From the NCBI GenBank assembly GCA_017506865.1, contig JAFCMP010000223.1, positions 1,054,001-1,118,000 on the forward strand: a DNA stretch of 64,000 bases, given 5' to 3'. How positions within the stretch are numbered: position 1 is the stretch's first letter; each line of letters begins with the position of its first letter. A program made the translations under genes and the position numbers. The DNA is from Tribonema minus (Eukaryota; Sar; Xanthophyceae; Tribonematales; Tribonemataceae). Positions 1 to 64,000 of this stretch are shown here, piece after piece. The notes under the pieces are model-generated. The model worked only from the letters and a program-made list of their open reading frames with translations. It was not told where the DNA came from and did not search any database.

Positions 1-688
1 TCCGAGGCTCACATGCCGTCGCCGCTCGAAGGGACAGCGTACCCCACGGCACCCTCTCGTTCGCATGATACCCGCCGATGACGCTCAGTGGGAGCCCTCG
101 GTCGTCGTGCAGACGCGGGATGCAGGGGAGCCCGGCCGCGAGCACGGCCCTCTGCAGGTGACAGCTCTGAGAGAGGGCGAGCTCGAGCTCCGCGAATGTG
201 GGCTGCCGGAAGAGGCGAACGCAGACCTGTAGGTCTGGAACCAGATGCACCCTGGCGGTGACGCACGAAATGCCTGCCGGGGGTGTGACCTTATCGCCGA
301 TGATGGTTGCGGTGCGCCGTCGAAGGGGTCGGGGGCGAACGGCCGGTGCGATGACGCCTGACCCGCCGGGGGGCGAGGAGCCGCCGGCTCGCTCGCAGAA
401 GCGCACCACCATGTCCGCCACCGAGTCGTCACTCCTCGTCCCGATGATTTGCGCCGTGAGCGTTGTCGCCTCCGCCTCCGCCGCCCTCGGCACTGCGAAC
501 ATGAGGACCAGCGCCTGCAGGTCCAGCGGCAGGGGGAGGTTGGCGATCGCCGTCGTAACGGCTCGGTCGGCAGCCATTCGAACTCTCGCGACCAGATCGC
601 TGGCGCAGGGTGCGACAGCCTTGCCGGCCGCTGTCGTGCACCAAGAGCCGGCCGCGCCGCTGGTGAGGGGGATCATCAGGCTTCGCAT
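1..688 (-). CDS. Unrecognised protein, truncated by window edge
   Basis: The minus frame that starts at the ATG at 688 stays open for 229 codons and runs off the left edge without a stop, so the 3' end lies outside the window. The composition is protein-like, with hydrophobic helices near residues 35-75, then a Pro/Arg-rich linker, then a mixed segment ending in motifs such as IPRLHDDRGLPL. The competing frames here are Arg/Ser-rich shadows. The frame is also open for some distance upstream of 688, so the true start could be in an earlier exon ending near 700-830. No family was recognised. It is collinear with the minus-strand unit at 1025-1537, and the two could be exons of one gene, but I could not fix the junction. 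Confidence 0.45.
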   Translation of the reverse strand, partial: MRSLMIPLTSGAAGSWCTTAAGKAVAPCASDLVARVRMAADRAVTTAIANLPLPLDLQALVLMFAVPRAAEAEATTLTAQIIGTRSDDSVADMVVRFCERAGGSSPPGGSGVIAPAVRPRPLRRRTATIIGDKVTPPAGISCVTARVHLVPDLQVCVRLFRQPTFAELELALSQSCHLQRAVLAAGLPCIPRLHDDRGLPLSVIGGYHANERVPWGTLSLRAATACEPR

Positions 689-1024
689 TGTGGCCGCTCG
701 AACAGCCCTGAGCAGGAACGGCGGCGCCGCCGAGATGCCCGCGGATGCGCTGCATAATGCTCGCGTGCCATCTGCGCCTCCGCACCTGGCGAGTTTCTTC
801 GCGTCAGTGCTACGCTGCGTCCGGAGAGCATGACCGGCGAGCCATTTGGAGGCCGCTCGGCGCCGTCGGAGACCGTCCTCAGCTCGCTCTCGTTCGACTG
901 CGCTCTTGCGTGATGCAAAATGAGATCCGCGGGTGGGTCTACCTGTCTGATGCTTCATGTCAATCACGGGCAAACAACGGACATGAGAAAAAGCACGGTT
1001 CGATCTGCGCGGTTTGGTTTGCAT

Positions 1025-1537
1025 TCACTTCGGCGATGGAGCAGAATCCCGGCGATACCACTCGACGATGCGCCTCAGATCGGCCGGGCTGATCCTTCCG
1101 ACGGCTGCCATGGTGTCCGGAAGACATGGATCGCCTGCGTGCTCCCCGCCGATGTCCTCGCCGTCCCACCTCGCCGCCTGCACCACGCCGGTGGAGTTGA
1201 CGAAGGCGCCGATAACGGCCAGCCGAACGACCGAAGGGTCCACGGCCTTGGGCAGGTGCACGACACCTTGATAGCGCCATAGTCCATCAGGGCCAACCTC
1301 ACTGCGGAGGTCCAGCTGCATTCCCTGCAACTTCCTGTGAGACAACATGCCACGGAGGGCGGCTTCGGCGCCAATCCTGTCGCCGGCGGCGAGGAAGCGG
1401 ATCATCATGTGGGTGTACCGTGCTCGATCCTTCTCGCGTTCCTGCGCGCGTAGCCTGGAGCTATCGCTGCGCACGTACGGAGTCCACTGCTTCCTCTCGC
1501 GCTTGCGACTCTTGTGACTGGACTTGGACCTGGACAT
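1025..1537 (-). CDS. Small basic protein, unknown function
   Basis: The ORF from the ATG at 1537 encodes 170 residues. It opens with a strongly basic Ser/Arg/Lys stretch (MSRSKSSHKSRKRERKQW), which could be a nuclear localisation signal. A helical region with RARYTHMMIRFLAAGD and AEAALRGMLSHRKL follows, then a compact C-terminal part ending DLRRIVEWYRRD. The same frame is open upstream to 1759, but that extension is Pro/Gly/Arg-rich and looks non-coding. The helical pair resembles TPR-like repeats only loosely, and I assign no function. It lies downstream of, and in the same direction as, the 5110-2048 gene. Confidence 0.4.
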   Translation of the reverse strand: MSRSKSSHKSRKRERKQWTPYVRSDSSRLRAQEREKDRARYTHMMIRFLAAGDRIGAEAALRGMLSHRKLQGMQLDLRSEVGPDGLWRYQGVVHLPKAVDPSVVRLAVIGAFVNSTGVVQAARWDGEDIGGEHAGDPCLPDTMAAVGRISPADLRRIVEWYRRDSAPSPK

Positions 1538-1697
1538 CGAGGGCACGAGAGGGACTGCTGCTGTGGTCGATGTGGGTCTCGCTGCGCATTCCGTGATCCC
1601 GGCGCGCCCCGGCCCGCCCAATCCCGCCCCCTCATCACGTCCCGCCTTCCGTCGCCCCGTCCCGACCCGTCTCGTCGGCGATGCTGACAGCACGCCA

Positions 1698-1895
1698 ATG
1701 TCAACCTCCCATGGCGCCGACGATGAACACAATCGGCCATGCCCGGGCATGCGCATCACCTCCGCCGGATTGCATGAGCAGCTTCAGCAAGCCTTCGCAG
1801 GCTCTCGGCCAGCATTCATGGAGGCCCTTGCACACTCGGCGAAAACTCATAGGCAGCACCAGCAGGCCTTCGAGGGTGCGCGAGAAATGCGTTGA
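1698..1895 (+). CDS. Possible small helical ORF
   Basis: A plus-strand ATG at 1698 opens 65 codons. The product has an amphipathic helical stretch (GLHEQLQQAFAGSRPAFMEA, then AKTHRQHQQAFEGAREMR) and stops at 1893-1895. The opposite strand also has an open frame across the same bases, so the coding strand is uncertain. It is listed because the composition is more regular than a random frame would give. It could be one exon of a larger gene or a chance ORF. Confidence 0.15.
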   Translation: MSTSHGADDEHNRPCPGMRITSAGLHEQLQQAFAGSRPAFMEALAHSAKTHRQHQQAFEGAREMR

Positions 1896-2047
1896 ACAGG
1901 GGACAGCAGCAGCGAGCCGAAAGAGAAGGTGCCTGGCATGGAAGAACGCTGCTGTATTTAGAAACATGTGACGAGTGCAGCGGCCAGAAAGGAATGGCGC
2001 CAGGTCAGGGTGCCTCGTCGAAGAACAAGAGGAGACGAGGTTTCAAG

Positions 2048-5000
2048 CTATCCTCGGCCCTTGCTTTCCTCGAACCCCCCATCGGACAGTTCCTGCTTCC
2101 CGTCAGAACGGCGCCGTTTGACTCGGCCGCCGCTGGCGGCCTTTTTCTTGTGCTTGCGAACCGCCGTCGCATCGCTCTGACCGCCAGCACTGAGGCCGTC
2201 AACGCCGCCGCCTCTGTCGCCGTCACATGGTGCCTCCCCGCCACTTCGGCCGCGGCCGTGCTTGCCTCCAGCAGCTCTGGCGCCACCGCCGAGAACATCA
2301 TCGCCGATCGTGCTGCCGATGTAGCGGCCGCCGCCGCCGCCGTGTCCGGCGCTCCCACCCCCGCCCCCACTGGCCCCGCGGCCGTGTCCTTTCCCCCCCC
2401 CAGCGCCGCCTCCGTCGCCGCTCGTACCGCCGCTGCCGCCGTCAGCGTCGCTGAAGTGGGCTTGCCAGCAATCACGAGGCAGTTTGCGACAGCAGCCGAA
2501 CACGTACACTACCCGGCTGCTCTTGCCCGGCGCGAGCGGAACCCCCTGCACCTGGTACGCAATGCGCTTATCGATGTGAACGCCTCCGGGACAGCCGAGG
2601 AACATCACATGATCCTGCTTCTTGAGTTGCAAGAGCAGCGAGATGTCGCCTTGATCGGTTGCATCGCCACGTGTCCCCTTGGGGACCAGGATGAGCAGCT
2701 GTTCGTTGGCGGCAGGGGACCGCGCTGCGCGCGGCACGCTGCTGCCGTACCGATGCGTTTCGTTGGTGATGATCTCCTCCACATGGTACTTGTAGGTGTG
2801 CGAGCCGGCGAGCAGCTGATTGAGCTGAATTTCGTGCGGCGGCTTGTCGTTGCCGAGCTCTGCCGATATCTGCAGCTCGTGCAGGAAGCCGTTGGCATCT
2901 GTGTACTCATACCTGTCGCCGTCGGCAACGTCCTCTCGAGGCTGAGGCTCCGGCAAAGTCAGGGCTCTCAACGGCGTATGTGCAAGCAGGTCCTCGACGC
3001 CGTTGGAGCCGAAGGTGAGGCCGATCAGGCCTTCGATGGGAGCCGCAGGCTCGGCGGTAGCTGAAGCGCTTGTGAGGCACAGTAAGCCGGCGGCACTTGA
3101 GGCGTAGGGGTCTGCGGCGTTGTCGGCGCTGTGCCTGCCTGGGCCGGCGACCTCGGCAGAGATTACGGAGGCGCCGGCAACCCGCCGAGGGGCAGAAGAG
3201 GCCAGCTTGTGCACGCCGGACAGCGAAGGCGTTCGCTGAGAAGCGGAGCCGGCAGGCAGCATGTCGAGCGGCGCCGCTGAAGGTGTGAAGAAGGCGGTGC
3301 GCGGCGCCATTCGAGGCCCTCTGGAATCTGCCTCCTCCTGTGCGATGACCGCCCCCACTGAATCATCGTCAACAGGGGTCAAAGTCGGCTGCCAGCAGAC
3401 CTGCACGGCATCACCACCGTCTCCCCCAACGCGCACTCCAATGCCGGCGGTCTGTCAGAAGAAGCAGATTGCGGGGAGGCCAGGTGCAAGTGCAAGTCAC
3501 AAGGTGCAGGTGCGTTTGACATTGTGCGGGATGGCGGACACAGCGCTTCTGGAAACGGTGTTCGTTTACATTGTGCAGGACTGCAGACACAGAGTACGGC
3601 GACAACGGTGCACGGGCACAACAGCAGGCTGTGGCGACGGCAATTCGCGCGGCGCGCGACGGACGTAAACAGCCAGCTTCGGCAACAGCGGTGAAGCAAG
3701 GAACAGACAGCGGCTGTGCAGGCAAATGCATCAAGCATCGAGCCGTGCGATTTCACGGTGAGCCGAGATTGCACATGTGGCGCTGATGCATGCTAGGCAG
3801 CGACACCGGCACAGCAACTGTTTCTGCGATGACATTGTGGAACTGGTGACACAAGCGCCCGATTCAAGGCATTTCCAATCCTTTTCGCGAGACAAGCACC
3901 ACTGCAGGTCCGAGAGCGTACCTGAGAACTGGCTGCTGCTGCTGCTGCAGTGGTGCTGACACGGGGCCGAGAGCCGAAGAGCTGAGACACGGCAACGCAG
4001 AGGAGTGACAGCGATGAGAAGACGCTCACTCATGACTGCGGTCAAACGCTGCACGCAAGAGACACTTCAAGATGCGGAGCCATCGTGATTACCTGAGTTG
4101 CAGCCAACTGGGGAAAGTCCTCCAGTTCACGGACGGCGGTCCTGCGTTCCTCGGCCACTGCCGCATACTGCTCTTGCGCCTGCTGAGTCTGCGTCATTGC
4201 GGCCAAAAGCCTTTGTTTTTCCGCATTTAACACTTTCTCGGCTTGCTCGGCCCTGGCCTTGGTGAGCCGGCTCTTCTCGGCCGCCTCGGCTTCTGCAGCA
4301 GATGCTGCGCCGAGCTCAGCCTGCATCGCCGACTCATCAGCCCGGAGTCGCTCCACATCAAGGTTCAGCTCCTCCAGCAGGTTCTCCCACGTTTGAGCAT
4401 GAGAGATGGCTGCTGCGAGAAGGATCCTGACGTGAGCCGGATCGCGGAGCAAGCCATGCGCGGCGACGAACGCGTTGACAATGCCGAGAACGGCGTGTGC
4501 ATGGCGGGGCTCGGGCGCGCCGTGGAACGTCCGAGACAGCCGTGCGATGGAGTCTTGATCCAGGGGCGGTCCGGGCAAGTGTATGACGACATCATCGAGC
4601 CGCATGGACGCCGACTCGGCGGTGCCGCCGCTTGCCGGCGACGCGCCCTCTGGCGCCAGATGAACCGAATCCAACACCGCCGAGGCCCCGCGGGGCTCAG
4701 GCTTGCTGCAAGTCTCGATGTTTTGCGCCTGCTGCTGTGCTGACGTGAGATTCTGCGGTAATGATGCCTGGCCGGCGACGAGATGCTCTCCCCTGCTGCC
4801 CATCTGAAAGAAGCATTCAGCGCAGCAGGCGAGTGTGGTCAGGAGCGCGCACTGCCTCTGATTTCTGATCTCCACCGCTGCCAACCGCACAAACGTGAGA
4901 TGCTGCAGACCTTCAGTGGTGGGCAGCTGATGCCAGCAACAGCAAGCAGCACCAACAGCAGCAAGCACGCAAAGCAAAGCAAGCAACAGAGGAGGGAGCT

Positions 5001-5110
5001 GCTGCTGCTGTGCTGCTCCTGCTGCTGCGTCCTCTCACCTGAAGCGGTTGACGGGTGATTGGAGCAGCAGCGTCGCCAGCGTCAGTTTCAGCGTCGCCAG
5101 CAGCGTCCAT
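2048..5110 (-). CDS. Coiled-coil protein with Gly-rich basic tail, unknown function (3 exons)
   Basis: I joined three minus-strand exons: 5110-5039 (24 codons, ATG at 5110, CAG|GTGAGA donor), 4803-4093 (237 codons, TTTCAG|ATG acceptor, CAG|GTAATC donor) and 3451-2048 (ACAG|ACC acceptor, stop at 2048). All junctions are phase 0 and give about 728 residues. In order the protein has a short acidic-Ala leader, a Pro/Ser linker, a coiled coil near residues 160-260 rich in Glu/Ala/Gln, a globular segment near 410-600 (motifs DRYEYTDANGFLHELQIS and VMFLGCPGGVHIDKRIAY), then a Gly-rich tail with Arg/His and a KHKKK cluster that suggests nuclear or RNA association. No known family was recognised. It is head-to-head with the 5329-9359 gene, so the two may share a promoter. 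Confidence 0.6.
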
Positions 5111-5328
5111 GTCTACACCAGAAATCGCCACACTCCACTGTAAAGGGCGAAAAATGGCAAAACACGTCAGCTTGACCTTTGGTATAAGGTTCTGCCCGAT
5201 CGACCCGAAACTCCGCATAGCGAGGTGCAGAGCAGAGCAGACAGCCTGCCCAGACAGCAGTGGCGCGTGCGCTTCAGCAGGAGCACCAGCAGCAGGTTGT
5301 TGTGCAGCAGCAGGCGAGGTGAAATTCG
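5111..5328. promoter_or_regulatory. Divergent promoter between the 5110 and 5329 start codons
   Basis: Only 218 bp separate the leftward ATG at 5110 from the rightward ATG at 5329, and no other gene fits between them. The interval is less biased than the flanks and holds a TATAAG at about 5182-5187 within TTTGGTATAAGG. Shared control of both genes is an inference from spacing. Confidence 0.4.
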
Positions 5329-8300
5329 ATGCCACCGAGGAAGGCCCCCGCTGCAGGCAGAGGAAACAAGGCTGCTGCTGCTGCAACACCAGACGTGAAG
5401 CAGGTGAGCACGTCGCTGGGGCATGCTGCTTGCTGCTGATGATAGAGAAAGTGCTGTTGCTGCGTGCTGCTTCTGCTGTTTGCATCTCCACGCTTGCACC
5501 GGTGCAAGCGCAGAGAACTCTGCAGCACCAGCAATTGCTGCTGGAATTTCGCTTTTGCAACAGAGCGTGTGCCTTGCAGCTGACTCGCTGCTGCTGCTGA
5601 CGAGGCTGCTTTTGGCAGTCAATGATGCGCGCTACAGGCGAGCCTGGCATGTGGTCTAAGTCGCTGCTCTCCCGCGTGCGCCCTTCGCCCTGCAGACAAA
5701 AGCTTCCCAACAAGCTGCAGCAGCAGCGAGCCAGGCGCCGACGACGCCGGTTCGTGACCCCGCGCCTACCGCCGCATCCGCCAAAGCAGCAGCAGCATCA
5801 AAACAGAAGGACGCAGCGCCTGCTCGTCGAGCGCCCCCGCGCGCAGCAAAAACGGCGACCCAGGCGGCGACGGCGACTGCAGCGGCGCCAGCGATGCACT
5901 CGGCGACAGCCTCGGCGACAGCCTCGGCGACCGAACCGGCGCCTGCCGACACTCAGGCCAGCAAATCTGCTGCTGCTGCTGCGCAGGCAGCGGCCTCGGC
6001 CAGAGAGTCGGCTGGTGCAGGTGTTGCAGCATCCACTGCGAGTGGGAAACCCGGAGCCGACCGTGGCGCCGAGCATACAATGATGATGGGTCCAGCTGCG
6101 GCGAAGGCACGCGCCGAGCCTGCTTCATCAGCCGCGGCTGCCAAGCCATCGGCAGCCAAGGCAGGCGCCGAGCCTGCCGCTGCCGCTCGCCCTACCGCCG
6201 AGCCTGCCGCTGCCGCTCGCCCTGCCGCCACGGCCACCGGCGGGGGTCGTGAGTCATCGGCCGCGGCAGCCAAGCCAGCTGCGGCCAAGGCAGGCACCGA
6301 GCCTGCCGCTGCCGCTCGCCCTGCCGCCGAGCTTGCCGCTGCTGCTCGCCCTGTCGCCGCGGCCACCGGCGGGGGTCCTGAGTCATCGGCCGTGGCCGCC
6401 GAGCCATCTGTGGCCAAGGCAGGCGCTGAGCCTGCCGCTGCCGCTCGCCCTGCCGCCGAGCCTGCCGCTCGCCCTGCCGCCGAGCCTGCCGCTGCCGCTC
6501 GCCCTGCCGCCGCGGCCACCGTTGGGGGTCCTGAGTCATCGGCCGTGGCCTCCGAGCCAGCTGCGGCCAAGGCAGGCGCCGACCCTGCCGCTGCCGCTCG
6601 CCCTGCTGCCGAGCCTGCCGCTGCCGCTCGCCCTGCTGCCGAGCCTGCCGCTCGCCCTGCCGCCGAGCCTGCCGCTGCCGCTCGCCCTGCGGCCGCGGCC
6701 ACCGTTGGGGGCCCTGAGTCATCGGCCGTGGCCGCCGAGCCAGCTGCGGCCAAGGCAGGCGCCCACCCTGCCCCTGCCGCTCGCCCTGCTGCCGAGCCTG
6801 CCGCTGCCGCTCGCCCTGCCGCCGCGGCCACCGGCGGGGGTCCTGAGTCATCGGCCGTGGCCGCCGAGCCAGCTGCGGCCAAGGCAGGCGCCGAGCCTGC
6901 CGCTGCCGCTCGCCCTGCCGCCGCGGCCACCGGCGGGGGTCCTGAGTCATCGGCCGTGGCCGCCGAGCCAGCGGCCACCAAGGCAGGTGCCGAGCCTGCC
7001 GCTGCCGCTCGCCCTGCCGCTGCGGCCACCGGCAGGGGTCCTGAGTCATCGGCTGCGGCCGCCATACCAAGCTCCGCGCCAAGTGCCAAGCCGAGCGCCG
7101 AGGCCAATACCACTTCGCCGACGCAGCTGCCCGCTCTGCCGTCTGCCGATGCCGCCCGCGACGCTGCCGCTGCTGACGGCAATGACTCCGCTGCCTCATC
7201 CACGGCCATCCCGGGGGCAGCAGCCACACCAGCACTCGACCCGGCGGCCACCGGCGGGCAAGGTGATGCACCTGCTGATCCGGTGCACAGCCAGGCAGAG
7301 GCAGGCAGCGGGGCGGACGCCGAGCAAGCACCGGAGATTGTTGACGCCGAGAAGGCAGCCCCTCTTCTGTCGCCGGACTCGACGGTGTCTGATGCCGCAC
7401 ACGTCCCCGCCGCTTCAGCCGCAGCCCAGGCGCCCGCCGTCTCCATTGCCGCCGTTGCTGGCGGGTCCTCTGCCCTCCTCAGCGCTTCACACCCTGAATC
7501 AGCGCCTCTCACAGAAGCCGCATTCCGGGAGTTCATCAGCGGCCTCGGAGGTGCAGAGCTGGACGACGACGACATCATGCCGTTGTATGCTTTTGCGCAG
7601 CGCGTGACGCCGCAGCAGCTCATCACTTTGGCGGACGTCTACAGCGCCCATGTGAGCAACCGCGGCGGCGGGCCGCTCGACCAGGATGACCACGTCACCG
7701 TCCTCATGACGATTCTGCGCAAGGCACCTACTGTCTTCAAGAAGCGGCAACAGATCATGATGGCGGCGGATGAACTGGCTGCGCGCGAGCAGGCGAAGCA
7801 AGCGGAGGTCAACGCGGCCTCTGCGTTGGAGGAATCTACAGCTGCGGCTGCGGCAGCTTCGGCTGAGGCGGCTCGACGCGCGGCCGCAGAAGCCGAGCGG
7901 GCTGAGGAATCAGCGGCGGCGGCGGCCGACAGGAAACGTCGGTCGCAGGCGGCTCTTGTCACCATCCAGGAGCAACGGTTCGGGGCCGACCAGCTGGTGA
8001 CGAACGTTTTCTCGCACATCGAAAAAGAGGTCAGTCACTCCCGCAACACCACAAGTCGCATGCAGAGATTTTGAATAGTCATGCCACGCCTTGCGGCCTC
8101 GTTGAGGCATGAATTCCAATTGCTGATTGCACGGCTCTGATTCCGGCTCTGTGTTGTTCGCTGCCGCTCTGCAGATCTGTGGACACCTACTCCCCCCTAC
8201 CCCGCCGATGTTGGCGGCGCCGCCTGCGCAGGTACGCCCTCGCCGTCGACTCTGCAGTCTCATGTTTCCGGTGTGTGCGTGCTGTTCTGGTTCAGCCGCT

Positions 8301-9359
8301 GTCGCACCCCGCAGTTCAGACATTCATTGTTACTGCAGCTTCGGCTCCCCATTGCCAGCTCGCTCCATCGGCTGTGTTTTCGGCTCGGCCTGAGTGTGTT
8401 TGCTCCTCAAGTGGGGACCATTGCAGTAGATGTGCTGCCGCCGTATCCACATTGCCTGTTGCGCTTGCCGTCGCATCCTGCCCTGCGGACAGTCAGAGTC
8501 AGCTCTCCTGGTGGGGAAAGCGCCACCGCCAGTGCTGTCTGCTGTCGCGTCACCGCCGAGTGCACGTTGGTTCGGCGCCTTTTCTCGTGTATGGCGATTC
8601 TTGCGGCAATCGCCGTGTAACACTTTCTCTCGCCGATTTCCTTCGCAGGCCGCTGCTCCTGACACACTGACTGCCATGGCCGCCCGACACACTCAGAAGC
8701 CCGCGCGGCCTTCTGGCGCACAGACTCCCGGTGCTGCCGCCCCCGCCGCGAGCGCTGCTTTCGCCGGCGCCGCCGGCAGATCTTCCTCGGCTCCCAAGAG
8801 GAAAGGCAGCGCCGACGCGTCCCCGCCGCTGAAGCGCTCCCACATTGTGATCGGCGACTCGCCTCACATGGCGGACGCCGCCGCAGCTCTCCGACTGGAG
8901 CCGGGGCAGTCCGGTTCTCCCCCGGCTGCATCGGCAGCCAAGAAGACTCCCGCGCGCGGCAAGGGCGCCGCCGCCGCCGCATCCGCGAGCCGCAAGCGCG
9001 CAGTTCCCGCCGGCGACGCTGCCTCCTCCGTGCCCAAGCGTCACAGGAGCCGCGGAGAAGCGGACGCCGCCGCTGGCAAAGCCGACTCGGCTGCTGCGCC
9101 TCTCATCACCGTCGAGGCGATCAAGCCGATCGTCGACCGCCTCGTGGCCGGCAACAAAGACTTGGTGCGCTATGGTGACAGGATCGACGAGCTGGTGTCC
9201 CTGTGCATCGAGGAGATCGACAACGACCCTGAGCTCAGCGGCCACCAGTCATCTAAGGAGGCCATCTTCGCCGTCGTGCAGAAGTACCAGCATGACCTGA
9301 TGCGGGAACGGAAACGGGCAGCTGATGAACGGAAGGCACGTAAGCAACACAAAGGTTGA
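5329..9359 (+). CDS. Large Ala/Pro-repeat protein with helical and basic C-terminal regions (4 exons)
   Basis: Exons are 5329-5403 (ATG in MPPRKAPAAGRGNK, CAG|GTGAGC donor), 5696-8029 (CTGCAG|ACA acceptor, GAG|GTCAGT donor), 8175-8231 (TGCAG|ATC to CAG|GTACGC) and 8649-9359 (CGCAG|GCC to TGA). Every junction is phase 0, giving about 1058 residues. Residues about 160-480 are imperfect tandem copies of an Ala/Pro/Glu module (for example AKAGAEPAAAARPAAEPA). A likely folded segment near 635-700 contains FREFISGLGGAELDDDD and ends in an Ala/Glu/Arg coiled coil near 705-800. The last exon has Lys/Arg clusters (PKRKGS, PLKRSH) like nuclear signals and a final helical region with EAIKPIVDRLVAGNKDLVRY. 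The family is unknown; chromatin or nuclear scaffolding is possible but unproven. Exon 3 (19 codons) is the least certain. Confidence 0.6.
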
Positions 9360-9422
9360 ATCCAGATAGCAAAAGGGGGGGAGGGGGTCACTGGTTCGAA
9401 GGGGTTCTGTGACTTGGGGTAC

Positions 9423-9660
9423 GCAACTTTGCAAGTCTGCGCCGGAGATGCCGTCAGATCATGGGGGGCTCAGGTGTGCCGGAAGGGGGTCTGTCCTGGG
9501 GGGGGGGGTCGCAACTTTGCACATGTCTGCGCCGGAGATGTTGCCAGTTCATGCGGGGCTCAGGTATGCCGGAAGGGGGTCTGTACTGTGGGGGTACGCA
9601 GCTTTGCATGTCTGCGCCGGGGATGCTGTCAGTTCATGCGGGGCTCAGGTGTGTCGCTTG
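9423..9660. repeat. Three tandem copies of an ~88-bp repeat
   Basis: Copies begin at about 9423, 9511 and 9598. Each reads GCAACTTTGC, then TCTGCGCCGG, then TCATG-GGGGCTCAGGT and a G-run. They lie between the stop of the Ala-repeat gene and the SET-domain gene. Frames that read through them are Cys/Gly-rich and not convincing as protein. Confidence 0.8.
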
Positions 9661-9905
9661 GCAAGGTTCCATTGCAGAAGCATCAATGCACACATGCACA
9701 TCTGTCCTTGTCGCGGTCCAGTTCTCGGCTTTTCGCTGCTTCGGCTCTCTCACTCGCTCGCTCAGTCGCTCGCTCAGTCGTTGCCAGCTCGGCGCCACGT
9801 CACAGTTGCTGCCTAGTCCTGCTGAAGGTACCAAATGCCCTCGTCAGCCCCTTCTCGCAATGCCTGCCGTGTGCAATCAGATCGCCGTTGTTGCTGCTTT
9901 TGCGA

Positions 9906-10742
9906 ATGTGTCACGCCGAGCGTCACGGTCCTCACCGCACGTCCCGTCCCCCTGCACACTCGGCGATCTTGCAGCTTCCGCCGCCTGCCGAAACATTTCG
10001 TGCCCTTCGCCACCGTCTCGATGAGCTCTCCGGTCTCTTCGAGGTGCGGCGCTCGCGGTGGATTCCAGGTGAGCTCGGCGTCTACACCAGGGCCCCCACG
10101 CCCGCCGGGACGTACTTCTACTACGTCGGCCAGGTCCGAAAGAAGTCAGATGCGGAGGGCAGGTACGAGCTGGAGTGCACCTACTGCATGGAGGATGGCG
10201 AGCTCGGCGCGCTGTGCGATGGGACTCCGCTCGTCTGCGACGCCACTCCCGCCCTCGTTCATCAGCTCACCGGCAGGCCAGAGTGCATGCTGGGGGGGAT
10301 GGTGAACGAGCCGCCAGGCACACTCGTCAACGGCTGGCTCGGCGTCGCCGGCTACAACGCCGTCATGATCACCAACTCCAGCATGACACAGGTCGTACTC
10401 GAGGAAGCATACAAGAAACGAGCGTGCGTGATCCAAGCCGTCATGGTCGTCGCCTTCGACCTTGCCATCGGCACGGAGGTGTTCGTCTGGTACGGGTCGT
10501 CGTACGACCGTTCGTATGCCACTCTCGAGCGCACTCTGGAGCAGGTGGAGAAGCGGCTCCAGTGTCCCGACCACTTCGCCGGCCGTGATTGGATGACGAG
10601 CTGGGCGCTGTGGGCGCGCTCCAACACTCAGTTCATGGACCTCGCCGTGAACAAGTACTGCCTTGAGTTTGGAGAGAAGGTGGAGCCGGATGTGTTCGCG
10701 ACGATGGTGACCGCAAACGAGCTGCTCGTGCCTCGCTACTGA
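9906..10742 (+). CDS. SET-domain protein, putative lysine methyltransferase
   Basis: The frame ending at the TGA at 10740-10742 carries the landmarks of a SET domain in order: GELGVYTRAPTPAGTYFYYV (the G-x-G-V and Y-x-G strands), MVNEPPGTLVNGWLGVAGYN (in the place of the usual N-H/cofactor motif) and AIGTEVFVWYGSSYDRSY (the G-x-E-(L/V)-x-x-x-Y-G motif with the C-terminal Tyr). There are no pre- or post-SET cysteine clusters. The NEP-type motif resembles short stand-alone SET proteins more than histone methyltransferases; substrate unknown. The ATG at 9906 is in frame and gives 278 residues. However, a good acceptor (CTTGCAG|CTTCCG) puts an exon start at 9975, so the real first exon may lie upstream. 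It converges with the next gene, with 60 bp between stop codons. Confidence 0.6.
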   Translation: MCHAERHGPHRTSRPPAHSAILQLPPPAETFRALRHRLDELSGLFEVRRSRWIPGELGVYTRAPTPAGTYFYYVGQVRKKSDAEGRYELECTYCMEDGELGALCDGTPLVCDATPALVHQLTGRPECMLGGMVNEPPGTLVNGWLGVAGYNAVMITNSSMTQVVLEEAYKKRACVIQAVMVVAFDLAIGTEVFVWYGSSYDRSYATLERTLEQVEKRLQCPDHFAGRDWMTSWALWARSNTQFMDLAVNKYCLEFGEKVEPDVFATMVTANELLVPRY

Positions 10743-10802
10743 ATGAAAGACAATGGACGTCTCAGCGCCTCTTGTCGCCTCCTGCTGCCCCTGCTGTTCG
10801 TC

Positions 10803-11603
10803 TCATTCTGACGCTGCTGCTGCCCGCAGTGCACGCGCGCATCGCCGCTTGTACGCTGCCATCCGAAATGAGTCGGCGCGCAGAGCGCCGCCCTCAGCCA
10901 AAACGTTCATCGTGCGGGCATCCGCCCTCACAGCCATGCGAGCGCTGGCGCAGGACTCCAGTACTGACGCCAGCGCCCCGGCGAGCAGTACTTGGCTCCG
11001 ACAACTCGAGATGTCGCCGTCGCCGACCTGCAGGGCAGCCATCGCACGCCCGACTGCGGCGAGCAAGGCCGGACTGTGCATGCGACATCGCTGCTCCTGG
11101 TCACTTGCGGCCGCCCAGGAGGCAAACATGGCAACGCCCTCGCTCCGCTCACATGCGCAGGCCGAGCTGAGCAGATCAGAGACTCGGCTGGCGCACGTGG
11201 ACGTGGCTTCTCGGCCTTCACATTCGCACTCCGGGAAGGGCTTGTGTGCGCCGAGGCAGGCCGTTTCAGCTTTGCCCGCCGTGACGATCCTCTTGACCGC
11301 CGCAAACGTGTTCCAGAACAAGGACTTGTCGCCGCTGCGAGGTTGCACCTCCACAACGGTGCTGCCTTCACTCTCCCCCTTGAACAGAGTGACGACGAAC
11401 TCGGCCACCTCAGCGGCGCTGGCCACAATGCAACGCCAGCGGGGGCCGTTGCGCGAGAAGTCGCAGTCGGTTAGCTCCAGTGCTCGCTGCACTGCGGCCG
11501 AAATGTCCACCAGAGACCTGTCTGCCACGCAAAAGCTGCTGCGCTCCAGGTGCTGGGGCGCAGGCGCTGCCTCCTGCACGCACGTATCTGGGCAGGTGTT
11601 CAT
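10803..11603 (-). CDS. Possible KA1-like plus helical-repeat protein
   Basis: A 266-codon frame from the ATG at 11603 stops at 10803. The first half includes DISAAVQRALELTDCDFSRN, then a strand-rich stretch VAEFVVTLFKG, then VVEVQPRSGDKSLFWNTF. That V-E-x-Q-x-R-x-G-D-x-x-x-F pattern resembles the KA1-like domain found in some protist kinase and armadillo proteins. The second half is all-helical and Ala/Ser-rich (ALLAAVGRAMAALQVGD, VLLAGALASVLESCASARMA), consistent with armadillo-type repeats. The N-terminal ten residues precede a good CAG|GAG acceptor, so the true first exon may be upstream. Assignment is from remembered pattern only. A local lipid-binding or scaffold role is inference. Confidence 0.45.
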   Translation of the reverse strand: MNTCPDTCVQEAAPAPQHLERSSFCVADRSLVDISAAVQRALELTDCDFSRNGPRWRCIVASAAEVAEFVVTLFKGESEGSTVVEVQPRSGDKSLFWNTFAAVKRIVTAGKAETACLGAHKPFPECECEGREATSTCASRVSDLLSSACACERSEGVAMFASWAAASDQEQRCRMHSPALLAAVGRAMAALQVGDGDISSCRSQVLLAGALASVLESCASARMAVRADARTMNVLAEGGALRADSFRMAAYKRRCARALRAAAASE

Positions 11604-11739
11604 GTCAGACGCCGACGCAGGCTGGGCAAGTTATGGACTTCATTTTTCACGTCCTCGTGCACACGAACAATTGCGTGCAGCGTTTGCAGTGCGGCCGTCC
11701 CCTTCGCGCTCCCAAAGCGTGGGCGTTGGGCTGCTGTTG

Positions 11740-12095
11740 AGGGGGGGAGGTTGGTGATTGGCCTTTGCCTTTTTGATGCAGGGTGACGATTGGCCTTGCC
11801 TTTGAGGGAAGGCTGAGGATCTGGACGGGGGGACACTTGGCCTTTGCCATTTTGGGGGAGGGTTGACAGAAACCCTTTGCCTGTTTGGCTGAGGGTTGAC
11901 GATCAGTCCTTGCTTTTGTGGACGAAGGTTGGCGATCGGTCCTTGCCTTTGTGGAAGAAGGTTGATGATTGGCCTTTGCATGTTGCTTTGAGGAGGTCGG
12001 CCTTCGGCATTTGCCATCGGCATTTGCCATCGGCATTTGCCATCGGCATTTGCCATCGACACCATCGGCATTTACCATCGGCATTTGCCTTCCCA
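11740..12095. repeat. Degenerate ~50-bp minisatellite ending in a 13-bp tandem repeat
   Basis: From about 11740 to 12000 there are five or six degenerate copies of a unit like GGTTGACGATCAGTCCTTGC followed by TTTTGTGGA. From about 12004 to 12090 a 13-bp unit GGCATTTGCCATC repeats about six times, with one interruption. Apparent proteins here (repeated QPSSTKARTDR and similar) are translations of the repeats, not genes. Confidence 0.85.
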
Positions 12096-12425
12096 CAAGA
12101 GCTCTTCAAGTGCTGGGTTGAAGTTCTGGACAGTCCGGATCTTCAGGGTTGGGAAGCGGTGGGGAGGAGGTTGGAGAGGCGATACTGTCTGGCAGAGGCT
12201 CGTCGGATCCATTTTCATCTCTTGGGCACAACACTCAATACCCGCCTACCCGTCTGGTTTTCCAGATGCAATCACCGACGAATCCAAGCCCATAAACACG
12301 TCAACAAGAGCATCATAAGTGCACGTATCACATGTATTCACCCCGGTATCACTGGTTCCATGTTAGTTCGTTGAAATTGTGCAGCCGCATGTCAAGTCGG
12401 CGAGCGGCCCGGCACACCTGAAAGC

Positions 12426-13115
12426 AGCCACTCACACCACTCACATCCGTAGGCTCCCAGTCACATCCGTAGGCTCCCAGTCACACCATTGACACCTGAA
12501 AGCAGCCACTCACACCACTCACACCAGTCACACCACTCACACCAGTCACACCAGTCACACCACTCACACCACTCACACCTGAAAGCAGCCACTCACACCA
12601 TTGACACCATTGACACCATTGACACCATTGACACCATTGACACCATTGACACAGTTGACATCCGCAGGCTCCCATCGACACCCGAAAGCAGCCACTCACA
12701 TCCACAGGCTCCCACTCACACCAGTCACACCATTGACACCATTGACACCATTGACATCCGCAGGCTCCCATCGACACCCAGCGGCAACCCGAAAGCAGCC
12801 ACTCACATCCACAGGCTCCCACTCACACCAGTCACACCATTGACATCCGTAGGCTCCCATTGACACCATTGACATCCGTAGGCTCCCATTGACACAGCTG
12901 ACACAGTTGACACAGTTGACATCCGCAGGCTCCCATTGACATCCGCAGGCTCCAGTTGACACCCAACGGCAACCCGCAGGCTCCAGTTGACAGCATTGAC
13001 ATCCGCAGGCTCCATCGACCATTCAGACGACTCAGACGATTGCAGGGTCTCAGATCATGAGACTGCGCTGTTGCACCCGTCGCCATCGACGATTCAGAAG
13101 ACTCAGACGATTGCA
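12426..13115. repeat. Compound minisatellite (CACTCACACCAGT / ATTGACACC / CATCCGCAGGCTCCC)
   Basis: About 600 bp are built from three interleaved short motifs: CTCACACCAGTCACACC, CATTGACACC (six in a row near 12598-12650) and ACATCCGCAGGCTCCC. They recur in higher-order blocks ending near 13020. Right after this, a duplicated piece with ACTCAGACGATTGCAGG occurs at about 13020-13050 and 13090-13118. Open frames here are periodic Thr/Pro/Ser/His or Cys/Gly/Trp translations of the repeats and are not genes. From 13120 to 13890 I see no gene, only a 7-bp-stem hairpin (GCCGGGC-loop-GCCCGGC) at about 13691-13711. Confidence 0.85.
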
Positions 13116-13894
13116 GGCGCACCCGTGTAGAATAGTGTGAGCAGCTGCTGACGAGGGTCAAATGCTCTCTGCTGTGACAGATGATGAGCAGCATGCAGTT
13201 GCAAAAGGGGGTGACATGCTCCAAACAGGTTCCCGGGGTCACAGGGGGGTAGGCTGGTATTGCAGTCTTGGCGTTGGGCATCCACGTGGTGACCGCAGCT
13301 TCACTCGAGCTTGTGCGAAGATGTGCCAGTGACCAAGTGCTCATGAGTCAAAACTGCATCGCATGAATTATGCATCTCCATATTGCGAATGCAGAAAACG
13401 AGACATCCTGCACACGCATGTCGAAATGCAGCCCGCAAAGCATTTTGCACATCTAGCTGAACAACCAACTGCTTGTTCCCAGATCCGGGAGGCATGTACC
13501 TGCTGGTATTACAACTAGTCAAAATTTGCAGTTGGCTGTACAACGCATTGACCACCAGCATTCAAGTGACAGCATGGCATGGCCCCAATTACAGTGCACT
13601 TGCAAGCACAACAGCTCTGCGGTCCACATTAAACATGCGGTGCAAGCTGGCAAGAATGGCAGGCTGGCATGAGCAAATTAAGCATGCAAGCCGGGCCTAG
13701 AAGCCCGGCCTACTGTGTACGCGCGCGCATCTGTGTTGTGCATACGTCAACATGCTTGGCAAACTGAGTGTGGCATGCTGCTGCTGCATTTCATAAACAT
13801 GTATCGAGCGGTGAGGCGGGCAGCAAAGAATGAAGTGACAGAGTGCATTTTGTGGCAAGAAAACAAGTACATCACAACAGAATGTTTCAAGCGA

Positions 13895-15705
13895 TCACTG
13901 ACCGCAACTGTGTTCACAATAACTTGCGGCAAGCGCAATTGCACTTTGTCCTACATGCTCTTGGCACCCCTTTGCAGTTATGGATGTGAGCCGCTTCAAC
14001 TGCCACAACGAGTCCGGCAGGCACGGCAAGCGAGTGCAGTCCTGGAGATTCAGCCGTGTGAGCGATTGCAGATTGCCTATGCTGTCTGGAAGTGCAGCCA
14101 GCGCCTGGCACATACTTAAATCGAGGTGCGTGAGCACCTGCAGATCGCCAATGCTGATCGGCAGCGCCGTCAGCCCCGTGCACTCTGAAAGTTCAATCTC
14201 CGTGAGCACCGACAGGCTGCCAAGGGTGTCTGGCAGGGCTACGAGCCCGGCACATGAGAAAACATCCAGGCACGTAAGTGCCTGCAGCTCGCCAATGGTG
14301 TCTGAAAGGCAATCTAGTGCACCACAGCATAACAAATTAAGCTTTGTCAGTGCTGCCAGGCTGCCGATACTCCTTGGCAGGCTTGTGATCGGCAAGTAGT
14401 CCAGATTGAGGAATCACAAGTGAGCTAGCTTGCCAATGGAATCAGGCAGAGTTGCCAAAGCAGTGCACGATACGATTCGCAGCTCTGTCAGAGCTGTCAA
14501 ATCACCGAGGCATGCCGGCAAGCTTGTGAGCTCGTCACACCACCCCAATGCCAGCTTTTGCAAGGATGCCAGATTGCCTATGGAAGCAGGCAGGCTGGAG
14601 AGCTCCTTACAGGGCATAAGGCACAAATCCTTCGACAGGGGCAGATTGCCGATGCTGTGTGGCAAACATCGCAGCTGGCTGCATTCGCTTAAATTTAGCC
14701 TCGTCAATGCAACCAGGTCACCGAGATTGTAAGGCAAGTACTCTAGCTCCTTGCAACTGCTCAAATCAAGCTCTGTCAGTGCCGGCAGGTCATCTATGCA
14801 ACCCGGCAGCCACGCTTGGCCGTGGCCAAGACACACAGACTTCACTAGCTCCAGCGCATCTCTCTGAGGGCCGGTCCGGGAGTCGCTGGCACGAAGGGCC
14901 GCGCGCAGCAGGGGCACCGTGGCTTTCAGGCTGCACTCTACAATATGCAGCGCCTGCAATGTGCGTGGAATGCGCGTGAACTCCCCTCCTGCATACTTCT
15001 GTAAAGTGATGAGCTTGACGTCTCCGAACAAGGCATCGAACGCGTCCGCAGCGCCAGTGGCGGGCGCGGCAGCGCTCAGAGACATGGCGAGCAGCGGGTC
15101 GACCTCAAATGAGCCGCGCAGCCTGAGGTGGGAGAGAGTTTTGCTGACGAGGGCCTGGGCAGCCACAGCAGGAGTGCACGGCGCTCTGAAGGTCAGGCGT
15201 GCAAATGGCTTCACCTTCTGGTGCATGAGCTTGCACAGACTCCAGCCGTCCATGGGCAGCATGTGATTATGCGCCATCACCGTGAGCGCATGCGTGTGAG
15301 CATGTGTAAGGTGATATAGCTGACATCCTCAGGCTCTGCCGCCTTGATTCGCTTGTGCACCAGTAAAGCCTCCTGACGAGCTGCTGCTCCAGCGCCATCC
15401 TGAGTGACCCTCCGACCGCCAGCGAGGTGAAGCTCTCCTTCCTGCGCGGCCTCAGCTTCGCCGCCGAGCGAAGAATGCACCACTGGTTCCTCTGCGTTCG
15501 GTGTTGAGCGCGGTGATCGCTGCGACGATTGCGAGGGATCGAGCCCGATACCCTGTGGCTGCTGGCATGTCTGCGCCAATGCTGCGTTCAGGGCGGGCAG
15601 CTCCTTGCGTTTGCTGGCAAGACTTGTCAGCAGCGCATCTATCTCTCCGACAACCTTCTCCTTTCGACGTCGCAGATCCTTTGATCCAGTGGCGATGCTA
15701 GCCAT
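13895..15705 (-). pseudogene. LRR protein paralog 1, broken by a frameshift and an in-frame TGA
   Basis: Three open segments line up with one LRR protein. The N-terminal part (ATG at 15705, a Lys/Glu/Leu coiled coil KEKVVGEIDALLTSLASKR and linker) runs to EDVSYITL and then leaves frame. Between EDVS and the conserved TV-A-NHML block this copy has 35 bp where the intact paralog has 27. The second segment (from about 15300 to 14414) carries the conserved domain and first LRRs and ends at TGA 14416-14414, where the intact paralog has CGG (Arg) in LAHLRSL. The third (14413-13895) continues in the same frame as the last LRRs to ITAKGCQEHVGQS and a stop. The repeats follow L-x-x-L-x-L-x-x-C-x-x-L-x-x-L-P-x-x-I-G. 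Without editing or readthrough this is a pseudogene. Confidence 0.75.
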
Positions 15706-15965
15706 TTTCGCTGCAGCCTGTGGAGATCTTTTTCTCACAACTCAACTTTCAGTTGAAGTTCGTGATTAAATTGGATTGAAGTTGAATTGAAGTCCAGGCC
15801 AGCACTTGACACCTAAGCATTGCACAAACTGCAGAGCCAATACAAGCTGAGGCATCAAGTGCAGCTCCGCATCATCTCACAGTATCCAGCAGCACTTACA
15901 GATGCAGTGACAGCATGCTGCCAGGCCCCCACACATCAAGCCAGGGCCGTTGCTCTGTGTATACG

Positions 15966-16974
15966 CTACAAAAGGTTGTGACCTTCGTTTGACCCAACGA
16001 ACAGCTCTGTCAGAGCTGGCAGGTCAACGAGGCAAACCGGCAACCTCGTCAGCGCAGGGCAAAAGGCCAGCGTAAACTTTTCAAGCGACACAAGGTTGCC
16101 GATGGTATCAGGCAGGCTAGAGATCTGCTCGCACAGGAGAAGGCTCAGCTCCGTCAACAAACTAAGGTTGCCAATGCTGTCAGGCAAATGTTGCAGGCCG
16201 CTGCACTCACGTAGATGAAGCCGCGTCAGTGAGGCAAGGTCACCAATGCTGTGAGGCATGTGAAATAGCCCGTGGCAATCCCTCAGATTGAGCTCCGTCA
16301 GCACCGGCAGGTCAGCAATGCAGCCTGGCAGGCGCTTGGTGTAACGCCCGAAAGATACTGACCTGACTAGTACCAGCGCATCTGTCTGTTTGAGGGCCTA
16401 AGCCTGTGGCGTGGACAACCGCACGCAGCATCGGAATTGTTGTAGCAAGATCGCACTCGACGATGCGCAGCGCCTGCAGCGTGTGTGGGATGCGCGTGAG
16501 CGCGCCTGCATGGTGCCGCAGGGTGATGACCGTGACATCTCTGAACAAAGCGTCATAGTCGTCTGCGGCACCGCTAGCAGTTGCAGCAGGGCTCAGAGCC
16601 AAGGCCTGCAGTGGATCCACGTCGAACGATCCGCGCAGCTCAATGTGGACGACGGTTTTGCTGACGAAGGCCTGGGCAGCGGTAGCCACAGGAAACCTCC
16701 CTTTGAAAATCATGCGTGCACATGGCTTCACCTTGAGGTGCATGAGCTTGCACAGACTCCAGGCATCCTTAGGCAGCATGTGGTTCTGCGCCACCACCGT
16801 CAGCGCGAGCGTAAGCGTGTCCAAGCTGGCATCCTCACGCTCCGGAGGCTTGTGCCGCTTTGAGCTTAGTGAAGCTTCCTGAGGAGGTGCCGCCCCAGCG
16901 CTGGTTGAATAAGACTCCGGCCACCAGCGCATCCCTGAGGTCGCCCCGGCTTCAGCTTGCTTGCCTGGATACAT
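15966..16974 (-). pseudogene. LRR protein paralog 2, 4-bp frameshift and lost C-terminal repeats
   Basis: The N-terminal segment from the ATG at 16974 covers the conserved domain (DAWSLCKLMHLKVKPCARM) and runs to about 16395. There the intact paralog has CAAACAAATGCG and this copy has CAAACAGACAGATGCG, a 4-bp insertion that looks like a short tandem duplication. The frame then ends at 16312. The correct continuation (LPGCIADLPVLTELNLRDC) resumes in another frame through 16304-15966, with four to five LRRs up to PALTELFVGS, then diverges to a stop. The remaining seven or so repeats of the intact paralog are absent. Sequence just beyond (about 15800-15930) matches the 3' flank of the intact paralog, so the C-terminus was removed by an internal deletion. 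Confidence 0.75.
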
Positions 16975-18046
16975 CGCCGCACTCGTTCTCACAATTCTCT
17001 AAAGCTTTTCAGAGCGACAAAAACTTCAACAACTGAAGTTCGTTGTTGAAGTTTGTTTTTGCACTTTGTCAAACATGCGCTTACTTTTCTCATGACTCTC
17101 TGGAATGCCCTTGATCATCTTGCCCTTTGTACCATCCACCTTGCTCGTCTCTCTGATCTTGCTGCTTGAATAATTTTGCTCACATCATTGTACTTTTATT
17201 ATATTCCACTTGTGGCTGTGGAAATGCCATGTTGTAGGTGTGTCGCCTTGTTCTCACTCTTGGATGTAGCATGCAAAGCTTGCACGCCACACCCCGCCCC
17301 CCACCTCACCCCCAACAAAGCACCCGCAAGCGACTGTCCCCCACATACTAGCAGGGATACCAAACAAAGCTACAAGACTCTCCCCCCACATCATTGTACT
17401 TATCTGACTGTTCGTGCTCAAGTACTGTACCACTTCTTGGCAAGTTCTGCTGGCAGCTGATGCATGAATGGTCAAGACCAACTTGAGGAGTGTGCGCAGG
17501 GTCACAACTCGCGTGCTGAGACATGGTGGCATTGTCATTTAGCACGTGCCTACAAGAAGGCGCCACAGGCCAGGGTGTGACACAGGATTGAGCACTGCGC
17601 AAACTGCACCAATACAAGCCGCGGCACCACTTGCAACTTCGCAGCATCAACTCGCTTTGTCCACCAGCACTCACGGATGGAGCAGTAATAGCATGCTGCC
17701 ACGCTGAGCACAGTGCACAAGCACAACAGTCTATACACAGCACTAAGTGCAAGTGGGGCACAAGTGGCAAAAGCGTTGAAGCTAGGCTGCTGCTGTGTGA
17801 GCACGTGCTGCAAAGTGTTGTGATGTGCACAAAAGAGGCATATAAGCGTGGCGCACTGCAACATTTGCGCATGTCAAGGGCATCTCAAGCGGGCATACAC
17901 AAGGCAGAAGGGGCAGAGCGCTCCGCTGCAAAGCCAACTGTGATGTGCATGTTGAAAGCAAATGAAAAGGGCAAACAAAAGACGGAAAGGACACATCGCT
18001 CCTTTGTGCAAGTAAGGAAATGCAAAGGTATGTATGTTCCAAGCAA

Positions 18047-19606
18047 TCACCGGCCGCAAGTACGTGCGAGGTTCCTGCCCACTAGCGCCTCTGCACTCTG
18101 TTGAACACGCTCTTGACACCCCTGTGCATTGATTGATGTGAGCTTTATCAACTGCCACAGCGCGTCCGGCAGGCAGAACAGCCCGGTGCAGCCCCTCAGG
18201 ACCAGCGCTCTGAGCGCTGCTAGCTCGCCAATGCTGTCTGGCAGCATCATGAGCTCCGAGCACATTCTGAGGTCAAGGTACGTCAGCGCTTGCATACTGC
18301 CAATATCGTTCGGCAGTGCCGCAAGCCCCTCACAGTCCCTGACATCCAACTTTGTGAGCGACGAAAGGCGGCATATGGTGTCTGGCAGGGCTTCAAGCTC
18401 GTCACATAATGTGACCTGCAGACATGTAAGCTCCTGCAGCGCGCCAATGGTGTCAGGCAGGCAGGATACTGCGCTGCAGTTGCTCACGTCAAGCTTTGTC
18501 AGTGCTGCCAGGCTGCCGATGCTCCTTGGCAGGGTTTTGATCGGCAAGAAGTCTAGAACGAGCGACCGCAAGTGGGCTAGATGGCCTATGAAGCCAGGAA
18601 GAACTGTCAGGACATCACATGACCCAATGAACAGCTCTGTCAGAGCTGGCAGGTCAACGAGGCAAACCGGCAACCTTGCCAGCGCAGGGCAAAAGGCCAG
18701 CGTCAACTTTTCAAGCAACACAAGGTTGCCGATGGTGGCAGGCAGGCTAGAGACCGGCTCGCACAGGAGAAGGCTCAGCTCTGTCAACGAACTAAGGTTG
18801 CCGATGCTGTCTGGCAAATATTGCAGGTCGCTGCACTCCTGTAGATGAAGCCTCGTCAGTGACATCAGGTCACCGATGCTGTGAGGCAGGTGAACTAGCC
18901 CGTAGCATTCCTCCAGATTGAGCTCCGTCAACGCCGGCAAGTCAACGATGCAGCCTGGCAGGCGATTGGTGTCAGGCCCAAAAGATACCGACTTGACTAA
19001 CGCCAGCGCATTTGTTTGAAGGCTCGGGTCCTTGCCATCGACTAACGCACGCAGCATCGGAATCGTTGTAGTAAGATCGCACTCGACAATGTGCAGCGCC
19101 TGCAGCGTGTGTGGGATGCGCGTGAACGCGCCTGCATGGTGCCACAAGGTGATGACCGTGACATCTCTGAACAAGGCGTCAAAGTTGTCTGCGGCGCCGG
19201 TCGCGCCTGCAGCAGGGCGCAGAGCCAAGGCCTGCAGCGGATCCACGTCAAATGATCCACGCAGCTCGAGGTGGACAATAGTTTTGCTGGCAAAGGCCTG
19301 GGCGGCAGTAACCGGAGGCGCTGGCCCTTCAAGGATCATACGCGCACATGGCTTCACCTTGAGGTGCATGAGCTTGCACAGACTCCAGGCGTCCTTGGAC
19401 AGCATGTGGTTCTGCGCCACCACCGTCAGCGCTAGCGTAAGCGCGTCCAAGCCGCTGACATCCTCACGCTCCGGAGGCTTGAACCGTCTGAGCCTCAGTA
19501 AAGCCTCCTGAGAAGCTGCCGCGCCGACGCTGTTGTGAGCAATGCTCCGACCGCCAGCATGTCCGCTCTCAGATTCCCCCTCCCCAATCTCACCGCCAGC
19601 ATCCAT
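18047..19606 (-). CDS. Leucine-rich-repeat protein (intact member of a three-copy cluster)
   Basis: A single uninterrupted frame from the ATG at 19606 gives 519 residues. Residues 1-60 are a Gly/Glu linker. Residues about 60-170 form a conserved domain shared by all three copies (ALTVVAQNHMLSKDAWSLCK, then FRDVTVITLWHHAG). From about residue 195 there are roughly twelve 24-residue LRRs of the type L-T-x-L-x-L-x-x-C-x-x-L-x-x-L-P-x-x-I-G-x-L, as in plant disease-resistance and protist LRR proteins. No NB-ARC, kinase, GTPase or membrane segment is visible, so a ligand-binding role is only an analogy. Upstream, 19610-19850 still resembles the coiled-coil N-terminus of paralog 1, but it has a 4-bp deletion and an in-frame TAG, so the present protein probably starts at 19606. 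Confidence 0.75.
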   Translation of the reverse strand: MDAGGEIGEGESESGHAGGRSIAHNSVGAAASQEALLRLRRFKPPEREDVSGLDALTLALTVVAQNHMLSKDAWSLCKLMHLKVKPCARMILEGPAPPVTAAQAFASKTIVHLELRGSFDVDPLQALALRPAAGATGAADNFDALFRDVTVITLWHHAGAFTRIPHTLQALHIVECDLTTTIPMLRALVDGKDPSLQTNALALVKSVSFGPDTNRLPGCIVDLPALTELNLEECYGLVHLPHSIGDLMSLTRLHLQECSDLQYLPDSIGNLSSLTELSLLLCEPVSSLPATIGNLVLLEKLTLAFCPALARLPVCLVDLPALTELFIGSCDVLTVLPGFIGHLAHLRSLVLDFLPIKTLPRSIGSLAALTKLDVSNCSAVSCLPDTIGALQELTCLQVTLCDELEALPDTICRLSSLTKLDVRDCEGLAALPNDIGSMQALTYLDLRMCSELMMLPDSIGELAALRALVLRGCTGLFCLPDALWQLIKLTSINAQGCQERVQQSAEALVGRNLARTCGR

Positions 19607-19609
19607 CGC

Positions 19610-19860
19610 CGCCAATCGCTAGTTTCGCTGAATTAGCTGCTGGCCACCACTGGAGAGTAGAGGTCGTTTTGGGGTCGCGGTTGATGGTTGATGGCCTGTG
19701 ACTGCTAGCAAGCGTTCAGCGTGCAGCTCCTGCCGTTTGCTTGCAAGTGTTGTAAGCAGTGAGTTTATCTCGGACAGCAGCCCCTCCGACGTCGCAGCCC
19801 CACTAGTTCAGTGGCAAAGGCAGCCAGCCTCTTTCTCTCGGTCGGCTGGGCTGTGTCCGA
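19610..19860 (-). pseudogene. Decayed N-terminal coiled-coil segment upstream of the intact LRR gene
   Basis: On the minus strand this stretch matches the N-terminus of LRR paralog 1: LRRR, then E-I-x-x-L-L-T-x-L-A-S-K-R-x-E-L. After CGACGTCG it is 4 bp shorter than paralog 1, which breaks the frame. The coiled-coil frame then reaches a TAG shortly before the ATG at 19606. It could be 5' UTR derived from former coding sequence. Confidence 0.55.
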
Positions 19861-19899
19861 GTTTGATGAGATGAAGTTACTGTTGAAGTTGAGGTCCGG

Positions 19900-21900
19900 G
19901 TGTGTGTGAGCCACAGGTAGAAATTTTCAATGACCAACATGGGGGATGTGTAAGTGGACCTAATCACCTAGACATCGGCTCCCTTTGGTGCGACGGCTGC
20001 GCCTGCAGCTTCAAATGGCACGGCCGGCACGTTTCGATGCAACGAATGCCGATCGCTTTGACAGTTTGCACGTTGACGGCATGGATGAATTAGCAACCCA
20101 GCGGAGCCTGCGACCAATACAGCGACCCCATGTCGCCACAAATCGGCCCACATGAAGGCACCTGGTACCCGGTGGTTCCAGTCCGCTGCTTTGGCCGTCG
20201 GTGATGCTGGGTGTGACTACAAGGATTGTCGAGTGCCGTTTTCGTCAAACGTGCATAGCGAGAAAGTTCATAGTTGAGAACTTTGGAAGATCTGAAGGCT
20301 GCGAGCAAACAACAGCAGGGGATGGATGGCGCTTTTGTCATGTTACACTGCCAGAGTGGCATGATCATGGCACGCTTTTGTCATGTTACACTGCCAGAGT
20401 GGCATGATCATGGCAGACTTTGCACTGCTGAATGCCATAGCTTCTCAAGCCTGCAATACCAGTTGCATTGCATGGCCCAGCATCCAAGGTATTGTCTGGA
20501 TCTGCTGGAAATCTTCCAAAGTCCTGCAGTGAAGTGCAGCTTTCAAGACACCCATGGAGCTTCTTGGCCAGCGTCTGTCAAGTTCAAAAAAACAAGCAGC
20601 CTGAGCTATCGCTTGGAGATCAAATCCATTTGCAGAGAGCATCACCTGCATGACATGCCTGCGGTACAGCATCGGCGTGAACGCATACTACATCTCCACC
20701 ACAATAAAATATATCATCGCCTGTACAAGGGCGCAGTGCAGAGTGGGCTGCTGCGATGAAGCAAACTTTCCGATTCCATAGGCAATGGCCTCTCTTGGGG
20801 CCTTGATGATTACAAGTCCAGCAGTACTGTTTATTAATACTCGCTCAGGACGCGAAATAGATTAGTGAATGGTATCTAAGCTTGCTGTACAGAATCTACA
20901 TGTCGTGTGGCAGTCTGAAAGTGTATCAAACCACTCAAACGACGCCGCCGCCAAATGGCATCTCGAGATCCCCCCTACGTCCTTTGTCCATGCGCCCCCC
21001 CCCCCCCCCCCCACTGAATTCCGCCATGCGTGTCATGACTCATCAGATCGTCCAGAGTACGCCATGTGGAGCGCTGCCAACAGTACCAAGCACGCCAGGG
21101 CGATACCCTCAAAAGCTTTAGAACACGCTTCTCCGGGCACTTGACATCCTGCTGGCATACTCCTTCGCCACAGCCTCCAGCAGCTTCCGCCACTGCGCCC
21201 CGATGCTGCCAAATGACCGGATTGCTAAAGTGGCAAGTTTGTAGCAATGCTGATCACACCTAATGATCTCAAGTACATACACATAGCAGGTATCCTCATA
21301 AAGTCTTTCAACAGCTAATACGTTGTGAAAGCGCGGTTGGTCACATTCAAAGTTTGTGTGGAGCAACACAATCATATGACTGCTGAAGATGACTCTCAAC
21401 ATCAGCACCACGTCCACTATCATGGTCAGCTGAAGATGACTCACAACATCAGCACCACATCCAGTATCATGGTCAGAACCTGCCTACTACATGCACCAGC
21501 AATGCAGCGCCTTTTGCACGAAAATATGTCGTCCAAACAACATGTGACGCGGCAGGTTTGCAGTTACAAACAGATGCACAAGTCTTGTGAGGAAAGCCTT
21601 CATACACACAGGAGAAATGTGATTCCCAGCAAAACAAGTGCACAAAACAACTCAAAGCGTATCGGGATCAACACCTCTCCTGCACATGTATTTATAACTA
21701 TCAGTATCAGTCAACCTCGGCCAGCCAAAATACCATGCACTCTGCTGAAAATGGGAGCGTGGTGCTGTGTCGCTTCATCATATGGCGTTGTGTGCCTGCC
21801 GCCTTGCTGTGTTTGTGCTACTGTGCTAAGCCGTAGCTGTTGCATGGTGGCAGGGCACTGGAATGCCTTCATGTGTCTTCTACTTTGAAAGTATTAGTGT
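19900..21900. other. Gene-poor stretch with short tandem duplications
   Basis: No convincing gene was found. Visible structure: a 43-bp tandem duplication at 20331-20414, a 47-bp tandem duplication at 21383-21476 (CTGAAGATGACT followed by CAACATCAGCACCAC), and a C-run at about 20995-21012. At 20827-20850 there is a piece resembling the 3' end of the gene at 63861-64000. Isolated open frames are short and lack splice support. Confidence 0.5.
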
Positions 21901-21919
21901 GTGAGCATGAGTCGGTGCA

Positions 21920-24237
21920 TCAGTGGTTGCGCTCCAAGGCCGCCAGCACCTCCTTCACCTTGTCCTCCGCCCATTCCTGCAGCAGCCAGTCAGAGCACGG
22001 GCCAACGACCAGCAAAGTGTCAGTTACGGCAGGCAAAGTGTTATTAGAGGCAGTCATATTAAATGCGCACTCACAACACTGTCACCAGCATCATCAGCTC
22101 GTACACAGCATAAGGGCAATAAGATTTTGCAGTTCACCACATGTACACCAGTGCCTGGCACTTAGTGATCCATGACCATTGTCCTCAGTTCTGGGCGCTG
22201 CTAACAGTAGCCCAGGCCTGCACAAAGCTGTTCACGGTTAGGACCATTTTGGCAGAGACACGGGAGGCCTTAAAGTGGGTGTGGTCGTGTAGAGGCAGTA
22301 GCCTAGGCACTTTGGTGCAGCATGATAGTGGGGACCAATCAGGGTTTGGGTGGGGGGTGTTGGGGTTGGGTCGGACTCTTCATAGCAACAGCATTGATAC
22401 CTTTAGCACCAGTGCCTGGTGCCCAGTGATCATTTTGCCTAGAGGCGTGATTCAGACGTGTCAGCATGGTCCTCAGTTCTGGGCGCTGTCAAAGGCGACC
22501 CAGGCCTGCATAAATCTTTTCCAAGACGGGACAAGTGTGCCTCACGGCTGGGCAACCCTAAGTAGGGTTTGGTTGTGGGGTGTTGGTGGTAGTGTGAAGA
22601 GGGGGAAGCCTGTTTGCGTTTGAGTCTCTCTTCGGTGAAGGAATGTTGCATTGAGTGCACATCCACAGAGAGGGCTTTCCGCGCCCCTTGCGAAGCGAAA
22701 TTAATAAAAGTACAGAACTACTTTTGGTCAGGTGGCATGCAGTAATGAGATATACACCCACACTGGAAACAGGTGCATTTGGTAGTTGTTTCCACAACCG
22801 TGAAAGTTGCCCATCATAAATGTATTAGTTTGTAAGCCATTCAGGAGGCAGGCGCTGCTGGCTTGTCCCACCGCCTCTGACAGCCTCTGACAAGTGCCAC
22901 AAATGTTTCAAGCAGTTTTTGTGCAGTGCACTCTGCCACTTTGCACAATTGTTGCCTTGCCGAGCTGTGCACAGCAAGTAAACCAATGCAAAGGTGCACT
23001 GCATTGCAACGCTCATATGCGTTTGTGACTGATGTCGAGAAGCGGCTTGTGGTGCCCTGCACATTAACCATGAACTACTTCAGGATGCGGCATGTCACAG
23101 CGGATCCATTCAGTAAAAACAGATTATGTCAGCATCTGTTGCTCGACTTGCTCTGCAATCACGTTGCCGCGCTGAGGAATGGATGACCACGGTGTGAAAC
23201 CATCATATATCCAGACTTCATCCAGGCAAGCACACTTCAAGCAGCACACCCACTGGCCGCAATCATCACGTCACCTCAACTCACGTTCTGCGCTTGCACA
23301 GCATGAAATAACGCAAGCTAGAGCTACACTGGTGCCGATGATTTTGATGAATAACTGCATATGACCACCTTCAGCTTACAAACTTCGACTGACTAGAATC
23401 AACTGGGTGAACAACACGGTGTGGGGGAACGTAATGGTTGTTGCAAGTTCACAGCGATCTTGTTTGCTTTGAATCAAAGGAGTTCACTTTCATTTTACTA
23501 GCATTGCGCTGCCTATGCTATGTGTCTTCACACAAGCCATGAGCAGATATACGATGTTGGCAAGACTGATGGCTCTGCTTGTGCTTTTTGCGCGTTGAGA
23601 TTTCACTTGAAAAAAGATAAGTCTATGAAGGTTGTGGCCTCACCTGTCCTTCCTTTCGCACGTGGGCAGCGGAGCCCAGACCGGCCTCCACATTGTGCCG
23701 TCCCTCGTTCAGCCCCTGCTCGATCTCCTCGTCGCTGAGGTGAGAGTTCTCCTTGGCCCACGCCTTGGCCTTCTCGATGTACTCCTCTCCTTGCGGGTTG
23801 TCCTCAGCCATGCGGATTGGCGCTGTGAGATCCAGTCAGTGCACACTCCGTTAGTCCAGCCAAAACCGTGCTCAAGTACATCAGTCATTGGAGCCAAGTA
23901 GATAACATATCACAGTGATGTACACTGTTGTTTCGTCTGGCGTGCTGCCCTCGTGGGTGCACGCACACAGAATGCGGCACGCACACCAAAGATTCAATTG
24001 AATCCTCTCCTTCCGACGGCTGCGTGCATGAGCAGCAGGCGCCATTTTGAGGACCTCGCGCTTCGCTACAAAAACCACGTCGTCGACAGGCTATACGCGA
24101 CGCTGCTGACACTCTTGCCGCGCACCTGCTGTTGCGCGTCGCACGCCCCGTGCGACTGATGCAGTGCCCGCCATGAAGGCGCTGCTCGACAGAAGGCAGC
24201 AGGCCAAGGCGATGACGACGGCTACGAGCTTCATCAT
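21920..24237 (-). CDS. Small plastid-targeted protein (signal + transit peptide), 3 exons
   Basis: Exons on the minus strand are 24237-24126, 23822-23644 and 21976-21920, with donors CAG|GTGCGC and CAG|GTGAGG, acceptors CACAG|CGCC and CTGCAG|GAATGG, and matching phases (1, 0). The 115-residue product starts MMKLVAVVIALACCLLSSSA-F-MAG, a clear signal peptide. Cleavage would leave Phe as the first residue, as in the ASAF-type motif of secondary plastids. A basic Ser/Ala/Arg stretch (SVARGVRRATA) then acts as a likely transit peptide. The mature part of about 75 residues is acidic and helical (EEYIEKAKAWAKEN, LSDEEIEQGLNEGRHNVEAG) and ends EWAEDKVKEVLAALERNH. The mature domain was not recognised; stromal location is inferred from the presequence. 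The long introns contain repeats. Confidence 0.65.
22146..22590. repeat. Tandem duplication, ~261-bp period
   Basis: Two diverged copies begin with CACCAGTGCCTGG at about 22146 and 22407. Both contain CCTCAGTTCTGGGCGCTG and CCCAGGCCTGCA and end in a G/T-rich GGGGTGTTGG stretch. They lie in the second intron of the plastid-protein gene. Confidence 0.75.
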
Positions 24238-25192
24238 TGTAAGGGCAGGTGGCGGTTGTCGAGTCGATGTATGGTCTGGTTGGTAGGCTGCAAGGCGCTA
24301 GTGCCGGGGAGAGAGCGCGCGAGCAAACAAGAATTCTGACTTTCTGGTTCTCGGGACTGAGGCAGTCCCGGGCACGAACGATCCGCACTGTTAAGCAAAA
24401 ACTAGAAACCAGAAACAAAGTGGCTATGCCGTCATTACGCATGCAAGATAAATTCCACAAGACTGCATCAACAGCAATGGTCTGACGAGCGACAAGAGCG
24501 CATACGTGGAACCGCAAGTGCAACCGCCGCAAAGGCTCGCACTGGTATGCCTGTCACGATTGCATGCATTGCGACCAGGCTGCAGAGGTGGTGCTTGCAC
24601 AAGCAGCTGAAGTGCACAAGCCAATCACATAATTCTGAATGCGTGAGCGATACGTGAGTCATGCAGGGCACAGGGGCGAGCACGGAATTGAAGCTGGCAG
24701 CCTGTTGTACATACGTGGTGACATGTATTACCCTGATGGGCTTCATCATGCAATGTGAGGGCTGTGCTCCGGGGCCCCCACAAGATGCGCAGTTTATATT
24801 ATGCGCTGAGTGTCCTGTGGCAGACGATGGCAGGCCACGCTGATGTGCACACCAACAAGCAGCCATTCGAGCTGTGTACTTGCTATCATCGCTGCATTGC
24901 CAAGCTGTTGGCTATGTCATAGTGTTGTTGCCGCACTGCGGCCGCTGGCATGCACCAGAGTTCCTAGGCAACTGCTTTTCTTGGCTGCAGAGATGCTAGA
25001 CTTGCCGCAGCTGCTTTGCAGGGCCCCGTCAACGGGGTCCTCCGGCTGTGCTGAATGGGTGCTGTTCAGTGTTTTGTGTGTCATTGGTGCAACATTTTTG
25101 TTCAAGTCGCTGCATGTGGCCGCCCTGCCATGTCAGGGTTCGCCTCACCCGCATCACCTTGTTGTTGGTGCTTTGTTCACGCCCCGCTCTTT
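24238..25192. other. Intergenic, nothing supported
   Basis: Between the plastid-protein gene and DCTN3 I see no conserved protein, RNA gene or large repeat. A short inverted pair around CCCGGGACTG / CAGTCCCGGG sits at about 24353-24372. Confidence 0.4.
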
Positions 25193-26428
25193 TCATGAGT
25201 CAACGCCTGACGCGAGCAGGCTCTCCTGCTCCGACAGCGCCTCATCCCACTCCACGAACTTCATGTTCACCGCGGCCATCGCCGTGCCGTATGCCGTCAG
25301 CAGCTCGTCCACTCGGCGCTGCAGCTGCGCCGCACCCGCCCTGGCAGTTACATGGGCGGTTTCGAGCCGCCGCAGCCGCTCGCACATGTCGTCCATCTCT
25401 CGCAAGTAGGGGGGCTCGACGTGCTCCTTGAGCTGATCCACCTGCTGCAGCTGCCTCGCCATGGCGTCGAGACGTGGCTGTGATGCTGCCACCACCGCCG
25501 CCTTCTGTGACAGCGACGCGGCCCCTGAGGCATCGCTGTAGTCGCCTGCCGCTTTTGGCCTGATGCCTGCCCGCTCCACTGTCGCCAAGGTGCGGAAGCG
25601 AGATGTGGTAGCAAACGTGAGCGAAAGCGGCGACCGATGATTATTGCACAGGGTGCTCCGTTTGCGCTTCGATTTCTGTTTTCAATAGCATGGTGCATCG
25701 CGCAAGGCAAGGTGACCAGCCAGAAGTACTTGACATTGAAGCTCAATGCGCAAGCAGAAGGTCACAGCCGGCAGCACCGCTTATATGCTTGTGACCACAA
25801 AGTTGCCATGCATTCAACAGCAACGAGGCAGATCATTTACTTTGACGTCAATGCATGCACTACTGACTTGCCGACCGTGCATCATAGCGACTGTCTCAGC
25901 AATGGCTCAAACCCACGCCATCTCTGCATCCTCTTGCTGGCGGCTTGCCGAAATCTAGCATATCTGCAGCCTGTCAAAGCAACTGGTTCTAGGCGGATTA
26001 TAGTGCCACATAGTGCTCTTCACACTGTTTACCAAATGACTGCAGTAGCTCTGTTTTAAGCTTCATCATCAAGGGCTATCAAATCTGCTATTGGTACATG
26101 GTCGAAGCTGATACGAACATGCCAGCAGCAGCTTTCTGCGGAGCAGAAGATAATCCTCGTTACTTGCACTGTCGGTTCTTCAGCTTATTTTGCTTTCAAA
26201 CAATGATCACTTACAGAGTGCGCGCAGCTCCACCAGGCCTGGGCACTCGGCCTCCGCTTCGCCGAGTCTGGCATCGATGGCGGCCAGCCGTTCGCCGATG
26301 CTCCTAGGATCCGCAGGCGCTGTGCCGGGATCCAAATGACTTGAAGTGCCCACAATCTGCTCCAACCGATCTATGCGCCGCAGTACATGTGCAACTGAGG
26401 CCGCTGCATCTCCAACCGAGCTGACCAT
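25193..26428 (-). CDS. DCTN3: Dynactin subunit 3 (p22/p24)
   Basis: Two minus-strand exons, 26428-26215 (donor T|GTAAGTG, phase 1) and 25578-25193 (acceptor CGACAG|TG), give about 199 residues, close to the 186 of human p22. It is helical throughout. Exon 1 (VLRRIDRLEQIVG, GERLAAIDARLGEAE) matches the family N-terminal coiled coil. Exon 2 matches the C-terminal half in order: a run like LEQVNALVPxLD (QLQQVDQLKEHVEPPYLREM), MCERLRRLETAHVTA, LQRRVDELLTAYGTAMAAVN and the diagnostic KFVEWDEALSEQE (human KQFVQWDELLCQLE). The subunit sits in the dynactin shoulder that links p150 to the Arp1 filament and supports dynein transport. It is head-to-head with the methyltransferase-TPR gene. Confidence 0.8.
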
Positions 26429-26592
26429 CCTTTGTCTACCTGCAAGCACTTGGTCAGCGAGAGCGAGGATTTGGGTTCAGCCCAGTATTAATGTCGCTGC
26501 TAGAAGGCTATTATTAGTGGCGGCACAGGCGAGCGCAGGTCTAGCTGCTAGACTCCAGACCAGGAGCAGGCGCTGCTGCTGGGGGGGGGGGC
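26429..26592. promoter_or_regulatory. Divergent promoter of DCTN3 and the methyltransferase-TPR gene
   Basis: 164 bp separate the two start codons. The interval contains ATTATTAG-type A/T clusters, a repeated CTAGCTGCTAGACT and a G-run just before the plus-strand ATG. Joint regulation is inferred from spacing only. Confidence 0.4.
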
Positions 26593-29500
26593 ATGGAGGC
26601 AGCTGCAGTGGGAGAGGAAGATGTGCAGGCTGAGCTGCCTGCCAAGCTAGCTGCTATCTCGCTGTCGGGGCAGCAGCCCTCAGTTGCACCAGCTGAACCC
26701 GTGCAGCACCAACAGCAGGCGGCTGGTGCGATGGGAGGCGGAGATTACGGCAGCGAGGGATCGCTTGGCGATGAGGGTGACGACGGTGAAGGCGGCAGCG
26801 GCGTTGCGGGCATCGGCAGCAATGAACCTCACGAAAGATGTGTGCTGGAGGATTTCACGCAGTGCAGCCAGAGCCACCTGTGGAAGCTTATGATGTCCTT
26901 CTACGACAGGAAGGGGGTGGAGAGCTGGTCTCAGGGCATCGTGCCTCACTTCATCACCTGCAACTCTTTCATAGGGCGCAGCTATGCCCACGTGCTGTGC
27001 GGCTTTCTGAGAGACTGCATGACCGCCAAGAGCACCATGCCTCTGGACCAGACGCAGCCGCTGTACATCATAGAGCTGGGAGCAGGCAGCGGCAAGTTCA
27101 GCTTCTTCATGCTCAAGGTGTGTGACTGTACCGGATAGGATCTTCATTACACTTGGATGTTGTGCATGAGTTATTTTACACTTCAACTTCGAATTGAAGC
27201 GACGTCTTTCCCAGGAAAGTGTTATTTTTGACATGCAAGACGGCTCTTTCCGTCATTCTGGCGCAATCACACTGACACAAACTCAGTATTTGACATTGTG
27301 GCGCGCTAGGGTAATGCCTCGGCAGCGACCTGCAAATTTCAGGTGCAGCGTGTCCCTGATGCATATCTGATGCAATGAGGATTTAGCTAGCTGCAGCAAA
27401 GCTTTTTTATGGTTGGATTATTCAAAGTCCATATTGGATAATCTCCCCAGCCAGTTTAGGAATTGACAGCTTTGCTCCTGGACACGACGAACGCAGCAAT
27501 TGCTGTCACGATTGATATACCGTCTTGTCGATAATTAAGGCCCGGGACGGAATTTTGGTACGTTTTTACTACAGCAACAATAAGCACGTCCCCCCTTTTA
27601 TCGGCTGCAGTAAAATGCATCCCCCCTGTTTTTTCAGCCTCCAGCAGAGCGCGGAATGCATTTCGTGATGCCGCTAGTAGCTAGATAAGAGCCCCGCAGT
27701 AGCCTATGATGAGCAGAGACAGCACTTGTTGCAGCTGCCTTCAATTGTCAGGCCACAGATCCTCGCAGCAGCTCCAGAGAGGGCTGCAATGCTGAAAACT
27801 GAAGAACTTCGATCAACTTCAAGCGTGACCCTGGCAAAATCGGTGACGGCTGAATTCTCCGAGAGCAAAGCCCCTGGCGACGCAACCGAGCAGGAATCAA
27901 GTGCTGAGGACCTGACATGATACTAACTTCAATTAGCGTCCCCCCTTTTAACTCGACTCACAATAAGCACGCCCCCCCCCCCTTTTTACGCCAAGATCGA
28001 AATACCGTCCCGGGCCTTAATTATCGACAAGACGGTACACAGCATTGCTGTGTTGCAGCAAACATCTGCCATTTATCAAGTCATGTTGGGCATGACACAT
28101 GCATCAACTACTGACCTATTGTGCTGAAATGATCAGTGCAGACAATGCATCACAGCACATATGCTGCGCAGTTACGTCGAGGCCATCTGTATACATGGCC
28201 CGTTGCGGCGCTCTACAGCACATCATTCCAACTCTTTCAACTACTCAACGAGCCCTTGCATGATGGCGTGAATGCGCGTGCATGGCTGACTGCGTGCAGA
28301 GCTGCACTGATGGTTTTTGAGACTATTGGGAGAGTACGAGCTGTTGGCCTGTTTCAATGTAGAAAACTCGGACACTCGACATTACCTTGCGTTGACTCTT
28401 TACAGCGTCAGCGTTCCCCAACAGCATTTGACCCTGGCTAGTACTGGCGCACATTTTGAACAAATGAAGAAATTTGTTGTATCAGCACGTTGAGCAATGA
28501 CAGCGCTTCCTTGCGAGCAGCGCATGCCTGATGACAGCCTGCACAATGCACCATAGCCACCACCTGCCATTGATTTTGTGGCAATAATTCAAGCAACGCT
28601 GCCATCAGGCGCAGGCATGATACAGTGGTTGGTGCACTGCGGCATGAACTGCGCCACCCACCTTCTTGTGATCGTATGCCGCTCGCTATGGTGCGGGCCG
28701 CCGTACCTGTCTTGTGCAACTGCCGCTCACCATCTGCCATCTAGATGGACTACATAGCGCGTCGCCTGGCACATGCTTGTTGCAAAGGGTTCATCACCTG
28801 CTCGGTGGCCCAAGGATGCCTGGAGCTGGCCGTGGTGCATATATGACATACTTGAAGTATCCGTCAGAGCTATGATCAACGCCATGTACTGATACTTCTT
28901 ATTCAAACCCGGACCAGGATGGGCACTGCTCCGCCAGACAGCGTGCAACTGAAGTTGAAGTAACACAGTGCCAGGCACCCACAAGAATCACCCTGTACTT
29001 GCTGAGTATAGCTTCAACTGCACAATGCCGTGCTGTTCGCTCAACGCCATGTACCCATCACCGCCCCGCAGGCGCTGCTGCAAATGAAGGACATGTGCGA
29101 CTTCCCCCTGGAGAAGATCGTGTTCGTCATGACGGACTTCACAGAGTCCAACTTCAAGTTCTGGGCGGACCACCCCGCGCTCAAGCCCTTTGTGCAGTCG
29201 GGCCAGCTGGACATGGCCATATTTGACGCGGTCAATGACACGTCCATCACGCTCAGCTGCAGCGGGGTCACGCTGTCCCCCGGGTCGTGCGTGAACCCCG
29301 TGTGCATCGTGGCAAACTACCTGTTTGACACGCTGTGCCATGACATCTTCCAGGTGCGTCACTCTCTCGCTGCAGAGTACATGGCAAGCGTTGCATGTTT
29401 AGGCCGCAACTGCGCTCACAATTAGTATGCTGCAAGCTCCACATCTTAGCACCGCTGTGCCTTGACTTGCCAGCAACAAACATGGTGATCATTGATGGTT

Positions 29501-32500
29501 TGCTATTGATTCTTGCTTATATTGCGAGAAGCAAGCTTGCTGCGGACGCTGACTTGTTGCGCATGCTTCGCCATTGCATGTGTATTGTTGAAGTTGGTGC
29601 GGTGGAGTTCAGGCTTGTAATTCAGGCTTGTATTGCATTGTCAAGCTCGTGTACATCCGTGACCCTAGTCTACAGCAATGGGGCGTCACACAACTCGGTC
29701 ATGATTTCAAAAAACTGTTCTGCACCATAGGTGTTGCCATTGAAGTTGGTCGATTTGCCCCGCGTCTCGTCTCATTCATGCTGCCCTTTCACATTTCAAC
29801 TTCAACTGCAGGTGGATGGCAGACAGTTGAAGGAGGGCCTCATCAGCGTGGGATCCAAGAGGCCTGCGGAAGCGGACCCGCTGGACCCTGAGATCATAAA
29901 GCGGTTCGACAACAAGTTTTGCTACAGAGATGTGAGTTCAAGCAATGAAATGCTTTTTTTTAGGTTAATGGATGCGCACAAGCACCAATTTGTGCGCAAG
30001 TGCTTGACAGATCAGCAGAGGCCATCGCGAGGCGATGTGCAGGTTCACGTTCAACACGCATGCAAACAGTTGACGGCACTTGACTGATCGTCAGTGAACG
30101 TGTGATGAAGCATCAACGTGATCGCTTGAGCCTTCAGTGATTCCGCAATCACAGGGACCATAGTCAACGAGACTAGCAGAAACAGTCATGATGCAGAGCC
30201 TGATGGTCGCTGTCATGACGTGATGCAAAAAACGTATAGTGCGCCGCGCTCACGGAATCAATCGCTTCTTCACCGTCTGCAGAACCAAGCATCAAACTGA
30301 CAGCAACTTGCACGCGCCACAACCAATGTTTGACCAGAACACAACATCCCTGAGAGCAACGATGCGACGCTCCTACTCACACTGTCGTTGTATTCCGTGC
30401 GCAAGCTGTTTGACGCCACCGCCCTGCACGGTAACACGCAGCCCGTCTTCTTGACACCACATGCGCGAGGATTACTGCAATGGCACAAACATTCATGTCT
30501 GGCACCTTCAGGCACCACCTACTACTACCTGGTCAATTTCAATCATTCGGAGGTGTCATGGACGTCACCTGCTCACACACCCTACTCATTGACCCACCCC
30601 CCCCCCCCCCCCTCCGACCACCAGATCAGCGAGGACTACTACAAGGGGGAGGAGATCGACGCCGTCACATTCCAGCACATTCTTTGACACGCTCTTCAAC
30701 CACGCGCTCCGAATTTCGCTCGTATTGAACCTCACGCACCCTTTTCATTGAACCGCCCCCCCAACCCCCTGTTCAACACCAGATCAGCGAGGACTACTAC
30801 AAAGGCGAAGATGTCGACGCCGTCACCTTCCGCCGCATCCTGCACTGGTACGTCGACCACTTCTCCCCCTCCCCCGCGGGGGCCAGCATCCTCTTCCCCA
30901 TCGGAGCGCTGCGCGCACTGCGAAGGCTGCTCAGTTTCAGCGGCAACCGCGCTATTGTCATCTCGGGGGACAAGGGGAACAACAACCCGGACCAGTTCAG
31001 GGGCCTCGCGGATCCGCACATAGCGGTGCACGGGAGCTTTTCCGTGATGGTGAACTACCATGCGATTGGCGCGTACTTCACCGCGCGCGGGGGTTTCGCG
31101 CTGCACAACCCGCAGGTGCGGTTTGAATTCGCGGTTGGGGTAGGTATTGCAAGTCACGTTGATAGATGTTGATGTTGTGACTTTGTGGGGTCCGCGGCAC
31201 ACAACCCACAGGCGCGTTGGAATTCTGGGTAGGGGTAGGTAGGGTGTGCATGCCGTGCTGAGCGCTGACACGATGTGTGCAGTGCTCATTTTAAAGGCGA
31301 GTCTGTTCATAGACAGCAGGCAGGGTAGGTAGGCAGTGCAGCGGTAGTGCTGGACGCTGATGCGGCATGTGCTCTTGAAGTGGCTGCAGCAGCGGGCAGG
31401 GCTACTTCCATCGACTGTGTGCATACAGGAGGACATGCCGGTTTGGGCATTTTGTGCCACAGTGGGCATTAAGACCGCTAAGACTTTGCTTCATTAGGGA
31501 GGATGCTCATTTCAGAGGTAATACTTCTATAACACTCGGTAATCTAGTAACTCACTTAGTGTCACTTACGCCAACCATTGTCTGGGGCAACTTTAGCTCT
31601 GCATTCTGGGGATCGCGGTTGTTTAGACATCAGAGCTGCACCCGGTGTGTGCACGCTGTGCGTGGGGGCATTGCTCAACATCTATTGCAGCGAGCGGCTG
31701 CTCGTTGTGCTGATGTTGATGGCATTGCGCATGTGCAGAGGCTCATGCTGTAGGGCATGACCCATGGACAGTACATGACAGTTTGTAGCACTGCCTTACG
31801 GCTAGACTTCGGCCTATGCCAATTTCATGGCCTTCGCTGCTGTTTGCACCTCCACCGCCTCTATATCCATAGGTGACTGCCTCTTGCTCAGTGCTAGTAT
31901 GTAGTTAGGGCTAGTGTCGCATCGCTCAACAAAGCCCGTTTGTTTTCTTCAGTTTATCCTCTTGTAGGCTAGGGTCACTACGCACCCCTGAACCCCTCCC
32001 CCGTACCCTCCTACCCCCCCCACTCCCCTCCTCACAGGAGGAAGCGTCGCTCAAGGTCTCCGCCTTCGTCGCGACGGGCGACGTGCACGCAGCCGGCGGC
32101 GTAACCGCCGACGACGGCCAGTGGACCGGGGGTGCCTTTGAGGCCAAGGACGAGGCCCGCAGCCGCCTGTTCCCCAACCTCGCCGGCGCGTTCAAGTACC
32201 ATGTGGAGCACTTTGGCCCGAATGACTTCTTTGTCATGCAGAAGGGGCTGAAGGAGGACGCGCCGTCGCCGTCGCTGAGGACTGTCGTGGCGCTGCTCAA
32301 GCTGGGGGACTGGGACCCGGACGTGTTCTACAAGTTCCGGGACGTCATCCTCAACCAGGTGGGGGTCTTGGGGGCAGAGGCGCGATTTCGTGGTGACGTG
32401 CATATATGTGTGCACATGCAAAGCATATGAAGGCAGAGTTTGTTATGATCGTGGTGATGACACTAAGTTGAAAGTTGTAACAATGCTGCAAGTTCCGGGA

Positions 32501-35386
32501 CGTCATTTTCAACCAGGTGGGGGCCTTGGCACAGGCGCGAGTTTGCGGAGACGTGAATATATGAAGTATGCACATGCAAAGCATATGAAGGTGGAGTTTG
32601 TGATGATCGTTATGATTATGGAGACGAATCAACAGATTGTAAAGCTCTAGGTGACAAGGTGTGGTTAGCCATCAAATTGCACTTTGCAACAAGGCTAAGC
32701 CTGCTACTACCGTGCTGGTTTCTTCAAGTGCCAACCTCGGGGCTCAAGTTGTTGCGATTATACTATTTTGAAGTTCGCAACAATGCTAAGCCTGCTACTA
32801 TCATGCCGTTTGTTGCGTTGGTCTTTTACTTTTCAGGTGCCAACCTCAGGGCTCAAGTTGAGGAAGGACTTGTGTCGTGGAGTGCCGCGCGTGTGGGAAA
32901 ACTACTACATGCTGGACAAGGACAAGGTCAGTTACAGCGGTGTAAACGCCACATGTAACTGCCCACGTGAGCTGTTTGCAGCAGACTCTGGCAGCGTGTG
33001 CAGTACTTGCGGTGACGATTGGTGATGATCGCTTCAGTTTGCAGTTTCGGTTCGGGGTAACTGCCGTACCCAATGTGCGTGCACAGCATACGCAACTCGC
33101 ACATTCCTGCTCCTGCATCGTTGTTGCTGTCATCAGAATCTGCACCAGTTGCATTGCCTTCATAGACTGCAGCAGGGCGTCTTGGCAGTTCTGCTTCGCC
33201 ACTTGCGCGCCGTTCTGGATCGCAGCAAGAATTCGTTGCTTTGCGAGACCGGTCAACATCGGAATCAGTGCATGTATGCTGTATACATGTTCCTGTGAAC
33301 ATCTGCAACATTCGAGATCTTTTTGATTCTCAAATGCTGCTCCATTGCCTGTCTGTGATTGTATAATCATGTTCTTCCCCCCGCCCTCCCCGCTTCTTGT
33401 GTTGTTTCCTGCCACAAGGATGTTGCATTTGAGATCGGACGATTCTACTACGGAATACGCGATTACTCACATGCTCTGGAGTACTACAAGTTCAGCAGCG
33501 ATCACATTGGCGAACACCACGTCACGCGCCACAACATTGGCCTTTGCTACTACAGCATGGGTGAGTCTGGCTTGGAGTGTCACCAGTTGAACAGTTTCTT
33601 ATTGAAGTTGCGCGCGTGGTTCAGCATATGATTGGTGAACACCACATCACACGCCACAACATTGGTCTTTGCTACACAGCATGGGTGAGTCTAACTTGGA
33701 GTGTCACCGGTTTTACAGTTTGTCGCTGAAGTTGTGTGCGTGGTTCAGTATGTCATTGGCGAACACCACGTGACACGCCACAACATTGGGCTCTGCTACT
33801 ACAGCACGGGTGCGCGTCTTGCTGGGGGTGTTGAATCATTGAATAGTTCATGGAGTAATCCTATGAAGTTCTATGTCATTGGCGAAAACCTTGGCATGCG
33901 CCACAAGGATAGGCTTCATGTCTACGTTATGCACGAGTCCAGGTGGATCGCCATGAGCTGAAGGGGTTTCCGTTGAAATCGCGGGCGCCCTTCAGCTTAC
34001 GTTTTTGATGTGCTTCATTTCATGGGTTTAAGGATTGTACCTCATATTGAAGGGTCGACCGCAAGGCTTACCTTGCGCAATCCATGATCGAAGAGCATGC
34101 TGCCTTGAGCGTCCAAGGCCGCATAGCATGTTGCAGTGCGTGCATACGCCACCAGCTGACTGCTTGCTGTGATCAAGCCACCAATGCTGTATGAACATAC
34201 ATGGCTTGCGATCTTGAGCAAGGCCTTGGCTCAGCAGGTACATGCTGCATCATTCGCTGGCAGTCATGTGCTGCCGACGCATTTGATTGGGGTTGGGGCT
34301 AGCTTTTTTGTATTCTGTGTGGCACACCCCCATGACAACAATTGCCTGCCACGCGCAGTGTAGCCATAGGTGGGATGCAATCAGATGCAGCCACCATGAA
34401 GTCAAGACAGCGCCCTCGCACGCGGCCTTCACACACGGCTTCCACAAATTTTGCATGACTACCATACACGGACAACGTAGTCACAAAAACATTCTTCACA
34501 AATACATCCACAGAACGCATATATGCCACACTGCGGGATAACGTATTCCAGTGCAGCGCGCGAGGCGGCTTGCGTCGCTGCGTACTCACCGTCGCTGCTC
34601 TGGTTTCGCCCCCGCTAGATGAATCCCCGTGCTTTTTCAAGCGGCAGGGGCTAAGTCTCCAATCTGCACGCCACTACCTCTCACGTGGCCTGCCGCAAGC
34701 GACAAGGACAATTCCAAGGGCCTTTGTGTTTGCCACGTGATATGTCTGAAGTTTATGGTTCTCACTACTTGTACTTTCGAACTTGAACTGTTGCTCATGT
34801 CTTTACAAACTTTGGTTTCTCACTACCTTGTACTTTTGAACTTGAAGTATTGTTCATGTACATCTTTACAGAACTTGTCAAGGCGACCCTTAGGCAGATT
34901 TCAAGTGCATTACCAGGTGCTGCCATAATCCAAGAAGCTCCCACCACAGCATGACTGTGGCAGCCAATGCCCATTCGCTTCAGACTCCCCCTATGAGCTC
35001 TACATAACGCCTCTCACGTCGTTTCAATCTTCAAGCCACTCTGTAACGAACTTCATGTTGACGCTCCATTCACAGGCAACATGACCATGGCCACGCAAAA
35101 CTTCGACGCGGCGCTGCGCCTCAATCCGGAGTACGACAAGGCACACTCCTGGAAACAAAAGGTGCAGCAGGAGCTGGCGGCAGCGGCGGCGGCGGCAGCA
35201 GCTGTCTCCGCAGCGCCCGTTGCGGACCGTGCGCCGCTGCCATCAGCGCCGCCGGCAGCAGCAGCGCCGACGCCGGCAGCAGCGGCGGCGGCGCCGGCAG
35301 GGGGTATGGCGGCAGCAGCGGCGGAAGCGGCGGCAGCGGTTGGCGATACGAGCGCTGCCATGTCACCGCCATCGCCGGAGCCCTGA
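26593..35386 (+). CDS. SAM-methyltransferase-like protein with C-terminal TPR (10 exons)
   Basis: Exons: 26593-27117, 29072-29353, 29812-29931, about 30355-30430, 30512-30552, 30783-31115, 32038-32358, 32837-32926, 33419-33560 and 35076-35386. Phases agree throughout, giving about 746 residues. The acceptor of exon 4 (GAG|AGC) is the weakest; the protein sense of exons 4-5 is good (LLLTLSLYSVRKLFD, TTYYYLVNFNHSE). After an acidic leader comes HLWKLMMSFYDRKGVESW, then the SAM-binding signature YIIELGAGSGKFSFFMLK (about residues 158-175), then VFVMTDFTESNFKFW. The middle is a conserved family region (GDKGNNNPDQFRG, FVATGDVHAAGG). The C-terminus has two TPRs (RDYSHALEYYKFSSDHIG, MATQNFDAALRLNPEYDKA) and an Ala/Pro tail. 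Substrate unknown. Several introns hold duplicated exon edges. Confidence 0.7.
27520..28035. mobile_element. Non-autonomous TIR element with perfect 31-bp ends, TA target site
   Basis: Bases 27520-27550 and the reverse complement of 28005-28035 are identical over 31 bp, beginning CCGTCTTGTCGATAATTAAG and ending CCCGGGACGG. The element is flanked by TA on both sides (27518-27519, 28036-28037), as for Tc1/mariner-like insertions. The 516-bp body has no transposase. Inside are two direct copies of CAATAAGCACG(T/C)CCCCCC and a third C-run. It lies in the first intron of the methyltransferase-TPR gene. Identical ends suggest recent mobility. Confidence 0.85.
30575..30690 (+). repeat. Truncated upstream copy of exon 6 and its 3' splice site
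   Basis: 30625-30682 repeats the start of the true exon (30783) with its pyrimidine tract and CACCAG acceptor, at a period of 158 bp. Both encode QISEDYYKGE and DAVTF. The upstream copy then runs into a stop (TFQHIL, TGA), so its inclusion would truncate the protein. Confidence 0.85.
32333..32650 (+). repeat. Tandem duplication (158 bp) spanning the exon 7 donor
   Basis: AGTTCCGGGACGTCAT-CTCAACCAGGTGGGGG occurs at 32333 (true exon end and donor) and again, slightly changed, at 32491. In both copies it is followed by GCACATGCAAAGCATATGAAGG-type intron sequence. Confidence 0.85.
32688..32870 (+). repeat. Tandem duplication spanning the exon 8 acceptor
   Basis: CAACAA-GCTAAGCCTGCTACTA and GTGCCAACCTC-GGGCTCAAGTTG occur at 32688/32728 and again at 32778/32837. 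The second copy is the true exon start after TTTTCAG. The first has lost the acceptor context (TTCAAGTGCC). Confidence 0.85.
33490..33900 (+). repeat. Three to four tandem copies (~124 bp) spanning the exon 9 donor
   Basis: The segment encoding IGEHHVTRHNIGLCYYS plus its GGGTGAGT donor occurs at about 33507, 33631 and 33755, with a fourth partial copy near 33877. The first is the real exon end. Copy 2 has lost two bases (CTACACAGC) and is frameshifted; copy 3 has GGGTGCGC. Confidence 0.85.
34757..34872. repeat. ~56-bp tandem duplication in intron 9
   Basis: Two copies of GGTT(T)CTCACTAC-TTGTACTTT-GAACTTGAA followed by GTTCATGT begin at about 34758 and 34814, in the intron before the last TPR exon. 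Confidence 0.75.
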
Positions 35387-36352
35387 CACCTCCGTGTGCC
35401 GTCAACTGATTGCCGTCTGATGGATGGCACAGGCTGGTGCTGCTGTTGCGCTGAGGTCTGCTCACTGCGCGGCCCCTGCGCAGTTGCATTTGCTGCTCTG
35501 CTCGGCCGCCGCCGTGGCCGCTGCCACAGCAGCAGCGGCGGCAGCAGAAGCGGCGGCGGCGGTGGCACCAACAGTGCTCAGCTAGCCGCAGCTGCAGCTG
35601 CAGCACCAGACGCGAAAGATGCCGCTGTTGCGACAGCTGCAGCGCTTGATGATACTCTGCGCTCTGGTGCCGATAGATGTGATCATGGTGCCAGGGCGGC
35701 GCTCATGCGCCACAGCGCTGCTGAGCAATGGCACATTGCTTATACTTGAAGTAATCACTCATCTGGTGTTGCTTGCTTGTGTCTGTCAAAGTATGCCAGT
35801 GGTCATCACCTGCTCGGATTGCATGTGTTGCGCAGAGCAATACTGGCTCGCTGTCAAATGAGCGATGTCGTCTTGACACCTTCTTTTGCTTTTCAGGCTC
35901 TCGCGCGTAGTGCGCTAGTGGACTTTGCAGTTCAGCAACAAAGACAATTGACAGATGTGTTCGTATGAGGTCTTCGAAGCAGCGATGGACTGTATCGGCG
36001 CATGATGTTGAAGCAACAGATCGACCAGCCGGCTACATGTGTCAATTGCAGCTCAAACTGGTACAGTATGCTTGGACGCATGTAAAAAAAAGGTGATCAA
36101 CCGAACCGATTAGGCCAATGCCCAAATGCAGACGTCTAGTTCCACTACTCTCATAGTAATGCAACTCGTTCAAAGTGTCCACAGTACCTCACAGCAGCAT
36201 GTGAGGTGATGCACATGCCAGTGCAGTTTGATCTGCCAAGTACAGATACAGAACGCATCTGACGAACAGAACACAGCATCAGCAACATACACCTCACAAG
36301 TCCGCCAGACTCAAACCATCATGAACAGCATCATGGAGTGCAACGACGTGTG
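35387..36352. other. Convergent intergenic region
   Basis: This lies between the stop codons of the methyltransferase-TPR gene and RRP9. At 35500-35600 GC-rich GCAGCAGCGGCGGC-type low complexity resembles the Ala-coding tail just upstream. No gene is supported in the rest. Confidence 0.4.
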
Positions 36353-39300
36353 CTATTCATCTTCATCATCACCGCCGCCATTCACACCGCCCTCCGGCGC
36401 CGTCAGCGGCACGATGCACACCCTGTTGCGCGCATCCTTCTGCCGCTCCCACCGCCCGAGCCTGTGATCCTGCCCCACCGCCGCCACCGCAAACCTCCCC
36501 GTGCTAGCAACGCTCAGCCCATTCACAAACCCCGCCAGGGGGATGGCGTTGACCTGCTCCAGCGTGCGCGCGTCCGTGTCGCAGTGCCACAGCCGGATGT
36601 AACCGTCGCTCGAGCCCGTAACTGCCAGGTCGCTGCTGCGCACCGCCGCCGCCGCGCACACCCACGGCGCGACGCCATTGCGCCCCACGCCGTGCGCCGC
36701 CGCCGCGACCGCCACCGGCTTCTTCTTCAAGTTGAACCACAGCGACAGCGCCCCGTCCTCGCCGCCGCTGAGGAACCACTCGTCGTCGATGCACGCGACG
36801 GCATCGACGCTGCCTCCGGCGCCTGGCCGGAAGACGAGGTGCGTCTCCTCAAGAATTTTCCAGGCGCGGGCCGTTCCGTCGCGCGCGCCGGAGACGGCGC
36901 GCTCTCTGCGGAACGCGTCCAGCGCGTTGACCTCGCCCTGATGGCCAAATAGCGTCTCTACATAGGCCATCTCGCTCAGGCCCCAGTGCTTGATGGATCT
37001 GGGGGGGAGGGGGTGCGGTTTGCGCAGGTAGGGGGCGACGTGGAAGCAGGGTTGTGAGGGCCTGACGCATCTGTGTGGAGGTGTGAGTATAGTGATTACC
37101 AGAGGAGAGGACGCTTGTATCACAAGGTTTTGATGTGGGTATTTTTGTAAGAAGTAGAACTACTGTAGTTTGTAGGGTTGCGGCCCTGCGCACACCAAGT
37201 GTCAAGATGATGATGGCTGAGGCATCAGTGCGTAGCGGCTATATCGGCTAAAGTGTAATTGCATCTCTGTGCAAAACACCCTTGCTTGACTGGTTGTATC
37301 ATTCTGCCTCAAAGATGAGGACAGAACACCCTGCCTAATTTGCAGCTGCCCAGCAGAGGCGCTGCCAAGCATCCACGTGTCCCGCTGCGACCGCACACAT
37401 CATCAACATTGATGATAGTCATTGTTATCATTGAAGTTACATAACGAATAAAAAAACAACGCGTTGCTTCGTTAGTTATTCGGTATTCGTTATACAACGA
37501 ATAACTAACGACGCCTCTGAAAGCGATTCGTTGTTTTCGCATTTTTGAGAAATGCCCCCCTGCAGCTCGTTATCGAGCTTCTTACGCGGTGTAAACAGCG
37601 AAGGCTGCACGCATGATGTTGCGCTGACGTGCCAGCACAAGCAGCACCAGCACAGCAGCACACCAAACCCGTGTCTGTGTTTGCCACTCTCGCCAGAAAG
37701 CACGCACTGCAGATAGCAGCGCATGAAGCACTCGCCGAGTGCTTGCTTCATGCTGGTTGGCAGCAACACACGCCCAAGCCTTCATGGCGTTGATCTTGAG
37801 ACTTCTGACCACCGGCCTTGCAGCTTTGCTTTCAGCGCACACCAAACATGAGAACTTCAACAGTTGTGGAACCTCAAGTAGGGGTTGGGGGAAAGGTGTG
37901 AGAGCCATGCTATGAGTTCACAGGGCTATATAACTGCTGAAGACAAGATAAGTGCAGCCACAATACATGGAAGTCCGACAGAAAGCAGAGCTCTATCACA
38001 CTTGACCCCTTTGTAGGGTGGCGGTAAGTGAAATTTGCTAGTGAAACCATCAATATCAATCAATAACGATGAAATAACGAATATAATATGTATAATAACG
38101 AATAACTAACGAATAACTAACGAATGGTCCAGCAGGCATAACGAATAACTAACTATTGCAATAGTTGCGCACCTCTAGTTATCATTATCATAACAGAAGT
38201 ACTATGACAAGTCACTGACATGCTCATGCTGGCACAGGTGCGGACAGCACACACGACCTCAGCAACGCGCTGACCACCACACGCGCTGGTCACCATTGTG
38301 TTCAACTTCAACTACTTGAAGTACAAGCTCACCTGTCCGCGCTGCCAGAGTAGAGCGAGTAGGAGCCGTGGCGAAAGGCGAGCGCTGTCACGGCGTCCCT
38401 GTGCCCGCTGAAGCTTGCCACGACTTCATCCGTGCGGCAGTCCCACACGCGCACCTACACGCGCATGGTTGAGACGAATTGTGAAGACGACAAATATTGC
38501 TCATACATAGCCTATTGGAACACTTCATTTTCCTACAATTTCCGAGAGCTTGCCGTCAATCAAATCACAGAGGCATTGACACCAAACTGGGTGTATGCGG
38601 ACAAAGACTGTACACAGAGGCATTGACACCAAACTGGGTGTATGCGGACAAAGACTGTACAGCCGAATGCTGCATCATGCAATGCACTGAGGTTAGATCG
38701 TTCTTGCACACAGCAGTTGCTCTGACGTTGCATCATGTGTGTCAATGATGACTCACTCTCACGAGTCATAAGTCACTCATGATCATGCATGCCCTTGTGC
38801 CTGCCGAATAATTGCCGCCACACCATGGTCCCGCAACTGAATATACGTACCGCTAGCATGGTGGAACATACAGCAAGTCACCTTGTGAAGAGGCATTGAA
38901 GTTTCTGATGCATGCAACCTGTCTGCACTCGTTACGATCTGCAGCGGCTCGATCCTGCTATACCTACGGTATGAGTGCAGCACAGGGCAGACCTCATGGA
39001 CAACAACAGTGAACAACTGCCTTGACATCATCAAGACTCATACTGCTGACTCATACCTACATACCAGCCTGTAACAGCTCGCAGTGGCTTTGTACTTGCC
39101 GAGAGTGGCAGCACAGCAACTTTCTGTAGAGAGTGCACCTGCATGAAGACCTCGGAGCTTCCACAAGCTTCATGCACAGTACCGGATGTGCTGTTACAAA
39201 TTCGCTTCGCCCATGTTTCGTTGAAAGATTTCAGACAGTCTCTGTGCTAGCTTGACGATAAACATATACCGCCACATGCTGGGCACGATTGCCTTCACCG

Positions 39301-41935
39301 AGGCCTCGGTGAAGGCAGCCCGCGGTGACCTCTTTGACAGGGATGAACTTGATCAGTACTCCGTCACCGCCGATGAAGCGCCTGACATCGCCGCGCATAC
39401 CTAACCCTAACCTTAATCCTAACCTAACACTAACCCTAACCTAACAAAACAACAGGCGTGCCGGACCAACGCGCGGCAGTCTCCGGCAGACACTTCGTCG
39501 GCGGCATACCGGCCCTGCTTTGATGATCTGGGCGACCCTATGCATGACATGAGTCATGACCAAGTCTCTCCTTGTCGAAAGAGGTCACCGCGGCCCGACT
39601 TCACCAAGGCCTTGGTGAACGTAAACGTGCCCAGCACATGGTTGTACATGATTTTTCATGATTTTTGTCAAGGAAGTCTGAAAAGGCGGCCTAAGGCGTT
39701 CGTCGTAAAATGGCCCTGATTTTGGGAAACAGCTGCATCCATCCGGTCGCCAGCAGCGTGCTTGCCACTCATCAACCAATACAATACAATACTGTTGAGG
39801 TATGAACTTCAAGAAGTAGCCAAGGCGCGTGTAGATACGCTCAAGACGTCTGTTGTGCAAACAGCGTGTGAGTACAGCGCGCTCCTGTAAAGCGTGCCAT
39901 GTGCACGTTTGTGAATGCGCTTGAACCGCACAGCACACTACTATCAACTGCGCAATGTACATGAATGCGCTTTTTGAAGAACTGCACTTCAGAGAGAAGC
40001 GCAAGTTCACAAAGTTCAACTGCGACGCACCAGCTTATCGCGCCCGCCGGCAGCCACATACCGCCCATCAGTGCTCGCTGCAATCGCCAGCACCTCCGCG
40101 CAGTGTTCCTGCTCCCCCCCCCCCCCGCCCCCCCCCCGCGCCGCGCGCTCCGCCGCGGGCCTCTTCTTCCAGCGCGCGCACAGAACCTTCCGCGCCCCCG
40201 TCTCCACGTCCCAGCGCAGCACCGCGTTGTCCTTGGAGCCGCTGAATGCCGTCGCGTCGTCGCCCGACAGCGCGACGCACGTGACCGCCAGCCTGTGCCC
40301 GGAGAGCGCGCGAATGCGCGTGGCATCGCTCAGGTCCGCCCCTCTGAGCGCCGCCGCGAGCCGCCGCTGCAGCTGCCCGCTCGCCGCCAGCCTCTCGCGC
40401 TCGAGCCGCCGCGCCAGCCTGTCCTCGCTCACCCCCCTGTTGATCACCCCGTCCTCCCCCTCAGACTCAGAGTCTGACTCGCCGTCCCCCGCCGCGGCGT
40501 CCTCGTCGGAGCCCAGCTCGCCCCCCAGCTTCGCCAGGTACTCCTGGGCGAGGCGTAACCGCTTTTCCTCGGCGGTTTCAGCGCGCTCGCGCTCTGCGTC
40601 GCTGTCGTCGTCGCTGCCGCCGCCGCCTGATGGCGCGGGTGAGTAAGGCGGCGTGAGGCATGCGTTAGGCGCGGCATGCAACTGCTGCCGTCATGGTTCT
40701 ACTGCAAATGATGGTATTGCACATGATTGTACAAAGGCATACCGTCTGTGCAATACTGACAGTGGACCCTGGTCTCGACAGCGCAGCACTGGCCGCACGC
40801 TCCTGACACATATTGCACGACCAGAGACATGTTGTTAAATGTTGTTACAAATTGAGTCACACGCAGCAATGGGTGGGCAGTCCGATGCCAAAGCTTCATT
40901 GCATGGCCTACCATCATGCAAAAGTTGTGACGGCCAGCTTGAGCTGTGCGCCGTCATGGGTGGCTTCTGCTGCGAACATGTGAAAACTGTGCTGGCTGTA
41001 CTGATGCTGACTGTCAGTCTGTTGAAAGCGATAAGAAGACAGAAGGCCTGCAGCTGCGTCTGCCTCCCAGCAGTCCCATTGCATCTGGTTTGGGCTGAAG
41101 GCTGCTCACAACAGAAGTCATGCTCTTGGCCGACACTGCTCGAAAGTGAAGGAACGAATCAGAGGATCGTAGAGCGCTAGGTGACAAGATGGCACCGCTT
41201 GCACTACAGACGCATGCGGCGAATACAATCACACCTTGGCGCTTTCGATTTGACCGCGATAATGAGCTTTGTAACCTTGAACAACAACGCCATCAGCAAT
41301 GCTCAGGCGCGATGTGCAGCTGCAGCATCAGGTTAACATCAAAAGTGCAGTGTGCTGCACCAGGCCAGGTTTCGGCGCACCTGGGCGAACTTTGTGTTGG
41401 TGAATTAGTGCCCTTTGCAACGACAACTGTTCACGCAACATTCTCAACGGTCCAGCGCAAGGAATTGCCTGGGCGGTATGCAATGCTGAGCAGAAAGGAT
41501 GCCTGCAGAGCTCTCAAGCTGTGCGGTCTGCTGCGCCGTCCAAGGTCGGCGATACGAAAGCCAGACGAGGTACCATGCGTTTAGGATTTGAAAATTAGTC
41601 GGGCACTAGAAACGACGACGCCCGGTCACGCCTGTTGCTTAGATCATGCTGTGTGTGCTGCGGTGCAAAGTGCCCTAGCGGCGTGAAAGATTGCAATCAC
41701 CTTTCTGACGTCGGGACCCAGCGGCACCATTGTCGCCCCCACCATCACCCTCATCATTGCTGGAGACATCCTCGTCCATATCGTCCCCCCACTGCAATAG
41801 ATCAGTGTCTTGCGCTGCTCGTCGGCGCTTGACGCCGCCGCCATTCGCCAAGGGTGCAGTGGATCGCCGGCTGCTGCCACTGCTGCCTGTCGCTCGCGCC
41901 TTGCTGCCGCTGCTGGGTTTTCTCTTTGGGCCCAT
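36353..41935 (-). CDS. RRP9: U3 snoRNP-interacting WD40 protein (U3-55K)
   Basis: Four minus-strand exons: 41935-41701 (ATG at 41935, AAAG|GTGATT donor), 40626-40031 (CATCAG|GC acceptor, CTG|GTGCGT donor), 38454-38333 (GTAG|GTGCG to ACAG|GTGAGC) and 36998-36353 (CCCAG|ATCC to stop). Phases agree and give about 532 residues. The N-terminus is basic then acidic (VKRRRAAQD, SDDDSDAER), followed by the family helix EEKRLRLAQEYLAKLGG. Seven WD repeats follow, with RALSGHRLAVTCVALS, VRVWDCRTDE, FSGHRDAVTALAFRHGSYSL, YVETLFGHQGEVNALDAF, TARAWKILEETHLVF and the conserved end VGQDHRLGRWERQKDARN. The protein binds the B/C motif of U3 snoRNA and works in 18S pre-rRNA processing in the nucleolus. A TIR element and A/T repeats sit in its introns. 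Confidence 0.9.
37430..38175. repeat. A/T-rich palindromic repeats (ATAACGAATAACTAACGA)
   Basis: The motif CGAATAACTAACGA or its complement recurs about eight times in two clusters (37441-37511 and 38070-38165). The left cluster forms a perfect 14-bp-stem hairpin: TCGTTAGTTATTCG at 37469-37482 against 37498-37511. The right cluster has direct copies and a 12-bp palindrome CTATTGCAATAG. Such A/T richness is unusual here. It lies in RRP9 intron 3. Confidence 0.75.
38566..38661. repeat. 47-bp tandem duplication
   Basis: Two near-identical copies of CACAGAGGCATTGACACC followed by AAACTGGGTGTATGCGG begin at 38566 and 38613, in RRP9 intron 2. Confidence 0.85.
39279..39634. mobile_element. 356-bp TIR element with CACATG target duplication
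   Basis: The first ~64 bp and the reverse complement of the last ~64 bp align at roughly 80%, starting CTGGGCACG and sharing CGCGGTGACCTCTTT. CACATG flanks both sides (39273-39278, 39635-39640), a 6-bp target duplication. Each arm contains a perfect 20-bp palindrome: TTCACCGAGGCCTCGGTGAA on the left and TTCACCAAGGCCTTGGTGAA on the right. The centre (about 39400-39446) is a degenerate CCTAACCCTAA array. There is no transposase ORF. It is inserted in RRP9 intron 2. Confidence 0.85.
39400..39446. repeat. Interstitial telomere-like repeat inside the TIR element
   Basis: About seven degenerate copies of CCCTAA (CCTAACCCTAACCTTAAT, then CCTAACCTAACACTAACC) lie in the middle of the 39279-39634 element. 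Confidence 0.8.
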
Positions 41936-42100
41936 GCTATCTGTCAGAAGTGCGCAATCAGTGCTGGCAGCAGATTGCCTTGCCTTGATGGAGGCTCAAG
42001 CTCAACCCGTTGTTGAAGTTCTTTTTTTGTTTTGGCGGCATCACCAACGTTGCATGGCGCCGGCGCAGCGATCCGTGCTGCAGCTGCGCAGCTGCCTCGG
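41936..42100. promoter_or_regulatory. Divergent promoter of RRP9 and the TMEM131-like gene
   Basis: 165 bp lie between the RRP9 ATG (41935) and the first in-frame ATG of the TMEM131-like gene (42101). A TTGTTGAAGTTC motif and a T-run sit near the middle (about 42010-42033). Shared promoter use is inferred. Confidence 0.4.
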
Positions 42101-45100
42101 ATGTTGCCGGCAGCGAATGACCAATGCCAGCTTTGGCAGTTCCTGTGGTTTGCGGTACTTTGCTGGGCGATCCTTTGCCTCGCTCGCCCTGTCGGCAGCA
42201 CCAGGCTGTCGCCGTCCTCTGTAAGCCTGGGCGTGCTGCTTAGAAACAATACAGTCCTCTTCAGCAATTTTTCCATACAAATACACAACGATGGGACAGA
42301 TCCTCTGCACACCGCAGCTGCGTGGGTGGAGCCTCCCGATCCATTCCTATCGATCCACTTCTCCGGCTCACCTATCCCTCCCGGAGGCAGCAGAACATTA
42401 CGCTTGACCTACGGCCGCAGCTCCGATGGCCAGCAGTCAGAGGCGCTGTCCAGTCTATTGCGAGACCGCGCCGATGGCACTCGGACCGGCAACGTCTTCG
42501 TCACCCTCAACCATACCGATGGGACACAGCACCGGCTCGCTGCCCAGTATAGCGCTGTGCAGGCGAGAGGACAGCTCAAAGTGGCGGGAGGCGCGCTCGC
42601 TTTTTTCGCTGCCAAGGGCGGCGCAAAGCAGATGCGCGTGTACGGTCTCTTCAGCCAGTACTCCGTGCCATTCGTGGAGAGGCGCGAGAAGGAGCCAAAT
42701 GTGGATGCCGCCTGCGTCCCCTTCTTCCAGGTAGCCTGGAAAAAGCACTTGGCAGGCGATGCCGTCGCCGAAATCCGAATCACCTTCGACCCGCAGGCCT
42801 TCTTCGCACAAACTTCAGGCAGGAGCTACGCGCCCACAGACGGCAGGAGCGGGGGCGAGGGGGGGGGTGCGGCGGGGGCGCCCTTCGTGTGCTCTCTGTT
42901 CGTGCCGGCCGAGCTTGACGGAGCGCGCACGCTTCACCGACTGCCGGTGGTCGTGTACACGGGGGCGGTGCACGTGACGGCGCCCGGCGTGTCGCTGGTG
43001 CCGCCGTTCTGCCGCGCTGTCGCGCCGCCGCCGCCGCGGCAGCGGGCGGCAAAGCCAAAGGCGAAGGCGGCGCCGCCAGCGCCGCCGTGGGCTGCGATGG
43101 CGAACGTGTCTGCCGTCTGCAAACTCTGCGAGCCGACCGTCGCGCGCGCGGTGATCGCGGAGATTGGCGGCATCTGCCTCTCGCCGCTCGGAGCGGGGGG
43201 GGAGCACGGGGGGGACGCGGCGGTGGCGGCGGCGGCGGAGGCAGCGGAGCCGCCGCACCCGTCCGCCACGCAGACGGGCGCGGCGCAGTGCTCCGACGTC
43301 GTTGCCGATGGCGGCGTGGTGGTGGTGGACCTGGGGACGGTCGCGGTGCACAGCCGCGCTACGGCAGTGCTCAAGGTGCAAAACTTCAACCCGGAGGCGG
43401 TGACGCTCAGGGGGCCGTTCCGCGGCCCCCGCGCATCGGGCATGGGGCTGCTGAGCCCTGAGGTGCAGTTCAGCCTCACGGACATCCAGGCCAGCGGCGT
43501 TGCTAAGGCAGCATTGCACCTGGCTCGCGGACTGAGAGGCCTCTTCGTGCATTCAAAAGGGGTGCTGATCCCCGAGATCAGCGGCGCGTTCAGCGGCGGC
43601 GACGCGCTAGCTGCCGCCGCCGCTGACGATGACTACTATGCTGACGACTATGGCGACGAGGAGGACGCGGAGGCGCTGTCGCTGACGCTGCCGTCGTGCG
43701 CCTTTCCCGCGCCACATGCAACCATACAGCACGTTGTCAATGGCACCGCCGCCACGCGCCGCACCAACAACGGCGGCGCCTACTCCGCCGCCACGCTGCC
43801 ATCGGAGCACGCCGCCGACTTCGAGCTTGCGGTGCTGGCGACGCTGCCGTCGGTGCAGCAGCGCCCGTGCGCAGCGGCCGCTGCTGCCGCCGGCGCCGCT
43901 GCTGCCGCTGCCGACCTGCGCGACTGCCTCAGCCACTACGTCGTCACGGGCCTGGACCTGTTCACCGCGGGCGGGAGAGTGCAGGTGCGCGCTCTGTTTC
44001 GCGCTGTCGACGGCGGCGTGGACTTCTGGCAGGACGACGGCGGCGGCAGCAGCAGCAGCAGCAGCAGCGGCACCGCCGCGCCTTCCGATGAGGTGCACAT
44101 GGACGTTGGGTTTGTGTTTCCGCGCATGCCGGCACACCAGCGGCAGCACGCGGTGCGCATGTACTCATCGCTGAGCGTGGCCACGAGGCTGACCTTCCTC
44201 GCCAACGAGCCGCGCGGCCGCGAGTCGGCGGCGGCGGCGCCGCTGCCGGCGCACATCGCGCTGCTGCCTGGCGACACCCCCATCATTTTTCCAGCCGCAC
44301 CTGCAGCTGCGACGGCGGCTGCGGCGACGGCGGCGTCGGCGACGGCGACGGCGGCGGCGGCGGTGGCAGCAGGCGCAGCTGCAGAGGGCGTGATCGTGGG
44401 CCACGCGCAGTTGAACTTTGACTGTCCGCCTAGCGATGACGTTTGGGAGTGCGCGGAGCGTCACCTCGCGGCGCAGGCGCGCGCGCAGGCATGCCGGCAG
44501 CAGCGGCGGCACGGCGCGACCGCCGCCGCATGCCCTGCGGACCCTGACGTGCCGCTGCCAAGTCCTCTGCGCGCAGCCTTGGCGCTGCTGCCTAGGCCGT
44601 CCTTCGGCAGCAGCGACAACGGCGGTGACGGCAGTGGCGATGGCAGTGGCGGCAGCAGCGACAGCGGTGCCGGCAGCAGCGGCAGCAACGCTGGCGGTGA
44701 CGGCAGCAGCAGCAGCAGCGACGGCGGTGACAACAGCGGCAGCAGCAGCAGCGACGGCGGTACCGGCAGCAGCAATAGAGGTGGCATGGACGGCGCCGGC
44801 GTCAGCGGCAGCAGCGGCAGTGGCGGCGACAGCAGCAGCAGCAGCAGCAGCGGCAGCAGCGGCAGCGGCAGCAGCGGCAGAGGCGGCACGGAGCCTGTGA
44901 GCGCTGAGGAGGCAGCAGCCCTCACCCTATTGGAGTGGGCGTGGAGCGATGTAGAGATAGACGGCCTGCACCTCATCTCTACCGCGGTTGCGGCGGGCGT
45001 CAGCGTTACGGGCGCCGTGCGCAGCAGCCTCGTGGTGCAGGCGCAGCTCGGGTGGCCCGCGTTTGTGGAGAGTCGCAGGTTGAGCTTTGGCGTCGTGCGC

Positions 45101-45360
45101 GCGGGGCAGCGCTACACGCAGCACCTGCACGTCGTCAATCCCTTCGCCGCGCCGGTGCGGGTCGCGCTTGCTGCCGCAGCAGACGAACCTACGAGGGTTG
45201 TAAATTCGCCGTACCGCGTCACGCCGTGTGCGCGCTGCGTCACGTGGCAAACCGGCAACAGCAGCAGCGGCAGCGGTGGCGCCACGACCGAGCTGGTGCT
45301 GCCGCCGCTTGGCGGCGGATATTTGGGCCCGATAGCATTCACCACGCCGGCGGAGTGCCC

Positions 45361-45392
<32 letters not shown>

Positions 45393-48300
45393 GGCGCGGC
45401 AACGACGCCGCGCAGGGGGCGGGCGCAGGCAGCGCTGCTCAGCGACAGCAGCAGCCGGAAGCCCGCTGCGGCGCCTTGTTCACTGACGTGTACCTGCGCA
45501 GCAACGCGACGCGCCTGGAGCGGGTGTCGGTGGTGGCGTACGTCGGGCACGGGCGCCTGAGCGTTGCGCAGCTGGCGAAGCCGGGGGACGGGTACAGGGG
45601 GGAGTGCGCGGACTGCGGCGTGGACGCAGGCGACGGCGGCGTCGATGTGAGTGGCGGCGCTGCGCGTGATGCTGTGGTATGTTCGCTATGCGGCGTGTCG
45701 TATATGCGTGTTGTGTGTGGTTTGGTGATGTGGTGTGGCGGCGTGCGGAGGTGCCCGACGGCCCGTGCTGCTGCGCCGTTTCCGCCTGGCCCGACTCATA
45801 CGCAGCCATGGCACGAGTTGTTGTCTTTTCTTGGTGCATGCGCGCTTCAGCAGCAGCACGCACACACACCACATGCACGTATGTGAGGCTTATGAACATA
45901 GCCTCCTCGCAGCACAATGTCCATTCTGTGCTCTTTGCAACGCATCATGCGTGCTGCCACAGCGGACGAACCACATTGAAGTTGAAGTGCGCCTAGCGGG
46001 GCATGCAACGGGTCGTGATCTGCCATGACTAACGCAGGGTGTCATGATCCCACCCTGCAAATTGCAGTACAATGTGTCTTTCAGCACCCGTGGCTTGAAC
46101 AAGTAGAGTGTTTCACTAATGAGTCTATGCCTAGGTGGTGTGTAAAGTCAGCTTACGCTGTTCTACTGCTACAGCCGCGCCACAACGGAGGCAGCGGCTT
46201 GTGTCTTTGAGTCCTACAGCAACCAAATTCTGACTGTGTCAGGTGATGCTGCTGTCGTGTGAACTGGTTCTACAGTGCTGCTTTCTTGACATTGCCATGT
46301 GACTTGTGTTGCTGCTGTTGCGGTACTGTGGACTCCAGGTTACAGTCAGGCCATGACTGCAGCACGCCGCAGAGTTGAGCTTTAACCTTTCCACACTGTT
46401 GCGCACCTTGGCGGTTGGCAATATTTCACTGTGCTCTGATGGTATTTTCTGCAGTTCGGCTTGGCCCGCTTGTCGTGTGCGCCCCTTTCACATCGCCGCC
46501 TCCCATACTGCCACCGTGTCAACAACGTGCTCACACAATACTCACGTCATTGTTGCCATCGCCCTCCCGCTCAGCTCGCCGGCTCCTGCAGCTGCGACAC
46601 CACGGAGGAAATGGCGGCGCTGCACGGCATCGGCGACAGCGTCACTTCATCCGACACCGACTTCATGATCACCGACAGTCGTCGCTCATGGCAGTTTGAC
46701 GTTCCGCCAAGCCATCTCAACGCCACCGTGCCGTGCGCCTGCGACGATGACCATGCGGACGCTGAGCAGCGCTGCAGCAGCCTTGCGCGCGACGTCGCTT
46801 GCAGCGGCTACAGCGGCAGCGGCGATGGCGATTGTTACGATGTTGACGGCGCGGACCCAGTCCAGATGTGCCCGCGCACGTGCTACAAGCAGCAGCACGT
46901 GCGCGACGGCGGCAGCAGCGGCGCCGGCGGCGGCGGCAGCGCGGCGCGTGCGTGCCACGCGCCGCGGCCCATGGCGGCGACGTGGAGCATCGCCAACATG
47001 GGCACGGTGCCGATGCGCGTGCTCGACATCGCGCTGGCGCCGGCGGCGCCCGCTGCCGCCAACGACACCGAGGCGGCTGCTGCTGCGGGGCTAGCGCGAC
47101 ACTGCGAGGCTGGCGGCTTCACGCTCACGCACTGCGATGCACTGAAGGCGTTTGAGCCCTTTGAGCTCGCGCCCGGCGAGTCGGTGCTCGCGGGGGTGAC
47201 GTATGCGCCGAGCTGCGTGCTGCGCGCGGCGGCGGCGGCGGCGCCGCTGGAGCCCGCGGCGGAGCTGGTGGTGCTTACGTCTGACGGCGAGCACGCCGTG
47301 ACGCTCACGCCGCGCTACGTCAGCGCGGGCTACGACGTATGCGACGAGCTGGCCCCGCTTGAGGTGCTGCCGCTGCCGCTGCTGTCGCCGCCGCCGCCGC
47401 CGGCCCCCGCGGATGCGACGGAGGGGGCGGAGGCGCCGTGGTATTACACGTGGACCTTCTGGATCCGTGTGGGTGTGGCGCTGCTGCCGCTCCTTCTCTG
47501 GCACGGCATTCGGTGCCTCAAGGACGATATCAGAGAGGCGCAGGAGGCAGTGGCGGCGGCAGCGGCAGCCGCGCAGGCGTCGGCAGCAGCGGCGTCGCAG
47601 GCGCTGGCGCGGCTGACAACGGCGCAGCGGAAGCAGGTGCGGCAGCAGCAGCAGCAGCAGCAGCGGCAGCGGCAGCTGGAGGAGTTGCACGCAGACGCCG
47701 CGCTCGACAGGCGCTTGCGGCGCTGTGCGCTCGTGCGCGTCTACGCGGCGCTGCGCCTGCTGCAGCAGAAGCGGCAGGGCCTGCGCTTGGCGGAGGTGCA
47801 GGCGGCGGCGGACGCAGCGGACCGCGAGTTGCGGCGCGCGCTGCGGTGGCTGAACTGCAATGACACTGCTGCTGCCGCCATGTCGCCGGACGAAGAGGCG
47901 GCGGCGGATGCGCGGGCAGCGGCGGAAGCGGCGCGGGCGACGGTGCACGCGGCGGAGCAGCGGCTGCAGCGGCTGCAGCAGGAGCAGCAGATGTGGGAGC
48001 AGCTGTGGGCGGGTGCCGTTGCCGTGCAGCAGGAGTGCGCGCGGCAGCTGCGCGCAGCGCAACCCGTGGTCGCCGCGCGGTGGCAGCAGGCGTACGCGGC
48101 GGCGCTGCAGGGGGCAGCAGCGGGTGCGGCGGCAGCGCGCGGCGCAGGCGCGCATGCAGCAGCGGCCGCCGCCGACGCTTATTCTGCGGCCAGCGCTGCA
48201 GCAGCTGACGCTTGTGCGGCAGAACAGCTTCGGCTCACGAGGTTCGGCGCCAGCATCCGCAGCGCATTCGCGGCCGTCCTGCCTGCGCCCGCGGAGCGCC

Positions 48301-51300
48301 GCCGTGCGTGGCAGCTGCTGTGCACGGTGAGCCGCTGGGCGATGCGCGCAGCAGATGCGGCGCTGCTCATCACATTGCTCGCCAGCCTGTACCTGCCGCG
48401 GGACTTTGCGTCCGGCGTATTTCTCTTGAAGACACTGCTGCTGGCTGTGGCGGCGCGCGCGCTGCGTGCCGCGCGGCTGCGGGGGCAGCAGCGGCGGCTG
48501 CCGCCGCCTTGGCGGGTGCTGATGCCAGTGCTCAACATGGGTGTGAACGGGCTGCTCTTTGGCTTCGTCACCATTCCTGCGCCACAACGGTGGCCTGTGC
48601 TTTACACGCTCGGGCTCGTGTTTGCCGGCGTAAACGTCGTCGCCTCACGGCAGCAGCGCAGGCGCGATGCGCTCGAAGCGGCAGCGGGCGCGGCAGCAGC
48701 GCAGCCGTTGGCGCAGCCGCCGCCGCCGCTGCTGAGGCGGGCCGCTAACAGCGCATGGGAGCTGCTGCACGGGCTGGTAACGACGGTGCTGGACGCAGCA
48801 ATGCTCATTGTCGGCTGGTACATGGTGCCGCACCTCTGGTTCACAGACAGGTATAATCATGCCAGCAAGATTGAATTTGCGCTGTGCCTGTGGAGAAGAG
48901 GGGCGGCGTGGTTCGCGCTCAACACCAACGAAGCGGCGGCACCGGCGCCGGCGCCGGCCCACTCAATTGCCGCAGCGGCAGCACAGCTGCCTGCAGCGGC
49001 AGCACAGCCGGCTGCAGCGGCGGCGCAGCCGGTTGCAGCACAGTCGGCTGCCCGTGCTGTGAATGATCTGCCCCCAGCAGCGGCAGCGCAGCCGCCGGCG
49101 GCAGCAGCGCACGCACCGCAGCTGGAGCAGATCGCAGCACCAAAGGCGCTGGCAGCAGCGGCGGCGCCGCGGTCGCGGCGGCGCGGCGGTCAACGGCGGA
49201 GGGGCGGCTCAAAGAGCAGTGCGCCGGTCGTGAGAGCAGCAGTGCTCAAGGGAGGCCCCGCAGCCGCCCCGGAAGCAGCGCTGCTCAGCAAGCCTGCCGC
49301 TGCCGCGTCGCTGCTCGTGCGGCAGCTGCCGTCCAGGAGCACCAGCACGAGCAGCAGCACGAGCTCGGACACAGAGTACCCCCCGGCAAAGCGCGCTGTC
49401 GCCGGCGACCGCACGGAGGCACCGGTGGCAGGGATTGCGGGCGACGCGGCGGCGGCGTTGATGGCGAGCGCTGCGGCGGCGGCAGCTGCGCCGGGTGCTG
49501 CGGAGGCTCAGGCTGGAGCTGCGCTGACAGGCAGTGCAGCGGAGGTGGCGGATACGGCGGCGGCGGCGCTGGCGCTGGCGGCTGTTCTGGGCATTGCCGC
49601 GCCTTCCCTGCACGGCGGGCGCAGCGGCAGCACTGCTGCTGCGGCCGCAGCAGCGGCGCCGCCGCACTCTCCGGCGCGATCGGCGGGAGGTCAGGCGGCA
49701 GCGGTCAAGGGGGGGGTGTCGCAGGCTGAGCTGGCGAAGGAGGCTGAGGAGAAAGGTGTTGAAGTTGCAGCGGGTGCAGGGGGCGGGGCGAGCGGCAGCG
49801 GGCGCAGGCGGAAGAGGAAGGCAGCGGGTGCTCAGCAGGTATGGAGTTGAAGTACTGCTATAGAGTCTTGAAGTACACCACTGGGGCAGAGGTTATCTGT
49901 TGCACTACTGGCAAACATGGAATGTGCACGACAAGACATGCACATGCAATGAGGAGGTATGGCAGTTGCATTTTGCTGGTCTGCCATAGTGCATTTTGGA
50001 TTATGTGGTGTCTGCTGCAAGCACACGGCGCACCTGACAGCTGAAAGGCATCTTCAATAATCTCTTTGCAGCGCATTTATCATAAAGTGGGGCATTTGGC
50101 ACCCCTGTCAGATCCTGTATAGGGGAGGCCAGTGTCCCAAATATGGTGTTCGTGCACTGTGTCATTTGCGGCTGGCCATCAGGAGGCGCTTTGAATTGTA
50201 AGAAACGAAAGCTGCATCGCATTGCGACACAGTCAATTGGTGTGCGCCCTATTGACTGGCTCATGGTTGTCACAGGAAGGCGCAGGCCCAGGCATGCTCA
50301 TAGTGCTTTAGAGACGGGGTAAGGTTGGTCAGGTCTACATGACATGCCCAAGTTAAAGTGGCGTGCTCTTCACAAGTTTCACTTGTAGCTGTAGAGCTGC
50401 TTTTTAAAAATCTTCACACCAGATGCTCAAATCGAAGTACTGGAAGTTTGACCTCTGGGCAACTTCTTGCCTGCGCCTATTTTCAAGTGCACCAGACTAC
50501 TGCAGAGCCATGCATCACAGACTGATGCAAATGACACCACGGCGTTTGTCTGTCTTTGCAGCAGCCGCAGCAGCAGCCTGCCCCAGCCGCGGCTGCCGCC
50601 CCGAAGCCGCCTGCTCCGCACCACCAGCAGCAGCAGCAGGTTACAGCACCCAATGCACCAACTGCGCCCGCGCGGAATGGGGCGCAGCGCGCACCTGCTG
50701 AACCTGCTGCAGGCGCACAGCCCCGCACCGCGCCCAAGGCTGCGGCCAGTGACGCAGCGGCAAAGGACAGGGGGCAGAGCAAGGTGGTGGCAGCGGGGGG
50801 AAAAGCTGCTGCGGGAGGGGCAAATGGGTCGAAAAGCGGGGTTGGAGCGGCCCGCGCGACGACGCCGGCAAGCGCGCCAAAGGCGGCGGCAGCGGCGCGC
50901 GCAGCACAGGTGGCAAGCGCGCCAAAAGCGGCAGCAGAGGTGCGGGCGGAGGCAGCAGAGGGGAGGGAGGGCGGCAGCAGCGCTCAGGTGCTGTCTGCTG
51001 CGCACGCGTCAGACGGCGGTGGCGCGCTGGAAGCTAATGGCAGCAGTCAAGCTGGCGGCGTTGACGGCGGCAGCGGCAGCGGCGCGGTGACGCCCACGTC
51101 CCTGCTGCTGTCGCTGCTGGGCAAGGACGACGGAGCGCTGCCGCCGTCGCCGCCGCGCAGCGGCCCGCTGCGCGCGCCGCCGGGCCTCGAGCACTGCCGC
51201 CGCACGCCGCCAGTCGCGGCGCTCAACAAGCAGCCGCCCGCCCTGGTGCACAGCGCAGACACTGCCCGGTCCACTTCACCAGACGTTGGTGACAACAGCA

Positions 51301-52505
51301 GCAGCGAGCCGATGGCGGCAGCGGGGGCAGCGGCGGCGGCGGCGGTAGCGGCGGCGGCGACGCCAGTCGGCGGCACGCCAGAGCGTGCTGCTGCTGCGGC
51401 CACCGTGCCGTTGATGAGCTGGTCACGGCCGCCGCTATTCCAGCTGGCGACTGAGGTGGCGGGCTCTAGCGCAAGCGGCGACAGCAGCAGCGGCCGTCAC
51501 TTTGCGGTCTCAGACACGCCGCCAGTGCGCAACCCCGCAGACACCGCCGCCGCCGCTGCTGCTGCTGCCACCGCTGCTGTGCCCACGCATCAGCGGCCAG
51601 ACGCGAGCAGTGGCCCGGGCCATCACGCCACGGGTCTGATGGCGGGCGTGGCGCCGCCGATGCACGGTGACGCCTCCCTGAGCGCTGCTGCCGGTGCGCT
51701 GCCATCTGTCCGCCATGGCTTCGACACCGACGTGCTGGGCTTCGGGTTGGACGCGGCTTGGGGCACGCTGCTGCCGCCAGAGCGCAACGGCAGCGTGTTG
51801 GCGGAGTCGTCGCCGTTTGGCGCCATCGGCAGCGGCCGGCACGGCAGCGACGCCACTGCGGCAGCAGCGGCAGCGCCTGCAGTGGCATCATCTGCTTTCG
51901 TCGGCGGCGGCATGCGCAGCGCCATCGCACCCCTTGCTCCCAGGGGCGAAGGGGGAGGGTCACCATTTGGCGCAGTTGTCGGCGGCTGGGGCGGCGGCAG
52001 CTGCGAAGCAGCAGCAGCAGCGGCGGCGGCGGCAGCAGCTGCGCCAGTGGCAGACAGGCGGACCATTGGCGCGGCGCATGTCCTGTCCATGGATGCTGGC
52101 GCTGACGACGATATCAATGACATCCTCGCCATGACGTTTGACGTCGACGAGGCGGAGGGAGACGCAGATGCGCTGCCGGCGCCCGCTTACGACCGCATCA
52201 GCGGCGGCGGCGGCAGCAGCAGCGGCGGCGGCGGCGGCGGCGTAGACGGTGGCATCAGCAGGGGCAGCAGCGGCAGGAGCGAGCATATGCTGCTAAGTCC
52301 AGCAATGTTTACGGACCGGGCAGCGCTGCTGCAGAGCGATGAGCGTAGTGCGTACAGCAGGAGCAGCGCCGGCGCCGGCGGCGGCAGCGGCGGTAGCGGT
52401 GGTGCCCCCCCAGGCTTTTCCTCATTTCTCACGCCGTCGTTCTTTGCGAGCACGGCCAATGAGAATGTGGAAGAGAGGGCGGAGGAGGGGGAAGGGGGGG
52501 GGTGA
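42101..52505 (+). CDS. TMEM131-like giant membrane protein (3 exons)
   Basis: Exons are 42101-45646 (GAT|GTGAGT donor), 46575-49838 (CTCAG|CTC acceptor, CAG|GTATGG donor) and 50562-52505 (TTGCAG|CAG to TGA). All are phase 0, giving about 2917 residues versus about 1880 in human TMEM131. The ATG at 42101 starts a signal peptide (LWQFLWFAVLCWAILCLA). Next is a PapD/ASH-like N-terminal domain (SVSLGVLLRNNTVLFSNFSI), typical of TMEM131, which aids collagen/cargo secretion from the ER. Residues about 830-930 are a Ser/Gly run and a (CAG)10 tract gives poly-Gln. The expected membrane segment is near 1471 (TWTFWIRVGVALLPLLLW). Unusually, further hydrophobic segments follow near 1775-1940 (AALLITLLASLYLP, AAMLIVGWYMVPHLWF). 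The tail is Ala/Pro/Ser-rich. The family call is from remembered motifs. Confidence 0.65.
44600..44890 (+). repeat. Coding microsatellite (GGCAGCAGCGGC), Ser/Gly tract
   Basis: An imperfect trinucleotide array of AGC and GGC codons inside exon 1 of the TMEM131-like gene. The opposite strand reads as Leu/Pro and the next frame as Ala, which explains the long shadow ORFs here. Confidence 0.8.
45360..45391 (+). repeat. (CAG)10 coding microsatellite
   Basis: Ten uninterrupted CAG codons give a poly-Gln tract in the TMEM131-like protein. It is a likely length polymorphism. Confidence 0.9.
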
Positions 52506-55039
52506 TGCCCGTGCTCGACAGTGGTTTATTCATATATGTATGTGTTGTGAGTGTGGCGCGCTTCGGCCGCATGTAAACTAAGACAACAACAATCCGGGGA
52601 CAGGAGGTTTGCGGTTGCCGCTGCTGTGGGCAGGGCACAGGAACGAGGGCGCAAAGAGGAGGGGGCAGATTGTGCGCTACGGTTGCGGAGACACGTGAGC
52701 GTTTCGAATTGGGGTCTCTCTTGTGTGGCAAGCGGCACACGCCGCGGTACGCCCGCAGCAGCACTGCCGCAGCTGCTGCATGTGGCGCATAGCATGATCT
52801 CTGTGTGTCTGGTACTTGCAAAGTCTGCCCAGCCCTCGCGGCGATTCAGGGGAAGAGGGGGGAGCAGATGCTGAGAGGGCTTAGTAGGATCAACTTCCAT
52901 ACGTGATTGGCTACTGTTGAGGGCGGTATTGCCACCTCAGCATGATGAACAGTAGCGTGCATGCCTGCACTGGGCTCACGACACAGAATGCCCTGGGTTG
53001 CACGCACTCGTTCTCCGATCCAACGCACCGACATTTATGGTGTCTTGACGAGCATTGCGGGGTCAAGACTTGTCTACTGAGGGTGGCGCGCAGCGCATTG
53101 AGCTTGCTGGCAACAAAGCACCGGCACATGGCGGGTTTACGGGCAATGGCATGGAAGTGATCTGGTCCGGAGCAGTCTCCTGTTTTGTTCTCGTTGTTGA
53201 AAACGTGTATGAATATGCTTGACATGAGCTCATGCCATCATTTGCACCATTACATGTGGCATCAGGCAAGTGCAACGAATGCTGTAGTTCAACTCTGGTG
53301 CACCATGTCGCCTCTACTGAGGCTAGCGCTGTGCTCTCACAGTGCACACTTTAGAGATCCATCGCAAGGTCCGTTCTGTAGCAATCAAGTAGCATTTGCG
53401 TGATGGTCAGATCAGGTCCAAAGGCAGTTCATCGACCTGCCTCTATTGCAACACATTGTGCATCTTGCATACATGTACGAAGTACTGTTGTGATATTTTA
53501 CTTCAGTGTGTGGCTTGGAGACCAATGCAAGTTTGCAAAGCACGAAGAGGGGCGCTGACGTTCGATTGGCATGTGTAAAGGCATCTCGCTGCGGCTTTTC
53601 AGACGTTTTGGTCAGCGCTGCAGTTGACGATGATGCTCTCACTCCACAGTCCGGATTACTCAGACAGGTCACAGCACCATTGCAATGAGAGCCTGCCCCC
53701 CTGAAAACACACACGCCTCAAATTTGATCATTTGGAAGGTTCATTTCAGCACCAGCGATGTCACCCAAACAGCATTCCTGGCGAATAGCAAAACTCCGCC
53801 TTGCCTGGAAGACGCAAGCAAGATTATTAGTGTGACTGAGATGAATGAATTTAGAAGCACCATCCGCTAGGCCAAGCGGGGCACGCAGTCCTGGTCAAAG
53901 CAGCAAGCTTTGACCCATTGTTTCGAAGACCAGTTTGCACTCTCTACGGGACGCACATGGCATGCACACATTGTAAGCGCGCTCTCAGTTCATGCGCACT
54001 TGTCAATCCGTGGCCGAGAGCTGTCACAGTTGCAGTGGCAGTTGAGCACTGCTGTGCGCTCATGTCATGTTACCCAAGGATTGATTGCACCATGCACCAC
54101 GGTGCTTGCGTTTGCTCTCATCCGAGACTCCAACGTGGATTGCACTGGCAGGTTGAAACAGAGTGCAAGGCATGCAACGATTCAAGCGCGTTTATCAGCG
54201 CCACTCTGCGGCCATCGTTGCTATTTACATGCGGCGGACCGCCTGCGCATTCATTCATGTGTTCGTTCATGAATCGCAGTCCCGGCTCAGCCCCCAAAGA
54301 GCATTTCAAATGTGCATGTGAGCAGGTTGATGGCAATCAGCGGCCCTGCAGGGCAACAAACGACAGGTTGGCAACATAGTGTGAGCCTTGTGACATCAAG
54401 CAAGGACAGCACTTTGGTGATTCTGGGTGACATGCTGTGGCATTGCACTCAACTCCGAACATAAAACCATTGCAACAACAGATCATTTAGTTGAATGTAC
54501 CAAGTCATAAAGTGATTACTTGTGCTGAGCTCAGCAGCTGGCCATGCCATGCAGAGCACTTAGGGTTGAAATGAGCTTGAATCGATTCAATCATGAAATC
54601 TCTTGGCTACGAGGCGCCAAGCGTTCCACCAAGCGCAAACCGCCCAAGCTGCCGTGTAAGAACTGTGTCCGAACAGTGGACATGAGCACCAGTGCAGACA
54701 CATGAACCTGCACTAAACCAAATAGCATCATGACCTCGTTGTACAACAAACACATTGCACGCATTGCAGTGATAGACTCCGCAGACGATGGAAGCGCTTT
54801 CATGATGACAATGAGGACATGCACTGAACCATACGCTCACAACAATGGTGAACCCCAAACGCTGCTGAGAAGCATCAAGAGCTTCGGGCTTCTGCAAGTA
54901 AACCATTATCATGCGCATTGCAACCGCATATTCTACAACACATGGCAAGTGGAAGCGGTTTCATGGCATCTCGCGGCCTGTTCATATCCGCAGCAGCAGC
55001 CGCACCACAACACACACTTGCGCAAAATGCAGGCGAAGG

Positions 55040-55163
55040 CTGACCCTAACCCTAACTTTAACCCTACACCTACTCCTGATCTAGGGCTAACCTTGACGGT
55101 AAGAAACACTTGCCCTACACCTACTCCTGATCTAGGGCTAACCTTGACGGTAAGAACACACTT
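55040..55163. repeat. 51-bp tandem duplication next to telomere-like repeats
   Basis: Two copies of CCCTACACCTACTCCTGATC, then TAGGGCTAACCTTGACGG, begin at 55062 and 55113. They follow CTGACCCTAACCCTAACTTT at 55040-55059. Confidence 0.8.
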
Positions 55164-55674
55164 GCAAGATGACTTTGCGACCAGTGGCTGCAGGTCCTTG
55201 GTTGCAGTTTGTGCACAATATTTCCTGGGAGTGGTTCAGCAAGTTCCCGCATTGTTAGGGTTTGGCTGAGGGTTGGCTTTGGCCAAGGACAAGAGAGAGT
55301 CACACAGTCACGCACCTCTTAAGTAGGCAACGGCGTTAATAAGGCCAATTGCTGTACCGCAGACAACCATGCAGGCAGTTCACAGTTGCACACAGAGAAA
55401 GGGCAGGACAACAGGTTTAGCAGAGGGACAATTGGACCCTTTGCAGTGGCAAACAGCAGACTGGCCCTTGTCTGTATGTGTACATGGTTTGAAGCACATT
55501 GCTCAGCACACTGACACTGATTGTTGCCGCACCGGAGGTTTAATGCGGAGGCGGCATGCGACCTGACCACTGCAGCCAGTGCCACGTTCACGCCTGGGAG
55601 GTCATGGAAGGACATGTGCCCGTGCATGAAGTACCAAGGACCTTCACGCTAAAGCAAGGTATGCGACGACAATC

Positions 55675-55816
55675 ATGTCTGTCAATGTCTGGTGCCAGCA
55701 TTACAGCTTGTCTCAGGACGAGCCGGTCTCCGTTAAGTTCCAAGAGCTGCAGGAGATGTCAGCCTTTGGTAACTCGACACTTGTAAAGGCAGTGTCAGGC
55801 TTTGGCAAACCAGAGG
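55675..55816 (+). pseudogene. Possible orphan exon or decayed coding fragment
   Basis: After a CTCAG acceptor, the frame reads DEPVSVKFQELQEMSAFGNS then TLVKAVSGFGKPE, followed by a GAG|GTGCGT donor. Composition and splice-like borders suggest a former exon. The preceding Cys/His-containing frame (HVHAWEVMEGHVPVHEVPR) ends at a donor of incompatible phase. No family was recognised. Confidence 0.2.
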
Positions 55817-57034
55817 TGCGTACTCAAGCTGATATTGCAGAAAGCACTGGTGCTGCACCCTCTCAACATATTGATTTCATTTGCTCATGCAAGACAACCC
55901 CTTCCTGTGCCCTGCCTAACAAGCGCATCATCCGCAAAAGCAATGGCACAAAGCACCACAGACAGCAACAACATAAGCCCACTCATCAGCTTCTTACCTT
56001 GATTTTTCAGGTTTGAGCTGCCTAATGCAGGGTCCGGTTCTGCCCACCCTAATGGTCGCAGAAAGCGCTCCTGTGATGGAAGAAGCCAGGAAGCGGCAAT
56101 GCCAGCAGTACATTAAAACGCTACAAGTGTAAGCAGGTGAATAAAAACAGCTTGATTGTTTGCGCACCACAGTGATAATACAGCTGGTTACATTGTGCCT
56201 TTGAAGTTTTGATATCAAACGCTCGAGCGAGTCCTAGAGACGTGTCCCCAATGTAAACATCATCACGAGTGTGTGTTGTGACTTCGTCTTTGAAACCCGC
56301 TACGGGCGAGCGTTTCAGATGAGTGGAAGCAAGGTACCATTTGCACAGATGGCATCGGGCAAATGGCTGCTGAGACAGCTGTGCGAAATTTGTGACGTCA
56401 GACATGTACACCAGTTGAACAAAACTACACCTGTACCCCAGACGCTTCGCTTCATGCAAGTGCAAGCTCAAGTTAAAAGTTGACATGGAAATGAGCTCTT
56501 GCTGGAAACAAGTGCTCCCTGTGAACAATGTTGGTGTGGTAGCGTAACTTACAGTAGTTTACCGTCATTTGCTGAAAAACTTGTTGTGGGAACTTAAAAC
56601 AGGATGCATATGAAACCTAAGTTTGTTGTAAGGACAACACGATCGGACATCACAGACCTGTGTGATTGTCTAAGCTTGTTTAAAAGCTTTCAGCAAGGGT
56701 AAAGCAAGACGCTGTTTTCATAATGACACAGACTTTTCCCAGCACAACAGGACTGAGCCTCATGGCGAGAGTGCCGGATCTCACCTTGTGTAGTATTGCA
56801 ACAGCATTTGTCACCAGCAATCCGGTTTTGAACAAGCTCCACAGCGACAGCATATAATGCCTTGTTTTGCAGCAGCGCACGTCCTTCCGTCCAGAGTTGC
56901 CCTTGGTAACAGCGCCGGGCTTCAAACGGACTTCAACCTTCCAACTTCAATCCTCTTCACTTCAACTCTCGTTCGCGCTAAAAAGTTTTGAAAAAAGTGG
57001 CGGTGTGTGCTGTATGTAGAGGAATACGAGTGCC

Positions 57035-63530
<6,496 letters not shown>

Positions 63531-63860
63531 GACACAGTGATGGCGCATGTGGCAGTGCACAGTTTGTTTCAAGTTGTACAGGACAATGAGAAGGAATGTG
63601 GCGTTTGAATGCGTGTGCGAGCGGGGCGTGCGCGCAGTGTGTGCGATGCCAAGTGCCTTGTTTGTGATGCATGACGGCAGACTCATGTATGCATCGAATG
63701 TGGTTTTGTCATGTGTGTGCAAGAGCGCCATGTGCAAAAGTGTATCATGGCGTGCCTTGTTTGTGTGCTGCATGCTGATTTGAACGGGAAAGTTGGGCAT
63801 GCATTTGTCGTGGTGCGCAGGAGGTGCACCTGTAGGCTTCAAGCTTGCATGTACTTTTTA

Positions 63861-64000
63861 TTAATTCTCGCTCAGGCCGTGAGCATGTCTCTCACGTGAA
63901 TTGTACATGGTGGTAGTCACGGTCTTCACGATGGTCGCGATGCCCCTGCCAAACACGGCCAGCGGGTCGCCGCGTTGCCCCTCGACGTCCCTCAGGTACC
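63861..64000 (-). CDS. 3'-terminal exon of an unrecognised gene
   Basis: The minus frame from the window edge to TAA at 63861-63863 encodes about 45 residues: YLRDVEGQRGDPLAVFGRGI, ATIVKTVTTTMYN and a basic tail RERHAHGLSEN. The TAA is followed by TAATAAA, which doubles as a likely poly(A) signal. It converges with DHFR-TS, 330 bp between stops. The rest of the gene is outside the window and the family was not recognised. Confidence 0.5.
   Translation of the reverse strand, partial: YLRDVEGQRGDPLAVFGRGIATIVKTVTTTMYNSRERHAHGLSEN

Follow-up and report, generated by a model that had tools for sequence, protein, structure and literature searches.

Exon edges and their splice signals copied in tandem into neighbouring introns in sampled genes of Tribonema minus

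Two genes with duplicated exon edges

Tribonema minus is a xanthophyte of the PX clade. The window analysed here, a whole stretch of 64,000 nucleotides of its DNA, contains a methyltransferase-TPR gene (MT-TPR) and a DHFR-TS gene (Table 1). The MT-TPR model has 8 exons and 707 residues, and a slightly shorter translation matched TPR_1 and Methyltransf_28 (24.0 bits, cut-off 23.3). The closest database protein is P0001, with 99% identity over 100% of the query. Trinity is a transcript assembler, and because this EukProt entry bears a Trinity name, we take it to be transcriptome-derived. P0001 crosses the junctions of the model without added sequence, and the gene fitted to it turns exons 6-9 of the initial annotation into exons 4-7.

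Gapped self-alignment was run over 264 kb, that is, the window and the 200 kb upstream of it, with a score of at least 40 as the threshold for a pair. Local pairs numbered 57, whereas the controls, offset by 3, 10, and 20 kb, gave 20, 12, and 0. The window by itself held 37 local pairs versus 2, 0, and 0 at the same offsets, and chance is therefore not their source. The upstream 200 kb (contig positions 854001-1054000, L003-L022), which were excluded from the intron statistics, differ in composition from the window: GC content is 57-70% per 8 kb, versus 53-59% in parts of the window, donor-like words are few, and there are long tandem arrays with units of 245, 255, 312, 509, and 1497 bp. The window has minisatellite arrays of its own at 12477-12961 and 6125-7063 (units of 9-29 bp, and of 30-183 bp).

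In MT-TPR, four exon edges had been described as having adjacent duplicates that include the splice site, and all four were recovered by gapped self-alignment, at spacings of 158, 158, 91, and 125 bp. The list was right but incomplete, as a fifth duplicated edge lies at the exon-4 donor (31115). At the exon-4 acceptor the spacing of 158 bp holds, but the alignable remnant of the 158-bp unit is down to about 55 bp. In the stretch 30783-30831, one residue sets the sequences apart: P0001 reads KGEEVDAV, the coding copy KGEDVDAV, and the intronic copy (30625-30673) KGEEIDAV, so that the intronic copy may keep the older state at the E/D residue.

The DHFR-TS model agrees with the public T. minus protein P0121, which is marked partial and is without the first two residues. 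The boundary duplication previously noted in a DHFR-TS intron is borne out by five clear acceptor copies, 115-145 bp apart and upstream of the exon start at 61779, together with a sixth, weak one. The next-best match to this DHFR-TS is a Brassica cretica record, P0122 (1006 bits); its score is far above those of other plants among the matches listed, which suggests that the record is contaminated.

Table 1. Features of the MT-TPR and DHFR-TS genes, and fresh tandem pairs (window positions unless a locus is named)
Feature	Position	Strand	Remark
MT-TPR exons 1-3	26593-27117, 29072-29353, 29812-29931	+	Fit of 99%-identical protein P0001
MT-TPR exon 4	30783-31115	+	Both edges duplicated; P0001 joins RD to ISED and HNPQ to EEAS
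MT-TPR exon 5	32038-32358	+	Donor duplicated
MT-TPR exon 6	32837-32926	+	Acceptor duplicated
MT-TPR exon 7	33419-33560	+	Donor duplicated several times
MT-TPR exon 8	35076-35387	+	Last exon; low complexity, adjoins UTR
Exon-4 acceptor pair	30619-30673 and 30777-30831	+	158 bp apart; self-alignment
Intronic copy, exon-4 acceptor edge	30619-30673	+	158 bp upstream; AG kept
Exon-4 donor pair	31091-31146 and 31187-31241	+	96 bp apart; fifth duplicated edge
Intronic copy, exon-4 donor edge	31187-31241	+	96 bp downstream; donor GT now GC
Exon-5 donor pair	32328-32458 and 32486-32616	+	158 bp apart; self-alignment
Intronic copy, exon-5 donor edge	32486-32616	+	158 bp downstream; GT kept
Exon-6 acceptor pair	32677-32751 and 32768-32860	+	91 bp apart; self-alignment
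Intronic copy, exon-6 acceptor edge	32677-32751	+	91 bp upstream; AG lost (AA)
Exon-7 donor pair	33506-33687 and 33631-33812	+	124-125 bp apart; self-alignment
First intronic copy, exon-7 donor edge	33630-33688	+	GT kept
Second intronic copy, exon-7 donor edge	33754-33812	+	
Third intronic copy, exon-7 donor edge	33877-33935	+	Decayed: 64% over 59 nt, 83% over first 30
Intron-only tandem duplication in MT-TPR	34759-34812 and 34817-34876	+	About 58 bp, twice; touches no exon
DHFR-TS exon with duplicated acceptor edge	61779-61957	+	
Other DHFR-TS exons	57035-57766, 58072-58266, 59126-59332, 63281-63530	+	
Five clear intronic copies, DHFR-TS acceptor edge	61076-61139, 61211-61284, 61328-61399, 61462-61527, 61587-61658	+	
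Sixth, weak copy of DHFR-TS acceptor edge	60667-60705	+	
Fresh tandem pair	20330-20415		43 bp, twice; 100%
Fresh tandem pair	38566-38661		47 bp, twice; 100%
Fresh tandem pair	55062-55165		51 bp, twice; 98%
Fresh tandem pair	L035 760-961		101 bp, twice; 97%

Copied edges beyond one gene

The sample amounted to about 300 kb of a genome of 158 Mb, of which it is presumably representative. Beyond the window, it included 17 kinesin loci (L023-L039, 85 kb) found by a profile search, in which exons are known by homology. These loci were picked as multi-exon clusters from a table of 132 matches; one of them, L023, was picked partly for its overlapping matches, which favours the duplication hypothesis, and its match at 268-311, itself a copy, was excluded from the exons. 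Over 91 kb, consisting of the oriented kinesin loci and 6.6 kb of MT-TPR, 131 local pairs scored at least 40, whereas the four offsets used as controls gave 1, 4, 5, and 0.

In this sample, exon edges, together with their splice signal, often have an adjacent copy in the intron that they border. When homology-defined exon cores were used as BLAST queries (E ≤ 1e-5) against roughly 1 kb of the adjoining intron, with the low-complexity last exon of MT-TPR removed, a copy was found at 32 of the 134 exon edges of the 17 kinesin loci and MT-TPR; the share of MT-TPR, read from the match list, was four of these 32. The geometry was uniform at this threshold: exon heads were copied upstream (19/67) and tails downstream (13/67), with no copy at the wrong end (heads downstream or tails upstream, by match midpoint), no minus-strand match versus 50 on the plus strand, and no exon core in other-locus introns, of which one was drawn at random for each edge. 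Tandem duplication across the edge predicts this correct-end rule with its clean controls. With the threshold relaxed to E ≤ 0.01 and low-complexity filtering switched off, 12 of 81 matches were off the matching end, seven of them in the last MT-TPR exon. Matches covered one exon end, the largest being 126 of a 147-bp exon core, and no whole-exon duplication was found in the roughly 1 kb of adjacent intron searched.

Two further kinesin loci, L040 and L041, were chosen without sight of their sequence. Two of their 12 edges were copied, both of them tails downstream and in three to four copies each; the sole stray was a 20-bp minus-strand match at 5e-5. The initial annotation had proposed a genome-wide growth of introns by boundary duplication. 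Of this proposal, local duplication beyond a single gene stands, within the sample, on the 131 pairs and on the copied edges (32/134 and 2/12).

Edges compared with intron interiors

Two statistics were used to compare edges with intron interiors. The self-alignment statistic considered 106 edges that had GT/AG no farther than 45 bp from a profile match and were not at domain or stretch ends, a rough set because the HMM misplaced some edges. Local pairs spanned 26 of these 106, versus interior coverages of 0.134 and 0.130 after collapsing, which gives a ratio of 1.86; for the kinesin loci alone (22/93 edges) the ratio was 1.75 (bootstrap 95% 1.14-2.51). The second statistic, the BLAST count at E ≤ 1e-5, is independent of HMM-placed edges: real edges (23.9%) were copied 2.2 times as often as intron pseudo-edges (30/278, 10.8%), and the locus-stratified expectation for real edges was 11.6/136.

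Random placement of duplications was simulated for both statistics with author-chosen settings, and all simulated null ratios were below the observed ones. For self-alignment, ratios of 0.49-1.22 were obtained over 14 settings, whose interior coverage was 4-6% or 19-26%, none matching the observed 13%, and three of which either omitted constraint or penalised edge duplications. For BLAST, four settings gave 1.06, 1.27, 1.40, and 1.48, the highest with strong constraint, and upper 95% resampling limits of 1.70, 2.03, 2.82, and 2.78, the last two under strong constraint. The observed 2.2 is thus beyond the upper limit in two of the four settings, and the probability of a ratio of at least 2.2 is 0.09-0.10 under strong constraint.

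An edge excess of 1.8-2.2 times follows partly, and perhaps wholly, from the slower decay of coding-anchored pairs. The density of alignment ends peaks over the initial 50 bp of exons, which may be due to faster decay of introns. Boundary targeting, the part of the earlier proposal that aimed the process at exon edges, is unproven: duplications also lie within the interior of introns (13% of positions after collapsing; 30/278 pseudo-edges). The outcome that would have counted against that proposal, boundary duplications no commoner than duplications elsewhere in introns, was not obtained in the sample (excess 1.75-2.2); clear targeting was not obtained either.

Fate of the copies

As had been noted, it is the extra copies in the intron that decay while the coding copy stays intact, which follows from selection on the latter. 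Comparison of each real edge with its best copy gave 124/1290 differing sites in the exon part and 422/2381 (17.7%) in the intron part, figures that are rough because the HMM misplaced some edges. By codon position, differences were 73/990, 57/980, and 143/971 (7.4, 5.8, and 14.7%; 56 copies of 34 edges, L040 and L041 included). A free copy would be expected to differ from the coding one at positions 1 and 2 by about half of the intron divergence, and at position 3 by up to all of it. The pattern is roughly that predicted for one frozen coding copy and one free intronic copy, and real-copy differences fit 25/25/50 over the codon positions (p 0.29). Splice dinucleotides GT/AG are intact in 19 of 26 best copies, approximately the retention expected from two free sites at 9%. 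The near-neutral drift of the copies in the sample, and a loss of dinucleotides such as neutral drift would leave, indicate that they are mostly dead. In addition, splicing uses the coding copy in the two genes checked, since P0001 for MT-TPR and the public annotated protein P0121 for DHFR-TS skip every copy; on this ground, and because the copies drift like non-coding DNA, the earlier suggestion of tolerated alternative splice sites is not supported.

Neutral decay may nonetheless not be the sole account of the copies, as the exon part has in several cases held up much better than the intron next to it. Identity of 93-98% persists in some exon parts where similarity of the adjoining intron is gone, as in L034 (45 bp, 98%, at a spacing of 197 bp). 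Judged by eye, a telomere-like insertion displaced the intron part in L028, which explains its lost similarity. In most local pairs (114/131), differences affect more than 7% of the aligned sites. Among pairs of at least 93% identity, the ratio of length to spacing was at least 0.85 in three of six intron-only pairs and in none of 11 exon-overlapping ones; none of these 11 aligns over half its spacing, and they are therefore not simple fresh tandem copies.

When copies of one edge were compared with each other in nine arrays, exon-derived parts were 0.845 alike and intron-derived parts 0.72 (baseline 0.50), although this comparison is confounded by the selection of arrays by exon similarity, and gaps were scored as differences. 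Copy-copy differences by codon position (13.6, 10.5, and 17.5%) have a mild position-3 excess (p 0.01, pairs not independent), which could reflect weak constraint or, alternatively, a budding of the copies from the coding exon on more than one occasion.

Telomere-like blocks in introns

Short blocks of (TTAGGG)n are present in 21 of the 53 introns of L023-L039 and MT-TPR, for example in L034 (oriented 2320-2418) and L035 (4241-4293). Telomere-like 18-mers gave 366 matches in 66 kb, with none in shuffles and none in exons, and the blocks were G-rich on the sense strand in 30 cases versus C-rich in 11. In the assembly, (TTAGGG)5 has 5426 exact, overlapping matches, many of them interstitial among the places listed. 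As a cause of the duplications these blocks were considered and rejected: they have no association with duplication ends (27% versus 31% expected).

Origin of the copies

With a probability of about 0.8, the copies are dead by-products of frequent local tandem duplication in introns, with units of mostly about 50-300 bp placed roughly at random. If placement is essentially random, some units would straddle a splice site, and both resulting copies would carry the exon edge and its splice signal. Splicing would stay with the copy that is continuous with the exon, the left one at a donor and the right one at an acceptor. The protein would be unchanged and the event tolerated, because the coding copy stays in place; the intron would be longer by one unit, and the other, intronic copy would drift until unrecognisable.

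The underlying lesion is probably either error-prone repair of staggered breaks, with fill-in and joining as one candidate route, or replication slippage; both would fit. Copies are direct, on the same strand and near their source (50 plus-strand matches, none on the minus strand, none in other loci). The spacings of 47 adjacent pairs range from 25 to about 350 bp, the largest class being 100-125 bp (12/47). In the freshest pairs, with units of 43, 47, 51, and 101 bp, the match extends 0-2 bp beyond two exact copies, in what is a handful of junctions; with 39- and 23-bp units the extension is 3 and 6 bp.

It is also conceivable that exon edges are true hot spots, through breakage tied to the junction (for example by R-loops or chromatin), and that boundary duplication is then a distinct process of intron growth. 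Junctions would in that case have seeded decoy sites at about a quarter of edges, often as arrays, and duplication there would be a main route of intron lengthening in the lineage. The edge-to-interior ratios of 1.86 for all loci and 1.75 for the kinesin loci (1.14-2.51), the BLAST contrast of 23.9% with 10.8% (stratified expectation 11.6/136), and the density of alignment ends over the initial 50 bp of exons speak for hot spots. However, random-placement simulations already reach 0.49-1.22 and 1.06-1.48, with a probability of 0.09-0.10 for a ratio of at least 2.2 under strong constraint; interior arrays are abundant, as in L037 and L036; and the density at exon starts may reflect faster intron decay. 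Both the hot spots and the major role in intron lengthening that they would imply are considered unlikely.

Selection for function, with the copies serving as alternative splice sites or terminal exons, would agree with the GT or AG kept in 19 of 26 copies, with the exon parts that are 93-98% alike next to introns that are not, and with the mild position-3 excess between copies. It is improbable, however, given that real-copy differences fit one free and one constrained copy (25/25/50, p 0.29), that the transcript-derived MT-TPR protein skips all copies, that four of the five MT-TPR spacings (158, 158, 91, and 124-125) would shift the reading frame, not being divisible by three, and that the remaining, 96-bp copy would read into an in-frame stop (its open frame ends at 31172). 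An arrival of exon-like sequence with introner-like or other mobile elements might be suspected from the foreign-looking telomere-like blocks in 21 of 53 introns, but at E ≤ 1e-5 no match was in an other-locus intron (one random intron per edge), inverted or at the wrong end, which makes this origin very improbable. Equally improbable is an assembly artefact, in which reads or haplotypes were stitched into false tandem copies: in 114 of the 131 pairs more than 7% of the aligned sites are different, and many loci contain nested arrays with several members.

Implications

Local tandem duplication, rather than mobile elements alone, is here directly evidenced as a means of intron lengthening. If the sample is typical, the genome offers a natural experiment with thousands of exon edges accompanied by copies of graded age, in which RNA-seq could gauge how the spliceosome chooses between a real site and a near-identical decoy 50-300 bp away. 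Should the junctions be hot spots after all, the spliceosome must ignore many near-perfect decoys. Gene predictors are also at risk, as our own HMM called several copies as exons.

Comparison with known systems

In rice, patch-mediated repair of double-strand breaks reportedly gives short tandem duplications. The T. minus copies resemble these in being short, direct and in tandem, with little homology at the junctions, of which few fresh ones were seen.

Exon-edge copying in Tribonema is unreported in the titles and abstract starts searched, most subscription papers being out of reach. As far as literature listings reach, tandem duplication across exon boundaries is known from single cases, and its density here is new. 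In a potato RdRp gene, a tandem duplication across the boundary of intron 1 and exon 2 created a new intron (PMC4974935). The T. minus copies are similarly adjacent and direct, with acceptor, pyrimidine tract and exon head. Unlike in that case, introns only lengthen in the two T. minus genes checked, and about a quarter of the sampled edges are affected, often repeatedly.

More generally, tandem duplication is a recognised route of intron gain (PMC3443670), and internal gene duplications were surveyed by Gao and Lynch (2009, as cited in PMC4974935). In both, as in T. minus, the duplication supplies splice signals. However, the model in PMC3443670, and likewise the survey as cited, has exonic sequence duplicated to make an intron, whereas none was made in the two T. 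minus genes checked. Introners, as described in PMC9860276, are similar in that sequence is spread over many introns of one genome. Unlike them, the T. minus sample is without copies common to different loci, introns having been compared with each other only through the control offsets (1, 4, 5, and 0 pairs), and the source of each copy is the neighbouring exon.
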